Source: Schleiferiaceae bacterium (GTDB lineage: Bacteria > Bacteroidota > Bacteroidia > Flavobacteriales > Schleiferiaceae). From it: a stretch of DNA of 64,000 nt. Shown here one piece after another: positions 1 to 64,000 of this stretch. The notes under the pieces were generated by a model that saw nothing but the letters and a program-made list of their open reading frames with translations, was not told where the DNA came from and did not search any database. Position 1 is the stretch's first letter; the number at the start of each line of letters is the position of its first letter. The stretch is from positions 1-64,000 of the forward strand of contig JAOMWM010000001.1 in the NCBI GenBank assembly GCA_028357285.1, written 5' to 3'. Both the position numbers and the translations under genes were made by a program.

Positions 1-668
1 CACCAAAAAGAGACAGCAGACCAGTCGCGTTCGATCACTAATTGTACAGGATCGACAGATTCGACGTAAGGTATGGTTGCCCCGTGTTTCGTCAAAGTCA
101 CGGGAATTCCAGCACTTCGAAGAAGGGCAGCGGTCATCACTAGATACGGTTGTGAAACTACACTGTCCCATTCCAATTGCAATCCATCACGCATGGTTGG
201 TGCAATAAGCATTAAGGCAGTCACGAATTGTGAGCTTTTCACATGCCCCAAATGCAGTGAACCGCCACGAAGTTTCCTGCCTTGAATATGCAAGGGCGCC
301 TGGTTAGGGTGGTTGGCATAGGTAATGACTCCTCCCAGTGCATTCAAGGCATCCACCAAAGGTGCAATGGTACGTTGGTTCAATTCCGGCGTTCCGTTTA
401 AAGTGATCGACGATCCTTCACTGGCTGCCCAATACGCGGTTGCAAAACGCAAAGTTGTTCCACCAGCACCTACATGTACTTCGCCATGGGCATACGCATC
501 CAACGTTTGTCTTAGAAACACCGAATCTTTAGCCGTACTTATTCCGGTAAGCGTAATTTCTGGATATAACGCAGCTAATAATAAACCGCGATTTGCCATA
601 CTCTTACTGAGTGGTAATTCAAATTCAGCTTGAATGGGCCGGGTGATTTTCGGGAGCTTCATTTCCAT
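1..668 (-). CDS. aroA: 3-phosphoshikimate 1-carboxyvinyltransferase (EPSP synthase), C-terminus truncated by window edge
   Basis: Minus-strand translation reads MEMKLPKITRPIQAEFELPLSKSMANRGLLLAALYPEITLTG...GAGGTTLRFATAYWA...; the SKS(M)xNR and GAGGTTLRF motifs fit EPSP synthase. Directly followed by aroB upstream. Start could be 668 or 662. Confidence 0.9.
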   Translation of the reverse strand, partial: MEMKLPKITRPIQAEFELPLSKSMANRGLLLAALYPEITLTGISTAKDSVFLRQTLDAYAHGEVHVGAGGTTLRFATAYWAASEGSSITLNGTPELNQRTIAPLVDALNALGGVITYANHPNQAPLHIQGRKLRGGSLHLGHVKSSQFVTALMLIAPTMRDGLQLEWDSVVSQPYLVMTAALLRSAGIPVTLTKHGATIPYVESVDPVQLVIERDWSAVSFW

Positions 669-669
669 G

Positions 670-1692
670 CTAGGATGCACTATTCAATGCCAATACGGCC
701 GCAGTCCATCGCTCTAAGGTGATTTCAACGTCCCAGACTGGACGGCCTAAATGTTCTAGGAGCACATAACGTACTTCACCGTGGGTGTTTTTCTTATCCT
801 GAAGTTGACGCTCCCACAGTGGCTGCAAGGCTTCCTCCGCTACCCCTTGCCAAGGATACCTTTGGGCCAGTGCACTTTGCTCGTCCTGTAAACCGCTGAG
901 CATTAAAGCAACATGCAAACCCTGAATCACCGCTGCACCGTGTGTGCATGGATTACCACTAACTGCAGCATAACTTTCCCAAGCATGACCCGTGGTATGG
1001 CCTAAGTTTAGGATTTTTCTTTTACCGTTTTCCTTAAAATCTTCCCGAACGATATCCGCTTTAAAAGCTACACTTTGCTCAATATGATGAAGAGCAATTG
1101 CCGCCGGTTCGATTCCTAATAATTCCGCCCATCGAGTGCCGGAAAGAAGGGCGTGTTTCAGCATTTCTGCATGACCACTCTCCCACTCCTCTTGAGGTAA
1201 AGTGGCTAAAAAATCTGGATCAATGAGAACGAAGTTGGGTTGTGTAAAAGTGCCTAACTGGTTCTTTAAACCCTCAAAGTTGATGCCGTTCTTTCCTCCT
1301 ACAGATGCATCCACCATCGCCAAAAGTGAGGTAGGAACATTCACGAAGGGAATGCCGCGCTTGTAGGAGGAGGCAATAAAAGCACCTAAATCACAAACTA
1401 CGCCACCGCCCACATTGATGATGAGACTGTTCCGATCTGCGCCGTATTCCAAAAGTACCGACCACAGGTTTGCAGCGATTTCGAGTGATTTGCTTTCTTC
1501 GCCAGGCGATACCTCTAAGACTTCAAACCCCCCATCTAATTGGGCCAATTTTGGAACAAAAACCGAAAGGCAGTTCGCAGTGTTACTATCTACTAGAAGA
1601 AACGTCTTTGAAGGCGCCAATTCCTGAAGTAAGGCATCCAAACCGTCGTAACCGTCGGGACCAAAATAAGGATATGAATGAGAAGTTTTCAC
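670..1692 (-). CDS. aroB: 3-dehydroquinate synthase
   Basis: 340 aa; VNVGGGVVCDLGAFIASSYKRGIPFVNVPTSLLAMVDASVGGKNGIN and NLGHTTGHAWE motifs. Confidence 0.95.
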   Translation of the reverse strand: MKTSHSYPYFGPDGYDGLDALLQELAPSKTFLLVDSNTANCLSVFVPKLAQLDGGFEVLEVSPGEESKSLEIAANLWSVLLEYGADRNSLIINVGGGVVCDLGAFIASSYKRGIPFVNVPTSLLAMVDASVGGKNGINFEGLKNQLGTFTQPNFVLIDPDFLATLPQEEWESGHAEMLKHALLSGTRWAELLGIEPAAIALHHIEQSVAFKADIVREDFKENGKRKILNLGHTTGHAWESYAAVSGNPCTHGAAVIQGLHVALMLSGLQDEQSALAQRYPWQGVAEEALQPLWERQLQDKKNTHGEVRYVLLEHLGRPVWDVEITLERWTAAVLALNSAS

Positions 1693-1723
1693 ACTTCAAA
1701 AGTACGGTTTCTGAGCACTATAT

Positions 1724-2911
1724 TTGAATCCCAATTCACAGACTATGATCGATTTCGCCAATACAGAGGTCGCGTTTAAAATGAAGACCAAAAATGATTT
1801 GCGCCAAAGCAAATTATTGTTTGCTACGTTAAGCTCGCCTAAGATCGTTCAGACCCTTAAGGGCCTCACTTTAGCCTCACTTCGATTGAGGCTCCCCATC
1901 AAAGGGGTCGTAAAAGCAACGGTCTTTAGACAGTTCTGTGGAGGCGAAAGTGTGGATGAATGTCAGCCACAAATAGATCGATTGGCTGAAGGAAAAGTGC
2001 AAGCCATCTTAGATTACAGTGTAGAAGGAAAAGCGGAAGAAGCCGATTTTGACCGTACTCTGGAAACTACGTTAGAGACCATACGATTTGCGCAGAATAA
2101 TCCTGGTGTACCCTTTGGGGTTTTTAAACCTACGGGGGTGGGTGCCATCGAGTGGTATGAAAAAGTAGCACTTGGAAAAGAATTGAGCGAAAGAGAATCG
2201 GAAGCTTGGGCTCGCGTTTTGGGAAGATGGGACCAGATTTTTAAATTGGCAGATACATTGGATGTACCTGTCATGATCGACGCGGAGGAGAGTTGGATTC
2301 AGCCCGCAGTGGATGAACTCGCTTTTGGCTTCATGGCACGTTACAACAAGGAAACACCAATCGTTTATAATACCGCGCAGCTCTACCGCCACGACCGTTT
2401 GGACCAATTAAAAATGGCCTGCTCTCGTGCTACCGCCGAAGGTTATATTTATGGCGTAAAAATAGTGCGCGGTGCCTACATGGAAAAAGAACGCAAAAGA
2501 GCCGCAGCTGGAGGCTATGAGGATCCAATCCAACCGAACAAAGCAGCGACTGACCGCGACTACAATGCAGCATTAGAATTGATACTTTCTCATATCAGTC
2601 ATATGGCCGTGGTAGTGGGCACGCACAATGAAGATAGCATTGCACTTGCCGCAACACTGATGAAAAAACACGGCATCTCATTTGACTCTCGAAAGGTCTA
2701 TGTCGCTCAACTCTTTGGGATGAGTGATCACATTTCATTTAATGCAGCAAATTCAGGATTGAACGTAGCGAAGTACTTACCCTTTGGTCCTGTAAAAGAT
2801 GTGCTGCCATATTTGTTTAGACGTGCCGAAGAGAATACCTCGGTTGAAGGACAAACAGGGCGTGAATTAGGATTAATTACGAAGGAACTGGACCGTAGAA
2901 AAAACGCTTAG
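1724..2911 (+). CDS. proline dehydrogenase
   Basis: 395 aa; motifs such as YGVKIVRGAYMEKER and VVVGTHNEDSIALA, and C-terminal YLPFGPVKDVLPYLFRRAEENTS, fit the proline dehydrogenase family. Confidence 0.9.
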   Translation: MNPNSQTMIDFANTEVAFKMKTKNDLRQSKLLFATLSSPKIVQTLKGLTLASLRLRLPIKGVVKATVFRQFCGGESVDECQPQIDRLAEGKVQAILDYSVEGKAEEADFDRTLETTLETIRFAQNNPGVPFGVFKPTGVGAIEWYEKVALGKELSERESEAWARVLGRWDQIFKLADTLDVPVMIDAEESWIQPAVDELAFGFMARYNKETPIVYNTAQLYRHDRLDQLKMACSRATAEGYIYGVKIVRGAYMEKERKRAAAGGYEDPIQPNKAATDRDYNAALELILSHISHMAVVVGTHNEDSIALAATLMKKHGISFDSRKVYVAQLFGMSDHISFNAANSGLNVAKYLPFGPVKDVLPYLFRRAEENTSVEGQTGRELGLITKELDRRKNA

Positions 2912-3279
2912 TCCTTCACACGCACAAGCTCCGTAATGTGAACCGTGTCCGGGCAGTTTTCCAAAACCATCTTATAGGGATCCGCTTCCCATGAAAAGTA
3001 CAGGGTGTAGCTCCCGCAAGGCTCTTTGCGTGGCTCACTTTCCCCAAATTTTACACGACCTTCCACCACCGCATGAAAATACGCGCTGTCTTTTGCGAGG
3101 TTCAAATCTGGCCAATTCATTTGTGTTGAATCTACTGCTTTTGTTCTGAAAGTTTTGCGAACGCGGGCATTGGGACCGTAGGCATAATCAAAATCGCGCT
3201 CACCAAAGAATGCTAAAACGATGAGCGTACCCAATCCTATACCTAAAATGTAAAAAAGTAATCGCTTAAGAAATGCCAT
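2908..3279 (-). CDS. hypothetical protein with N-terminal transmembrane segment
   Basis: 123 aa ORF, convergent with the proline dehydrogenase (4-nt overlap); hydrophobic N-terminus. Confidence 0.65.
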   Translation of the reverse strand: MAFLKRLLFYILGIGLGTLIVLAFFGERDFDYAYGPNARVRKTFRTKAVDSTQMNWPDLNLAKDSAYFHAVVEGRVKFGESEPRKEPCGSYTLYFSWEADPYKMVLENCPDTVHITELVRVKD

Positions 3280-3303
3280 GTTATGCAGGGGGATTTAGGT
3301 CAA

Positions 3304-4512
3304 TTAGAGGTTGCCAAATAACAGGGCATCGTTTGAGAAAGGCAAGTCAAAATGCTCTCCCAGATGACGTTTTGTCAACAGGCCTTTGTATAAATACAAC
3401 CCGGCACGCATGTTGAGATCGTAATGCAGACAATCCTCAACACCCCCCAATTCTGATAGCGTCGATAACATAGGTGCTACAAAATTACTCAAGGCTATGG
3501 TGGCTGTGTGTCCTACTGCACTGGCCATATTAGGAATGCAGTAATGAATCACCCCGTGCTTTTCGTACGTAGGATTTTCGTGAGAGGTAAGTTCCGAAGA
3601 TTCGAAACAACCACCACTATCAATGCTGATGTCAATAATCACACTGTTCGGCTCCATCGCTGCAATCGCATCTTCTGAAACCACTACTGGTGTGCGTCCA
3701 TTCACTGGATGCAAGGCTCCAATGACAAGGTCCGCTTTTTTCAATCTTTTTGCCACCACCAATTCCTGAATCACCTCTGTAATCAAAGCAGGATTTAGTT
3801 CTTGTGCTGCACGAAGACGGTTGATATTACTGTCCATTAAAACTACCTGGGAACCCATGCCGTGGGCCGCGCGCACGGCCGATAGGCCGGCGACGCCGGC
3901 GCCCAACACCACCACTCTGGCAGGTGCAACACCGGGTATAGGACCCATTAATTTTCCTTTTCGGGAGCCATGGGCGCCGTCCGCGAGTAGGCTAGCGCCT
4001 ACGCGCGCGGCCATTTGACCCGCGATTTCGCTCATGGCCATTCGAAGTGCACTTTGATCTTCCGAATTACGCACTTCTTCTAGTGCCAAAGCCGTAATTT
4101 TTTTATCTGCTAGTGACTTAAAATAATCTCTATTACGCGTGCGTATTTGCAGCGCACTGATCAAGGTTTGACCGCCTCGCATCATTGAAATTTCAGCTAC
4201 CGTGGGTGGTGCAACTTTCGCGACAATGGCACAATGGAAGACCTCTTCAGGCCCTAAAGCTACTGTGGCACCTGCGTTTGCATAAAGTACATCCGGAAAA
4301 CCAGCGAGGGTTCCCGCACCCGTCTCAACCACTATTTCATGACCCTGGGCAACTAATATCTGCACACTCTCAGGGGTAAGTAACAACCGGTGCTCATTCA
4401 TGGCGTGCTCCTTAGGCAAGCCTATTTGCAATTGTGCGCTTTTGGCATCTACCGCCAAACGTTCCTCCTGGGTTTCCCAAGCCGTCTCTGACCAACTAAT
4501 GTACTCACTCAT
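3304..4512 (-). CDS. ald: alanine dehydrogenase
   Basis: 402 aa; IGLPKEHAMNEHRLLLTPESVQ and VVVLGAGVAGLSAVRAAHGMGSQVVLMD (Rossmann) motifs. Confidence 0.85.
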   Translation of the reverse strand: MSEYISWSETAWETQEERLAVDAKSAQLQIGLPKEHAMNEHRLLLTPESVQILVAQGHEIVVETGAGTLAGFPDVLYANAGATVALGPEEVFHCAIVAKVAPPTVAEISMMRGGQTLISALQIRTRNRDYFKSLADKKITALALEEVRNSEDQSALRMAMSEIAGQMAARVGASLLADGAHGSRKGKLMGPIPGVAPARVVVLGAGVAGLSAVRAAHGMGSQVVLMDSNINRLRAAQELNPALITEVIQELVVAKRLKKADLVIGALHPVNGRTPVVVSEDAIAAMEPNSVIIDISIDSGGCFESSELTSHENPTYEKHGVIHYCIPNMASAVGHTATIALSNFVAPMLSTLSELGGVEDCLHYDLNMRAGLYLYKGLLTKRHLGEHFDLPFSNDALLFGNL

Positions 4513-4978
4513 GGTTCCATTGTATTTCGTTCACAGCAAGTCGGGGGTAAAACTCAACCGTTCTGTACGCTTCGCTTTCCGCACGGATGTAAACGACACC
4601 CAATTCGTACGGTAATAAAGATCGTACATTTCCTCCCCACTCAATCCACATGGGGCAACCTTCTTCTAAATATTCTTCTAAGCCCATATCATAGGCTTCG
4701 TCTTCATCTTCAATACGATAAGCATCTAAATGATAGCACTTTCCTTGCGTGCCATGGTATTCCTCAATCAATGCAAACGTAGGCGAGGATCCCGCCTGCT
4801 CGCTGCCCCAAGCTTGTAAAATAGCATTATACAAGGTGGTTTTACCACTGCCCATAGGGGCTTCTAAAAGGGTAACCGCACTTTCCCTGTGCGCCAAAAT
4901 AAATTGGGCCAATTCCGGAAGGTCTTTCAATTCAACCTGCGAAAAGCGAAAGCCGTTATTTAGAGGTAAGGACTGCAT
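4505..4978 (-). CDS. tsaE: tRNA threonylcarbamoyladenosine biosynthesis ATPase TsaE
   Basis: 157 aa; APMGSGKTTL P-loop, SPTFALIEEY, HLDAYRIEDEDEA, IEWGG motifs. Confidence 0.9.
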   Translation of the reverse strand: MQSLPLNNGFRFSQVELKDLPELAQFILAHRESAVTLLEAPMGSGKTTLYNAILQAWGSEQAGSSPTFALIEEYHGTQGKCYHLDAYRIEDEDEAYDMGLEEYLEEGCPMWIEWGGNVRSLLPYELGVVYIRAESEAYRTVEFYPRLAVNEIQWNHE

Positions 4979-6500
4979 AAGGAATAATCAGTTCCTCCAA
5001 AGATACCCCACCGTGCTGATACGTATTGCGGTAGTATTGCACAAAATGATTGTAGCGGTTGGGATACACATAAAAAAGATCACTCAAGGCAAAGATGCAT
5101 TCATCTGCAATGTGCTGCTTCGGGAGTCCAATGGCATTGGGGTCTTTTACCACAAAGCTGTGTTTGGACTGGTAACTCATTCCATTACCTGTTTTGTAAC
5201 GGAGGTTGGTCGTTAGATGCTTCGTACCCACAACCTTCGAAGGTCGGTGTACATTGACCGTTCCATGATCGGTAGTCAATACGACGGTAAATCCTTGCTG
5301 GCTAGCCCATTGAAGCATTTTCAAGAGCGGCGAACCCTCAAGCCAAGTTTTCACCAAACGTCGGTAGGCGCTATCGTCACTGGCCAATTCCCGCACGACC
5401 TCAGTATCGGTTTTCGCATGACTCAACGCATCCACAAAGTTGTACACCACAGTAAGTACATCTGCATTCTTGTGCTGATGAATGGTGTCGTATAATTTAT
5501 TTGCGCCACGAAGATTCGTCACCTTCTGGTAGACCGATTTTTTATCTCCCAAACCCAATTTTTCCAGTTGTGCTTCTAGTAGTTCACCTTCAAATTGGTT
5601 TTTTGAACCGTCCTGGTGTTCCTCGACCCAATACTGCGGTAACGACGCTTTTATGCTCGCAGGCATCATACCTGCAAAAAGCGCATTTCGCGCATATTGC
5701 GTTGCAGACGGCAGAATACTATTGTACAATCCCTCCTCTTTATGATGAAAATAAGGCGATAGTAGCGGTTTGATGGCCAGCCACTGGTCGTAACGCAGGT
5801 TGTCCATAACCAAGAAAAACACCTTTTTACCATCGCGCAACTGTGGCGCAACTACTTTACCTACCAGTTCATGAGACAGCATGGGGCGCTCACTCTCTGA
5901 AAACCATTGCTCGTAATGGTTAGCGATAAATCTGGCAAAAAGCTCATTGGCCTCTTTCTTTTGAGCCGCCAAAACTCCTTTTAAGCCTTCTTCCGGACTT
6001 TCATCCAATTTAAGCTCCCACTGCAAGAGTTTTTTATAAAAATTCGCCCATTCCTCCCAAGTACGCAGCTGTTGCATGTCTAAGGTTAATCGGCCAAACT
6101 CTTGCTGGTAGCCTCGGGTGGCGGCTTGAGAGACTAACTGCCTCCCGTCTAATATTTTCTTCAAGCTCAGCAACACCTGATTCGGGTTCACAGGCTTGAT
6201 CAGGTAGTCCGCAATCTTCGACCCAATGGCCATTTCCATGATCTGCTCTTCCTCGCTTTTCGTAATCATTACTACCGGCAATTCCGGAAGTAAATCCTTC
6301 ATTTTTTCTAAGGTCTCTAAGCCTGATAAGCCCGGCATATTTTCATCGAGAAAGACAGCGTCAAAACCCGTTTCTTGAACCAAATCCAGCGCATCAGCAC
6401 CGTTATTACAGGTCGCAACAGAATAGCCTTTACCCTCCAAAAACAACAAATGTCCTTTGAGCATTTCTATTTCATCATCAACCCATAAAATATTTGGCAT
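4956..6500 (-). CDS. porX: PorX-like response regulator with alkaline-phosphatase/PglZ-like effector domain (T9SS regulator)
   Basis: 514 aa; N-terminal receiver (ILWVDDEIEML, VFLDENMPG, VMITKSEE, DYLIKPVNP) plus a C-terminal domain with FFLVMDNLRYDQW and VVLTTDHGTVNVHRP, as in PorX. Confidence 0.88.
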   Translation of the reverse strand: MPNILWVDDEIEMLKGHLLFLEGKGYSVATCNNGADALDLVQETGFDAVFLDENMPGLSGLETLEKMKDLLPELPVVMITKSEEEQIMEMAIGSKIADYLIKPVNPNQVLLSLKKILDGRQLVSQAATRGYQQEFGRLTLDMQQLRTWEEWANFYKKLLQWELKLDESPEEGLKGVLAAQKKEANELFARFIANHYEQWFSESERPMLSHELVGKVVAPQLRDGKKVFFLVMDNLRYDQWLAIKPLLSPYFHHKEEGLYNSILPSATQYARNALFAGMMPASIKASLPQYWVEEHQDGSKNQFEGELLEAQLEKLGLGDKKSVYQKVTNLRGANKLYDTIHQHKNADVLTVVYNFVDALSHAKTDTEVVRELASDDSAYRRLVKTWLEGSPLLKMLQWASQQGFTVVLTTDHGTVNVHRPSKVVGTKHLTTNLRYKTGNGMSYQSKHSFVVKDPNAIGLPKQHIADECIFALSDLFYVYPNRYNHFVQYYRNTYQHGGVSLEELIIPYAVLTSK

Positions 6501-6596
6501 AATTCAGCGTTTTAGTCTTGTTAAAAGTAATGCGATTCCTGCCCCAAATAGCCCCTAACCTGTGCTATTTTTACCACACCGGCAAAACCGAGCATT

Positions 6597-7835
6597 TTGA
6601 ACAATAAGAACAAAATCATTAACGACCCGATCTACGGGTTTATTACCATAAAGGATCCGCTTATTTACAAGCTGATCAACCACCCCTACTTCCAACGTCT
6701 GCGTCGTATCTCACAGTTGGGGCTCACTTACCTGGTCTATCCTGGTGCCTATCACACTCGTTTTCATCACGCTATCGGGGCTATGCACCTCATGGGTCGA
6801 GCCATCTATACGTTGCGTCAAAAAGGACATGATATTACTGATGAAGAGGAACAGGGCGTCAAAATCGCCATTCTACTTCACGATGTGGGCCACGGTCCTT
6901 TTTCTCACGCGCTCGAACACACATTGATTCCCGGGGTGAGTCATGAAGCGTTAAGTTTGAAAATCATGGAGGAGCTGAACGTCGCACATCAAGGAGCGCT
7001 CACTTTAGCCATTGATATTTTCACCAATAACTACCCGAAGTCCTTCTTGCACCAACTCATTTCCTCCCAATTGGATATGGATAGGCTTGATTATTTACGA
7101 CGTGATTCTTTTTACAGTGGCGTTACAGAAGGAAGTGTAAACAGTGAGCGATTGCTGACCATGCTAAACGTTAAAGACGACCAATTAGTCGTTGATGCAA
7201 AGGGCATCTACAGCGTCGAAAAATTCCTCGTCGCACGTCGTCTTATGTACTGGCAGGTCTACATGCACAAAACGGTTCTGAGCGCAGAATTCATGCTCGT
7301 CAACATTTTGAAACGGGCGAAGCACCTCGCGAGTCAAGGCATTACTTTACCAGGTACAATAGCGCTAAAGCATTTCCTGAATGCAGACTATTCCTGGAAT
7401 GAGTTCGAGGAAAACCCAGCGGTTCTTGAAAAATTTGTTTTGCTCGATGATTACGATGTCATGAGCGCTATAAAAGATTGGACCAACCATTCGGATACCA
7501 TCTTAAGCGAATTGAGTAAGCGGGTTACCGATCGGAATCTTCTTAAAATAAGATTACAAGCAGAACCTTTTGCCCCTGAAGTTTCAGCGCGCATCGGGCA
7601 GGCTATTAAATCGCAGTATGGATTCTCACACGGTGAAGAACAATACATGTACATCGAGGCAAAAGTCAAAAACCACGCTTACAACAATAAAAAAGGGCAC
7701 ATCAATCTGCTCTATAAAGACGGCCACATTAGCGACATCAGTCAAGCGGCAGACCAAATGACTATAAAAGCTTTGAGTGAACCGGTAGAACGGCACTTTA
7801 TTTGCTTCCCACGTGAACTCAAAGATTTATTATGA
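6597..7835 (+). CDS. HD-domain phosphohydrolase (YwfO-like)
   Basis: 412 aa, TTG start; [50 protein letters not shown] motifs. Confidence 0.88.
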
Positions 7836-8764
7836 CGCACGATGCAATCACTTTAGGTAATCTCTGTGCGAAGCTTGAGCTTCAATGTCCACAAGAACAC
7901 GCAAACATCAAAATTTCAGGCGTCGCAACGCTTGAAGAAGCTGTTGCAGGAGATTTATGCTTCCTGAGCAATATGAAATATGCCGCTCAAGCCGAAAAAA
8001 CAGCAGCGAGCGCCATTTTTGTTAAGGCCGGAACTGCGATCCATAGCGAGGCTGTTTTGATCGAATGCGATGATCCTTATCTACGGTTCGCCTTACATCT
8101 ACGTGGGTTAGAGGCGCAATTCAATCCGCGTTCAGGCCAAAGCTCTAGCGCTATCATTGCTCCTGAAGCGAAAATTGATCCTACGGCTATTATCAGTACT
8201 GCCGCGGTAATTGAGGCGGATGTAGAGATTGGTCCGCATACCTACATTGGTGTAGGTGCTAAAATTTTAAAAGGCAGTAAAATTGGCGGCCATGTAAACA
8301 TTGAATCCGGTGTGGTCATAGGCTCGGAAGGTTTTGGATTCGCACCTGATGGGGAAGGTAAATACCACCGCATTCCGCAATTGGGCAATGTGGTCATAGA
8401 AGATCATGTGAGCATCGGTGCCAACACCACTGTTGACCGCGCTGCCCTCGGTTCCACGCGCATTGGCGAGGGTACTAAAATTGATAATCTCTGTATGATT
8501 GCACACAATGTTGTCATCGGTAAGCATAACGTCATTGCGGCCCAAAGTGGTGTCGCAGGTTCCACAGCTATAGGAAACCACTGTATGATCGGCGGTCAGG
8601 TTGGCATAATAGGCCATCTCACGCTTGGTGATAATGTCAAGATTTACGCCCAGAGTGGCGTTATGAATGATGTTCCATCGAATAAGACTATCTTTGGCTC
8701 GCCTGCGCTCGAGCACAGGCACTTCCTAAAATCCTTTGCTGCCTTTAAACGACAAGGCAAATAG
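7832..8764 (+). CDS. lpxD: UDP-3-O-(3-hydroxymyristoyl)glucosamine N-acyltransferase
   Basis: 310 aa left-handed beta-helix hexapeptide repeats; [40 protein letters not shown] motif; followed by lpxC and lpxA. Confidence 0.94.
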
Positions 8765-8767
8765 ACT

Positions 8768-10144
8768 ATGATGCAGAAGACACTTTCTAAAGAAATTTCC
8801 TTTAAAGGCAATGCCCTTCACACCGGTGAAGTCGTTAACGTCAAATTGATCCCAAGCGCAGAAAATACGGGTATCATTTTTGTTCGAGAAGACCTCGAAA
8901 ATGCTGAAATCCCAGCACTCGTAAAGTATGTTAACCGTACAGATCGTCAAACAATCTTAGAAAACGGCGAAGCAAGTGTAGGCACTGTAGAACACCTTAT
9001 GGCCAGTTTATATGCTTTAGGCATAGATAACCTGCGCATAGAACTCAACGGTAGCGAGGTTCCTATTTTAGACGGTTCTGCAGGACCACTGGTTGATCTT
9101 ATTCTTGAAGCAGGTATTGAAGAACAAAGTGTCGAAAAGAACTTCTATGTTCTTGAAGAGACGTTCACTTTTAAAGATGAGGATGGTTCGGAAATCATGG
9201 CGCTACCTAGCGAAGAATTTGAAGTAAGCGCATTGATTGATTACGGAAGTAGCGTTTTAGGGCCGCAACATGCACATCTTGATAAGATGGTGAATTTCCG
9301 CGACGAAATAGCAAGTGCACGAACGTTTTCCTTTCTTCGCGAGCTCGAACCGTTACTCGATGCTGGATTAATTAAAGGTGGCGACTTAAACAATGCCATC
9401 GTTTATGTGGATCAAGACATTGCCCCATCTACACTTGATAAATTAAAAACAGCCTTTGGTCGCGATGATGTTGAGGTTACCCAGCGCGGTACATTAAACA
9501 ATATCAATCTGCGGTTTTCTAACGAAGCCGCCCGACACAAACTCTTAGACGTGGTAGGCGATTTGGCGCTTTTAGGACGCCCGCTAAAGGCACGTATTAT
9601 AGCTACAAAGCCCGGTCACGGTGTAAATGCTGAATTCACAAAGGCATTAGCTGCTAAAATCCGTAAAGAAGAAAGCCGGCCTAGACCCCCGAAATACGAC
9701 CCCAATGCCGTACCGGTAAAGAATGTTGAGGAAATTATGGGACTTATCCCGCACCGATCTCCATTTTTGCTGGTCGATAAAATAATTGAACTCACAGAAG
9801 ACCGCGTTGTAGGCGTGAAAGCTGTAACCATGAACGAGCCGTTCTTTGTAGGCCACTTCCCAGGTTCCCCAGTAATGCCAGGCGTACTTCAAATAGAGGC
9901 TATGGCACAATGTGGTGGTATTTTAGCGTTGAGTTCCGTCCCAGACCCTGAAAATTATTTAACGTTCTTCATGAAATTGGACAACGTGAAATTTAAAGCG
10001 AAAGTGGTTCCAGGAGATACCCTCATCTTCGACCTTTCACTGATCACTCCGATACGTCGTGGTATCGTTCACATGCGTGGACGTGCTTTTGTAGGGAATA
10101 CGCTTGTAAGTGAAGCTGAATTAATGGCTCAGATTACGAAATAG
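8768..10144 (+). CDS. lpxC-fabZ: bifunctional UDP-3-O-acyl-GlcNAc deacetylase / 3-hydroxyacyl-ACP dehydratase
   Basis: 458 aa; LpxC motifs (FKGNALHTGE, TVEHLMASLYALGIDN, LDGSAGP) fused to FabZ (IPHRSPFLLVDKI, GHFPGSPVMPGVLQIEAMAQ). Confidence 0.95.
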   Translation: MMQKTLSKEISFKGNALHTGEVVNVKLIPSAENTGIIFVREDLENAEIPALVKYVNRTDRQTILENGEASVGTVEHLMASLYALGIDNLRIELNGSEVPILDGSAGPLVDLILEAGIEEQSVEKNFYVLEETFTFKDEDGSEIMALPSEEFEVSALIDYGSSVLGPQHAHLDKMVNFRDEIASARTFSFLRELEPLLDAGLIKGGDLNNAIVYVDQDIAPSTLDKLKTAFGRDDVEVTQRGTLNNINLRFSNEAARHKLLDVVGDLALLGRPLKARIIATKPGHGVNAEFTKALAAKIRKEESRPRPPKYDPNAVPVKNVEEIMGLIPHRSPFLLVDKIIELTEDRVVGVKAVTMNEPFFVGHFPGSPVMPGVLQIEAMAQCGGILALSSVPDPENYLTFFMKLDNVKFKAKVVPGDTLIFDLSLITPIRRGIVHMRGRAFVGNTLVSEAELMAQITK

Positions 10145-10915
10145 ATGATCAGTCCTCTTGCCTCCATTCATCCCGATGCGCGCATTGGTGACCAAGTTGA
10201 AATTGGTCCCTTTACTACTATTGGAGCAGACGTTGAAATAGGTAACGGTACCTGGATTGGTCCAAATGTAACCATCATGGACGGTGCTCGAATAGGGACC
10301 GATTGTCGAATTTTTTCTGGCGCCGTACTCTCAGCCATCCCTCAAGATCTAAAGTTCCAGGGCGAAAGCACTACTGTTGAAATAGGAGACCGTTCCACCA
10401 TTCGCGAATGTGTTACCATTAACCGAGGTACCAAAGCGTACGGTAAAACTGTTGTAGGTAAAGACTGTTTAGTCATGGCATATGTCCATATCGCACACGA
10501 CTGTATTTTAGGCGACCATGTTATCCTAGTGAATAGTGTAGCCCTTGCCGGCCACGTGGAGATTGGAGATTATGCAATAATTTCGGGTCTTTCTGCTGTA
10601 CACCAATTTGTGAAAATAGGTGCACATGTCATGATTGGTGGTGGCGCAATGGTCCGTAAGGATGTTCCTCCATTTATAACTGCTGCAGGTGAGCCACTTT
10701 CCTATGCAGGAGTAAATAGTGTAGGCTTAAAAAGACGCAATTTCTCTCAAGAAGAAATTAATGAAATCCAAACCCTTTACCGCACATTGTATCAAAGCGG
10801 AATGAACGTATCGCAAGCCGTGAATCGGATTAAAGAAACTTACTCAAAGGGACCTGAAGCCGAAGCGATCCTCAGCTTTATTGAGCGGAGCGATCGGGGA
10901 CTGATCAGAAAGTAA
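10145..10915 (+). CDS. lpxA: acyl-ACP--UDP-N-acetylglucosamine O-acyltransferase
   Basis: 256 aa; hexapeptide repeats, FSGAVLSAIPQDLKF, AHDCILGDHVILVNSVALAGHVEIGDYAIISGLSAVHQFVKIG. Confidence 0.95.
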   Translation: MISPLASIHPDARIGDQVEIGPFTTIGADVEIGNGTWIGPNVTIMDGARIGTDCRIFSGAVLSAIPQDLKFQGESTTVEIGDRSTIRECVTINRGTKAYGKTVVGKDCLVMAYVHIAHDCILGDHVILVNSVALAGHVEIGDYAIISGLSAVHQFVKIGAHVMIGGGAMVRKDVPPFITAAGEPLSYAGVNSVGLKRRNFSQEEINEIQTLYRTLYQSGMNVSQAVNRIKETYSKGPEAEAILSFIERSDRGLIRK

Positions 10916-10925
10916 TTCCAGCGCC

Positions 10926-11543
10926 ATGATCGTATTAGAAGGATTACAGAAGAAGTTTGGGAAGCAGCACATTTTACAAGATGTCTCACATACATTTCAA
11001 ACTGGATCAAAAACTGTTATTCTTGGTTCAAATGGTTCCGGTAAGTCAACACTTATTAAAATACTCAGCGGCGCACTCGAGGCTACAGAAGGAGCACCTA
11101 CCTATTCATTTGAGGGCAATAATATTGCAGCGAAATCTGCCGGCCTACACGTTGGAATAGCGGCACCTTATGTTGCTTTAAACCCTATGTTTAGCCTAAA
11201 AGAATCGCTCGAATTTCACACCAAGTTTTGTCCATTCCCCGAAGGCTTCAAGCAAGCCCAATGGATAGAAAAAGCTGGACTCGCGCAGCATAATCACAAA
11301 AGGCTCAGTACGTTCAGCTCCGGCATGTTACAGCGAGTACGCCTACTAATGGCTATCGCTAACGAAAGACCGCTTTTGTTGCTCGATGAACCCTTAAGCA
11401 ATTTAGATACAGAAGGGGTCCAATTTTACAGTGAATTGATCCGCTCATTCGCGCTTTCAAAAACCATCATCGTTGGTAGTAATTACCAAAAAGACGAATA
11501 CTCCTATTGCACCGATGAGCTCTTATTAGAAAAACATTACTAA
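10926..11543 (+). CDS. ABC transporter ATP-binding protein
   Basis: 205 aa; Walker A GSNGSGKST, signature-like FSSGMLQRVRL, Walker B LLLLDEPLSNLD. Confidence 0.9.
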   Translation: MIVLEGLQKKFGKQHILQDVSHTFQTGSKTVILGSNGSGKSTLIKILSGALEATEGAPTYSFEGNNIAAKSAGLHVGIAAPYVALNPMFSLKESLEFHTKFCPFPEGFKQAQWIEKAGLAQHNHKRLSTFSSGMLQRVRLLMAIANERPLLLLDEPLSNLDTEGVQFYSELIRSFALSKTIIVGSNYQKDEYSYCTDELLLEKHY

Positions 11544-11592
11544 ACCTTGGCGCGACCAATTTGCGCTATATTTACCCAAAACATATTTAATC

Positions 11593-12156
11593 ATGGCAAG
11601 TACTTCGGATATTAAAAACGGTATGTGTATCGACTTCAACGGTCAGCCTTACCAAATCATAGAATTTCTTCACGTAAAACCCGGTAAGGGTGCGGCATTC
11701 GTTCGTACTAAAATCAAAAACCTTGAAACGGGAAGAGTTTTAGATAATACCTTCCCAGCCGGTGCCAAAATTGAGACCATTGATGTAGAGAACCGTCAAT
11801 ACCAATTCCTTTACAATGATGGCTCCGAGTATCACTTTATGAATACAGAAAACTACGAGCAGCTAACCTTTGCTAAAGACCTCATCAATGCACCCGATTT
11901 TTTAGTGGACGGTATGATGTGTTATGTACTTTTCCATGCAAGTGAAGATAGAGCTATGGCTGTGGAGCTCCCACGTACAGTAAATTTGAAAGTCACTTAC
12001 TCTGAACCAACTGTTAAAGGCAACACCTCTTCTAACGCTATGAAAACCGTAACTGTTGAAGGTGGAGCACAAGTTGCAGTTCCCTTATTCATTAAAACGG
12101 ACGAAGAGATCGTTATCAATACAGAGGATGGAACCTATAAAGAGCGAGCGAAATAG
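11593..12156 (+). CDS. efp: elongation factor P
   Basis: 187 aa; MASTSDIKNGMCIDFNGQPYQIIEFLHVKPGKGAAFVRTKIKNLETGRVLDNTF. Confidence 0.96.
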   Translation: MASTSDIKNGMCIDFNGQPYQIIEFLHVKPGKGAAFVRTKIKNLETGRVLDNTFPAGAKIETIDVENRQYQFLYNDGSEYHFMNTENYEQLTFAKDLINAPDFLVDGMMCYVLFHASEDRAMAVELPRTVNLKVTYSEPTVKGNTSSNAMKTVTVEGGAQVAVPLFIKTDEEIVINTEDGTYKERAK

Positions 12157-12217
12157 TTAGCCTCTGAAGACTCTGCGAAGAACTTCCAAAGTTTTTCATA
12201 TTCGTATAAACGAAAAG

Positions 12218-12240
12218 CCACCGTCCGCGGTGGTTTTTTT
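12218..12240. terminator. rho-independent terminator downstream of efp
   Basis: CCACCG-TCCG-CGGTGG stem followed by TTTTTTT. Confidence 0.8.
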
Positions 12241-12583
12241 ATTTCGTAATGGTTCCTATTACAGTGTACACCACAATAAATAAGAAGAAAAGCCACATGG
12301 CGATGGCTACCTTTCCCCAAGGGATAGATTTTCCCTGTTCTAATACATCAACTATTCGATCCTCGAGTTCACCTAGACCGAGCGCTTCTTGTTGCTGCTT
12401 AGGAGTGTAATCGTATTCTAATACTTCTGGTGAAAGGAAATAACACTGTCCCGTTTCATCATACTCCAACCAATCCTTTTTCAAAACCACACTGTGCTCC
12501 TTTTCAAATGATTCCAACTCCAGACGAGTTATAGCGCTGTCACCAAAGGCACGTTGTAATCTTATAAGAACACTGTTATTCAT
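12239..12583 (-). CDS. hypothetical small protein with C-terminal transmembrane helix
   Basis: 114 aa; C-terminal VAIAMWLFFLFIVVYTVIGTI. Confidence 0.65.
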   Translation of the reverse strand: MNNSVLIRLQRAFGDSAITRLELESFEKEHSVVLKKDWLEYDETGQCYFLSPEVLEYDYTPKQQQEALGLGELEDRIVDVLEQGKSIPWGKVAIAMWLFFLFIVVYTVIGTITK

Positions 12584-12663
12584 GAAGCAAATATAATCGT
12601 ATTGAGACGATAGTGCTATCCGTTTGGCTCATTGAAAAAGTAGGTATAGCTCGACATTTAGCA

Positions 12664-12690
12664 AAAAAAAACCCGCGCCTTAGGCGCGGG
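12664..12690 (-). terminator. rho-independent terminator for the minus-strand SusC/SusD operon
   Basis: CCCGCGCC-TTA-GGCGCGGG stem; A-run on the left side becomes a U-run on the minus strand. Confidence 0.8.
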
Positions 12691-12718
12691 TTCTTAAAAT
12701 TACTTTTTCAAGTATGGC

Positions 12719-14128
12719 TTACATATCCCAGAATACCTTTGCGAAGGTGTCATCGTTGCCAAATTTCGCTTTCGCTGCATTGACATTTGTAAGGTTTAAT
12801 GAAATCTCATCTAAAGGATAAGAGTAACGATTAGGTGTTACAGTCTGAGCTAGGTCAGCAACATTCATGGTCAAGTCGTATTGACGTACCGTGTTGTATG
12901 CTTCACTTGCGTTGCTGTACATAGCAATCCATTTCTCTGTACCTATTTGAGCAGCTGCAGTTGATGCATCAAATGCAACACCCGCTTGAGCAAGATAGCC
13001 TGAGGCATCTACACCAGCACCTAACCACTCTTCCATAGAAGCAGTAATACCAGCATTGTAATGCGTTGCAGCATCACCTGCGCCAGCCCATCCGGCAACT
13101 GCGGCGTGAGCCATTAAGAACTCAACCTCAACATAGTTGATCGCAGCGTGAGACCACGTTGGGTCCTCTAAAGCTGAACCTGGCTGAGAGAATTGGTAGT
13201 AATCTGACTGAAGACCGTGAGGTGCAGCAGTTACATTACCAACACTATCAAGGTTCTTAAAGAACGCAGCGCGACGTGGATCGTTATTAGCATTCATTAC
13301 ATCACCTAATGTATTAGAGGCAATGTAATCCGTACGTCCACTTTGCACTAACGTTTCCCACATTGGGTGCGTGTGAGGTGGAGCTGACGAATAGAACAAG
13401 CGCATGTCATCCGCAGATGAAGCGAATACACCACCAGCTATTGCCTTCTCACCATACATTTGAGCATTGGTTGGATCAGCATCGATCATACGAATTGCTA
13501 AACGAAGCATAAGAGAATGAGCAGCCATTTTCCAAGATGCAGCATCTCCACCGTAAATGATGTCGGAACTACCGAAAGCAGAAGTACCGCTTAAGTTCAT
13601 TGCTGCAGCATCTAAACGAGCTAAAAGATCACTGTAAATTGCAGCGTCATCATCGTATACTGGCGTGTTTGTTTCTGATAACGCTTCAGTGTAAGGCACA
13701 TCTCCAAAAAGATCTACCAAAAATGAAAACGCCATAACTTCCATCACCTCTATTGCTCCCTCAGCAGCGGCAATTGCCTCCGTTGATGCAACAACATCTG
13801 CTAACGCAGTACGAGCTTCTTCACAATCGCGAACAACCGTACCGTACATACGCCAAAAAGTAGCGCCGTTAACGTCACGATTATCAAGATCGAAATTTGA
13901 TTCATCTACATAAGTAGTCTGCGTCCAGTGCTGTGACCAAAGACGCAAGTTGTTTTGATTCACGTCCTGTACTGCAGCGTAGTCATAGAATCCCATAGTG
14001 GCATTTGCGAATAACGCACCTGCCGGAACTGACTCTGGAGCTTTCACATTACCGTTAAGGCTAGAAAGATCGTTGCTACAAGAAGTGATTGCTAGTGCAG
14101 CTGCTGCTGCGAATAATATCTTTTTCAT
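12719..14128 (-). CDS. SusD/RagB family outer-membrane lipoprotein
   Basis: 469 aa; lipoprotein signal MKKILFAAAAALAITSCS; directly downstream of a SusC gene; SusD-type sequence (VEVEFLMAHAAVAGW, EKWIAMYSNASEAYNTVRQ). Confidence 0.88.
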   Translation of the reverse strand: MKKILFAAAAALAITSCSNDLSSLNGNVKAPESVPAGALFANATMGFYDYAAVQDVNQNNLRLWSQHWTQTTYVDESNFDLDNRDVNGATFWRMYGTVVRDCEEARTALADVVASTEAIAAAEGAIEVMEVMAFSFLVDLFGDVPYTEALSETNTPVYDDDAAIYSDLLARLDAAAMNLSGTSAFGSSDIIYGGDAASWKMAAHSLMLRLAIRMIDADPTNAQMYGEKAIAGGVFASSADDMRLFYSSAPPHTHPMWETLVQSGRTDYIASNTLGDVMNANNDPRRAAFFKNLDSVGNVTAAPHGLQSDYYQFSQPGSALEDPTWSHAAINYVEVEFLMAHAAVAGWAGAGDAATHYNAGITASMEEWLGAGVDASGYLAQAGVAFDASTAAAQIGTEKWIAMYSNASEAYNTVRQYDLTMNVADLAQTVTPNRYSYPLDEISLNLTNVNAAKAKFGNDDTFAKVFWDM

Positions 14129-14140
14129 ATCTAGAACTTC

Positions 14141-17100
14141 TTAGAATTTAACTCTCAAATTCACACCAACTTCACGTAGCGTTGGATAAGCACCTGACTG
14201 ATACCCCTGAAGATTACCTGCTGCAAGACCCGCTTCAGGATCTGACCATGGCGTGTTCTTATAAAGTATCGCTAGGTTTCTACCAACGAAGCTTACATCA
14301 ACGCCTGCAACTGGAAGACCAGCTAGAACGCTCGTAGGCAAGGTATACGTCAAAGCAACTTCTCTCAATTTAACAAAAGAAGCATCGTGGATGTGCATTT
14401 CTTTTGGTCCACCTAAGGCCCATCCCAATGCATTACCGTAATCGTTCATCCACAATGGTGTTGAGTTTTCAGTACCCACTGGGTTACCGTCAGCATCAAC
14501 TGTAACACCATCCCATTGCTGAGGTGTTTCAATACCTAAGTAAGCAACTTCCTCAAAAGTTAGACCACCGCCGTCTTCAACGTTCGTACGGATTGGGTTA
14601 CCAGCTGCATTTGTACCTGCAGAGAAATCATATACACCAGTTCCGTAACCGTAGTAAGTATCCAAAGAGAAGAAGTTTCCTCCCCATTGTGCATCTACAA
14701 GAGCACTCAGTCTTACGTTCTTGTAAGAGATTGCATTGCTGATACCACCTCTCCAGTCAGCTTGTACGTTACCGATGACACCAACATCACCAGTGTAGTA
14801 ACGAGCACCACCACGAGAGCTTGACCAATCGTAAACAAGCGGTGCACCATCGCCACCAGCACGAACGTACTGAGTACCTTCTAGCGTACCGTAAGACTCA
14901 CCTACACGTGCAGTCATGTTAACACCACCTTGTACAGAACCTAATAACAATGACTCTGAATCACCAAATAACGAAACAACTGTATTATCGTTAGTTGACC
15001 AGTTGATGTTTACATCCCACTGGAAGTCTTTGGTTTTAACAGGAGTAATGTAACTGCTTACTTCAAATCCTTGATTATCCACCTGTCCGGCATTAACATA
15101 CTTGTAGTATGTACCTGTAGCGGTAGAAACTTGAGCAGGTAGAATTTGATTCGTAGTTGATCTGTTGTAAGCACTTACATCAAAACCAACGCGGTTATCA
15201 AACATTTTTACTTCCAAACCTAATTCCGTAGAAGCAGTGTTCTCTGGAAGTAAAGTAGAATTGTTCTGAGTCGAAGGTGCAGATGCTAACGTTGTACCGT
15301 TAAAAGGCGTTCCAATACCATAAGCGTCAACCAAAGCATTCGCTGGAGCATCAGAACCTACATTTGCCCAGTTCGCGCGAAGCTTACCGAAAGATAAAAT
15401 GTCAGAGTCAACAAATTCTGACCAGATTAAGCTTAAAGAAGCTGCTGGATAGAAGTAGGTGTTGTTTTCAACTGGAAGAGTTGAAGAAACATCTTGACGC
15501 GCAGATAGATCTAAGTACAAGAAGTTTTGGTATCCAACAGATGCTTGACCGTATATACCGTCAACACCGATGGTGTTCGAACCTTCTGAAGGAGCTGCAG
15601 GAGCAGCTACAGAATTGCTCAAAGCATATACGCCAGGAACAACTAGACCACCATTTGTTGAAGCATAAATGCTTTGGAAAGAAGAACGACGTTGGTTGTA
15701 ACCCAATAAACCTGAGAAACTTATTTCGTCATCCGTACCGAAGTTTTTGTTCATGTTTAAATACAAGTCATTGTTTTGCTCAGTGAACGCGCGATTGTTA
15801 CGCGTGTACATTGAAACATCAACAGATTGTGTACCGATACGCTCTTCACGTAGTTCAGTATAACTATCTGCAGACATACGACCCGTTAACTTCATCCAGT
15901 CATTGATCTGGTATTCAGCCATGATGTTTCCAATAATACGATTACGTGAATCGGTTGAAAAATTCTGTAGCGCTGAATAGTAGAAATTATCAAAGTAATG
16001 CGGCTTCGTTGGATTCGCTGCACCGTAACCGTATGCATTCCAAGAATAATTTTTCTGACCAAAATTATTGTACGTATTTCTCTGAGCATCCATATCCGTT
16101 AGGACATTGTACCATTGACGGAAAGCTTGGTTTGGGTTACGAGAATCGTATCCTGTTCCGTAACGTCCCTTACCGTTCTGATTGATGTAGTTTGCTTTCG
16201 CAGAAACCGTCAATTTATCCGAAGCCTTAAATCTCCCGCTGAACGCGATATTATCACGGCCAATGTGCGATCCAGGAACAATTCCTTTTTGATCAAAGCT
16301 CGTTGCAGATAGACGGAATGAAGTATTTTCACCTCCACCATCGATAGCAAAGTTGTTGTTACGTGTAACGCTTTGCTCGTAAAAGCTCAATGCACCATTT
16401 TCAGGAGCAACGTGCTTTTTAGACTGCTGGTAGGTATCCAATTCTGGGAAAATAGATTCCCAATCGTATACATCTAAAGATGGATCAACTGCAAGACCAA
16501 ATGAAGCATCCTCGCCCATAGGCAATGCAATATCAGCTTGACCGTCACCGTTCGCATCATAAGATTGCGCACGACCGTCAGTGAAAGTTGAATCTCCAGG
16601 AGCCGTAGTAATGTAGGCACCGCCGTAATAGCGACCATATCCAGGACCATAAGACTGTTGGTGACGAACAAAAGTGTTTTGGTTGATCGCTCCCACAGTA
16701 ATACCTGTGCTAACTGTAACGCCTAAGGTTTTCTTACCCTTACTGCTAGATCCACTTTTAGTTGTAATTAAAACCACACCATTTGATGCACGCGAACCGT
16801 ACAATGCTGTTGCTGCCGCACCCTTCAATACCGAAATATTTTCGATATCCTCTGGGTTGATGTCCATTGCAGCGTTACCATAATCATAACCACCACGGCC
16901 TCTAGCTATATCTGAGCTATTACCCGTTGAGTTCGAAATAGGCATACCATCAACAACAAATAACGCTTGGTTATTTCCAGTTAATGAACTAGACCCACGA
17001 ATCACGACATTGGCTGAACCACCAAGAGTTCCTGAACTCTTGATTTGAACACCCGCTACTTTTCCACTCAATGAGTTTACAAAGTTGGCATCCTTTACTG

Positions 17101-17491
17101 TCGTAACCTCAGCACCGTCTACATCTTGTGTTGCATAACCAAGAGATTTTTTCTCTCTCGTCATACCAAGTGCGGTGACTACTACTTCATCGAGTTGGCT
17201 CGCTGAAGCGGATAGACTTACTTGAATAAAATCTGAGGAAGCAATAACTTCTTTAGATTCCATTCCCATTGAAGAAAATACTAAAGTAGCTCCCTTGTCA
17301 GCCTTTATGGTAAACTTACCATCAAAGTCAGTTAAGGTCGCATTATTAGTACCTTTTTCTGAGACTGCTACACCTGGTAGCGCATCTCCTGAACCAGCGT
17401 CACTTACTACTCCCGAAACCGATTGCGCGATGGCAAAGTTTGCTGCGAGAACAAAAGTTAATACTGACCACAGTGAAAATTTGTTTTTCAT
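14141..17491 (-). CDS. SusC/RagA family TonB-linked outer-membrane protein
   Basis: 1116 aa; signal peptide, carboxypeptidase-like repeat domain (VSGVVSDAGSGDALPGVAVSEKGTNNATLTDFDGKF), plug (VVIRGSSSLTGNNQALFVVDGMPI, ISVLKGAAATALYGSRASNGVVLITTK). Confidence 0.94.
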   Translation of the reverse strand: MKNKFSLWSVLTFVLAANFAIAQSVSGVVSDAGSGDALPGVAVSEKGTNNATLTDFDGKFTIKADKGATLVFSSMGMESKEVIASSDFIQVSLSASASQLDEVVVTALGMTREKKSLGYATQDVDGAEVTTVKDANFVNSLSGKVAGVQIKSSGTLGGSANVVIRGSSSLTGNNQALFVVDGMPISNSTGNSSDIARGRGGYDYGNAAMDINPEDIENISVLKGAAATALYGSRASNGVVLITTKSGSSSKGKKTLGVTVSTGITVGAINQNTFVRHQQSYGPGYGRYYGGAYITTAPGDSTFTDGRAQSYDANGDGQADIALPMGEDASFGLAVDPSLDVYDWESIFPELDTYQQSKKHVAPENGALSFYEQSVTRNNNFAIDGGGENTSFRLSATSFDQKGIVPGSHIGRDNIAFSGRFKASDKLTVSAKANYINQNGKGRYGTGYDSRNPNQAFRQWYNVLTDMDAQRNTYNNFGQKNYSWNAYGYGAANPTKPHYFDNFYYSALQNFSTDSRNRIIGNIMAEYQINDWMKLTGRMSADSYTELREERIGTQSVDVSMYTRNNRAFTEQNNDLYLNMNKNFGTDDEISFSGLLGYNQRRSSFQSIYASTNGGLVVPGVYALSNSVAAPAAPSEGSNTIGVDGIYGQASVGYQNFLYLDLSARQDVSSTLPVENNTYFYPAASLSLIWSEFVDSDILSFGKLRANWANVGSDAPANALVDAYGIGTPFNGTTLASAPSTQNNSTLLPENTASTELGLEVKMFDNRVGFDVSAYNRSTTNQILPAQVSTATGTYYKYVNAGQVDNQGFEVSSYITPVKTKDFQWDVNINWSTNDNTVVSLFGDSESLLLGSVQGGVNMTARVGESYGTLEGTQYVRAGGDGAPLVYDWSSSRGGARYYTGDVGVIGNVQADWRGGISNAISYKNVRLSALVDAQWGGNFFSLDTYYGYGTGVYDFSAGTNAAGNPIRTNVEDGGGLTFEEVAYLGIETPQQWDGVTVDADGNPVGTENSTPLWMNDYGNALGWALGGPKEMHIHDASFVKLREVALTYTLPTSVLAGLPVAGVDVSFVGRNLAILYKNTPWSDPEAGLAAGNLQGYQSGAYPTLREVGVNLRVKF

Positions 17492-17693
17492 TGTACCTGT
17501 TTTTCTGTTAAACGTATGTTAAGCAGCTTTAAAATTGCAGTTTCTAAGATTCATTTCCAAACACACTGACAAAAAAAAACGAGTTGGTCTATGTTTTTTA
17601 TGTCTCGATTGAGATGGCGCTGTTAATGGCGCAGAGACATTTAAGACATGTCAAAGAAGAAAGAAGCCCGGAAACACTAATGTTAAGATAGTG

Positions 17694-19130
17694 TTAAGTT
17701 GATGTGTCTGTCTTCGATTTTGAACGAATGGACAATACGGCAATGATTGCAGTAAATCCCCAAAATGGTGCGCTTGCCTTATCCATATCGAGAAAATTAT
17801 TCAAAAAGCCGTGTAAATAGTAAGTGATTAAACCTAAAAAAGCGACACGCAATAATCCTTGATGTCGAATTGTAGGTAACCGGCGGTAAGAAACGACAGC
17901 ATTAAGAACGACTTGATATATGATATAAAGCAGCATCAACAGACCAAAAATACCACTCTCTGCCATTGGACCTAAGTATTCGCTGTGCGCGTTACCGCGG
18001 TTGCCTGCATTGGTTGAAATAATAGTCTTTTCAGAAGGCTTTTGATACGGGGCGTACAAGAACATATAGGTTCCTGGACCGTGGCCGAGCATAGGACGGT
18101 CTTTAAACATACGTATGGCTGAATTCCAACGGTTAATGCGCTCAAGGTTGGAAGCATCAGTACTAACGTTAGTTACAGAGGCCACGTGCTCATTTAGATT
18201 ATCTGAGGAATCGGTTCTGTTGCGCTCAAATTTCGATGCGATGTAGGAGTAGTTCAGCCCTGCGATTAAAAGCGCTAGGAAAGTCAGCGACCAAACTTGG
18301 GTACGGGACAATTTCAACACGTACACCATATATACCAGACCGGCCCCAACTAAGGATAACCAAGCGGCACGTGTATAGCTTAAGACTGTGGCTACCGTTA
18401 AAATGACCAATAGGAGTATTGCGACGGCATTGATTCCCCAAGAACTTTTACGAAAAGCCAGATACAGTGCGGCCGGATAGAACATTGCCAATACAGCACC
18501 GTAGGAAGTATGCTCCTTAAATACCGGGAACATGACCCAAGTGGACGTCTTTTTAGTAAAACCATACTGGCTGTGCACGTAAAGCGTGTATAAAGTTGCT
18601 ATGACCAATGGAACTAAAAACAGCCAAAGGAAAATTTCTTTATTGCGGTCGTTCTTAAGGAACAAATGCGCTAAAACGAAGTAATAGGGAATGACGAACC
18701 AGATTCTTGAGACCCACTGTTTGAGCGAAACTAAGGGTAATTCGGAGGTAATTGAGGTCAACCCCATCCATGCCAAATAAAGGTAAATAGCCATACTGAT
18801 CGGATGCCGGAGGATCCGTTTATCATACTCTTCAAAAAAGAACATCTTTACAAGAGTGATGAAAGTGATCAAGACCAGCATGGGTTCTGTGGGTACAGAT
18901 AAGCCGGAGCCGCCCGTGAGGTCTTCGAGCGTTACCGATAAGGGCGTTGCGAGAACTACGAACCACATGGCCCAATCTAATCTGTACAAGGTGAGCCACA
19001 CCACGAATAAGGCGGGTGGAATGAGGAAAGCATACCACTGCTCGAACGCCACGCCCAACGCTACGAGCGGAAGGGTGATTCCGATGAGCCAGTAATTGGT
19101 CCTTTTAGTGGTCTGCAGTGAATCTAGCAC
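17694..19130 (-). CDS. O-antigen ligase/polymerase family membrane protein
   Basis: 478 aa polytopic; MFKDRPMLGHGPGTYMFLY...NAHSEYLGPMAESGIFGLLMLL, characteristic of the Wzy_C/O-antigen ligase family. Confidence 0.82.
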   Translation of the reverse strand: MLDSLQTTKRTNYWLIGITLPLVALGVAFEQWYAFLIPPALFVVWLTLYRLDWAMWFVVLATPLSVTLEDLTGGSGLSVPTEPMLVLITFITLVKMFFFEEYDKRILRHPISMAIYLYLAWMGLTSITSELPLVSLKQWVSRIWFVIPYYFVLAHLFLKNDRNKEIFLWLFLVPLVIATLYTLYVHSQYGFTKKTSTWVMFPVFKEHTSYGAVLAMFYPAALYLAFRKSSWGINAVAILLLVILTVATVLSYTRAAWLSLVGAGLVYMVYVLKLSRTQVWSLTFLALLIAGLNYSYIASKFERNRTDSSDNLNEHVASVTNVSTDASNLERINRWNSAIRMFKDRPMLGHGPGTYMFLYAPYQKPSEKTIISTNAGNRGNAHSEYLGPMAESGIFGLLMLLYIIYQVVLNAVVSYRRLPTIRHQGLLRVAFLGLITYYLHGFLNNFLDMDKASAPFWGFTAIIAVLSIRSKSKTDTST

Positions 19131-19134
19131 AATA

Positions 19135-20142
19135 CTAGGCCTGCTTCTTTAATTCCTGCAATGTCCCACGAACGAGCAGAAGAAATGCAACCATAATCAA
19201 GGTTGCGAATCCTACGGCAAGGATGAGAATGCTTCGCTTAGGATACGATTTGCGTTCCGCTGGGAAAGCCGCATCTACTTTAAAGGTCGCCGGGAGGTTT
19301 TGGTTGACATCGACTTTCGCCTGATCAAATTTCGTTTTCAATTTTACTTCCTCTTCCTTCAAAAGCTGGAGTTCATCGCGAATCGCTACATACTTGCCCC
19401 CGTATTTCGCGAGCGTATCGAGACGACGCTCGAGCGCTTTTACACGTCCTGACGGCGCACCGGCAGCCAACGCTATCGCGTATTGTTCATTGAAAACGGC
19501 ACTTTGACTCTCATAATCATGCACCCCTTTGTAACGGAGCTCGGTGATTTTGTCCTCCATCTTCTGGATTTCACCTTGTAAGCTGTGGTATTCGTTTTTA
19601 ACGATTTCTAATCCCATTTCGGCGCGACTTCTAGAAACTCTGCGTTTCGTTTTATCGACTAAAAATGAAATGTAATTCGCAATGTCGGCGGCTATTTGCG
19701 GGTCCGTGTCCATGACGTTAATCTCCACAGACATGAATTGCGTGCGAGCGAATTCAATCTTGCTCGCGTATTCTTTAAAGAGCTTTGTTCTGCGGTATTT
19801 TGTGTCTTCATCAATCTCATAGTGTGCCATGAGGTCGAACTTTTGGATTACAGAGTCTCTAATCTCGCCTGAATTCAGGATTTGTAGGAGTTGCTCAGCC
19901 TGCTGCTCGTCACCGTATTCAAAGATATCCTCATCGCCATACCCGTTCGATTGAGGAAGGAGCGCTTTTGAAACGGAATTAGTGGTTGAAGGGAACAGGA
20001 TTACCTGAGATTCAAACAAGGGCTTAATGAACTTTGGTCCACTAAAGGCTACTGCCACAACCATGGCAAGGAACGGGATTCCTAAAAGCGGCTTTCGGTT
20101 TTTGTAGAAAAACGCAATCAAATTTGCACTACTGTATTCCAT
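19135..20142 (-). CDS. Wzz-like polysaccharide chain-length determinant / co-polymerase protein
   Basis: 335 aa; N- and C-terminal TM segments flanking a coiled-coil periplasmic region. Confidence 0.75.
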   Translation of the reverse strand: MEYSSANLIAFFYKNRKPLLGIPFLAMVVAVAFSGPKFIKPLFESQVILFPSTTNSVSKALLPQSNGYGDEDIFEYGDEQQAEQLLQILNSGEIRDSVIQKFDLMAHYEIDEDTKYRRTKLFKEYASKIEFARTQFMSVEINVMDTDPQIAADIANYISFLVDKTKRRVSRSRAEMGLEIVKNEYHSLQGEIQKMEDKITELRYKGVHDYESQSAVFNEQYAIALAAGAPSGRVKALERRLDTLAKYGGKYVAIRDELQLLKEEEVKLKTKFDQAKVDVNQNLPATFKVDAAFPAERKSYPKRSILILAVGFATLIMVAFLLLVRGTLQELKKQA

Positions 20143-20148
20143 AACTTC

Positions 20149-21087
20149 TTATTTCCAATGATTTAAATCTTTGCCAGTTAAGGCAGCTAATTGTTCTATT
20201 TGTTCAGTAAAAGCTTCTGCTAAAAAGCTTCGTGTTACTAGGTCCAATTCCGGGGCGGCTACCTGTGTTTTCTTCTTGAGCCAATGCACTAGCGACTTTG
20301 GTAGTTTTTCGCGCAGCGGACCTAAAGTTCGCATGGCCCATTTGTTTAGGGTTGCGTATTTAGGGACGGCGCCCACATTTAATTGGTCCGTTTGCTGGAG
20401 TACAAAAGTAGGCAAGTCTAGGTATTTCATGAGTCCGTCTATCGCCTTTTGCGGATGTGCGGTAAAGTCGTCGTACCAGATAATGTGCAATTGGTCCAGT
20501 GAGAAACATTCCAACCAGCGGTCCAGCTGTTTTGCGTAGTGGCCCAATTCTAAATAACATTCGTCCTGTCCCCAATGCGCTGGGTACAATGCCGCCTCAC
20601 GTTTGAATGCCTGCAGTGGTCCCTCCTGCTCCATCCCATATTTTAACGCCATCGTGTAATGGCTGTAGGCGCGTTCGATAGGGTTGCGTAAAAGGAGCAC
20701 AATTTTCGCATCAGCAGCATAATGTCGAAGTTGAGCCGGGGCGCTGGCGCTGTATAGATAGGCTGTGCTGGCGTCTAAAACGTACTTCGAATCGGGGTTT
20801 GACGTAAGGGCTTGATCTACCAATTTTTGATAATACAATTCGCTTTCTACAAACCCAATATGACGTTCTTCGAAGGGTGCTTTTTTAAAATACGCCGCTT
20901 CATCCCATTGCAGGAGTCGGTTGTAGCGTGAGGAAAAAACGGGGGTACGAAGATCCGTACTAAAATGACCCGGCTCTTTGATGGGCAGCGGTGCAATTGC
21001 AGGATGCTGTCCCAGAGTCGCGGCCAGTGCAGTGGTTCCGGATTTCGCTGCGCCTATAAGAAAGAGATTCGCCTTTGATTTCATCAT
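20149..21087 (-). CDS. sulfotransferase domain protein
   Basis: 312 aa; NLFLIGAAKSGTTALAATLGQHP (5'-PSB loop) and KIVLLLRNPIERAYSHYTM (3'-PB) motifs for PAPS binding. Confidence 0.88.
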   Translation of the reverse strand: MMKSKANLFLIGAAKSGTTALAATLGQHPAIAPLPIKEPGHFSTDLRTPVFSSRYNRLLQWDEAAYFKKAPFEERHIGFVESELYYQKLVDQALTSNPDSKYVLDASTAYLYSASAPAQLRHYAADAKIVLLLRNPIERAYSHYTMALKYGMEQEGPLQAFKREAALYPAHWGQDECYLELGHYAKQLDRWLECFSLDQLHIIWYDDFTAHPQKAIDGLMKYLDLPTFVLQQTDQLNVGAVPKYATLNKWAMRTLGPLREKLPKSLVHWLKKKTQVAAPELDLVTRSFLAEAFTEQIEQLAALTGKDLNHWK

Positions 21088-22415
21088 ACCGCATTCTTTT
21101 TAGCCAAAAACGGCACGGTGATTAAGCCGTGGTATTTGTAAACAAGGATACCGGCCCATAGATTCCAACCAATCATGGTGGAGGCCGTCGCAATTGCAGC
21201 ACCCAAAGGCCCTAGAAGCGGTATCAAAAGTGCATTCATTGCAACATTTGCAGTTGCCATCACAAGCATAGTATTACGTGCGCTCTTCTCATAACCGGTC
21301 ATGTTCAAAACGTTAAGAACGGGACCGGCGAAGGCATTAGCTAATTGGCCTAAAGCTAAAATGAGCAGCCATGGATAGGCTTTATCCGTTGATTCGACTC
21401 CAAACAACCCGATCAAAAAGGGACCGAGAAGAACAATCAATAAAAAGATCGGGCTTGCGGTGTAGAGGTTTAAGGTCGCCACGCGTTTGGCTAAATGGCC
21501 CATTCCCGAACCGCCAGAATGAAGCCCAGCAATCATGGGTGTAACTACGGTGTTCAAAGCTGCCTGCGCGAAAGTAATTAACGTCGCAACCTTAAAGGCA
21601 ATACGGTAGATGCCTACTGATTCTTCCGGCAAATAATAGCTGAGCATTAAGGTATCCGACCAGCTCATCACCAGAAAAAGTGCGGAAGAGATCAGCATGG
21701 GTGTTGCTGATGCAAATAATCCACCCGAATAGGCCTTAGGAATGGGTGCGTGCGGGCTACAGAGACGCAGAATGTGCTGGAAAGACAATAAAAAGAAGAG
21801 CGTGCTCAAAGCCACCAGTGCAATAAGGGCTAATTGGGCACTTCCCATAGCATCACCACTCCAATCAGACCAGGGTGCAATGAGCAGGAGCAGGGCAATC
21901 ACTAAATACACCGTCCCGTGTTGATTTAAGGAAAAAAGTAAAGGCTTGTGCAATCCGCGGTACGCTTCAGCATTGAACAACATTAAAGTAAAAGGAACAA
22001 TCGCAATAGAGGCCGTGGTTATTACCGCGGTTGGCGTTTGATCAAAAAATAGATTCGTAAAGGTTGCGGCAAGGACAAAAATTGACGCGGAGACAATCAA
22101 AGAAACGCCTAAGACGCGCGCAAAAAGTTTTAAAAATAGCGGCCTTGAAGGCGCATCATTCATTTGCTGCTGACCCAGAGCTTTGACTAGTAAGGTGTCT
22201 AACCCCCAACGACCGATTGTCGAACCGATGACAATTATCGTGAAGGCCACTTCATAGACCCCGACCTCGCGTTCACCGCCAGTAGCGCTCAAACTGAAGA
22301 GTAATACGTAGCCTCCTAATGCGCCAACAACCTTAAAGAAAAGCACAATGAAGCTGCCCTTCGCTATGGAAGCAGTAGTGGGTTCTTTGAGAAAATCCAA
22401 CAATCGATTGGCCAT
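21084..22415 (-). CDS. polysaccharide flippase (MATE/Wzx-like oligosaccharide exporter)
   Basis: Polytopic; start chosen at MANRLLDFLKEP (22415) because the upstream extension of the ORF overlaps the divergent glycosyltransferase. Confidence 0.8.
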   Translation of the reverse strand: MANRLLDFLKEPTTASIAKGSFIVLFFKVVGALGGYVLLFSLSATGGEREVGVYEVAFTIIVIGSTIGRWGLDTLLVKALGQQQMNDAPSRPLFLKLFARVLGVSLIVSASIFVLAATFTNLFFDQTPTAVITTASIAIVPFTLMLFNAEAYRGLHKPLLFSLNQHGTVYLVIALLLLIAPWSDWSGDAMGSAQLALIALVALSTLFFLLSFQHILRLCSPHAPIPKAYSGGLFASATPMLISSALFLVMSWSDTLMLSYYLPEESVGIYRIAFKVATLITFAQAALNTVVTPMIAGLHSGGSGMGHLAKRVATLNLYTASPIFLLIVLLGPFLIGLFGVESTDKAYPWLLILALGQLANAFAGPVLNVLNMTGYEKSARNTMLVMATANVAMNALLIPLLGPLGAAIATASTMIGWNLWAGILVYKYHGLITVPFLAKKNAV

Positions 22416-22496
22416 GGTTTTGTCCTCAACAAGGAATTGTCGGCGAATATACCGCTTTAGTAACGTGCAAGTCGCTGCTTTTGTACATTTGAAACT

Positions 22497-23579
22497 ATGA
22501 AAATTGCGGTTAATGCTCGATGGCTTTTGCCAAACAAACTCGAAGGCACAGGGATTTATACCCTGCGTATGCTTGAGCAGATCATTCCCACTTTTCCTCA
22601 GCATGAATTTCATTTGCTGCTTGACCGTGGCATTGCTACGAACCAATTCTCTTTAGACTTCCCAAATGTTCACTTCCATGTTGTTGCTCCGCAGGCGCGT
22701 CACCCTTTGCTCTGGACCCTGTGGAATGACTTTTCCGTGCCGCGCGCATTGAAGAAGCTTCGTATCGATTTGTATTGGTCGCCGGATGGACTTCCTGCAA
22801 AAACCAGAATACCACAATGGCTCACCATTCACGATCTAAATTTTGAATACCACCCAGAATGGGTTCCAAAAAATGTAGCCACCTATTACCGAAAACAGAT
22901 TCGAAAGGGTGCTGCTCAAGCACAACAAATCTTTACCGTTAGCCAATGGAGCGCTGAGGACATCGCGAACACCTATGGTATACCTCCCGAAAAAATAGCA
23001 CTGACGTATAATGCGCCACAACAGCAAATGAAACCGGGCCAAATGGAAACCGAAGTTCCCTATTTCTGTGCAGTAGGCGCACTTACTCCTAGAAAAAATC
23101 TTGGCACACTTTTGCTGGCATTCGATCATTGGGTCGCGAAACACCCCACTGCCACTCACCGCTTAAAAATTGCCGGTGCCGCACACTTTAAAGACCCTGC
23201 CTTCGAGGCCGTTCGCAATTCTTTAAAACATGCGGACCGGATCGATTGGTTGGGCAGACTTTCAGGACCGGCGCTTGAAGCGCTTTACGGTGGATCCACT
23301 GCCTATTGCATGCCCAGTGCCATGGAAGGATTTGGCATTCCATTAGTAGAAGCCATGCAGTGTGGAACTGCTGTCATTGCTTCAAAAAACAGTGCGTTGA
23401 CTGAAGTAGTGGGTACTGCAGGATTGCTCGTTTCTACTTACGATGTGGAGGCGTGGAGCGCGGCGTTGCAACAAATCACTACAGAAAATTCGACCTGGCG
23501 TGAGCGAGCGCTGCAGCGAGGTGACTTTTTTAAATGGGAACAGAGTGCCGCTGCATTCATCGAAGTATTGCAGGAATGA
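22497..23579 (+). CDS. glycosyltransferase family 4 protein
   Basis: 360 aa; [68 protein letters not shown]. Confidence 0.9.
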
Positions 23580-24178
23580 AACGTCAGCATTCACTTAAAG
23601 CCATCATAGAAGCCGGTACGGATGAAGCGGGTCGTGGCTGTCTTGCTGGGCCAGTAACGGCTGCTGCAGTGATCTTACCGCCTGATTTTAAAAATGACCT
23701 GCTCAACGACTCTAAACAGCTGACCGAAAAACAACGCAACCTGCTTCGACCCATTATAGAAATGGAAGCGATTACCTGGGCAGTTGCCCACGTTAGTCCG
23801 GAGGAGATAGATTCGATGAACATCTTGAACGCAAGTATTGAAGCGATGCACAGGAGCATTGCACAATTGGACCCTCAACCCCACTTTATCGCAGTCGATG
23901 GGAACCGATTTCATCCTTATCAAAAGATCCCTCACCACTGCCAAGTCAAAGGAGACGCTACCTACCAGAATATAGCAGCCGCTTCGGTCCTTGCAAAAAC
24001 CTACCGCGACGATGTTATGCGTGAACTGGCAATAGTCCATCCGCACTACGGCTGGGAGCGCAACGCCGGCTACCCAACAAAAGCACATCGAGAAGGCATT
24101 AAGACGCACGGAGCCACGGAACACCACCGCAAAAGCTTCCAACTTCTACCGAGCCAATTGAACCTCTTCGATTTGTGA
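23576..24178 (+). CDS. rnhB: ribonuclease HII
   Basis: [23 protein letters not shown] and [13 protein letters not shown] motifs; ATGA overlap with the upstream glycosyltransferase (start at 23576). Confidence 0.93.
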
Positions 24179-24247
24179 AAAACTGTAGGATTTACACACT
24201 AAAGTAGTGCGAACGGCAGCGTAGCTTTAGGTATAAATTCGCCGCAA

Positions 24248-26671
24248 ATGAAATTGGTCAAATTCAGTGCATTACTTCTTGTAGCAATCGCCTTCACGCA
24301 ATGTGGCAAAGATGCCGCGCCTGTTTCCGCTCCCGCAATGTTGCCTGTGGATGCGCCGCTTATTGTACGTGTTAATGACGCTGAAAAATTCACTGCCTTT
24401 TCTGATTCTATTGCCCTACCCTACGTGCAAGCTATTGATGTCGCTGCGCTAAATAAATACAGCAATGGACCTTGGACCGGTGCGTTAGTTGCCTCTGGGG
24501 CGGATAAATTTGATTGGATCTGGACCTTTAAAGACACGCTGGGTCAGGGCGGTTCCATGACAGAAAACGAAACCATTTATTCCATTGATAGCCTCTATGG
24601 GTTCAAAGTAGGATCTACGTGGACCATCAGTAAAAAATCGGCACTTCTACAAGATTTGTTAAACCAGCGTGCCAATGGATTCAGTCTTGCGAGAGATGCC
24701 CAATTCACTTCGCTTTGGAACAGTGCGTCGAAAGCAGATGTCATGAATCTGTTTATTCAGCACGATGAAATAGACGCAATAGGGCAACAATTCTTCCAAC
24801 AAGATTGGAGTTGGATGACACACATAGCAGCCTGGAGTGAGATTGATCTAGCCTTGCGAAAAGACAAGCTTATCGGGACTTCAGTTTCGCTCTGTCCAGA
24901 TAGTGCCCAAGTCTTCCTAAACAGCTTCACCGGTAGCGTTAGATCTGAGAAGCTCAGTAAATATGTCGCCTCGTCATCGACTTACGCCCTAGGAATGAAG
25001 ACGGGCAGAATAGATGTATGGCTACGCTCATTTAATACTTATCGAGCTCATAAACAACGACTAAAGCCTGCGCAACGCATAACTACCGAAGCGAATGTAG
25101 ACCCTATCCTTTTCAGTTCGGTAAATTTAACCGGTGACTTTGTTAGAGTTGGCTATGGGGATGCTACCATTTGTCTACTTCCGCTTAAAATAGGTGGTTC
25201 AAATGAAGTAGGCGAGCTTCTCACAGAACTGTCTTCAACTACCGGTACTGTGGACGGTCGTAGGAGTGGCACTTTAAAAGAGAAGCATAAATTTTTATTC
25301 AGCGCACTCTACGGCTGGTTCTTTTCTGATCTTGGAACTCCTTCATGGACGCTCAACGAAGACGTTTTAGCTATTGCACCAAATGAAAAGATCCTTGAGG
25401 TCTACATGAGTGAGATTGGTTTAGGTAAAACTTGGGATGCTATGGAGGCTTTTGATCCGCTCTCTGAAGCACTAAACAAAGCGGACCACCTCACTTTTGC
25501 CACCAGTTTAAAAGGATTCACAGAAACCGCATTTTGCCCTAGTGAACAATGGCCGGGTCTTTTTGGCAACGCTTTATTAGGTGGATCAATAGAAGTCAAA
25601 AATGAACTCGCCTTTGGTTCACTCACTATTCAAAGTCAAAAAGAACAAGCTGTAAGCAGCTCCTATTTGTGGTCTACATCATTAGAAGCTCCTGTCATTT
25701 CTGGGCCATTCCTCGTTAAAAATCATAGATCCGGAGTAAATAATGTGGTCGTACAAGACGAGACCAATACGCTGTATTGGCTGAATGAAGCAGGAGAAGT
25801 GCAATGGTCTAGGAAATTAAACGAGGCGGTTGTGGGTCCTATCCAGCAAGTAGATTTATTTAAAAATACCAAATACCAATTAGTCTTTACCACTTCCAAC
25901 CAACTCCATTGTATTGACCTACTAGGAACAAATGTGGAAGCCTTCCCTATCGAACTCCCATCGACGACTACGTTAGGCCTTATGGTAGTGGATTACGATA
26001 AGAATAGAAACTACAGGCTCCTCGTACCTTGTGGTGACCGGTTGTACAACTTTACTAGTGATGGTAAACGGGTGGAGGGCTGGAAAACCGACGCGTCCAA
26101 TGGAACCCTCACGCAACGTCCATTTTTGTACCAACGCGGTGGAAAAGACTATATCATTACCTCAACGCAAGAACAGGCGTTCATTTTGAACAGACGTGGA
26201 GAAAGCAGAATTAAAACCAATACACTCCCCGCAACAACAAATCCCTGGGCGCTCGCCCCTGGTAGTCTACCGAGCATTATTCGTGTTGGGGATGAAGGAG
26301 AGCTCCAAGAACAACGGTGGGATGGAACAGTCGAAATTTTAGAGCACGATCTAAACGATTTAATAGGCTTAGAACAACAGAGCTATGGCCGTATTTATTG
26401 GTCTAACGAATCTATCACCGTACAAAGCGCAAACAATAGATACAACTTAGCCATTGATCAAAGAAACATCGTTTCTGTAGCATCCTATCCTGGAGGTACG
26501 GGCATTATTATGTGCGACGATAATACGATTCACGTTACCCTGCTCAACGAGCCTGTTTCGAACATTACACAATTCGATGGATCGAACGCAAAAGCCGGAC
26601 GCTTGACCACGACCGGTCCACCAGTTCTAGTCATCGCACAAGGCAATGCAGTCATTACCTATCAGCTGTAA
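24248..26671 (+). CDS. large lipoprotein of unknown function with beta-propeller-like C-terminal half
   Basis: 807 aa; lipobox-like ALLLVAIAFTQCG; C-terminal repeats of hydrophobic-strand/W motifs (VVVQDETNTLYWLNEAGEVQWSRKLNEAVVGPIQQVDL). Confidence 0.7.
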   Translation: MKLVKFSALLLVAIAFTQCGKDAAPVSAPAMLPVDAPLIVRVNDAEKFTAFSDSIALPYVQAIDVAALNKYSNGPWTGALVASGADKFDWIWTFKDTLGQGGSMTENETIYSIDSLYGFKVGSTWTISKKSALLQDLLNQRANGFSLARDAQFTSLWNSASKADVMNLFIQHDEIDAIGQQFFQQDWSWMTHIAAWSEIDLALRKDKLIGTSVSLCPDSAQVFLNSFTGSVRSEKLSKYVASSSTYALGMKTGRIDVWLRSFNTYRAHKQRLKPAQRITTEANVDPILFSSVNLTGDFVRVGYGDATICLLPLKIGGSNEVGELLTELSSTTGTVDGRRSGTLKEKHKFLFSALYGWFFSDLGTPSWTLNEDVLAIAPNEKILEVYMSEIGLGKTWDAMEAFDPLSEALNKADHLTFATSLKGFTETAFCPSEQWPGLFGNALLGGSIEVKNELAFGSLTIQSQKEQAVSSSYLWSTSLEAPVISGPFLVKNHRSGVNNVVVQDETNTLYWLNEAGEVQWSRKLNEAVVGPIQQVDLFKNTKYQLVFTTSNQLHCIDLLGTNVEAFPIELPSTTTLGLMVVDYDKNRNYRLLVPCGDRLYNFTSDGKRVEGWKTDASNGTLTQRPFLYQRGGKDYIITSTQEQAFILNRRGESRIKTNTLPATTNPWALAPGSLPSIIRVGDEGELQEQRWDGTVEILEHDLNDLIGLEQQSYGRIYWSNESITVQSANNRYNLAIDQRNIVSVASYPGGTGIIMCDDNTIHVTLLNEPVSNITQFDGSNAKAGRLTTTGPPVLVIAQGNAVITYQL

Positions 26672-27976
26672 TTATTTCTGACGGAAAAATATTTCGATCG
26701 GGGCACCGTGGAAATCAAACTCCTTACGCATCTTATTTTCTAGGAAGCGCTTGTACGGCTCTTTCACATATTGTGGTAGATTGGCAAAAAAGGCAAACTG
26801 AGGCGTCCTTGTCGGCAACTGCGTACAGAATTTAATTTTAACATATTTCCCTTTAACGGCTGGTGGCGGAAATCCTTTAATAATCTCCAGCATGGTGTCA
26901 TTAAGCTTGCTGGTGGATATCTTCTGCTTTCTACGCTCGTATACCTTGACCCCTTCTTCAAATGCCTTTAAAACACGTTGCTTTGTGAGGGCACTTGTAA
27001 AGATGATCGGGAAATCCGTGAATGGCTCTAATTTCTTGCGAATATGGGCTTCTGCATCGCGAATAGTATTGGTCGATTTTTCTACCAAATCCCACTTATT
27101 TACTACAACAACTAAACCCTTTTTATTTTTTTCTACTAAGGAAACGATGGAGAGGTCTTGTGCTTCAAATCCACGGGTTGCATCTACAATCATCATACAC
27201 ACATCTGCATGTTCGATGGCACGTACTGAGCGCATGTTAGAATAGAATTCTAAGTTTTCATGCACCTTGCCCTTCTTGCGAAGACCGGCTGTGTCGAGCA
27301 ACATGAAATCAAAACCAAACTTATTAAAGCGGGTGTTTACCGTATCTCTAGTCGTACCTGCAACTTCCGTAACGATGTTGCGCTCCTCATCGAACAACGC
27401 ATTCACTATGGATGACTTACCTGCATTTGGACGTCCGACGATGGCCATTTTAGGCAGATCATCGTAGTCATCTACTGGATTTTCATCCATGTAGGAAACC
27501 AATTCATCGAGTAGATCACCCGTTCCACTCCCGTTTACTGCACTGATAGTGTGGTATTTCTCAATACCTAGGCCGTAGAATTCCGTAGCATCTAATTCAA
27601 GCATGCTATTATCCACTTTATTCACACAGTATACCACTGGCTTTTCGGTCTTGCGCAGCAATTCAGAAATGATTTTATCAAATTCCGTTAATCCTGCTTG
27701 CAGATCTAAAACGAAGAGGACCACAGTGGATTCTTCTAGCGCCAATTCTACCTGACGGCGAATTTCAGCTTCGAAAACATCTTCCGAGCCTTCGATATAA
27801 CCGCCAGTATCAATGACAGAAAATTCCTTTCCATTCCAATCGCTCTTGCCGTAATGGCGATCACGCGTGACACCGGCAACACTATCAACGATAGCATCAC
27901 GGCGCTGGATTAGACGGTTAAATAGTGTGCTTTTCCCAACATTTGGGCGTCCCACAATGGCAACGATGTTACTCAT
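26672..27976 (-). CDS. der: ribosome biogenesis GTPase Der
   Basis: 434 aa, two GTPase domains (VGRPNVGKSTLFNRL and VGRPNAGKSSIVNAL), KH-like C-terminus. Confidence 0.96.
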   Translation of the reverse strand: MSNIVAIVGRPNVGKSTLFNRLIQRRDAIVDSVAGVTRDRHYGKSDWNGKEFSVIDTGGYIEGSEDVFEAEIRRQVELALEESTVVLFVLDLQAGLTEFDKIISELLRKTEKPVVYCVNKVDNSMLELDATEFYGLGIEKYHTISAVNGSGTGDLLDELVSYMDENPVDDYDDLPKMAIVGRPNAGKSSIVNALFDEERNIVTEVAGTTRDTVNTRFNKFGFDFMLLDTAGLRKKGKVHENLEFYSNMRSVRAIEHADVCMMIVDATRGFEAQDLSIVSLVEKNKKGLVVVVNKWDLVEKSTNTIRDAEAHIRKKLEPFTDFPIIFTSALTKQRVLKAFEEGVKVYERRKQKISTSKLNDTMLEIIKGFPPPAVKGKYVKIKFCTQLPTRTPQFAFFANLPQYVKEPYKRFLENKMRKEFDFHGAPIEIFFRQK

Positions 27977-27978
27977 AA

Positions 27979-28875
27979 TTAATTCTTATAACCAAAGCGC
28001 TTCAACTGTAAATCGTTGTCGCGCCAGTTCTTTTTCACCTTAACAAAGGTCTCCACATGCACCTTCTTTGCGAAAAATGCTTCCAATTGCTTACGCGCAC
28101 CTATTCCTACTGCCTTCAATCGACTTCCCTTGTGGCCAATTATGATGCCCTTTTGAGAATCGCGGGCAACATAAATGATGCATCGCATGCGTATAATATC
28201 CTCTTCTTCCTTGAATTCCTCAACATCTACCTCAACACTGTACGGGATTTCTTTCTTGTAATTCAGAAGGATTTGTTCCCTAATAATCTCACTAACAAAA
28301 AAGCGTTCTGTTTTATCTGTGAGCGCATCTTTATCAAAATACGGCGGACTCACCGGGACCAATTCTTTAAGTCGACTCAATAAATAGTCCGTATTTGCTT
28401 GCTCTAAGGCGCTAATGGGAATAATTTCAGCATTTGGCAAACTGGTCTGCCAGTACCCAACTTCCTCCTCTAGAGCTTCCTGTGTGGTGGTATCAATCTT
28501 ATTGACAATCAACAGCACAGGGACTGCGGTGGTGGCCAATTTTTGAAAAAAGCCCTCATCCTTCAATGCACGATCACCCGGTTCCACTAAATACAAGAAT
28601 ACATCGGCATCTTCAAAAGCATCCGACACGAATTTCATCATGTGCTCTTGCATTTTGTACGCAGGCTGAATAACACCTGGAGTATCTGAAAATACAATCT
28701 GATATTCCGGCTCGTTTAGGATTCCGAAGATGCGGTGACGCGTCGTTTGGGCCTTAGGCGTGATGATGCTAAGTCGTTCACCGACCATAGCGTTCATAAG
28801 GGTACTTTTCCCAACGTTGGGATTCCCAATGATATTAACAAAACCGCTTTTGTGTTCCATCCTGCAAAGATGCAA
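27979..28875 (-). CDS. era: GTPase Era
   Basis: 298 aa; IGNPNVGKSTLMNAMVGERLSIITPKAQTTRHRI, KH domain KGIIIGHKGSRLKAVG. Confidence 0.95.
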   Translation of the reverse strand: MHLCRMEHKSGFVNIIGNPNVGKSTLMNAMVGERLSIITPKAQTTRHRIFGILNEPEYQIVFSDTPGVIQPAYKMQEHMMKFVSDAFEDADVFLYLVEPGDRALKDEGFFQKLATTAVPVLLIVNKIDTTTQEALEEEVGYWQTSLPNAEIIPISALEQANTDYLLSRLKELVPVSPPYFDKDALTDKTERFFVSEIIREQILLNYKKEIPYSVEVDVEEFKEEEDIIRMRCIIYVARDSQKGIIIGHKGSRLKAVGIGARKQLEAFFAKKVHVETFVKVKKNWRDNDLQLKRFGYKN

Positions 28876-28909
28876 CTAAATCGTGCAGTTCTAAGTACGT
28901 TTTACTTAG

Positions 28910-29794
28910 TTAAAACTTCAGCTGCTCATCTTTACCCCAAAGGCCCCAAGAGGCGCCTACATCGCCTTCCTTCTCAATCTTCCAACTTTCATCGAACGAA
29001 GAGAAATAGAACATTGGAATGTCTTCAGCAGCAGACCAGCGCTGAGCACTGATGAAATACTTCAAGCTATTTTCAAAAGAGGCATGCGCACCACCAATAC
29101 TTTGACCACTGCTCGGCCAACCGGTTTCCGTGATTAATACAGGCTTGCCCTTCCCGGCAATCTTTGCCTCGATGTACATCTGTTTCATGTACATTAACGA
29201 ATAGTCTAAGGCACAGCCTTCCCAATACGGGTAACAATTCGCAAGAATAACATCACAGACATCACTGACTTCTGGATGATCTGTGAACTCATAATAGGCA
29301 TCTACATAGCCCACGGGTACACCAGAAACCTCAGCCTTTACACGCTCAATATATTTCACCAAAGCCGACGCTTCTAGGTCTTCACGGTATAATACTTCGT
29401 TACCAACGGCAGCGACATCCACTACACCTTGCTTACACAGAGAGACGAGGCCTGCAATCTCTGCTTCGTTTTTATCTAGATCGTCTCCAAGCCATGCACC
29501 CACTAGAGTTTTGATACCCATTTCGTGTGCAATCTGAGCGATGAACTCATTACCCTCCGTACAGGAAAAGGTGCGCACCCAGGAAATATGAGGCTGAAGA
29601 ATGCTCAATTTTCTTCGAACCTGAGCTTCCGTGAGCTGGTCACCGGGCTGCTGGCCTTCGTCATAGGCGCTAAAGCAGATGCCATGAATTCCAGCATCTA
29701 GCAACTCTCGGCTAATACTTTTCAGTTCCTCTAATGGATGCTCAACAGCCGTAATACCGGCCAATGACATGAATTTCTCCTTTCTAAATGACAT
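28910..29794 (-). CDS. GH17-like beta-1,3-glucanase/glucanosyltransferase-type protein, no signal peptide
   Basis: 294 aa; VAAVGNEVLYRE (acid/base NE) and PVLITETGWPSSGQ (nucleophile E) motifs of GH17; no recognisable export signal. Confidence 0.8.
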   Translation of the reverse strand: MSFRKEKFMSLAGITAVEHPLEELKSISRELLDAGIHGICFSAYDEGQQPGDQLTEAQVRRKLSILQPHISWVRTFSCTEGNEFIAQIAHEMGIKTLVGAWLGDDLDKNEAEIAGLVSLCKQGVVDVAAVGNEVLYREDLEASALVKYIERVKAEVSGVPVGYVDAYYEFTDHPEVSDVCDVILANCYPYWEGCALDYSLMYMKQMYIEAKIAGKGKPVLITETGWPSSGQSIGGAHASFENSLKYFISAQRWSAAEDIPMFYFSSFDESWKIEKEGDVGASWGLWGKDEQLKF

Positions 29795-29820
29795 GATTGC
29801 GTCCTTAAAAATTAATCGAT

Positions 29821-31233
29821 TTATTGGTTTCGTTGGTCCAATTTCGCGCGGACCTCACGGGCATATTTTTCATCAACATTATACTTCCACATTACCGCAA
29901 TGGCGATCAGCGTACAGAGTATAGGTAGGCCAGAGAAGACCATTCTTAATTGGTCTACAGCACCTTCAGGTTGCGCCACTGCACCACTTTGATAATTCAC
30001 CAACGTGAGAATCAACCCACTCAATGCTCCGGCAAAAGCAAAGCCAAGCTTCACCATCCACCAATAGATGGCACCGAACACACCTTCACGACGCTTTCCG
30101 GTTTTCAATTCGTCAATGTCCAAAACATCCGACGTCATAGACATCATGATGGTAAACAAGCCTCCGATACCGAAAGAGTGGAACGGCAGTGCGAATAAAA
30201 ACAGGTACGGTTTCCCTGGAACCATTAAGAACCAGAGCATAATGTATCCAATGATGGAAATGCTCTGTGAAATGATAAATGCGCGTTTTTTACCTAAAGT
30301 TTTTGACATCCGTGCAACTATGGGGATGACTAAAAAAGTGGTCACTATTGCACCAACACTCCCAAAGAGTGTCGGCCAAACTCCCACGGCTGAGGCATCG
30401 TCATTGAACAAATAACTTTTAATAATGAAGAAGGTAAAGCTCGCGATGGTATTAAAACCGTTGAAAATCAAGAAGGTCGTGATACACAACTTACGGAAGG
30501 AAGGCAATGCAAATGCCTCAACGAAACTTCTACGAATACTACCCAAGCTGCGAATAATGTTTCCAATGCTAAGCGACTCATAATCGGTCCGGTCTAAAGT
30601 GGATTCTCCTTTGATAAAAATGGCTGGTACCATCGCACAGATGGTAAATACAATGCCTACCCAGACTGCCAGGGTCCGAGTCGCCACATCTCCAGATGGG
30701 AACCAATCGGGATCGTACATAATAACCCAAAACCATGGTGCAATAACCCAAGCCCACTGACCAATCCATTGTGAGATTGCCATCACTGTCGTGCGCTCGT
30801 GAAAGTCATTACTCATTTCATAGCCCATACTGACGTACGGCACTCCGAAAATGGTAAGACCTAAATAGAACACGAACGACCAAAGCATGAAATACGTAAA
30901 GTTGTAGGTCAATGTATTTTCACGGTAGACCTGCCACAATAAGATGAAGGATATACCCATTAATAGGGCACCGATAAATACATATTTTCTTCGACGACCC
31001 CAGCGCGAGCGTGTATTGTCAGAGATGAATCCCATGATAGGATCTAAAATAGCATCAAAGGCGCGTGGTGCAAAGAAAATCACCCCCCACATCCAGCCAG
31101 GAAAACCTAAATCTTGTACCAATACGACCATGAAAATACTCATGGCAGCTGGGAACATCTGGTTCGCTAACATTCCAACTCCAAAAGCAATCTTCTGGCC
31201 CATAGGAACTTTTGTTGACGCTACTTCACTCAT
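29821..31233 (-). CDS. MFS/GPH-family sugar:cation symporter
   Basis: 470 aa polytopic; FDAILDPIMGFISDNTRSRWGRRRKYVFIG motif typical of GPH symporters. Confidence 0.88.
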   Translation of the reverse strand: MSEVASTKVPMGQKIAFGVGMLANQMFPAAMSIFMVVLVQDLGFPGWMWGVIFFAPRAFDAILDPIMGFISDNTRSRWGRRRKYVFIGALLMGISFILLWQVYRENTLTYNFTYFMLWSFVFYLGLTIFGVPYVSMGYEMSNDFHERTTVMAISQWIGQWAWVIAPWFWVIMYDPDWFPSGDVATRTLAVWVGIVFTICAMVPAIFIKGESTLDRTDYESLSIGNIIRSLGSIRRSFVEAFALPSFRKLCITTFLIFNGFNTIASFTFFIIKSYLFNDDASAVGVWPTLFGSVGAIVTTFLVIPIVARMSKTLGKKRAFIISQSISIIGYIMLWFLMVPGKPYLFLFALPFHSFGIGGLFTIMMSMTSDVLDIDELKTGKRREGVFGAIYWWMVKLGFAFAGALSGLILTLVNYQSGAVAQPEGAVDQLRMVFSGLPILCTLIAIAVMWKYNVDEKYAREVRAKLDQRNQ

Positions 31234-31237
31234 AAGG

Positions 31238-32725
31238 CTATTGTTTAGGTTCTATTACTATGGTTTGAAGGGCTTGCGCATCAATAGCAATCAATCGCTC
31301 CGTTCCATCAATGTTCAAATCAAAACTTCGTGGCTGCTCACCCTCGTTAAAAACAACTACAACGATTGACCCATTTTCATTTTCAGCTGCCGTCACCATG
31401 AGATCTCCGTCGGTGTGGTTCACTTCCAGTACTTGCGCTCCAGGACGGATGTGCTTACTAAAATGTTTCATCACATAATACAGCGGTGTGTAGTAAATCT
31501 CGTCTTTTTCGGGGTCGACGATAATGGGTGCGATACACCAGTTTTTCGCCCAATTCGGGCCGCCCTGCGTATCTAAAACCATATTCCAATCTACCCAGCC
31601 CTGAACCCAGTGGTTCAGACATCCAATAATATCTCTTGCATAGCGATTCACTGGTGCGTATTTCGGATGCAGGTAGCGGTTTTCTTCTTCGCGCCAGTAA
31701 TACCCCCAATCGGTCGCCTCTTTTTGCCAATACCAAGCATCATCTCGCCAAACAGGGACCTGATTATCTACACATGCCTCGGTCTGAAGTAAAATCTTCT
31801 CAGGTGCAGCATTTCGTGCATAGTCCAGTATATCCGGAAAATAATCATACGTGCTTTCGTACCAATGCACAGCCATACCGTCATAGTAGCGCTTTGTGGT
31901 ATCGTCACGGTACATCACATCTGCCCATTCGGGCACTCCTTGGCGGTTCTGATCGTATCCCATAATAACGAGATCGCCTTTTCCGTCTGCTTCGAGCTGG
32001 GGACCTAGATGATTCACGACAAAATCAGTCATTTCCTCAGGCGAGTAATGCATACTCTCCCAATTATTCCCGTTACCGTGCGGCTCGTTTTCTACCGTAA
32101 AACCCCAAATATCAATGCCTTCTTCACGATAGGCGTCAACGTATTTGCTAAAAAACAAGGCCCACGTATCGTAGTACTCTTTTTTGAGTTTCCCGCCTAC
32201 GTAGTTATTGTTGTCCTTCATCCACGGTGCTGCTGACCATGGGGAACCAAATATTTTAAATCCTTCTTTTGAAACCCCTTGTGCATCTTTAATCATTGGA
32301 AGGATATCTGCGCGATCCGGGTCGATGGTAAAGTGCTCTAACGCTGTATCTCCCTCAACGGGTGTGTAGGAATAATTTGAAACCGAAAAATCACATGAGT
32401 TCATGTGCGTGCGGGTCAATGAATATGCCGCCCCTTCTTCCCCAAAATAGGCATCGATGATTTCCGTTCTATTTTCAGGACCGAGTAGGTTGATATTATG
32501 CGCCGTGGCTTCTGTGAAAGCGCCGCCAAAGCCTAGAATGGTTTGTTTTCTTTTTTTCGTGTCAATCGAAACGGCTGAATGTTGTTCTGATTTTTGAAAA
32601 TCATCTTTAACCGCATGTAAATTGCCGCTCGCGGAGGTTTCAAAAACATTCATGTTGATTGTATTATTTGATGTACAACTGACTAAGGCCATGACTGAAA
32701 GTAAGAACCAAACTGATTTTCTCAT
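31238..32725 (-). CDS. GH30 family glycoside hydrolase, lipoprotein
   Basis: Start placed at MRKSVWFLLSVMALVSCTS; GFGGAFTEATAHNINLL, FGSPWSAAPWMKDN, GFTVENEPHGN, LLQTEAC motifs of GH30. Confidence 0.88.
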   Translation of the reverse strand: MRKSVWFLLSVMALVSCTSNNTINMNVFETSASGNLHAVKDDFQKSEQHSAVSIDTKKRKQTILGFGGAFTEATAHNINLLGPENRTEIIDAYFGEEGAAYSLTRTHMNSCDFSVSNYSYTPVEGDTALEHFTIDPDRADILPMIKDAQGVSKEGFKIFGSPWSAAPWMKDNNNYVGGKLKKEYYDTWALFFSKYVDAYREEGIDIWGFTVENEPHGNGNNWESMHYSPEEMTDFVVNHLGPQLEADGKGDLVIMGYDQNRQGVPEWADVMYRDDTTKRYYDGMAVHWYESTYDYFPDILDYARNAAPEKILLQTEACVDNQVPVWRDDAWYWQKEATDWGYYWREEENRYLHPKYAPVNRYARDIIGCLNHWVQGWVDWNMVLDTQGGPNWAKNWCIAPIIVDPEKDEIYYTPLYYVMKHFSKHIRPGAQVLEVNHTDGDLMVTAAENENGSIVVVVFNEGEQPRSFDLNIDGTERLIAIDAQALQTIVIEPKQ

Positions 32726-32726
32726 G

Positions 32727-33716
32727 CTATTGTGTTTTTGTGAAACGTGCTTTAACGACTTCAAAGACTTCCTTCTTTTCTCGATTAATATCTACGATTC
32801 CCCAATATTCTTCGTTCGGCGATCCATCATAAGGTACGCCAGAACTGTGAGGTGCCCAACCACCAATATCTTGTGTATCGGGATTGCCTGCTTTCCACCA
32901 ACCGTCGGTAAAAGAGAACAATGTGATACCCTGGAATTGGCCCTCATGTGCCATAATTTCATCTAAAATATGCGCTACGGCAACTGCCTGTGCTTTTTGA
33001 TTCTCCCCTTTTGTGAATGAATCTGTCGCTATGGTCATGTAACTATCCGACCCCACCTCCGAGAAATAAAATGGCTTATCACTGGACTTTGCCCAATCAT
33101 CAAATAACGATCCCGGTGCATCCCAACGATACACGTTGAAGCCCCACATGTCAAGATTACGTCCTTTGTACAAAGCAATAGAATCTGGGAGTTCCCCGTG
33201 TGCCGTTGCTACAGGATGAAGTGTATCTATCCTGTGTATCGCTTCTACAGCTTGTTCTAGGGCGTCGTACCAATTATTCAAATCGTCGCCAAACCATTCT
33301 GGATGGTAGTTGTACTCATTACCTAATTCCCAAAGGAAAATAGCAGGGTGTCCTTTGAATTGGGCGACATAATCAATGAAACTACCCGATAAAATATCAT
33401 AAATGCTGTCTTGATTGTAGCCAAAACTTGTGATTACCCGCATATCCGCAGCGGCTATTTTATCCAAAACGGCTTCATCAGCAATAGGGACATATACGCG
33501 TATCGTTGTAACACCGGCTTCCTTCATAAGTGCGAGATCTTCTTCGAGTGTTTCCCATCTACGTAAAGTATCTCCAACAGGAACTGGGTGATAACAGATT
33601 GCTCTGAAGTACGACGAAGAATCGCTCGACGTATTATTTTCTGCTTCTATTGCATCCCTTGTGGTGCAGGCAGTAAGAATCGATAGACCTAGTACTAAAT
33701 TTAAGATCCTCCTCAT
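32727..33716 (-). CDS. TIM-barrel glycoside hydrolase-like lipoprotein, family unclear (clan GH-A-like)
   Basis: 329 aa; lipobox LSILTACT; IFLWELGNEYNYHP (acid/base) and PFYFSEVGSDSY (nucleophile) motifs. Confidence 0.65.
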   Translation of the reverse strand: MRRILNLVLGLSILTACTTRDAIEAENNTSSDSSSYFRAICYHPVPVGDTLRRWETLEEDLALMKEAGVTTIRVYVPIADEAVLDKIAAADMRVITSFGYNQDSIYDILSGSFIDYVAQFKGHPAIFLWELGNEYNYHPEWFGDDLNNWYDALEQAVEAIHRIDTLHPVATAHGELPDSIALYKGRNLDMWGFNVYRWDAPGSLFDDWAKSSDKPFYFSEVGSDSYMTIATDSFTKGENQKAQAVAVAHILDEIMAHEGQFQGITLFSFTDGWWKAGNPDTQDIGGWAPHSSGVPYDGSPNEEYWGIVDINREKKEVFEVVKARFTKTQ

Positions 33717-34981
33717 TATCTTCTTCTTTTTGGCGCGCTAACCGTTTGGAGCATCGCCGTTGTATCTCCTCCAAAGGTTTTAGTAATGGGATTGCCTCCT
33801 CTTAATAAACCTTCAAAATCTCCATTATCCACGGACTCCCATAAAGCAAACTTTGCCTTACCCTCGAGGGTGATTAGTCCGAAATGATTCTCGGATCCTT
33901 CAGGGTGGTTAGAGTCTTTCCATTTCTCGTCAAACGCTTCGAAATAAAAACAGCTTATGCCTTCCGCATCCGTCCATTCGCGCATGGCTTGGTGGTATAG
34001 CGATTGTTTGTATTCATCTGCGGCGAAAGAACCATTATTACCGTATAAGCCCACACTGACTGAAGACCAACCCGTCTCGCCAATGTGTATGGGCTTCTCG
34101 GGATCGATTCCGTGAACATAAGACTTCACACTTTCATATTGACCTTGTGCGTAAAAAGCCGCACGCTGCATAGCTGAAAGCACCCTGTCGTGGTCGGAAT
34201 AGCCTTCTTCATCGGAGGCGGGACTTTCCCAGTAGGCGCTATTGTAGTGCGTATCGTGAAACGGATACGTGTGCGCGCTGACATAGTCTACTGCTTTAAC
34301 TAGTTCCACTAATTCAGGTAAGTGGTAGTCCGATTCTCCTCCGCCCCAAGAAGCGAAGTTATCTGAAGAGGTAATCCATAAATCTGGCGATAATTTCCCC
34401 ATTTTTTTCAACTCTTGTAAGTAATTCACATACTTTAGAATGACTGAGGGATGTACAAAATAGCTTGCCGCCCAATGCACCATGGCCTCGTTACCTACCG
34501 CAATAATCTTTACGATATCGGGGTATTCATTCGCATAGCGCACAGCTTTCTGAATCTCACTTTCATTATTCGTTGCATCTTCAATAGAATGGTCAGGATG
34601 ATCCGTCCATGCGTTCAGACAATCCATCCAAGCACCTAGCATAACGTACATTTCGAACGTCGAATCCTCCTCTTTCAATTCGCGAATGGCTTTTAAAATA
34701 TTTGCTGCATGAGGTAATTGCAAGTTGTACGTGCGTAAAATCTTAATGCCCATGGCGGACATGATTTTCAAATCTTCCTTCAACTGTGGAACCGTTGGTT
34801 GGTTGGCACGCTCCTTTCCACGATAACCTCCAAACGAAATGGCTCTGTATTCGGGGTTGGCTAAAATTTCAGCGGCGGCTTTAGATTTTGTCATAGGTGT
34901 ATCTTTAGATGAACAAGAAAACAAGCTTGCTGCCAATAGAAATACCACGGCTACATTTCTTAGTCCTCTTTTCATCTCCAT
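33716..34981 (-). CDS. GH17-like glycoside hydrolase lipoprotein
   Basis: 421 aa; lipobox LLAASLFSCSS; KIIAVGNEAMVHW and PIHIGETGWSSVSVG motifs. Confidence 0.8.
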   Translation of the reverse strand: MEMKRGLRNVAVVFLLAASLFSCSSKDTPMTKSKAAAEILANPEYRAISFGGYRGKERANQPTVPQLKEDLKIMSAMGIKILRTYNLQLPHAANILKAIRELKEEDSTFEMYVMLGAWMDCLNAWTDHPDHSIEDATNNESEIQKAVRYANEYPDIVKIIAVGNEAMVHWAASYFVHPSVILKYVNYLQELKKMGKLSPDLWITSSDNFASWGGGESDYHLPELVELVKAVDYVSAHTYPFHDTHYNSAYWESPASDEEGYSDHDRVLSAMQRAAFYAQGQYESVKSYVHGIDPEKPIHIGETGWSSVSVGLYGNNGSFAADEYKQSLYHQAMREWTDAEGISCFYFEAFDEKWKDSNHPEGSENHFGLITLEGKAKFALWESVDNGDFEGLLRGGNPITKTFGGDTTAMLQTVSAPKRRR

Positions 34982-34983
34982 TC

Positions 34984-37900
34984 TTATTTTACTACGGTTA
35001 CCTCCAAACGAAGAACTTTACCCGTACGTTGGAACAATTCATTCGTCCATTCTTTACCAAGCGTTGTTCCTTCGATAGTGCTTGTAGAGGATGCTGTAAT
35101 CACTGTAATGCTCGAGGTAGCTCCTAAACGGTAAACGATAGGAACTTGACAATAGGTAAAGGCCAACGAACCTGCTTGAAGTTCAATTTGCTCTTTCTTG
35201 TTGTTTAAAGCGATGTAGTTGAATGTTTTCGGCTCAGACAAAAACTCTTCGCTGCGAAGGATTTTTGGAACAAACGATAATTGGCCACCCGTGACATGAA
35301 CGCCCAATTCTCCGAAGCGACTGATCAAATCCTCTTTGACTTGACCCGTCATTCCTGGTTGTTGAGCACCTTTTCCTCCTGGCGTATGTGAATATGGGTC
35401 TGTTGGGAATGCACCATACAATTCAGGCGATTTATGCGCACCAATACCCGCAAGAACTTCAAAGTAATGGTCAAACATTCTTCCTACCAAGTTTTGATCA
35501 TCGCCTGCGAGCGCAGCATTCGTGTTTTCATAGGTAGCTAGAAGCAGTTTTGAAACCATGTGCCAGTAAATGGATCCCAGTCCTTCATAACCGAAGAATG
35601 TGCCCGAACGTCCAGTGAACGATTTATGATCGAAGACCTCCTCAAATACGGTTGCTAGCAATGAACGGTCCTTCATTACGAGGGCTGCATATTTTGCCGG
35701 CAGTGCGTCTAAGGCCGCATGCAAACTGTTGACATTATTAAACATACCGTTAAAGTGGTATTGCCCATTACGATCCCTCAGTACAACGGTTTTATTTCCG
35801 TCCGCAACTAGAACTTTAACGAGTTCTGAGGCTTCAGCACGGGCTGTGGGAATACAGTTTTTATCAACGAATCTAGGCAGCTCTTTGTTTGGATATAAAA
35901 TGTAGCTGTATTGATCTTCACGGAATAAGGCGCTTGCTTTCAAAGCGTCTAAAACCCCGGCACCTTCATGTGCGCTTAAATATTTTGAACTCAATACGGC
36001 CACTTGACCTTCAAGCATCTCTGGCAAATAGCTGATCTTAACACCCGATTCTGTGACCGTCATTAGATTGTAGGCATGGTACAATCCGTCCTTGCGCTTG
36101 TTTGCGTCAATTGAATGCTCCATGTACGCAGTTGCAGTCTGCGCAAATGAACGAACGTCAGCTAAAGAAACTGAGGTATACGTTCCTGAAAAGCCTTTTT
36201 CATAAATGCGTTTTCTGTAAGCACTCGCTGGCTCGCCGACACCGTCTAAAACGAGCTTGCGATCGGCGTCTGAAATAGAACCGATCAACAAATTTTGATG
36301 GGCCTCTAACGTTGTTTTCACACTCGTAAAGAAAGTGGCCAATTCCGCTGAAATCTTCACTTCTTCACCTGCATCAGCAAGCAACCCGTCCATAAAACTT
36401 AGGAATCGACGCAAATAGTACAACGTAACCATACTAACGCCGTTACCTACGAGGGCATTATTCGCATCGTTCCATTCAGGGCGCTGTGTATTCATCCAAA
36501 TGCCACCTTCTGGAATAAAGTTTGAAACCTTTGCTAGCACTGTTGCTAGAATTTTCTCAATAAAATTCACCTTATGGATGGCCTGATTCGCATTGATAAT
36601 TAAGGCGCCATCGACACCAAGGCTTGCGCGTTTTGCTTGAATAGCATCTTCGGCCTCATGGTCAAAATCAATGGTGTTCTTCGGGTCTTTTAGAAGATCT
36701 CCATACTCCTTAATACGGTAAGGAACATTCGCATAAACAAAGTGGTCCTGCGTGAAGTATTCCTTCAGTGTTCCTGGATAATATTCTTCGATGAACTCGA
36801 GGAACTTGAGGAGATAAATGATTTGATGATCGCCCCAATACCCGATGTAAGACCATGGGTTGTCTGGTTCGATAGTTTCCCAATCAAACCCGTCTTTAAT
36901 GACGCGATAGGGATTGTATCCATCGAATGTAGTTGCATTTAAGAATTTATGAATCATGCCCTCCATAAATTCCGGGTAAGAATGCGCTAACGCTTCCCAA
37001 TTCTGAAAAATATCACGCCAATTTCCCTGATAATCTAAAATCTTAGAGCCATCAACTTCATTGCGCGTATTGATTGAAAACTTATTCCAAGGTCGAGATG
37101 GATCTCCATGGCGACGACTGAATTTTAACGGCAAGTATTCGTAACTCAAGCGCTTAAAATCGGCGTCTGTTGCTTCAGTAGCAAGAGCCTTTAACGTTTG
37201 AAGCGTAAAGGTTTCTTTAAGTCCTACTAAGGTTGACTCTACCCTCTTGTAGACCTCAATATTTGCTTTGTGTATGTAGTTGGTGAAATCCGCTTTTTCA
37301 ATGGTGTAATTGTCATCAAATATCCCACCGCGCATAATGTTGAACATGGTGTTCGCGAAGTGACGGATGTTTAATAATCGGTCATTCGTCAGCTGCAAGC
37401 CGTCTGAAGCCGCCACCAATTCCACGAGATGTGCTGAACCTTCTTCCACATCGGCCGCGACTTCCGCATGTAAAGCCTCAGGATTTTCAAGTGCCGCCAT
37501 CAGATTGGCTACTTCTACAGGTCCTTTATTGACGTCTGCTAAAATGCTCCAGTGCTCCGCAGCACCGGCTGGAAGTTCAACCGTATCACAAAGCATGTAA
37601 GCGCCACGCTCTGCCTTAATGTCTATTTCCTGTATCGGCATTTCGCCGTTTCTAAAAGAATTCAGTTGCTTTGAGGACAAGAGTTTGGTAGCGTTTGGTC
37701 TGCCAAGCGACCATGCCACGTTTGAACGTAAAGCCTCACTTGGTTCTGCCTTATCCACTATGATAGCACTCAAGGAAAATAGACCTAGGCCCACTGACGC
37801 CTCAAGTTCACACTTCTTATAGGCATCTACTAGATTGCTGCTTGCATTTTGAAGTGCGTCTTCAACCCCGTATGGGAGCAAGTTTTGAAGCCCATCGATG

Positions 37901-38433
37901 AATTCGATTGAGACAGTCTCTGAACTGTGATTGATTAAAGCTGATTTACGTACAAAACCAAATTTATCGCTAGAATTCCACTCGTAACTAAAGGTCAAAC
38001 CTAAGTCGTGATTCACTTCCTCAAACTTTACTTTATTACCGTAGGAGTTTTTGTATAGGTTACGACTTATGTCGTAGATACCTCCATATTGTGTGGAGAA
38101 TGGTTCCCAAAGACTCGTTTTTTCTGAACGAGAAACTAAACACAATGTCTTTGATCCAGTAGTCTCTGAAGACTCTGTGATTTTATCGTCAGTGTAATAC
38201 GGAAACAATGCAAAGTTGCTGTTCTTACGACCTGCAGTTAGACCGCCTGTACTGGATATAAACATCCAGTGGTTTGAATTACTCACGATACTCATGAAGA
38301 AGGGACGCATCGCATCGTAGTTCGTAATTTTATAGAAAGTATCGCCATCAATCTTAACCTCCGTTCCGCTAACTTCATCGAAAGAGGTGGCCAATTTTTG
38401 TACGCCTAAGTAAATTTCTTTGTGTGTCTTCAT
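34984..38433 (-). CDS. GH149/GH161-like inverting beta-1,3-glucan phosphorylase, cytoplasmic
   Basis: 1149 aa, no signal peptide; GNWRDIFQNWEAL, MNTQRPEWNDANNALVG (GH94-like WND acid motif), KGAQQPGMTGQVKEDLISRFGELGV; size matches beta-1,3-glucan phosphorylases; sits among laminarinase-type GHs. Confidence 0.65.
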   Translation of the reverse strand: MKTHKEIYLGVQKLATSFDEVSGTEVKIDGDTFYKITNYDAMRPFFMSIVSNSNHWMFISSTGGLTAGRKNSNFALFPYYTDDKITESSETTGSKTLCLVSRSEKTSLWEPFSTQYGGIYDISRNLYKNSYGNKVKFEEVNHDLGLTFSYEWNSSDKFGFVRKSALINHSSETVSIEFIDGLQNLLPYGVEDALQNASSNLVDAYKKCELEASVGLGLFSLSAIIVDKAEPSEALRSNVAWSLGRPNATKLLSSKQLNSFRNGEMPIQEIDIKAERGAYMLCDTVELPAGAAEHWSILADVNKGPVEVANLMAALENPEALHAEVAADVEEGSAHLVELVAASDGLQLTNDRLLNIRHFANTMFNIMRGGIFDDNYTIEKADFTNYIHKANIEVYKRVESTLVGLKETFTLQTLKALATEATDADFKRLSYEYLPLKFSRRHGDPSRPWNKFSINTRNEVDGSKILDYQGNWRDIFQNWEALAHSYPEFMEGMIHKFLNATTFDGYNPYRVIKDGFDWETIEPDNPWSYIGYWGDHQIIYLLKFLEFIEEYYPGTLKEYFTQDHFVYANVPYRIKEYGDLLKDPKNTIDFDHEAEDAIQAKRASLGVDGALIINANQAIHKVNFIEKILATVLAKVSNFIPEGGIWMNTQRPEWNDANNALVGNGVSMVTLYYLRRFLSFMDGLLADAGEEVKISAELATFFTSVKTTLEAHQNLLIGSISDADRKLVLDGVGEPASAYRKRIYEKGFSGTYTSVSLADVRSFAQTATAYMEHSIDANKRKDGLYHAYNLMTVTESGVKISYLPEMLEGQVAVLSSKYLSAHEGAGVLDALKASALFREDQYSYILYPNKELPRFVDKNCIPTARAEASELVKVLVADGNKTVVLRDRNGQYHFNGMFNNVNSLHAALDALPAKYAALVMKDRSLLATVFEEVFDHKSFTGRSGTFFGYEGLGSIYWHMVSKLLLATYENTNAALAGDDQNLVGRMFDHYFEVLAGIGAHKSPELYGAFPTDPYSHTPGGKGAQQPGMTGQVKEDLISRFGELGVHVTGGQLSFVPKILRSEEFLSEPKTFNYIALNNKKEQIELQAGSLAFTYCQVPIVYRLGATSSITVITASSTSTIEGTTLGKEWTNELFQRTGKVLRLEVTVVK

Positions 38434-38734
38434 TCTAAAATTCCCGTTTCGCAGGACTTTTAAGTTTAATAGGTCAGAAATACATTTAATCGAAGTTTCA
38501 GGCAGTTAGACCCTCGTAAACGAAAGGCTTGCTAAATAACAGTGGCATGAACACGACATACATCGCGCTCAAAACTGACTAAAACATTTGTAAAATCAAG
38601 GCTTTCAGAGCTCTTAAGTTTACCGTTGACAATGATAATAACTACGATTAAGACCAACGCCGGACAATTACAGGACAAAACGCTATTTCGTAGACTAAAG
38701 GGGTTTTATTCACCTTTTAATCTACAAGACAATC

Positions 38735-40390
38735 TTGAAGAAATTAACTTTAGCGTTTCGCTTTAACATCTTAATCATGCGCTCAAGTATTCTTCTTACT
38801 CTTTTCATTTCATTCCTAATTACCCCGATCGCCTCTGGTCAATGTGGTCAGAATTACGACCGTGATGTGCGCCGAATTGTCAAAAAAGCTGAAAAACTGC
38901 CTCACGAGAAAACTAGAATTGTTTTTGCCGGAAGCTCCACCTTTCGACTCTGGGACAACATGGCTGAGAGTTTCCCAGAATACGAAGTGGTCAATACCGG
39001 CATAGGAGGCTCATGCTTCGATGATCTTTACCGTTATAAAGACGGGCTCATTTCGGGCACCAAGCCAGATATCCTCGTTATCTATGAAGGGGACAATGAT
39101 ATCGTGCATGTAGGGGAAGACGGGAACCAACGAGCCGTATTTGATATTCATTCGGATGCATGGAAACTTATGAATTGGATCCAGAATACGCACCCTAATC
39201 TTCCCGTGTTTCTTCTTTCACCTAAACCATCGCCTTCGCGATGGGAACACCTAGCAAGGTACAAGGCAGTAAACAGCCGTCTGGAAGAATTAACCCAGGC
39301 ATATAACTACTACTTCATGGATTGCTGGCCTTGGCTCACCGACAACAACGGACAGGTTATTCCCGGGCTGTTCATATCTGATAAGCTCCACTTAAATGCT
39401 CAAGGGAACCAAATTCTTGGCCGTTTTATGGCGGAAGCCATTCGCAATTCCTATCTAGACGAACGAACACTTGATGCATTCGTAGACCAATGGCACCTAG
39501 CCGCTGCTACGGCAGATTCGGCAGCTTATTTCGGGGCCTTTTATAACGAACAAAGCATCTTCCAAGGCACCGACGGCGGTGAGTATTGGACCGCCGGAGA
39601 ATTCCTAGCTTGGGCCGCTCCTTACTTCCGAAGAGAAAGCGCTTGGACCTTCGAGGCCTTCGAACGCCATTGGTACAGAAAAGGAAATACGCTATGGTTC
39701 AATGAACGGTTAGATTCACCGCACATGGGCAAATGCCGCGGTGTTGGCGTTGTACGCGCCACAAGTGATGGCCTGAAAATAGACCACTACAGCTTGAGCT
39801 TTGAAGTACCCAATGAAGTCGTTGGGGACTTGGTTCCGTTGGCCACACCGGAACGTATTGAGGTATTGAAGTACCAACAAGAATTGGACGATTTTTATAC
39901 CGATTCTACTACGAGTCCTCTCAAACCTGAAGAGCGGGCGGCCTTCCACGGACATGAATTCTTTAGCTATAATCCAGAGATGGTTGTTGAGACGCAGATT
40001 AGGGTGCTCGAAAATGAACCGTGGTTCAATATGGCGACCAGTTCAGGGGTGAGAAGAGAATACCGCCGATATGCCAAGACAACCTTTGAACTGCGCGGAC
40101 AAACTTTAGAATTGTTCCTCTACCAAAGCAAAAGGTTGATGGCCATAGAAGAGTACCAGGACCACCTCTTCCTTCCATTTATGGATAAAACTACAGGGGT
40201 GAGCACATACGGCACGGGCCGATTCATGGACATTACCAAGCCCGAGGGAACCACGATGGTCTTGGATTTTAATTATGCCTATAATCCCTATTGCGCGTAT
40301 ACTGACGGCTATTCCTGCCCCATCACCCCGCAAGAGAATTTCATTGATATCGAAATAAATGCCGGGATTAAAGGACCATTGGATCATTAA
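38735..40390 (+). CDS. three-domain protein: SGNH/GDSL hydrolase + SnoaL/DUF4440-like + DUF1684-like
   Basis: 551 aa; SGNH blocks (VFAGSSTFRLW, GIGGS, EGDNDI, DKLHLNAQG), SnoaL-like middle, and DUF1684-like C-terminus (FNYAYNPYCAYTDGYSCPITPQENFIDIEINAGIKG). Start may be at MRSSILL (38777). Confidence 0.8.
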   Translation: MKKLTLAFRFNILIMRSSILLTLFISFLITPIASGQCGQNYDRDVRRIVKKAEKLPHEKTRIVFAGSSTFRLWDNMAESFPEYEVVNTGIGGSCFDDLYRYKDGLISGTKPDILVIYEGDNDIVHVGEDGNQRAVFDIHSDAWKLMNWIQNTHPNLPVFLLSPKPSPSRWEHLARYKAVNSRLEELTQAYNYYFMDCWPWLTDNNGQVIPGLFISDKLHLNAQGNQILGRFMAEAIRNSYLDERTLDAFVDQWHLAAATADSAAYFGAFYNEQSIFQGTDGGEYWTAGEFLAWAAPYFRRESAWTFEAFERHWYRKGNTLWFNERLDSPHMGKCRGVGVVRATSDGLKIDHYSLSFEVPNEVVGDLVPLATPERIEVLKYQQELDDFYTDSTTSPLKPEERAAFHGHEFFSYNPEMVVETQIRVLENEPWFNMATSSGVRREYRRYAKTTFELRGQTLELFLYQSKRLMAIEEYQDHLFLPFMDKTTGVSTYGTGRFMDITKPEGTTMVLDFNYAYNPYCAYTDGYSCPITPQENFIDIEINAGIKGPLDH

Positions 40391-40452
40391 TAAAGCCCTC
40401 ACAATCAGTTGGTTATTTTTCTTATCTTTAGAAAGAACAAAATCAACACACT

Positions 40453-41232
40453 ATGAAAACGACCACATTTTTGGTGGCTGCAGGGTTACTCGCTATTTCC
40501 TGTGCAGCGCCACAAGAGGACCTCGTATCCATTCCAGAACCCCCCATTCTTGAAGACGGGGCCTATTCGCTGGACAAATCCGTCTGGACGTATACCGATT
40601 CCACCGCAACATTTAAACCGCAGCAAATTAAAATCTACGCTGAAGGCCGCTATATGTTCGCTACATGGAATGACGAAACAGGCAGTCCCTCTATTGGGGC
40701 CGGTACTGTTCAAACTAAAAACGGCAAGCTCTATGAGATGCCTTTGTACAATGCTAACGGCATTGTTGATTCAGGAACCGTGTTTGAATTAAACATAATC
40801 AAAACGACCTTAGGATTCGAGCAGGAAATAAAAGGCATACAACTAGAAGACAACTCGAGTATTGACTTGTTTGAAAGCTGGAATAAGCTTGAAGGTGAAG
40901 CCTCACCTTACGACGGATTATGGCAACTCAGTTCAAGAAACGAAGTTAACGGCGTTAGTGATTTCAGTGAGATTAAAATGATAGGTGGCGGGCATTTTGT
41001 TTGGTACCATACGTGGTCAGGTGATTCTACGGATCATGCAGACTTCGGCTATGGCGCCTTTATTGACAATGGGAACGGAATTGTAACGGAAGTTGCTCAG
41101 GCGGGCTCAATAGCGGGATATGAAGGAGAATGGTCTGTCAATTATGTAAAAGTTGGAGCAGACATGATTCAACAGACTTATGTTAACGAAGCAACCGGGG
41201 AGGAATTTATCCAAAACTACAAACGACTATAA
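40453..41232 (+). CDS. lipoprotein of unknown function with two lipocalin-like repeats
   Basis: 259 aa; lipobox GLLAISCAA; internal similarity between QQIKIYAEGRYMFATW and SEIKMIGGGHFVWYHTW units. Confidence 0.65.
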   Translation: MKTTTFLVAAGLLAISCAAPQEDLVSIPEPPILEDGAYSLDKSVWTYTDSTATFKPQQIKIYAEGRYMFATWNDETGSPSIGAGTVQTKNGKLYEMPLYNANGIVDSGTVFELNIIKTTLGFEQEIKGIQLEDNSSIDLFESWNKLEGEASPYDGLWQLSSRNEVNGVSDFSEIKMIGGGHFVWYHTWSGDSTDHADFGYGAFIDNGNGIVTEVAQAGSIAGYEGEWSVNYVKVGADMIQQTYVNEATGEEFIQNYKRL

Positions 41233-41333
41233 ATTGGAAGCTTACGTGTGGCTTTATTGTCTGAGAAATGTCTGCTAAAAAACTTTTTTAATTGGGAAGG
41301 GCAACGAGCTTTACAGAGTAATAAATTCGCAAC

Positions 41334-42401
41334 ATGAAAAAACTGCTCTTAATCGTATTTATCTCATCGCTCCACTCACTAAATGCACAAGTCTACGACA
41401 CTTTGGTGTGGGCGGATGAATTTAATGGAACCGGCGGTGTGGACACCTCAAAATGGTGGCATCAAACTATACTTCCAAACGCCGGTCAGAGCTGGTGGAA
41501 TGGAGAAATTCAACATTACACGGATCGCGACACAAACAGCTACCAGCAAAACGGCGCGTTGTATCTAACTGCGCTAAAAGAATCATACACCGATCAAAAT
41601 GTGACCAAAGAGTATACTTCGGCACGTTTAAATTCGAAATTCGCCTTTACATATGGTCGTGTGGAGATTCGCGCTCAATTACCTACAGGTGTAGGAACTT
41701 GGCCCGCTATTTGGACACTGGGTCAGAATATTTATGAAGTTGGTGCCTATTGGGATGTTCAAGGCTATGCAAGCACAGGATGGCCGGCCTGCGGAGAAAT
41801 AGATATCATGGAACATTGGGGCTACAATCAAGACTATGTTTCTAGCGCTATGCATACCCCTTCAAGTTTTGGTAATACTTCCAATAAAGGCACCCAATAT
41901 GTCAACGGGGTGTCCACTGGCTTTCATGTTTATGCGTTAGAATGGAGTTCGGATAAAATGGTTTTTAGTGTAGACAGCACCGTACACTATACCTACGAAC
42001 CCAGCACGCAAACCTCAAGCACCTGGCCTTTCGATGCACCACAGTACCTATTATTGAACATCGCTATTCAAAGTAGTATAGATTCGAACTTTACTTCTAG
42101 CCCGATGATCGTCGACTACGTTCGCGTGTACCAGAGCAGCCAGCTCAGCACAGAAGAGTTGAAGGAAGCCTCAGTAGAAGGCTTCCCTAATCCTGCTTCC
42201 AACTATGTGGAGATCGTGCAGCCGTACGAACATGCGACGGCACAGTTTACAGATCTGCTCGGCAAAGTGGTGCTTACTCAAGAGTCACTGGATATTCGCA
42301 CGAAGATTGACGTGAGTAGTTTGGCACCGGGGAGTTACATCGCACGAATCACAGATGCGCAAAGCGGTGCGTCCGTTCAGCGCACGGTGGTGGTGCAGTA
42401 A
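41334..42401 (+). CDS. GH16 laminarinase-like endo-beta-1,3-glucanase with T9SS C-terminal sorting domain
   Basis: 355 aa; GEIDIMEHWG catalytic motif; VEGFPNPASNYVEIVQP...GSYIARITDAQSGASVQRTVVVQ matches a type A T9SS CTD. Confidence 0.9.
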   Translation: MKKLLLIVFISSLHSLNAQVYDTLVWADEFNGTGGVDTSKWWHQTILPNAGQSWWNGEIQHYTDRDTNSYQQNGALYLTALKESYTDQNVTKEYTSARLNSKFAFTYGRVEIRAQLPTGVGTWPAIWTLGQNIYEVGAYWDVQGYASTGWPACGEIDIMEHWGYNQDYVSSAMHTPSSFGNTSNKGTQYVNGVSTGFHVYALEWSSDKMVFSVDSTVHYTYEPSTQTSSTWPFDAPQYLLLNIAIQSSIDSNFTSSPMIVDYVRVYQSSQLSTEELKEASVEGFPNPASNYVEIVQPYEHATAQFTDLLGKVVLTQESLDIRTKIDVSSLAPGSYIARITDAQSGASVQRTVVVQ

Positions 42402-42479
42402 TTGGACAACTAAGGCAGATTCGTACAAGGGTCTATTGTGCTGGTTTTTATATATTTAGAGAACCAAATTTGATAGACT

Positions 42480-42818
42480 ATGCACTTTTTTAAAACCTTT
42501 GGTAGCGCTGCTGTGCTGCTGGCGATGGTCGTAATTGGCCTTGCGGATTCACCTATCGATGAATGCGGCTGTACCTCAGTCGGCGCTCAAGTATTCAATA
42601 ACGGCGCAGTTGCTCCAACAACGGTTGAAGTTTCCTATCGCACCCAATGTGTCGATATCCATGTTCCCACCGTCAGCGGCGTTTCAACAAGTTACACCGA
42701 TTCTTCTGTGGTCTTTGCGATTGACTCGGCCGTGAGTTTTGACCTAAGGCTTTGGACAAACGATCATGCATCTGGAACAAGCTGTGACGAGCAAACCATT
42801 GAAATCTTTGCACAATAA
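42480..42818 (+). CDS. hypothetical secreted protein
   Basis: 112 aa ORF with N-terminal hydrophobic signal; Cys-containing. Confidence 0.55.
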   Translation: MHFFKTFGSAAVLLAMVVIGLADSPIDECGCTSVGAQVFNNGAVAPTTVEVSYRTQCVDIHVPTVSGVSTSYTDSSVVFAIDSAVSFDLRLWTNDHASGTSCDEQTIEIFAQ

Positions 42819-42824
42819 ATCGCT

Positions 42825-43142
42825 TTGACACGATCTGCCCTTTCCAAGAAGAACGCCTTTTTATTCGCTGCACTAAGCTTAACTGTAGGTGTTCTAGCGC
42901 ATTTTTTCACGAGTGGATTTGTTCGCAATCATCTGCCTGATGCAAGCTGGTTGTGTTTTGGGATTTTTCTGTTTTATGGCATTTGGGGCCATTTTAAAAA
43001 GTCTCATTACCCTTTTGCGCTCGCGCTCGTGTGGGAGGTATGTGAGGTTTGGCTGCACGGCAGAACCTTTGATCCACTGGACATTGTCATCTACGTGTTG
43101 ATTTACGGGTGTTTTATCTGGTTGGGACGAGTAAAAAAATAA
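42825..43142 (+). CDS. hypothetical small integral membrane protein
   Basis: 105 aa, TTG start, three to four predicted TM segments. Confidence 0.6.
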   Translation: MTRSALSKKNAFLFAALSLTVGVLAHFFTSGFVRNHLPDASWLCFGIFLFYGIWGHFKKSHYPFALALVWEVCEVWLHGRTFDPLDIVIYVLIYGCFIWLGRVKK

Positions 43143-43174
43143 TACCACCTCCTTGTGCAGTACTTTTGCCCCTG

Positions 43175-44134
43175 ATGAGCAAGGAAATCAAGGCAAACAA
43201 GAAGAACATTTGGGTCCTCGGAGCAACGGGGTACGTGGGTCAGCTGGTGTCCAGGCGCCTGTTTTCGGAGCGTTCGGAAGGGAATTGGTCGGGACAACTG
43301 ATCACGATGGGCAGCCGTCAGATCCTTCCTTGGCTGATGGAGCGGACCAATTTTTTTCTCCATCCCCTTGCGAAAATTCCCATTCAACTCATTCAAAACC
43401 AACCTCCTACTGAGCTCTACCACTGTGCACGCATGGCGGGAAATAGCGACCGTAGCAGAAAAAAAGCCGCTCGTAAGGGCCACAAGGCGAACCAGCGACT
43501 GCTGTCATTGCTGCAGCGCGAGGCCCCGGAATGTATGCTGGTCTATTGCAGTGGGACGCTGATGTACGGCAACACAAATTCTGTGATTGATGAAGGTACG
43601 CCGCTGCGACCCATCGCCTATGCACGCGCTTACGAATATGCAGAACGCCCTTGGACGGAGGCTTCAGCTTTGGGCGAGATGGACGTGCGCATTGCACGAC
43701 CGGCCTGGATTTTAGGGCCCGACTCCTGGTTTGAACACTTTTTCTACCGCCCAGCGATGCGCGAAGGCAAGGTTCCGGTGTACGGAGATGGTACGCAGCG
43801 CATGTCGATCATTTCGGTGGAAGACTGCGCGGGGCAATTGGTCCATCTGATGCGCCAAGGAGCGCGCAACCAGCATGCGAACCTCTATGGCTTCGAATCA
43901 GTGACGCAGCGCGAGTTCGCACAATGGGTCGCGGAGTTACTAGGTCTCGAGACAACTGATGTTTGTGCCGCGGAAATCACGAAAAAACACGGAGCTACGG
44001 TTTGTGAAGCGCTGACCTCGAACACGCCCATTACGACGAGGCATACAGCATGGCGTGAAAGCTACGCGCCCGTTCACACGGATCTAAAGGAACTGATTCA
44101 ACACACGATCGCGCGCTTGCAAGCTGCGGACTAA
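43175..44134 (+). CDS. NAD-dependent epimerase/dehydratase family protein
   Basis: Start placed at MSKEIKANKKN; IWVLGATGYVGQLVSRRL Rossmann motif; YAYARAYEYAE-like region and PAWILGPDSW. Confidence 0.8.
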   Translation: MSKEIKANKKNIWVLGATGYVGQLVSRRLFSERSEGNWSGQLITMGSRQILPWLMERTNFFLHPLAKIPIQLIQNQPPTELYHCARMAGNSDRSRKKAARKGHKANQRLLSLLQREAPECMLVYCSGTLMYGNTNSVIDEGTPLRPIAYARAYEYAERPWTEASALGEMDVRIARPAWILGPDSWFEHFFYRPAMREGKVPVYGDGTQRMSIISVEDCAGQLVHLMRQGARNQHANLYGFESVTQREFAQWVAELLGLETTDVCAAEITKKHGATVCEALTSNTPITTRHTAWRESYAPVHTDLKELIQHTIARLQAAD

Positions 44135-44137
44135 TTC

Positions 44138-44932
44138 CTAGTCGTCTTTTCGAAAGGTGTAGAGCATGTATTCGCCGAACTTGCCCAAGGAGGTGGTGGC
44201 TAAGTGCGCATCCGCATCCCACAACATCTGCAGCAGGCGCTTGGGAAGATGGCTGTGAAATTTATGGTAATACCAAGCAGGATAAAAAATACTGTATCCA
44301 CGTGAATATGTACACTCTAATTGGGCCAATTTCTTAATCACCCCCGGACGGTAGCAGCGACTCGCGAGAAAATTGGTCGGAGAATAGCCTCCCCATACCT
44401 TCTTCCAACGCGCGAAGGCAAATTTTGGTTTTAACTTCAGCAATTCTATGAGCGTTCCACCGATATAATATTTATTCACGAACGTGAGGACCATGCGACC
44501 GCCGGAGGATAAGACCTCGCGCAGGTCGGCAAAGGCGCCTTTGAGATCATTCACCGTATTTAAGGCACCGAAAAAGACATAGATCATGTCGAATTGGACC
44601 GCAGGAAAAAGTACTTTTATATCCTCCACACTACCTTTTGCCACCCACGCATTCTTTAATCCCATTCGATCAATCTTTTCCTGCGTTAAACGCACCATCT
44701 CCGCGGAAATATCAATGCCGTAAAACTTTCGATCCGGAAATTGTTCTGCGAAATGTACGAGATCAAATCCTGGGCCGAAGCCTACCTCTAAAACGGTGGT
44801 TTGTTCGTAGGATTTCGTATGCTGTCGAAAGCTCTGACGGATACGCTGTAGCGCTGGGTTTTGATGGTAGCGCTGTTCAAAATCCACTGCATCTTTATCG
44901 TAATAGGTACCTACTTTATCGTAATAACTCAT
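44138..44932 (-). CDS. class I SAM-dependent methyltransferase
   Basis: 264 aa; VLEVGFGPGFDLVHFAEQFPDRKFYGIDIS. Confidence 0.85.
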   Translation of the reverse strand: MSYYDKVGTYYDKDAVDFEQRYHQNPALQRIRQSFRQHTKSYEQTTVLEVGFGPGFDLVHFAEQFPDRKFYGIDISAEMVRLTQEKIDRMGLKNAWVAKGSVEDIKVLFPAVQFDMIYVFFGALNTVNDLKGAFADLREVLSSGGRMVLTFVNKYYIGGTLIELLKLKPKFAFARWKKVWGGYSPTNFLASRCYRPGVIKKLAQLECTYSRGYSIFYPAWYYHKFHSHLPKRLLQMLWDADAHLATTSLGKFGEYMLYTFRKDD

Positions 44933-46331
44933 CGTCTTTGCTGCTTAGTTGGTAGTCAAAATAGGCCGCAGTTGCCCAAAACAAAAAGGCAAATACAGGT
45001 TGGTTCAGGAAATTATTAAACTGCATGTGAAAGAAGTAAGTGCTCAACCCCAGAAACAGTGGTAGTAATGGGCTTCGTCTGGCAATCCTGAAAAACCCAA
45101 AGTACCACCAACGCATCCACATGAGCAAAAATATCAAAGGCGTCAAAAAACCGTTTTCACTGAGCTGTAGGAGCAGTTCTGAGTGGGCTGTACCGCCCGA
45201 TCCTGGAGGCGGAGCATTGGGATTTGTTACTGTTAGGCGGTTCTCTAAACGCTTTTCCTGAAATGGAATATAGGTGAACTGGTAGGTACCGGGACCAAAG
45301 CCAAAATACGGTCGTTCTTCGAACATGCGAAGTGCTGAAACCCACCGGTTGAGTCGTTCGATATTACTAGCATCGGTTTGTACATTGGTGACGGACATGC
45401 TTTTTTCAACCAGCGAGGCTCGTGGGTCGTGGCTTTCATAGTCGTTATAGGCAAAGGCATCTTCCACTTTTGATGCCCCACCTAAAAAGAAGATCGCGCC
45501 CATTGCAAGAACAGGTAAAACGAAGCGATAGACCGGTGGAAACCGGACCAATACGTATAAGACGAACATGAAAACCAGCGACCAAAGTGCAGCACGAGAT
45601 CCGCTGAATAACGTCAAAATGATACTTGCCAGTAAAATCCACTTCCACAGCATTTTTTGGCGAAGATTCCCCAAAGCAATGGCTGCGATAAAAGCCATCA
45701 CTGCGCCGTACATCGTATGGCTGTAGAAAAACGGTTTAAAGATACCTGAGATGGTGATAAGATTGAAACCATACTGCGCAAAATGATAGACGCCCATTAC
45801 GGTCACCGGAACCAATGCCGCAATAAAAGGAAAGTATGGCACTGACTTTCCGCGCTCCGCCACCAGTACTACCCCGTAATAAAAGGCAATAACGAATACC
45901 CCATTCAGCGCGGTAAATTTTAGGCTGGTATTCAAAAGATCTGAAAAATAAATACCTGGAAGAAAAGAAATAAGCCAAAACAACGGCAACGGGTATCTCG
46001 CAAACCATCGCACGTTCCCTTGTGGCAACACTAAAAAAAGCACAGAAAAAGCAGTTGCGCTAGCTACAAATTCTATCGGCAAATAGACTTCTGTAAAAGG
46101 CAAACTGAGTTTTATCGAAAGTGGTGCTAGGCAGGCTACCGCTAGAAGCATCTGATCTAAAGCTTGCTTTTTAGCAACGCCGTAAGCCAGACCGATAATG
46201 GCTAAGGCACTCCATATCAACTCCCAATACGAGTCCCAATAGAGCGTACCCGCAAGCAGCAGGAACAGTAAACTAAAGACAATGGAAGCGGCAGACTTTT
46301 GCATCACATTTAAGATGTGCTGGTAGCCCAT
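44916..46331 (-). CDS. O-antigen ligase/polymerase family membrane protein (paralogue of 17694-19130)
   Basis: Polytopic; MFEERPYFGFGPGTYQFTYIPFQ...TAHSELLLQLSENGFLTPLIFLL parallels the first copy. Confidence 0.8.
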   Translation of the reverse strand: MGYQHILNVMQKSAASIVFSLLFLLLAGTLYWDSYWELIWSALAIIGLAYGVAKKQALDQMLLAVACLAPLSIKLSLPFTEVYLPIEFVASATAFSVLFLVLPQGNVRWFARYPLPLFWLISFLPGIYFSDLLNTSLKFTALNGVFVIAFYYGVVLVAERGKSVPYFPFIAALVPVTVMGVYHFAQYGFNLITISGIFKPFFYSHTMYGAVMAFIAAIALGNLRQKMLWKWILLASIILTLFSGSRAALWSLVFMFVLYVLVRFPPVYRFVLPVLAMGAIFFLGGASKVEDAFAYNDYESHDPRASLVEKSMSVTNVQTDASNIERLNRWVSALRMFEERPYFGFGPGTYQFTYIPFQEKRLENRLTVTNPNAPPPGSGGTAHSELLLQLSENGFLTPLIFLLMWMRWWYFGFFRIARRSPLLPLFLGLSTYFFHMQFNNFLNQPVFAFLFWATAAYFDYQLSSKDDELLR

Positions 46332-47056
46332 AATTTTAATCCACCTGCAACTAGAACAGCACCTAGAATTCCAATAATCCATGCAGGAAGCCCGACCGGT
46401 TTCTCAACTGGCATCGCCGGGGAAATACTGTATGAATTCGGTGCTGGGGCATCTTTATAAGATTTCAATTCTTCCAATTTGCGTTCCGTATTTGTCAATT
46501 CTACGACTGCAGTCCCATACTGGCGTTCTTTTCTAAAAATGAGCGCAGCATAGGCCAGCGAATCTGATTGCGCAGCAAACCTTAATGAGTCTAATGCTAT
46601 TCGCAATGCACTTTCTTCAGTTTGGAGAGCGAACTTACGCTGGGCCATCACTTCGAAACTCATTCCCACATTTTGACGCAACATGGACTGCTTGATCGAA
46701 TCCGTGACTGCCACTGCATGATTCGCAATAGTTGCAGAAAGATTAGCGTCCTCAGAACGCACCTCAACAGCTACAGCTCCATTTCGCGTTTTACGAACCG
46801 AAAGATCAAACGGCTTGTCATAGCGTTGTTCTATCGTTTTTAATACAAATGGACTTTGCATAAGCTCTATGTGGGCATCCACTTCTGTCGGAGATCCAAA
46901 GCCAATTCCATTTTGCTCAATTTGCTTTTCTAACAAAGTGAGCGGAACAAAAAAAGTGGCTTCAGAGGCATATTGAACTGGACGAATCGTCGCAACCACA
47001 AACAGTATCACTCCTGAGAGTAATGCAATGACTAATTCTTTTCTATTCATTTTCAA
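46310..47056 (-). CDS. Wzz-like chain-length determinant family protein
   Basis: 248 aa; TM at both ends, coiled-coil-like central region; next to an O-antigen-ligase-like gene. Confidence 0.6.
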   Translation of the reverse strand: MKMNRKELVIALLSGVILFVVATIRPVQYASEATFFVPLTLLEKQIEQNGIGFGSPTEVDAHIELMQSPFVLKTIEQRYDKPFDLSVRKTRNGAVAVEVRSEDANLSATIANHAVAVTDSIKQSMLRQNVGMSFEVMAQRKFALQTEESALRIALDSLRFAAQSDSLAYAALIFRKERQYGTAVVELTNTERKLEELKSYKDAPAPNSYSISPAMPVEKPVGLPAWIIGILGAVLVAGGLKLWATSTS

Positions 47057-47897
47057 AATTCTGTAAATGCTTCATTAAACGTTGCTCCACACTTTGCGGA
47101 AAATAGGCGGAACTGTGCGCTTCCGCCTCAAAATAGCCTTCTTCTAAATCCGTGTGCGCGAGCATGTGGACCGTGAACCGCTCTTTACACCACTGCTCAA
47201 AGACTCCGCCCAATAGGTTGTCTAAAATGCGTTCTACCCTTCGCGCGTATCCGGAATCGATAGGACGTGAATCAGGAATTGCTATGTTCGGAAAATACTC
47301 TTTTACCCAATGATTTGCTGCGAGGAATTGCTCAAGGCCCTGCTCATTTTTTAGCGATACCAAGGATACTACTTCCGTGGCGGTATATTGATTGCGCTTG
47401 ACCAAAGATAATTGGTTTTCATCCATTAACAGATTGATACAGAAGTACTTCTCCGAATTTAAAAGGAATATTTTTTTAAACGCAATCAAAAAGAATTTCG
47501 CAGTCCAGACACGGTTAGAAGTCGTTAATATGAAAAAATCAAGGTCGTCATCCTTAGACTGGACACCCGATTTTGAAAGCGAGCCACTTAAATAGACGCC
47601 TCTTACAAACGGAAAGAGCGCAATAAATCTACCTACTCTTCTTGCTAACTCCAGTCGTTTTTTATTCAAATGTTCGTGCCTTATCCGTAATTCCAGCGAT
47701 TCCGTTTCTAATGCAAACCAACCTTGCTTTTCGTAAATAATACCTTTCTTCGTGAGTAACCGCAATCCCTCCTTAACTGCGCTAAGCGATGCCGGAACAC
47801 CTATATAACTCAAAATCTCTTGAGCAGATAACGCATGGTTAAAGAAGCTGAAATAGTGAAGAACCTGTTGTAAGGCCTTTGGTGTGAGAGGTTTCAA
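47043..47897 (-). CDS. winged-helix + nucleotidyltransferase-domain protein
   Basis: 284 aa; N-terminal wHTH-like (LSAQEILSYIGVPASLSAVKEGLRLLTKKGIIYEKQGWF), then VYLSGSLSKSGVQSKDDDLDFFILT (GS-x(n)-DxD NTase motif). Confidence 0.7.
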   Translation of the reverse strand: MKPLTPKALQQVLHYFSFFNHALSAQEILSYIGVPASLSAVKEGLRLLTKKGIIYEKQGWFALETESLELRIRHEHLNKKRLELARRVGRFIALFPFVRGVYLSGSLSKSGVQSKDDDLDFFILTTSNRVWTAKFFLIAFKKIFLLNSEKYFCINLLMDENQLSLVKRNQYTATEVVSLVSLKNEQGLEQFLAANHWVKEYFPNIAIPDSRPIDSGYARRVERILDNLLGGVFEQWCKERFTVHMLAHTDLEEGYFEAEAHSSAYFPQSVEQRLMKHLQNFENE

Positions 47898-48028
47898 TGG
47901 AAAAGCAGGCTAACGGTGAGTTTAGTCGTCAAAGATACGACTCAAGTCCTGAACGAAGAGGTCCATCCACTGCTAAGCACCCGATCAGAATTGCATACCT
48001 CCTTTACTTTTCATACCTTCGGACACCC

Positions 48029-48241
48029 ATGGAAGACTCGCAAAATCTCCTCATTACATTCGATCACACTGATACAGTCACGGAAACATTTCCCATTGAA
48101 GACTATATCTCAGAAGTTGACCCCGTGGATCTTATTGCCGAAGACGATTATACGTCAAAACCACAATCTCAAACAGATTCAAAGCACGCCTTTCCTTTTG
48201 GCGCCCAAATTTCTACTCCCTGTACATATGGGGTGTTTTAA
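48029..48241 (+). CDS. small acidic peptide of unknown function (candidate)
   Basis: 70 aa: MEDSQNLLITFDHTDTVTETFPIEDYISEVDPVDLIAEDDYTSKPQSQTDSKHAFPFGAQISTPCTYGVF; low-Lys/Arg acidic composition unlike a chance reading frame. Confidence 0.4.
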   Translation: MEDSQNLLITFDHTDTVTETFPIEDYISEVDPVDLIAEDDYTSKPQSQTDSKHAFPFGAQISTPCTYGVF

Positions 48242-48353
48242 GTATTTATTAGTACCCTATCCTTTTTCTTATTGACAGAGACTCTGTCGTTCCATTAAGC
48301 CCTTAGGATTGGCTTAAGTGGGTTTTTATTTTATTCCTTAAACATCTTTAATT

Positions 48354-51300
48354 ATGCGAAAACGACACAATCGTTATTCACATTTTATTGCTTTTCTCTT
48401 TCTATTCATTGGGTTCGCTCAATCTGGATGGGCCCAGCAAAAAATCACTGGAGCCGTAACAGATAATTCTGGAGACCCTGTAATAGGTGCTTCAGTGACT
48501 GTTTTAAACGGTCAAGAAGGAACGTTGACTGATGCCATGGGCCAGTACAGCGTTGCATTGTATGATGGCCAAACAAAATTGGTCTTCAGTTATTTCGGCT
48601 TTGAAACGCAGACTGTTGACGTCTCAGGCAAATCTATTTTAAATGTGACTTTGACTCCGTCAGAGATCCAATTAGAAGAAGTAGTCATTACTGCCTTAGG
48701 GGTGTCCCGTGAAGAGCGTGCCTTGGGCTATGCTGTTCAAGGGCTGAAAAGTAAAGACATTGCCTCAGTGCCGGCACCGAATGCCGTTGATAACCTCAGC
48801 GGAAAGCTAGCTGGAGTTTATGTTACTGGCGGTTCAGCAGGTCCAACTGCCTCTTCAAATGTTACCATTCGTGGACAAACGTCTTTGAACGGAAACAGTC
48901 AAGCCCTCTTTATTGTAAACGGTGTTCCGATCACAAATGGTTTATTTTCTCCAGGCGATGGTCTGAATGGATCTTCGACTATTGACTTTGGTAATGGTGC
49001 GCAAATCATCAACTCTTTCGATATTGAGAATATTTCAGTGTTGAAAGGACCAGCCGCCGCCGCATTGTATGGTTCGCGTGCTGCGAATGGGGTTATTTAT
49101 ATTACGACTAAGACAGGGAAAAACAGCAAAGGCTGGGGCGTAAGTGTAAATTCAAACACTGTGCTTGAAACACCTTTGAAATTACCCAACTTCCAAGATC
49201 AGTTTGGTAATGGTGGTGGAGGTAAATACAGCTACAACGATGGTGCCACTTACACAGGTGATTACTACGACGCTTTTGGTGAAAACTGGGGACCACGTAC
49301 GAATGGCCAATCTGTAAAAGTATTTAACTCTAACGGTGAAGCAGTGCCTTTTGAGGCTGCACCGGATAATATGCGCAACTTCTTTCAAACCGGAGTAAGC
49401 ACAAACAATAATGTAAGTATTTCTCACGCTGATGAAAACGGAGATTTTAGATTTTCTGGAACTCAGCTCAACAGACGTGGTATCGTACCTAACACTGATT
49501 TGAATCGGAATACGCTTCAAACATCGATGGGTAAAAAGCTCTTCAATAATCGTTTAGAGTTTAGAGCAAATGCGATGTATGTAGGCTCTAGTTCAGACAA
49601 TGTTCCGAACGCAGGTTACGATGAAAGTTCCTCTGTTATGTATTCTTTTCTTTGGATACCACGTAATACGCCAATCGATGATTTGCGCACTTACTGGAAG
49701 CCAGGACAAGACAACGTACAGCAATCTTACGTCGAAGAACTTTGGGGAAACAACCCGTTTCTTATTGTCAATGAAAACACAAACAGCTTCAACGCATCAC
49801 GTCTTTTAGGAGATATCAATGCGACCTACCACATCAATGATCGTATGAACATACGTCTGCGTTCTGGTCAGGATATGAAAAATGATATTCGTCAGTACCG
49901 CAGAGCTACTTCTACGAAAAAAGTACTTTTTGGTAGCTACCGCGAAGACCGTCTTTCTTTTAGTGAGAATAATACAGAGGCACTTTTATCCTGGGCCAAT
50001 GCCGCACCAATGGAGCAAAAAGATTTACGCATCGATGCTAAATTGGGTGGAAACCTTATGATGCAGCAGAGCTCATCGCTCATTGCGAATAATCCGCAGC
50101 TTCTTCAACCAGGTGTTTTCACCTTGACGAATAACCGCTCAAACGTGCAAACTGAAAGCCGTTATGCACGTAAAGCGATTCGCTCATTGTTTGGTTTGGC
50201 TTCTTTTGCTTACAAAAGCACATACTATTTAGACTTAAGTGCTCGTAATGACTGGTCTTCTACCTTACCTACTGCCAATAATAGTTACTTCTACCCTGCG
50301 GCATCTGCTTCGGTGATTGTTTCTGAAATGGCAGATTTAGGTTCAATCAGTTTCTTGAAACTTCGCGCTGCATTTGCTGCCGTGGGTTCAGATACAGATC
50401 CTTATTTATTGAACAATACTTACAGCCCAGCTGCAATGTTCGGCGGCTATCCAGCCTTTGGTATCAATACTTTCGCAACCAATCCTGACCTGCGTCCAGA
50501 ACGTACTAATTCTAGCGAATTAGGTATTGACGCGCGCTTCGCTAAAGGACGCTTTGGTATGGATTTAGCAGTTTATGACATGACTACTCAAGATCAGATC
50601 ATTTACCTACCTGTGGCCACTTCTACTGGGCGTACAAGCAGACTTGCAAACGGTGGTGCCATTCGTAACAGGGGTATTGAACTTCAATTATTCGGTGACA
50701 TTGTTAAAAACGATAAACTGACATGGAATTCACGGATCAACCTTGGTGCAAATCGCGCTGTAGTGATTGAGCTACCTGAAGGTGTTAGCGGAGGTTATCC
50801 TATCGTAGCGAGCATGTTCCCTAATGATGGTGGAACTGTTGGCTTAGAATATGTTGCTGTAGAAGGTGAGCTTCTAGGTCAACTGAAAGGGTTAACCTTT
50901 ATGCGTGATACAGATGGTAACATCATCCACGAGGACGGTTTACCTATGGTAAGTGAAGAAAAAAGTACCATTGGTTCGTACCAGCCAAAAGCTCGTATTG
51001 GATGGATGAACAGTTTCTCAGTAGGTAACTGGCAAGCGAACATTCTATTTGACGGACAGATTGGTGGTAAGATTTATTCACGTTCACATACTTTGCACAA
51101 CACAGCAGGTAATCTTGTAAACGATGACGATCCACTTCTCGACATGAATGCCATCGACGGTCGTGTAATCTACGATGTCACTTACGACAGTAATGGTGAA
51201 CCAGTATACAACCTTGATCAAGCTGGTGGAGTAGTTGGTTCTGGTGTCATGTATGACGCTAGTGGAAATTTAGTAGAGAACACAGTATCTGTACCAATAC

Positions 51301-51614
51301 GTGATTACTACTACAAATACTACGGAAATGTTTGGAGTAGAGATAATATTGAGCCGTCAACATTTGATGCCTCTTATCTGAAACTTCGCCAACTTAGTAT
51401 CGCTTATACCGTACCTGCCGAAAAGCTTGCTAATACAGGGCTAAAAGGCCTTACTGTAAGCTTTGTTGGACGTAATCTTCTTTTATTCACTAAGGTGCCG
51501 ACCATTGATCCAGAGACGTATTCTATAAGAAACGGACTGTTCGTGAATGGGTATGAGAGCACCTCAATGCCTTCACTAAGAAGCTTCGGATTCTCTATCA
51601 ATGCAAATCTTTAA
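48354..51614 (+). CDS. SusC/RagA family TonB-linked outer-membrane protein
   Basis: 1086 aa; ITGAVTDNSGDPVIGASVTVLNGQEGTLTD, VTIRGQTSLNGNSQALFIVNGVPI, ISVLKGPAAAALYGSRAANGVIYITTK. Confidence 0.94.
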   Translation: MRKRHNRYSHFIAFLFLFIGFAQSGWAQQKITGAVTDNSGDPVIGASVTVLNGQEGTLTDAMGQYSVALYDGQTKLVFSYFGFETQTVDVSGKSILNVTLTPSEIQLEEVVITALGVSREERALGYAVQGLKSKDIASVPAPNAVDNLSGKLAGVYVTGGSAGPTASSNVTIRGQTSLNGNSQALFIVNGVPITNGLFSPGDGLNGSSTIDFGNGAQIINSFDIENISVLKGPAAAALYGSRAANGVIYITTKTGKNSKGWGVSVNSNTVLETPLKLPNFQDQFGNGGGGKYSYNDGATYTGDYYDAFGENWGPRTNGQSVKVFNSNGEAVPFEAAPDNMRNFFQTGVSTNNNVSISHADENGDFRFSGTQLNRRGIVPNTDLNRNTLQTSMGKKLFNNRLEFRANAMYVGSSSDNVPNAGYDESSSVMYSFLWIPRNTPIDDLRTYWKPGQDNVQQSYVEELWGNNPFLIVNENTNSFNASRLLGDINATYHINDRMNIRLRSGQDMKNDIRQYRRATSTKKVLFGSYREDRLSFSENNTEALLSWANAAPMEQKDLRIDAKLGGNLMMQQSSSLIANNPQLLQPGVFTLTNNRSNVQTESRYARKAIRSLFGLASFAYKSTYYLDLSARNDWSSTLPTANNSYFYPAASASVIVSEMADLGSISFLKLRAAFAAVGSDTDPYLLNNTYSPAAMFGGYPAFGINTFATNPDLRPERTNSSELGIDARFAKGRFGMDLAVYDMTTQDQIIYLPVATSTGRTSRLANGGAIRNRGIELQLFGDIVKNDKLTWNSRINLGANRAVVIELPEGVSGGYPIVASMFPNDGGTVGLEYVAVEGELLGQLKGLTFMRDTDGNIIHEDGLPMVSEEKSTIGSYQPKARIGWMNSFSVGNWQANILFDGQIGGKIYSRSHTLHNTAGNLVNDDDPLLDMNAIDGRVIYDVTYDSNGEPVYNLDQAGGVVGSGVMYDASGNLVENTVSVPIRDYYYKYYGNVWSRDNIEPSTFDASYLKLRQLSIAYTVPAEKLANTGLKGLTVSFVGRNLLLFTKVPTIDPETYSIRNGLFVNGYESTSMPSLRSFGFSINANL

Positions 51615-53130
51615 GACTCTAACAATGAAAAAATCATTTTTTGTAGGCGCGCTCATCGCAATGGCGGGTCTTAGTTTTCAAAGTTGCGAGAAATTATCAT
51701 CTATTAATGAGAACCCGAACGAGCCCTCTAATGTCGATGCTGGCGTATTGTTTACAGAAGGTGTACGCTCAAGCGTAAACACCTCTGTTACTCAAAGCTA
51801 TTTGTTAGGAAATGTTGCTTCTCAGCTTGCTGCTAAAACACTGCGCGCAGTTATTGGCGAATACAGCTGGAACGCATTCCCAAATACGTGGAACCAAAAC
51901 TATGCGAGTCTCGGTAATATTATTGAAGCCGAACGCGTAGCAGCAGAGACTGGTAATGCGCAGATGGAAGGTGCGGCGAAGGTGATGAAAAGCTGGGTGT
52001 TTTCAACACTAACCCTAGCCTATGGAGACATTCCTTATACAGAGGCTATTACTGGCTCAACAGATGCGAATTGGTTTCCGGCATATGATACACAGGAAGA
52101 AATCATTACGGGTACAAACGGACTGTTAGAAGAGTTAGCTGAGGCAGTTCTGTTGCTCGGTAACAGTGGGTCAATTCAAGGCGATATTCTTTTTAACGGC
52201 GATGCGGCTAAATGGAAAAAGCTGGCCAACGCTATGCGCCTGCGTCTGCTTATGTATATCTCGGAGAAGCAAAATGTAAGTGCTGAATTTGCTGCAATTG
52301 TAGCGAACGAATCATTAATGGAAAGCAACGCTGACAATGGTATACTAACCTATACTGGTAACTTCCCGAACGAATACCCATTGGTTCCTTTGAAGCAAGG
52401 TGATTTCGATGCAGTAGCTATTAGCACTAATGCACATGCCGCTTTAGACAGCTTAGATGATCCTAGAATGTTCATTTACGCGCGTCCAAACAACGCATCT
52501 ACAGTCTTTTCAGATCCTTCTATCTCTGCTACTTATGACGGCGCAGATAATGGAAGTACAGCAATTAGTGCTTCTTGTGATAAAAATGGTTCGCGCCTAG
52601 GATATGCGTACTACAATTATCCTGGACATGATCAAGCAGGTACAATGGCAGAAGGTATCATAATGACCTATTCAGAGCAACAATTCTTACTTGCAGAAGC
52701 AGCACACAATGGCTGGATTACTGACGATGCTGCGACACACCATGCCAGTGCTGTTGAAGCTTCTTTGGAATACTATGGTGCGGACTTCGCAATGACTGAT
52801 TGGACTGATTTTGCAGATTATATTGCGAATTCTGGTGCAGGTTATGACAACAGCATCAATAGTATTCGCGAGCAGAAATGGCTGGCTATGTTCTTTACGG
52901 GACTTGATAACTATTTCGAAGTAAGACGCTGGTACACGCAAGAAAATGGAAATTGGGCAAACCTTCCATTTATCTCTGCACCATGTTCAAATACGAACGG
53001 TGATGCATTACCAATGCGTTTTCTATATCCTGGAAATGAAGCTAGCTTGAACCCGGATAACTATCTTGAAGCCATTAGTGTAATGGGAGGTAACACTCAA
53101 AACACGAAAATGTGGGTAGTTAACCTGTAA
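51601..53130 (+). CDS. SusD/RagB family lipoprotein
   Basis: Lipobox MAGLSFQSCE; follows SusC; EQQFLLAEAAHNGW and EQKWLAMFFTGLDNYFEVRRW. Start probably 51625 (MKKSFF). Confidence 0.9.
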   Translation: MQIFKTLTMKKSFFVGALIAMAGLSFQSCEKLSSINENPNEPSNVDAGVLFTEGVRSSVNTSVTQSYLLGNVASQLAAKTLRAVIGEYSWNAFPNTWNQNYASLGNIIEAERVAAETGNAQMEGAAKVMKSWVFSTLTLAYGDIPYTEAITGSTDANWFPAYDTQEEIITGTNGLLEELAEAVLLLGNSGSIQGDILFNGDAAKWKKLANAMRLRLLMYISEKQNVSAEFAAIVANESLMESNADNGILTYTGNFPNEYPLVPLKQGDFDAVAISTNAHAALDSLDDPRMFIYARPNNASTVFSDPSISATYDGADNGSTAISASCDKNGSRLGYAYYNYPGHDQAGTMAEGIIMTYSEQQFLLAEAAHNGWITDDAATHHASAVEASLEYYGADFAMTDWTDFADYIANSGAGYDNSINSIREQKWLAMFFTGLDNYFEVRRWYTQENGNWANLPFISAPCSNTNGDALPMRFLYPGNEASLNPDNYLEAISVMGGNTQNTKMWVVNL

Positions 53131-53159
53131 TTTCCTTATTCATAAGTTTTAATTAATTG

Positions 53160-53189
53160 AACCACGGTGTACTTCGGTACACCGTGGTT
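53160..53189. terminator. perfect 13-bp hairpin with cUUCGg tetraloop between susD-like and BCCT genes
   Basis: AACCACGGTGTAC-TTCG-GTACACCGTGGTT; only a short T-run follows, so terminator versus processing/attenuator is unresolved. Confidence 0.65.
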
Positions 53190-53208
53190 TACTATTAAAA
53201 AATCATCA

Positions 53209-54774
53209 ATGAGTGAACCTGTAAGAAGTGATAAGAAAACGTTGTTCGGAGCAGCTATAAATCCACCAGTGTTCTTCGGTTCATTAATAGTGCTGCTCTC
53301 ATTGATTAGCACAACCATTATCATCGGAGAGCCTGTAGAGGAACTCTTTCGAACTGTGCAAGCCAGTATTAGTGATGCCGCAGGATGGTTCTTCATCTTG
53401 CTCGCCAATCTTCTGATGTTTTTCCTGATCTATTTAGCCTTTTCAAAATTTGGAAAGATTAGACTTGGGGGAGTAGATGCGAAACCCGATTTCTCCCGTA
53501 TCTCTTGGTTTTCTATGCTGTTCTCTGCAGGCCTCGGTATAGGACTCCTGTTTTATGGGGTCGCTGAACCTATTTACCACTTTAACGACAATCCGTTTGT
53601 CGACAATACAGATACTATCGCCGCAGCGAGAAGCGCCATGGGTATCACATTCTACCACTACGGTATTCAAGCGTGGAGCATCTACGCAACCGTAGGATTA
53701 GCCCTTGCTTTTTTCACGTTCAATCTCAAACTACCCCTCACGATTCGCAGTATTTTCTATCCGTTACTGGGAGATAAAATTTACGGACGCTGGGGAGACT
53801 TAATTGATATCATTTCTGTAATCGCCACCGTTGTAGGTCTTGCCACCTCACTGGGATTAGGAGCGCAACAAGTTAATGCTGGTATAGAATACCTCTTCGG
53901 AATCGGCTATTCGCGAGAAGCTCAAATAGTCATTATTGCCGTCATTACCGCCCTCGCTACCCTTTCTTTACTTGCCGGCTTAGATAAAGGCATTCGAAGA
54001 CTCAGTGAAGTCAATATGGGCTTAGCTATGGTATTACTGGTGTTTGTTCTTGCCATCGGACCCACTGCATTCCTAATGGACAGCTTCGTACAGAATCTAG
54101 GATACTACATCGATAACTTCTTCAAAATAGGTCTATGGACCGAATCTTTTGTTGGGGTTAAAGATGATTCAAACTGGCAAAATGTTTGGACCGTATTCTA
54201 CTACGCTTGGTGGATCGCATGGTCACCGTTTGTTGGGATATTCATTGCACGCGTATCGAAAGGCCGTACCATCACTGAATTTATTTTAGGCGTGGTCCTT
54301 GTTCCCTCTCTTTTGACCTTCTTATGGATGAGTATTTTCGGAGGTAGTGCACTGTACTTTGAACTGCTCGGAGATCATGGTATTACCGCTGCAGTGAATG
54401 AAAACGTAGCTACTGCCATATTTAAACTATTAGAAAGGTACCCCTTAGTTAGCATATCCTCTGGTCTAGCCATACTACTCACCACCAGCTTCTTTGTTAC
54501 GAGCTCTGACAGCGGCTCAATGGTGGTTGATACTCTTACTTCTGGCGGGCGTCATGATGCGCCAAAGATTCAGAAGATTTTTTGGGCAGCTATGGAAGGA
54601 ACTACTGCTTCAGTGCTCTTGCTTTATGGAGGACTTACTGCCCTACAGAGCGCTACCACTATTACAGGTTTAGCGTTCGCAATTATTCTCGTCATTATGG
54701 TCATCAGTTTTTATATGAGCTTAGAAAAATACTACGATGAGAACGTAAATAGCCACGATAAAAAGAACGCTTAA
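53209..54774 (+). CDS. BCCT family (betaine/carnitine/choline-type) transporter
   Basis: Start at MSEPVRSDKK; SMLFSAGLGIGLLFYGVAEPIYHF, YYAWWIAWSPFVGIFIARVSKGRT, TSSDSGSMVVDTL motifs. Confidence 0.93.
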   Translation: MSEPVRSDKKTLFGAAINPPVFFGSLIVLLSLISTTIIIGEPVEELFRTVQASISDAAGWFFILLANLLMFFLIYLAFSKFGKIRLGGVDAKPDFSRISWFSMLFSAGLGIGLLFYGVAEPIYHFNDNPFVDNTDTIAAARSAMGITFYHYGIQAWSIYATVGLALAFFTFNLKLPLTIRSIFYPLLGDKIYGRWGDLIDIISVIATVVGLATSLGLGAQQVNAGIEYLFGIGYSREAQIVIIAVITALATLSLLAGLDKGIRRLSEVNMGLAMVLLVFVLAIGPTAFLMDSFVQNLGYYIDNFFKIGLWTESFVGVKDDSNWQNVWTVFYYAWWIAWSPFVGIFIARVSKGRTITEFILGVVLVPSLLTFLWMSIFGGSALYFELLGDHGITAAVNENVATAIFKLLERYPLVSISSGLAILLTTSFFVTSSDSGSMVVDTLTSGGRHDAPKIQKIFWAAMEGTTASVLLLYGGLTALQSATTITGLAFAIILVIMVISFYMSLEKYYDENVNSHDKKNA

Positions 54775-54784
54775 TACAACTATG

Positions 54785-54827
54785 AAAAAAGCCAAAGGTC
54801 CGGGAAACCCGAACCTTTGGCTTTTTT
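54785..54827. terminator. bidirectional rho-independent terminator
   Basis: AAAAAAGCCAAAGGTcCGGG-AAA-CCCGaACCTTTGGCTTTTTT, 20-bp stem with one mismatch, A/T tracts on both sides, between convergent genes. Confidence 0.9.
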
Positions 54828-54853
54828 ATTATTTTCAACTTTTCCGTCCGGAT

Positions 54854-55024
54854 TTATTCACCGGATTTACTACCCATTCCATCTTGCACAGAGCTATCCT
54901 TACCGCTGGATTTAGAGTTCTTTCTAGATTCCTGTGCTTTGTTGTTGCGGAAAATATTCCAAATAGTAAAATATATATAGATCGCGAATAAAACGCCACC
55001 AACCATGTACATCTGAATACTCAT
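54854..55024 (-). CDS. small single-pass membrane protein (56 aa), not in the supplied ORF track
   Basis: MSIQMYMVGGVLFAIYIYFTIWNIFRNNKAQESRKNSKSSGKDSSVQDGMGSKSGE; TM followed by a basic/polar tail; immediately downstream of 55028-55213. Confidence 0.55.
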   Translation of the reverse strand: MSIQMYMVGGVLFAIYIYFTIWNIFRNNKAQESRKNSKSSGKDSSVQDGMGSKSGE

Positions 55025-55027
55025 AAC

Positions 55028-55213
55028 CTACTCTTTTTTAGAATTTGTCAATCTACGTTGACGTATAGCAATAGCAAATAATAAGATAGTTCCTGGCCAG
55101 TGTGCTGAATATTGCGCCTGTTCAGCATGCCCCATTAGACCCATCCCAACGGAATAAAGCAATGCAACAAAGGCTATGATAACCGGATACCAACTGTTTA
55201 TAAAGTGTGCCAT
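55028..55213 (-). CDS. small membrane protein (61 aa)
   Basis: MAHFINSWYPVIIAFVALLYSVGMGLMGHAEQAQYSAHWPGTILLFAIAIRQRRLTNSKKE. Confidence 0.5.
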   Translation of the reverse strand: MAHFINSWYPVIIAFVALLYSVGMGLMGHAEQAQYSAHWPGTILLFAIAIRQRRLTNSKKE

Positions 55214-55378
55214 AGTGTAAGTCTTTAATTAAGTGTTTTCTATGGATACAACTCCATTAACACAATGATGTTCATTTTCTAATTCTCTACACACATTCTG
55301 GGGAGTAGATTAAAATTGGGTAATTGATCAAGTTCAATCGCATTGAGTTCGAGAAATCTCAGCGGGAAAATCTGTCCC

Positions 55379-56278
55379 TTACCTATTAAATTTCAATGTC
55401 ACGCCCACAGGACAATGATCACTAAGCATCTCTTCCTCGGTCATCGCATCGACTTTCCCGGGGAAATAATAAACTGTTTCACTTCCCTGAACCTGCCACT
55501 GCTCCGCTCCTGCTCCCATTAAAATATGATCTATAGGATCAGGGTATCTTGGATGACACCCCTTCAACTCTTTCATACTATTAACAATAACAACCGGCTT
55601 ACCGTCCATATGGGTTAAATCTTTCCAAAGCTTATTTTCCGCATTGGCAATCCTATGATTGAAATCGCCTAAAACGACAAAAGGTTTGCCTGCCTTCAAG
55701 CGTTCTTCCATCCAGCCATCTAGTATAGGTACTTGCTTTTCAAAAGTTTCGCAGGCGCTACGATCCGAAGCACCATAGTCTTCAACAAAACATCCACTCT
55801 TCATATGTACAGACATCACTTCAAGAGTGTCCTTTCCACGAATTATCTTCACAACAAGCCCATATCGCAGTCCTTCTCGGTCTAGGGCCAATTCTTTAAA
55901 TCCCCCCACTTCCTGATACTTCACATCTTTACGAATGGCCAACCCCACCCGTTGCTGAGTTGATTTCTGCCCATTCCCGCGACAATCATAAGCTCGACTA
56001 GCAGGACGATCAGACACAATAATATTCCATTCCTTCTGGGGGAAAACGCGAGCTACAGCCTTCACACTTTCAACTTCTTGCAAGGCTACGACATCAGCTT
56101 CAAGCCCTTGAGCAAATATTCTCATCTGCTCATAATCACGCTCTTCCCTCGAAACACAACCCTCACCCACATTCTCAGCAAGGTGCTCCATATTCCAAGT
56201 CACAAAGTGCACCTTGGATGAACACGAGGATAATAATAACACCAACCCAATTATATAGAATGGAAATCTCTTTTTCAT
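55379..56278 (-). CDS. endonuclease/exonuclease/phosphatase family lipoprotein
   Basis: Start at MKKRFPFYIIGLVLLLSSCSS; VTWNMEHLAENVG, VVALQEVES, VVLGDFNHRI, SDHCPVGV motifs. Confidence 0.85.
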   Translation of the reverse strand: MKKRFPFYIIGLVLLLSSCSSKVHFVTWNMEHLAENVGEGCVSREERDYEQMRIFAQGLEADVVALQEVESVKAVARVFPQKEWNIIVSDRPASRAYDCRGNGQKSTQQRVGLAIRKDVKYQEVGGFKELALDREGLRYGLVVKIIRGKDTLEVMSVHMKSGCFVEDYGASDRSACETFEKQVPILDGWMEERLKAGKPFVVLGDFNHRIANAENKLWKDLTHMDGKPVVIVNSMKELKGCHPRYPDPIDHILMGAGAEQWQVQGSETVYYFPGKVDAMTEEEMLSDHCPVGVTLKFNR

Positions 56279-56385
56279 AAGCCTGCTTCTTTGATTCAAA
56301 AATAAGACATAAGTGCTCTAGACCTGTAACAGGTGTATGAAGAAAGGGGGTTAGATGCTGAGAATGTTCTAAGGACAGAAAAGCT

Positions 56386-56409
56386 CTCTGAAGTTTCCTT
56401 TAAAGGGTT
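56386..56409. repeat. 24-bp direct repeat, left copy (CTCTGAAGTTTCCTTTAAAGGGTT)
   Basis: 23/24 identity to 60705-60728 in the same orientation. Confidence 0.8.
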
Positions 56410-56520
56410 ACTACTCAATACATTATTCCGTAACTTTAGATTTGTATTTCACGCCTCGAAGTGAAAGCGAAGCAACTTGTTGTTGTTACAGTTATCGACG
56501 AACACAAATGTTTAATAACC

Positions 56521-56895
56521 ATGAAAAAGACTCTTTTCGCATTATTCGTTGTGGCCATTTCCTTTATGAGCTGCGACAAACCTCTCCCTGAATATACAAT
56601 TGAAGGTAAATGGCTATGGTCTCCTAGCGAGGAAAGAGCAGATGCCAATACAATGTTTGAATTCATTGATGGAAACATTTACACATCTTACTGTATCACT
56701 TGTCCTGGTGATGATGATTACTGGAACTCTTTAGATAGTACAGATCGAATTCCTGGAATTCATAGTTACACTTTTGATGGAGACACTTTAGTCTGGGATG
56801 GAACGCCGAGAGGAGTCGCATTTGAATGTGACGGTGGTAAATTAGAGTTTCACCTTGGTATGAATCTTTGGAGATTGAGTTCTGACTGTCAATAA
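56521..56895 (+). CDS. small lipoprotein of unknown function
   Basis: 124 aa; MKKTLFALFVVAISFMSCDKP lipobox, IEGKWLWSPSEE lipocalin-like start. Confidence 0.65.
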   Translation: MKKTLFALFVVAISFMSCDKPLPEYTIEGKWLWSPSEERADANTMFEFIDGNIYTSYCITCPGDDDYWNSLDSTDRIPGIHSYTFDGDTLVWDGTPRGVAFECDGGKLEFHLGMNLWRLSSDCQ

Positions 56896-57007
56896 TTGTT
56901 TTTGGCTTACGGCACTTAACTTAGGAATAGTATTATTCTCAACCACCATATGAAGGGTGTTAGTCATAATCAATGGAACAGCAATGATTAAAATATGCCA
57001 GAGAATA

Positions 57008-59344
57008 TCAACGATCACCTGTTAACATATTGAGCATTTTTAAAGCTACGTTTAAAACTCGATTCGAGAAATCATATTTCATGATCACTCCGGCGACTTC
57101 ATAAAAAGATAGTCGCGTTGCGACATAAGTCTCTAGAGAATAGCAAAGTGCCTCAAACCAAGGGTTGTTCTCGGAGAGATCAGCGACTCGATCACTGTAA
57201 TATCCAAGATATCGAATAAGGTCTTCTCGGGTAAAGTCCTCCGGTAGAACAAAGCTTAGAAACTCTACGATATCCCTTGTCGGAAAATCTACCACAGCGA
57301 GCTCTAAGTCGTAAAAAACAGGCGTGCCATTCTTCCTAATAGCGATGTTTCGTGAATTGAAATCGTTGTGAATTATGGTTTTTGACAACTTTATATTCTT
57401 TGCAATTCGCGACCAATTCCCTAAGTTCATTTGAATACTGCGAAGCATCTCGCGATTGATAATGTGGCCACCCTCCAAAATGGTTATGTCCAATAATTTT
57501 CGATACAGCGGAATATAACGCGAGGCATCAAATTCTTGTATTTCTGGAAAGTGCTCGTTTCTTAGAGAGGAGTGAAATTCGTTCAAAGCGCATAACGCAG
57601 ATGATATATCCGCATCACTCCATACATTTGGGTTATTCTCACTATTGATAATACGTAGTTCCGAATAGTCCAGGAATTCCTGCATAAACAGGTAGATTTC
57701 TCGCTTCGCATTAACGAGACTCCCCTCAAATCTTGGTATATACTCGAAACCAATTTCCGCAAGCTTCTGGTAAATTTTTATATCCTTAATATGTGCGTTT
57801 TGGTACTCTAGTTGAGTGCCGTATTTCTTAATTAAGTCGGCCAATTCCGTATCTATCGATGAGGCCATTAAATGCAATCCCTTAACTATTTCTGCATCCA
57901 ACGCTTTCGACTTGAGTAACAGTTTTTCCGAGTAAACCTCGCCGTTTTGAGATTTATGATTTCGCTCAATTGGAATGAAGCCGATCATTTTTTTGCTGGT
58001 GCGATTCGCTATAACCGTCAAGATGCCATTATCTAATGTGTCATTTTCTAAAACTCTGTATGAAAAATGGTCATTACTATTCCTTTCACTGGCAACTTCA
58101 GATAAGAATTTTGTGGTCAATTCGGATTTAAAAAGCCATTGAACAGGTTTATTGCGCCCTAGTTTTTCATGTGCCTTAGCGAACTCTCCACTAACAATGG
58201 CAGCGTAGGTGGAAATCTCTAGACCCAAGGCAAATCCTGCGATCAACTTAGCGAATCGCTCTACTTTACCTGATCCTAAACACCCCATCATATCCAAGGC
58301 TTCTGACTGCTTTTTCAAGTTAGTGCCACCTCCAACCGTACCAACCACTAGATTAGGTAGGGTAAGTTGAAGTTTTAGTCCACCTTCCACACAATCGAGT
58401 TCCAGAAAACCAACTGCAGATTCATGCACACAGCCTATGTCTTGACCTGTTGCCACGAAAAACGCCGCAATGGCGTTGGCTACGTTGATGTTGTAACCTA
58501 CCATAGATTCTTCCTTCGCGAGAGATTTCGACGGGCCGAAAAATCGCTCCATCTTTTTGGAAGTCGTACGAAGTACCTTGTTTACGATAGCTTCAGGCAA
58601 GAAGCAATTCGCAACAACTCTAATACCTCGTCCATTGGTAATATTATATTGGGATATTTTTTTGTCTGCTGCGCCATTCCCCTCAATCACATAGTCGATT
58701 GGCGAAATATCGAATTTTTCTTTAAACACATCGACAAGATGCATAATTGCATGCCAAGAACAAGTTGTGGTCATGTTTTGTCCCGAAGCATCGCCCGTTG
58801 AAAAAACAAGTTTGAGATGGACATTCTTACCTCGAACGAATCGTTCGATAGTCCGTAAATCGGCATGGTTCGAATATTTTTTGATCAGTTGGGCCACTTT
58901 CTTCTCTTCCGTTTTCACGAAAGCTTGAAAAGTATGTGCTTCTTCTTCAGTTTCAAATAAAAACAAAGGGGAACGCACCATTTTTTGCCAAGTAACTTCA
59001 GCCTCAAAACCTCCCCCGTGACTAATGGCCTTAGCTCCTCTGTTCATGCTGGCAACGAGTGCGCCTTCAAGCGTACCCACCGTTGCATAAACTAATTCTT
59101 CCTGTGCCTCGTCCTTAAACAACATTGGACCGACTACTCCTAAAGGAATTTCAACAGAGCCGATATTCGATTCTATGTTGTTTTGAATTTCGCTTAATTC
59201 CAGATTGGTATACTTAATGTTCTGGATGGAGATGCCTTGCTGCTCCAAAAAGGCTTGACGCATTTCAATGGCACTTTTCACAACAAGTCCTCTCCCTGGA
59301 ATTACCGGTAGACAGGAAGGTTTAGTATTTATTTTTCTATGCAT
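57008..59344 (-). CDS. class I-type HMG-CoA reductase fused to an aminoglycoside-phosphotransferase-like (APH) kinase domain
   Basis: 778 aa. HMGR motifs: IPLGVVGPM, LEGALVASMNRGAKAI, ERFVRG, TGDASGQNMTT, ADKK, ATGQD, VVGTVGGGTNL, SGEFAKAHEKLGRNKP. C-terminal APH motifs: IIHNDFNSRNIAI, VFYDLELAVVDFPTRDIVEFLSF. Confidence 0.88.
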   Translation of the reverse strand: MHRKINTKPSCLPVIPGRGLVVKSAIEMRQAFLEQQGISIQNIKYTNLELSEIQNNIESNIGSVEIPLGVVGPMLFKDEAQEELVYATVGTLEGALVASMNRGAKAISHGGGFEAEVTWQKMVRSPLFLFETEEEAHTFQAFVKTEEKKVAQLIKKYSNHADLRTIERFVRGKNVHLKLVFSTGDASGQNMTTTCSWHAIMHLVDVFKEKFDISPIDYVIEGNGAADKKISQYNITNGRGIRVVANCFLPEAIVNKVLRTTSKKMERFFGPSKSLAKEESMVGYNINVANAIAAFFVATGQDIGCVHESAVGFLELDCVEGGLKLQLTLPNLVVGTVGGGTNLKKQSEALDMMGCLGSGKVERFAKLIAGFALGLEISTYAAIVSGEFAKAHEKLGRNKPVQWLFKSELTTKFLSEVASERNSNDHFSYRVLENDTLDNGILTVIANRTSKKMIGFIPIERNHKSQNGEVYSEKLLLKSKALDAEIVKGLHLMASSIDTELADLIKKYGTQLEYQNAHIKDIKIYQKLAEIGFEYIPRFEGSLVNAKREIYLFMQEFLDYSELRIINSENNPNVWSDADISSALCALNEFHSSLRNEHFPEIQEFDASRYIPLYRKLLDITILEGGHIINREMLRSIQMNLGNWSRIAKNIKLSKTIIHNDFNSRNIAIRKNGTPVFYDLELAVVDFPTRDIVEFLSFVLPEDFTREDLIRYLGYYSDRVADLSENNPWFEALCYSLETYVATRLSFYEVAGVIMKYDFSNRVLNVALKMLNMLTGDR

Positions 59345-60264
59345 TCATTAAATACATTTAAATAGTTTTTTGAAATGTAAATAGATTGTCTACCTATTTT
59401 ATTATTGACCAACTTCTCATGAACCTTTGGAAGGTTGTATTGCGGTATACTGGGAAACATGTGATGTTCGCAGTGGTACGCAATATTTTTAGGAGAGAGT
59501 AAGAGTCTAGAAATGAAATTGTGTTTCGTTGTTCGCGTTTGCATTTCAAGAGGTTGGTGCTCAATCCCTGAATGCTCAGCTATTCGTCGCCATCTATTTA
59601 TGAGTTGCGTCCAAGAGATGAAGGGAACTAGCCAGTACTTTAAAAGTAGCATTTCGCGATCGAAATAGATAAACCCACAAAGGATAATGATGTAAAAGGA
59701 AACTCTAGCGAACTTGTATCTCCAGCTGGACTTAGGTTTGCTCGATGCAACTGATCTACCCGACATCACTCGAAAAGTTTCGAAAACACCAAGCCCGGAA
59801 AGTTGCCTCATGACGATTTTAAGAAAGCGAGTAATGGGCATTGGGAATTGCCAATTCTTATCCGTTTTAGCAGTATAATCTGGGTCTTCATCCGTGTTTA
59901 GACATTGATGGTGTTTGAGGTGTTTTACTTTATATGATTTCATGGAAACAATCACCGGCCAAGCGCAAAAGACCTCACCAACTAGATCATTGATTTTTTT
60001 GTTTTTTGAGATTAAACCGTGAACAGACTCATGCATTAACAAACCTAAAGCGAGATACCTTGCACCGATAAAAACGACGGTAATGATATAGATGCTCCAA
60101 TGATAATAAGTTTCACAAAGAAAGGCTGCGATTAATATCATCGCCCATTCTTGAATGACCGAAAAAATCCCTTTCCACGTTCGGATATTAAAAAATGGAC
60201 GTAGATCAATACTGTCTAAAATGAGATGAATTCTATCGTTGTAGGAGGATTTTGAATTTACCAT
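59329..60264 (-). CDS. membrane fatty-acid-desaturase/hydroxylase-like protein
   Basis: 311 aa; three histidine boxes HESVH, HLKHH, HCEHH with HMFPSIPQYNLPKVHEKL tail. Its 3' end overlaps the HMGR-APH start by 16 nt. Confidence 0.88.
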   Translation of the reverse strand: MVNSKSSYNDRIHLILDSIDLRPFFNIRTWKGIFSVIQEWAMILIAAFLCETYYHWSIYIITVVFIGARYLALGLLMHESVHGLISKNKKINDLVGEVFCAWPVIVSMKSYKVKHLKHHQCLNTDEDPDYTAKTDKNWQFPMPITRFLKIVMRQLSGLGVFETFRVMSGRSVASSKPKSSWRYKFARVSFYIIILCGFIYFDREMLLLKYWLVPFISWTQLINRWRRIAEHSGIEHQPLEMQTRTTKHNFISRLLLSPKNIAYHCEHHMFPSIPQYNLPKVHEKLVNNKIGRQSIYISKNYLNVFNECIEK

Positions 60265-60463
60265 AGTGCGTAATTTAGAATTCTAGATTATGTTTCAAGT
60301 TAAACGGTAATTTCTTAAAGTGGAATAATTCGATACTACTTGTCAATTTAATATGAAGCTAGTTATTTAATTATGCGAAGCATAAAATCTCACTTACAAA
60401 CTTCTATTAGTAATGAATCTAGCAGTATTTAGACAAAGTATATTTTTGATTCAATATTGAGAT

Positions 60464-60685
60464 ATGCATACCGCACTTATAAATTCATATCTTATAACTG
60501 AGGAATTACCTTATACAGCTTTAGACATACAGGTAGTATCAAAGTCTTTGAGAAAAACAGGCTCTCTGCTCAAGCTACAGCAGGTAATGGGACATAGCGA
60601 CATGACAGTATCCTTAACCTATTTAAGGGCATTAGAAGTGAAGCAGTACAACCTTGTTGTGACGGGGCTTTGCACCAGTTGGTAA
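60464..60685 (+). pseudogene. tyrosine integrase C-terminal remnant
   Basis: SLRKTGSLLKLQQVMGHSDMTVSLTYLRALEVKQ matches the C-terminus of the intact integrase at 61854-62909 (KTGSLQKVQQVMGHSDMKVSLTYLRGLEVTQ); the N-terminal two-thirds are missing. Confidence 0.85.
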
Positions 60686-60697
60686 GCTCGTAAACGA

Positions 60698-60728
60698 AAA
60701 AACCCTCTGAAGTTTCCTTCAAAGGGTT
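60698..60728. terminator. terminator-like hairpin containing the right copy of the 24-bp direct repeat (60705-60728)
   Basis: AAACCCTcTGAAG-TTTC-CTTCAaAGGGTTT; A-run at left gives a U-run on the minus strand. Confidence 0.7.
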
Positions 60729-60970
60729 TCTGAGTAGCGGAGGTGAGACTACGTATATATTTCTATGACTCTATTTGTAAGATGATTACAAAAAGGCCAT
60801 TGGAAGAAATTCAAAATTCTTACGAAACCGCATCAAACTCCTTCCAGTGAAATTATTCTATAAAGAGATTTACTGAGACTTTGTAAAATCGAAGTTAGCT
60901 TGATAAGAATCAACCTTAGTGAACTTAAGGAATAGCGAGTACAACTTTAGAAGTGTTGGTTTAGATGCAA

Positions 60971-61585
60971 CTATTGCCAACTTTTACTCTTGTTAAATCT
61001 CTTCTTAGTTTTCACATTACTTTGAAAGCCGTAGGTAAATCCAACCCGAGCATTTACAGGATATTCATTTGCATTTGCGCCAATACCAAAGTTCAAGTAG
61101 GGTGTTAGCACCCCTCTTCTATAGGGACGGTTTTGTCCAATCGAAAACCCTAAGTAATATTCCCAACCAACAAGAAAAGGCCTTGGATTGGCATTTGATG
61201 GGGGATGAAAATTCACAGATTTAAAGTGCTTTATTTCTCCACCCAGACCGTAAAACATATTCTTAAATCTTTTTCTTGGGTGGTATCTGATTTCAGGACA
61301 AATACCAACAAGTCGATTTTCTGTAAAAACAGTTTCATTTACATCCCCATGAAGTTTATGCTCTCCGTAATGAGCAGCGAATGGAATATTCACAGTGATT
61401 TTCTTAGCTAAACTAAATTCAGCAGAAATTTCACCCCCAATATTCAAATAGACGTCTTCTTCGAACCATGGAGAATAATTACCCAAAACACTCGGACCGA
61501 CTCTAACATAGGTCTGTGCGACTAGTGATTGACAACAGAAAAACAACACTACAAGAACTCTCCCCCTTATCTTCGTACTAAGCAT
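60971..61585 (-). CDS. predicted outer-membrane beta-barrel-like protein
   Basis: Start at MLSTKIRGRVLVVLFFCCQSLVAQ (signal peptide); alternating strands (YYLGFSIGQNRPYRRGVLTPYLNFGIGANANEYPVNARVGFTYGFQSN). Confidence 0.6.
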   Translation of the reverse strand: MLSTKIRGRVLVVLFFCCQSLVAQTYVRVGPSVLGNYSPWFEEDVYLNIGGEISAEFSLAKKITVNIPFAAHYGEHKLHGDVNETVFTENRLVGICPEIRYHPRKRFKNMFYGLGGEIKHFKSVNFHPPSNANPRPFLVGWEYYLGFSIGQNRPYRRGVLTPYLNFGIGANANEYPVNARVGFTYGFQSNVKTKKRFNKSKSWQ

Positions 61586-61689
61586 TATGTAATATACCAA
61601 GTTTGATTGATAACGAGGTACGTCCCTTAAACGTATATAAGGCCGGTCCAATCAAAAGGTGTTTCATTAATCTGTCCGATTCAAGACAT

Positions 61690-61723
61690 AAAAAAAGCCC
61701 TGATGCTGTGCATCAAGGCTTTT
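61690..61723 (-). terminator. terminator downstream of the truncated tRNA-Met (minus strand)
   Basis: AAAAAAAGCC-cTGATGc-TGT-GCATCAa-GGCTTTT stem; A-run to the left becomes a U-run on the minus strand. Confidence 0.75.
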
Positions 61724-61728
61724 CCTTG

Positions 61729-61775
61729 TAGCGGAGGCAGGACTCGAACCTACGACCTTCGGGTTATGAGCTCGA
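61729..61775 (-). pseudogene. tRNA-Met(CAU) 3'-half fragment (anticodon loop to acceptor)
   Basis: Reverse complement reads TCGAG-CTCATAA-CCCGA-AGGTC-GTAGG-TTCGAGT-CCTGC-CTCCGCT-A; T-arm and CAT anticodon loop intact, no D-arm or 5' acceptor strand. Confidence 0.85.
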
Positions 61776-61794
61776 TGGACGAGACTCATAACCC
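61761..61794. repeat. inverted repeat at the tRNA-Met fragment, candidate integrase att core
   Basis: GGGTTATGAGCTCG-ATGGA-CGAG(a)CTCATAACCC; 10-bp perfect outer arms plus a 4-bp inner arm offset by one base. Confidence 0.75.
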
Positions 61795-61853
61795 ACTGTT
61801 TTCCATATTGATAGAACAGATCTCAAAAAACTGACAGTAAAAAACTGTCAAAA

Positions 61854-62909
61854 ATGAATGACAAATGGAAGCTAACTATTGGCTCATCACGAGGAAAAGA
61901 GTTCGTAAACCTTTACCTCAACAATAAGCGATTCAGGTATTGGAATGGCAAAACTATTGGACTGAAAATTAAAAGTTCAGATAATGCTCAACTACTCAAA
62001 AGTGCTTTTGAATTAAAGCTACTGGAAGGATGGAGACCAGTAGAAAAAAGAATTGTTAAGGTTAAGCAAAAGCCTATTACTTTACTTTCACAATTAGAGT
62101 CTGAACTAAACAAAATACTCAAGGGTAACTATTCGTTTCATCACAAAAGAGATTGCAAATGGGTGTTTAGTGAGTTGAGTAAATTCTTGTCGGAGCGTGG
62201 TCTAACCAACTCTACCATCAGCACCATTAATACGGAACTCTTAGGTGAGTTCATCACCCAAACTAAATGGTCCAATCGTACTCAAAAGAATGTTCTAACA
62301 ACTCTAAAATGTCTCTCTAATACTCCTTTGAAAGAGCGTCTTAATTTGCTTAAAACAAGAAAGTGTAAATCCAACCTTCACAAGCCTATAAAGAACATTC
62401 AGGAACTCTTAAATGACCTTAAAGAGCATAATCAGAACTTGTATCTCTGCTGTTTGATAACCTATGGCTGCTTACTTCGTCCACACCAAGAAATTCGACT
62501 ATTAGAATGGTCTGACATTGACTTCAACAAAGGGTTTATAGCCCTATCAGGAGACAGAAACAAATCTGGGAGAAATAGAATCGTACCAATACCGGAATAT
62601 GTAAAAGAGGAGTTAGTAAGATTGAATGTAGGTTATTCAGTATATGTGTTTTCCAAAAAGGGAGAGGCTTATAGTAAAGACTATTTTAGCGTCCTTTGGA
62701 AGAGGTTTAAAGAACAATCTCGTAAGGATTTAAGTGGCATCACCCTTTACAGTTTTAGACATACTGGAGCCATTAAAGTCTTTGAAAAGACCGGCTCTCT
62801 ACAAAAAGTACAGCAAGTAATGGGTCACAGCGACATGAAAGTATCACTTACCTATTTAAGGGGATTAGAAGTGACGCAGCTGGATGTTGAGGATTTGCCT
62901 ACCTTGTAG
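61854..62909 (+). CDS. tyrosine-type recombinase/integrase
   Basis: 351 aa; CLLRPHQEIRLLEWSDIDF (Arg I), YSFRHTGAI, MGHSDMKVSLTYL (His/Tyr box); located next to the tRNA fragment. Confidence 0.93.
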   Translation: MNDKWKLTIGSSRGKEFVNLYLNNKRFRYWNGKTIGLKIKSSDNAQLLKSAFELKLLEGWRPVEKRIVKVKQKPITLLSQLESELNKILKGNYSFHHKRDCKWVFSELSKFLSERGLTNSTISTINTELLGEFITQTKWSNRTQKNVLTTLKCLSNTPLKERLNLLKTRKCKSNLHKPIKNIQELLNDLKEHNQNLYLCCLITYGCLLRPHQEIRLLEWSDIDFNKGFIALSGDRNKSGRNRIVPIPEYVKEELVRLNVGYSVYVFSKKGEAYSKDYFSVLWKRFKEQSRKDLSGITLYSFRHTGAIKVFEKTGSLQKVQQVMGHSDMKVSLTYLRGLEVTQLDVEDLPTL

Positions 62910-62932
62910 TTGACTCACTAATGAACCTAATT

Positions 62933-64000
62933 ATGAAATACTCAATTCTTTTCTCCATCCTAATTGTTACATTAAACTCATGTGATTCCCCTTCGGTTGT
63001 GGAAGAATTATCCAATGAACAAGTCCTTGAGTTAATTCAAACAGACGAAGGATATGAAGATATTATTAGACAACTCAAGAGCGTTAATTATTTATTCGAA
63101 AAAGACCCAGTATTAAAAGCAGAATTCTCTAACTATTCTTATGCTCAATTCTTCGACCTTAAGAATTATACTATCGACTCAGCAATTATCTCCAATGCTT
63201 TTGAGAGTGGTTATGAAATCGCTAAAGAGCGTTTTGAAAGCACTAAAATTGCTTACAAGAACCAATTAGGTGATACGCTCGATAAGATTAGGCAAATCGA
63301 TGCAAGTGAGGTTGCGAATATTGAATTTGAAAAATATAGATATACCGAGTCAAAAGAAAAGTATGAGCATGATAGGAGGAAGAAAAGCTTCTTAGATTTT
63401 AAAGTCCGTTCTGAAAAGCCACTTAAAGCCGCTCGTATCAAATATAATTTAACTCATAAACTTACGGATGGAACTATGCGTGAATTTTCGGAACGAGGGA
63501 TTGATAAATATATAGCTTCAAAGGGATTTCAATTCTCATTTAGCAAATCAGCTGAATCAAATACGAATCCTCAAAGTGAATTTACTCTTACGTCAGTATT
63601 GCGGTATGATGGCGTTTTCATGGATCACGAACGTGAGATTCGATACTATGCAGGTTTCGCCAATATGTACGGTGATAAGACTTCTACAGAAGATTTTCTC
63701 AATGGGGAATATAATATCTCAATCAACAGCATTGAGTTAGTAGACAGTGAAAATAAATTTTACTCTTGGCCTGTATTCTATCAGTTAAAGGACTTAGAAT
63801 ATAAGAATGAGTACAGTGATGAAGAGTTTTTTAAACTGACAAGATTCTTTTTTAACTCACCTAATTCAATGATAAATAGCAATGGGGCTTATCTTCAATC
63901 TACAGTTTTAAGGGTATTATATGAGACCTCAATTCCTCGAATATTGCGTGAATCCGATTTAGAAAACTATTTAACATCAACATTTGGATTCAATGAATAC
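62933..64000 (+). CDS. lipoprotein of unknown function, 3' end beyond window
   Basis: Open frame to window end; MKYSILFSILIVTLNSCDSPSVVEELSNEQVLELIQTDEGYEDIIRQL; lipobox LNSC. Missing from the ORF track, probably because it has no stop in the window. Confidence 0.75.
   Translation, partial: MKYSILFSILIVTLNSCDSPSVVEELSNEQVLELIQTDEGYEDIIRQLKSVNYLFEKDPVLKAEFSNYSYAQFFDLKNYTIDSAIISNAFESGYEIAKERFESTKIAYKNQLGDTLDKIRQIDASEVANIEFEKYRYTESKEKYEHDRRKKSFLDFKVRSEKPLKAARIKYNLTHKLTDGTMREFSERGIDKYIASKGFQFSFSKSAESNTNPQSEFTLTSVLRYDGVFMDHEREIRYYAGFANMYGDKTSTEDFLNGEYNISINSIELVDSENKFYSWPVFYQLKDLEYKNEYSDEEFFKLTRFFFNSPNSMINSNGAYLQSTVLRVLYETSIPRILRESDLENYLTSTFGFNEY

Follow-up and report, generated by a model that had tools for sequence, protein, structure and literature searches.

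A widespread fusion of a divergent HMG-CoA reductase-type domain and a choline-kinase-fold domain probably serves an undescribed lipid pathway

The window, that is the whole 64,000-nucleotide stretch of Schleiferiaceae DNA that was analysed, encodes a protein in which an HMG-CoA reductase (HMGR)-type domain is followed by an APH/choline-kinase-fold domain (Table 1). The initial annotation had described one uninterrupted frame carrying both domains and had given no strand; the list of open reading frames (ORFs) and Pfam bear out this frame at the position claimed, it lies on the minus strand, and translation of the plus strand over the same interval is full of stops. All of the motifs named in that annotation are present in the translation. 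The 3′ end of the neighbouring desaturase/hydroxylase-like gene overlaps the start of the fusion by 16 nt, and the two genes are therefore probably co-transcribed and translationally coupled. Next to this pair is an island of about 12.4 kb with integrase and type I restriction-modification genes, which runs from 60482 to position 72916 of the same contig (C1) and is an insertion that lies outside the enzyme system. tRNA-Met-like repeats are located at 60680-60750 and 61691-61775, with an intact tRNA-Met at 72959-73032, and at about 60530-60650 there is a remnant of an integrase C terminus that resembles the end of the intact integrase at 61854-62909.

Table 1 Features of the fusion locus (window coordinates unless a contig is named)
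Feature	Position	Strand	Details and basis
HMGR-like/APH-kinase fusion ORF	57008..59344	minus	778 aa, ATG at 59344, no internal stop
HMG-CoA reductase-type domain, residues 26-397	58154..59269	minus	Pfam, Foldseek
APH/choline-kinase-fold domain, about residues 427-775	57020..58066	minus	alignment, AlphaFold2, Foldseek
Membrane di-iron fatty-acid-desaturase/hydroxylase-like protein	59329..60264	minus	311 aa, His boxes present; ORF list, Pfam
Integrase/type I restriction-modification island at tRNA-Met, left part	60482..64000		
GNAT, rifampin-phosphotransferase-like dikinase, UbiA, DUF3419 (BtaA-like) array	contig C1 73238-78244 (L021 9238-14244)		beyond the window

The island separates the desaturase-fusion pair from the GNAT-dikinase-UbiA-DUF3419 cluster on the same contig. 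In a sister genome of the genus (G017), a single contig carries, on one strand, the desaturase, tRNA-Met, GNAT, dikinase, UbiA and DUF3419/BtaA-like genes, and the fusion gene is located at the end of a different contig. As the island splits genes that are adjacent in G017, the relevant neighbourhood of the fusion extends partly beyond the window. The adjacency of the desaturase-fusion pair to the UbiA/dikinase cluster in this genus could nevertheless be partly accidental, because the two are separated by tRNA-Met, an integration hotspot, and the fusion and desaturase genes may themselves have been inserted there. The fusion is present in 2/25 genomes of the genus, both of them among the four that carry the dikinase. 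Across the family, related dikinases were seen in 20/88 genomes, several of which lack an HMGR-like gene.

A frameshift or an assembly join of two genes is ruled out as the origin of the frame by a full-length copy in G017 that is 95% identical, by copies at 41-46% identity in three other family genomes, and by an end-to-end alignment of 52 full-length fusions, which shows conserved catalytic residues in each of the two domains. AlphaFold2 modelled the entire chain with a mean pLDDT of 89.3, and residues 400-778 alone with a mean pLDDT of 93.8.

The Pfam HMG-CoA_red model matches the N-terminal domain over positions 2-368 of its 368 (E = 7e-93), and the best Foldseek match of the whole-chain model was the Methanothermococcus HMG-CoA reductase 6hr7 (E = 8e-27). 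The catalytic residues are E93, K228, D302 and H392 (human E559, K691, D767 and H866), and the equivalents of human E559, R590, D690, K691, K692, N755, D767 and H866 are kept in the fusions. At the positions of human S684, K735, H752 and L853 the window protein has E221, P271, N287 and T379. Among 65 long fusion ORFs, a set that includes a few duplicates, the Ser684 position is always acidic (Glu in 58, Asp in 7), the Leu853 position is Thr in all, and the His752 position is Asn in 62. The Lys735 position shows no conservation across the same set, in a column that lies in a gapped stretch and is aligned less certainly than the Ser684 column; the window protein has a Lys two residues further on (K273), where Lys is not conserved family-wide. 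Ser684, Lys735 and His752 are all kept in 9/9 members of a canonical panel made up of the human, Arabidopsis, Methanothermococcus and S. nigrescens enzymes and five Streptomyces HMGRs inside annotated mevalonate operons, from which Vibrio and Alteromonas plasmid HMGRs were left out as themselves lacking Ser684 and Lys735. Lys735 forms a salt bridge with the terminal carboxylate of HMG and Ser684 makes polar contacts, and a Leu-to-Thr change at the Leu853 position confers statin resistance on Arabidopsis HMG1 (PMC9500038). Judged from the alignment, the residues holding the HMG carboxylate (the Ser684, Lys735 and His752 equivalents) are lost across the whole fusion family; the earlier description of the reductase as catalytically intact stands for the residues of the chemistry but not for those of HMG recognition.

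Within the C-terminal domain, Pfam APH matches residues 609-717 (E = 2e-8), and the kinase motifs HND661..N666 and D679-x-E681 are present. Residues K480, H659-N660-D661, N666, D679 and E681 are invariant across the 52 aligned fusions. Foldseek analysis of the kinase model returned choline kinase, LicA, APH(2'') and homoserine kinase, with choline kinase the best match (E = 4e-8), and the domain has a two-lobe kinase fold with the HxDxxxxN loop, the D-x-E motif and the N-lobe Lys. The APH/choline-kinase-like domain first proposed from its catalytic loop and D-x-E is thus confirmed by the 52-row alignment and by structural comparison. Choline kinases phosphorylate a small alcohol.

Approximately 60 more copies of the fusion were found in other genomes, the full set spanning about ten phyla, with carriers that include Streptomyces, Kosakonia, Marinobacter, Paenibacillus, Kordia, Myxococcota, Bdellovibrionota, Desulfobacteraceae, a Nitrospiraceae and a Spirochaetes MAG. 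A search of phages and viral contigs found no relatives, and a phage or viral origin was rejected on this ground. In a quick tree of the HMGR domain, with the root placed by choice on the canonical set, every fusion falls in one clade (SH-aLRT 100), and the canonical mevalonate-pathway HMGRs form a clade set apart (SH-aLRT 99). The fusion clade also contains five APH-less rows, which we interpret as cases of later domain loss or of a broken ORF. The Ser684 and Lys735 changes recur in a sister clade of HMGR homologues without APH, most of them from Bacteroidota. The fusion is therefore old and was probably formed once, and its distribution is patchy.

ORFs were called and clustered in about 85 loci in order to survey gene neighbourhoods. 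Recurrent neighbours of the fusions encode CarS-like proteins, CDP-alcohol phosphatidyltransferase, PS decarboxylase, UbiA, an AMP-binding ligase or GH3, a rifampin-phosphotransferase-like dikinase, GNAT, fatty-acid desaturase and TMP-kinase-like (TMPK-like) proteins; UbiA, CDP-OH_P_transf, PS decarboxylase, AMP-binding, GNAT and DUF3419 were assigned by Pfam. The CarS-like (CDP-archaeol synthase) membrane protein matches PF01864 in 21/24 members and PDB 5guf, and the dikinase has PPDK_N and PEP-utiliser domains and matches the rifampin-phosphotransferase structures 5hv2 and 5fbs (deposited as PEP synthase; E < 1e-150). In counts that are clade-level and phylogenetically non-independent (independent-pair tests on the tree had no power), a CarS-like gene is present in 27/61 fusion loci versus 0/19 APH-less HMGR loci, CDP-alcohol transferase is confined to loci with CarS (13/27 versus 0/34, p = 3e-6), and no locus has both a CarS-like gene (27 loci) and a TMPK-like gene (13 loci; Fisher p = 2e-4). 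Phosphate monoesters are the substrates of CarS as well as of TMP kinase, and the mutual exclusion of the two is therefore to be expected of an APH domain whose product is an alcohol phosphate. In some relatives UbiA, CarS and CDP-alcohol transferase genes are all located beside the fusion (L046, L051, L072, Paenibacillus L069, L073 and L074). In the window genus, UbiA is the only member of this archaeal-type lipid set that neighbours the fusion region, together with DUF3419, and the host assembly, which is 74% complete, yielded no CarS-like gene.

On balance, and with reservation, we favour a role for the fusion in lipid metabolism, in which it would reduce an acyl thioester other than HMG-CoA and phosphorylate the alcohol; it probably serves a lipid pathway that is so far undescribed, as opposed to the mevalonate route. 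The following scheme, with its reactions, their sequence and a lipid as substrate, is our inference. The N-terminal divergent class I-type HMGR homologue would reduce a non-HMG acyl thioester twice with NAD(P)H, giving a primary alcohol that the C-terminal choline-kinase-fold domain would phosphorylate using ATP. The resulting phosphate monoester would be converted to a CDP-lipid by the CarS-like cytidylyltransferase and passed to the CDP-alcohol phosphotransferase, sometimes followed by PS decarboxylase, or, in other lineages, would be converted to a diphosphate by the TMP-kinase-like enzyme. A head group would be added after this cytidylylation or second phosphorylation, and in the window host the desaturase/hydroxylase would be coupled to the fusion. 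The initial annotation had offered, as an alternative, a reductase acting on another acyl-CoA whose alcohol product is phosphorylated, and this predicted activity is supported by the domain order, the conservation of both active sites and the gene context. Much more tentatively, the fusion could be the committing enzyme of an undescribed, widely transferred class of bacterial phospholipid-like molecules, in which an alcohol derived from a fatty or branched acyl thioester would replace glycerol as the carrier of the head-group phosphate, and BtaA-like, CarS-like or TMPK-like neighbours would choose amino-acid-ether, CDP-derived or diphosphate head groups.

A substrate from specialised metabolism (a polyketide, or an amino- or hydroxy-acyl thioester), with lipid genes recruited in some lineages only, is a credible although rather unlikely explanation. 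The actinobacterial copies are accompanied by GH3, DUF6182 and TMPK-like genes, one of them near NRPS and FAAL-PKS genes, and Glu221 is a possible ligand for an amine or hydroxyl group; most non-actinobacterial loci, however, contain CarS-like, CDP-alcohol transferase, UbiA, desaturase or PlsC-like genes. The Streptomyces context looks like secondary metabolism, and since the members there adjoin GH3/DUF6182 genes, the end product of the fusion pathway may differ between lineages.

An accessory mevalonate enzyme, which would convert HMG-CoA to mevalonate and then 5-phosphomevalonate in one chain and so supply prenyl donors to the neighbouring UbiA, is improbable. This idea, which the initial annotation had put forward as a coupling of mevalonate formation to phosphorylation by a non-GHMP kinase, is consistent with retention of all of the HMGR catalytic residues and the Arg590/Lys692 equivalents, with the frequent adjacency of UbiA prenyltransferases, and with an HMG-CoA synthase in the host (as in 22/25 genomes of the genus) and a few carriers. 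Counting against it are the family-wide changes in the HMG pocket, the lipid-gene neighbours, and the separate second HMGR of the host (G000:C4, L002), which we read from its sequence as class II-type. In addition, 12 of 15 other carriers show no HMG-CoA synthase domain (Kosakonia, Marinobacter and the three Streptomyces are among them), a count in which Bacteroidota negatives (e.g. Kordia) are soft because the synthase model scores weakly there. Phosphomevalonate kinase, diphosphomevalonate decarboxylase and isomerase genes were not recognised adjoining the fusions, unlike in the Streptomyces mevalonate operons. Mevalonate and phosphomevalonate kinases are of the GHMP type, and two adjacent GHMP-N matches are present on host contig C45, in a survey that sampled host pathway content by single families.

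Equally doubtful is a route in which the dikinase or TMPK-like enzyme would convert the alcohol phosphate to a diphosphate serving as an alternative alkyl or prenyl donor for UbiA: loci with two kinases are common (the APH domain together with a dikinase or TMPK), UbiA occurs in fusion loci almost only with the dikinase (14/30 versus 1/31, p = 7e-5), and a dolichol-kinase/CTP_transf_1-like protein (family c10, with weak Pfam CTP_transf_1 matches only) stands in for APH in loci with an APH-less HMGR (11/19 versus 0/61, p = 7e-9), these counts being subject to the same non-independence, but the CarS-like and CDP-alcohol transferase genes of many loci favour CDP activation, and UbiA normally requires an allylic diphosphate.

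The fusion shares its reductase fold with class I HMG-CoA reductases (human HMGCR, 6hr7 and Arabidopsis HMG1; approximately 32% identity to 6hr7), as well as the equivalents of the catalytic Glu/Lys/Asp/His, Arg590, Asn755 and Lys692, but differs from them in the four substituted positions, its separate clade, the attached kinase and the lipid gene context. Its kinase shares the two-lobe fold, HxDxxxxN, D-x-E and N-lobe Lys with the APH/choline-ethanolamine kinases (choline kinase, LicA, APH(2'') and homoserine kinase II), although it is only approximately 11-14% identical to any solved structure and is covalently joined to a reductase. In the Streptomyces plasmid mevalonate operon (mvk-mvaD-phosphomevalonate kinase-fni-HMGR-HMGS) the operon likewise encodes a kinase that phosphorylates the HMGR product, but it has annotated mevalonate and phosphomevalonate kinases, HMGRs that keep Ser684, Lys735 and His752, and no fusion, CarS or UbiA. 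The archaeal-type phospholipid route (UbiA/DGGGP synthase, CarS, CDP-alcohol transferase and PS decarboxylase) is echoed in fusion loci of several phyla by UbiA, CarS-like, CDP-alcohol transferase and sometimes PS decarboxylase genes; GGGP synthase and G1P dehydrogenase were, however, not recognised beside the fusion, and the archaeal route has no counterpart of the HMGR-kinase, dikinase and AMP-ligase. An HMGR with a GHMP kinase near Lipocone genes (PMC12419801) is a different system. Both domain families are known and the architecture is widespread, but no description of the fusion or its gene cluster was found in the open-access literature searched.

HMG-CoA reductase is a textbook family treated as catalysing one reaction. 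A subgroup in about ten phyla that has HMGR chemistry, lacks the HMG-binding residues, and carries an attached alcohol kinase in a lipid head-group context suggests a missed lipid biosynthetic route, and automatic 'HMG-CoA reductase' labels can be wrong in bacteria that use the MEP pathway for isoprenoids.

Several further loci were observed in the survey. Five Streptomyces loci (L087, L076, L047, L044 and L013) contain genes of unknown family c9, DUF6182, GH3, the fusion and TMPK-like genes, and the L013 copy, carried by a linear plasmid, has NRPS and FAAL-PKS genes close by. APH-less HMGR-like genes L085-L101, from Bacteroidota and others, lack Ser684 and Lys735 and cluster with UbiA, dikinase, DUF3419, dolichol-kinase-like protein, GNAT and AMP-ligase genes. 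Vibrio and Alteromonas HMG-CoA-reductase-like genes (L122, L123 and L124) have Asp or Ala at the Ser684 position and lack Lys735, and their HMG-CoA reductase label is therefore likewise doubtful. A Sinorhizobium plasmid gene (L130) annotated as HMG-CoA reductase is a divergent HMGR homologue, with acyl-CoA carboxylase, MmgE/PrpD and indolepyruvate oxidoreductase genes as neighbours.
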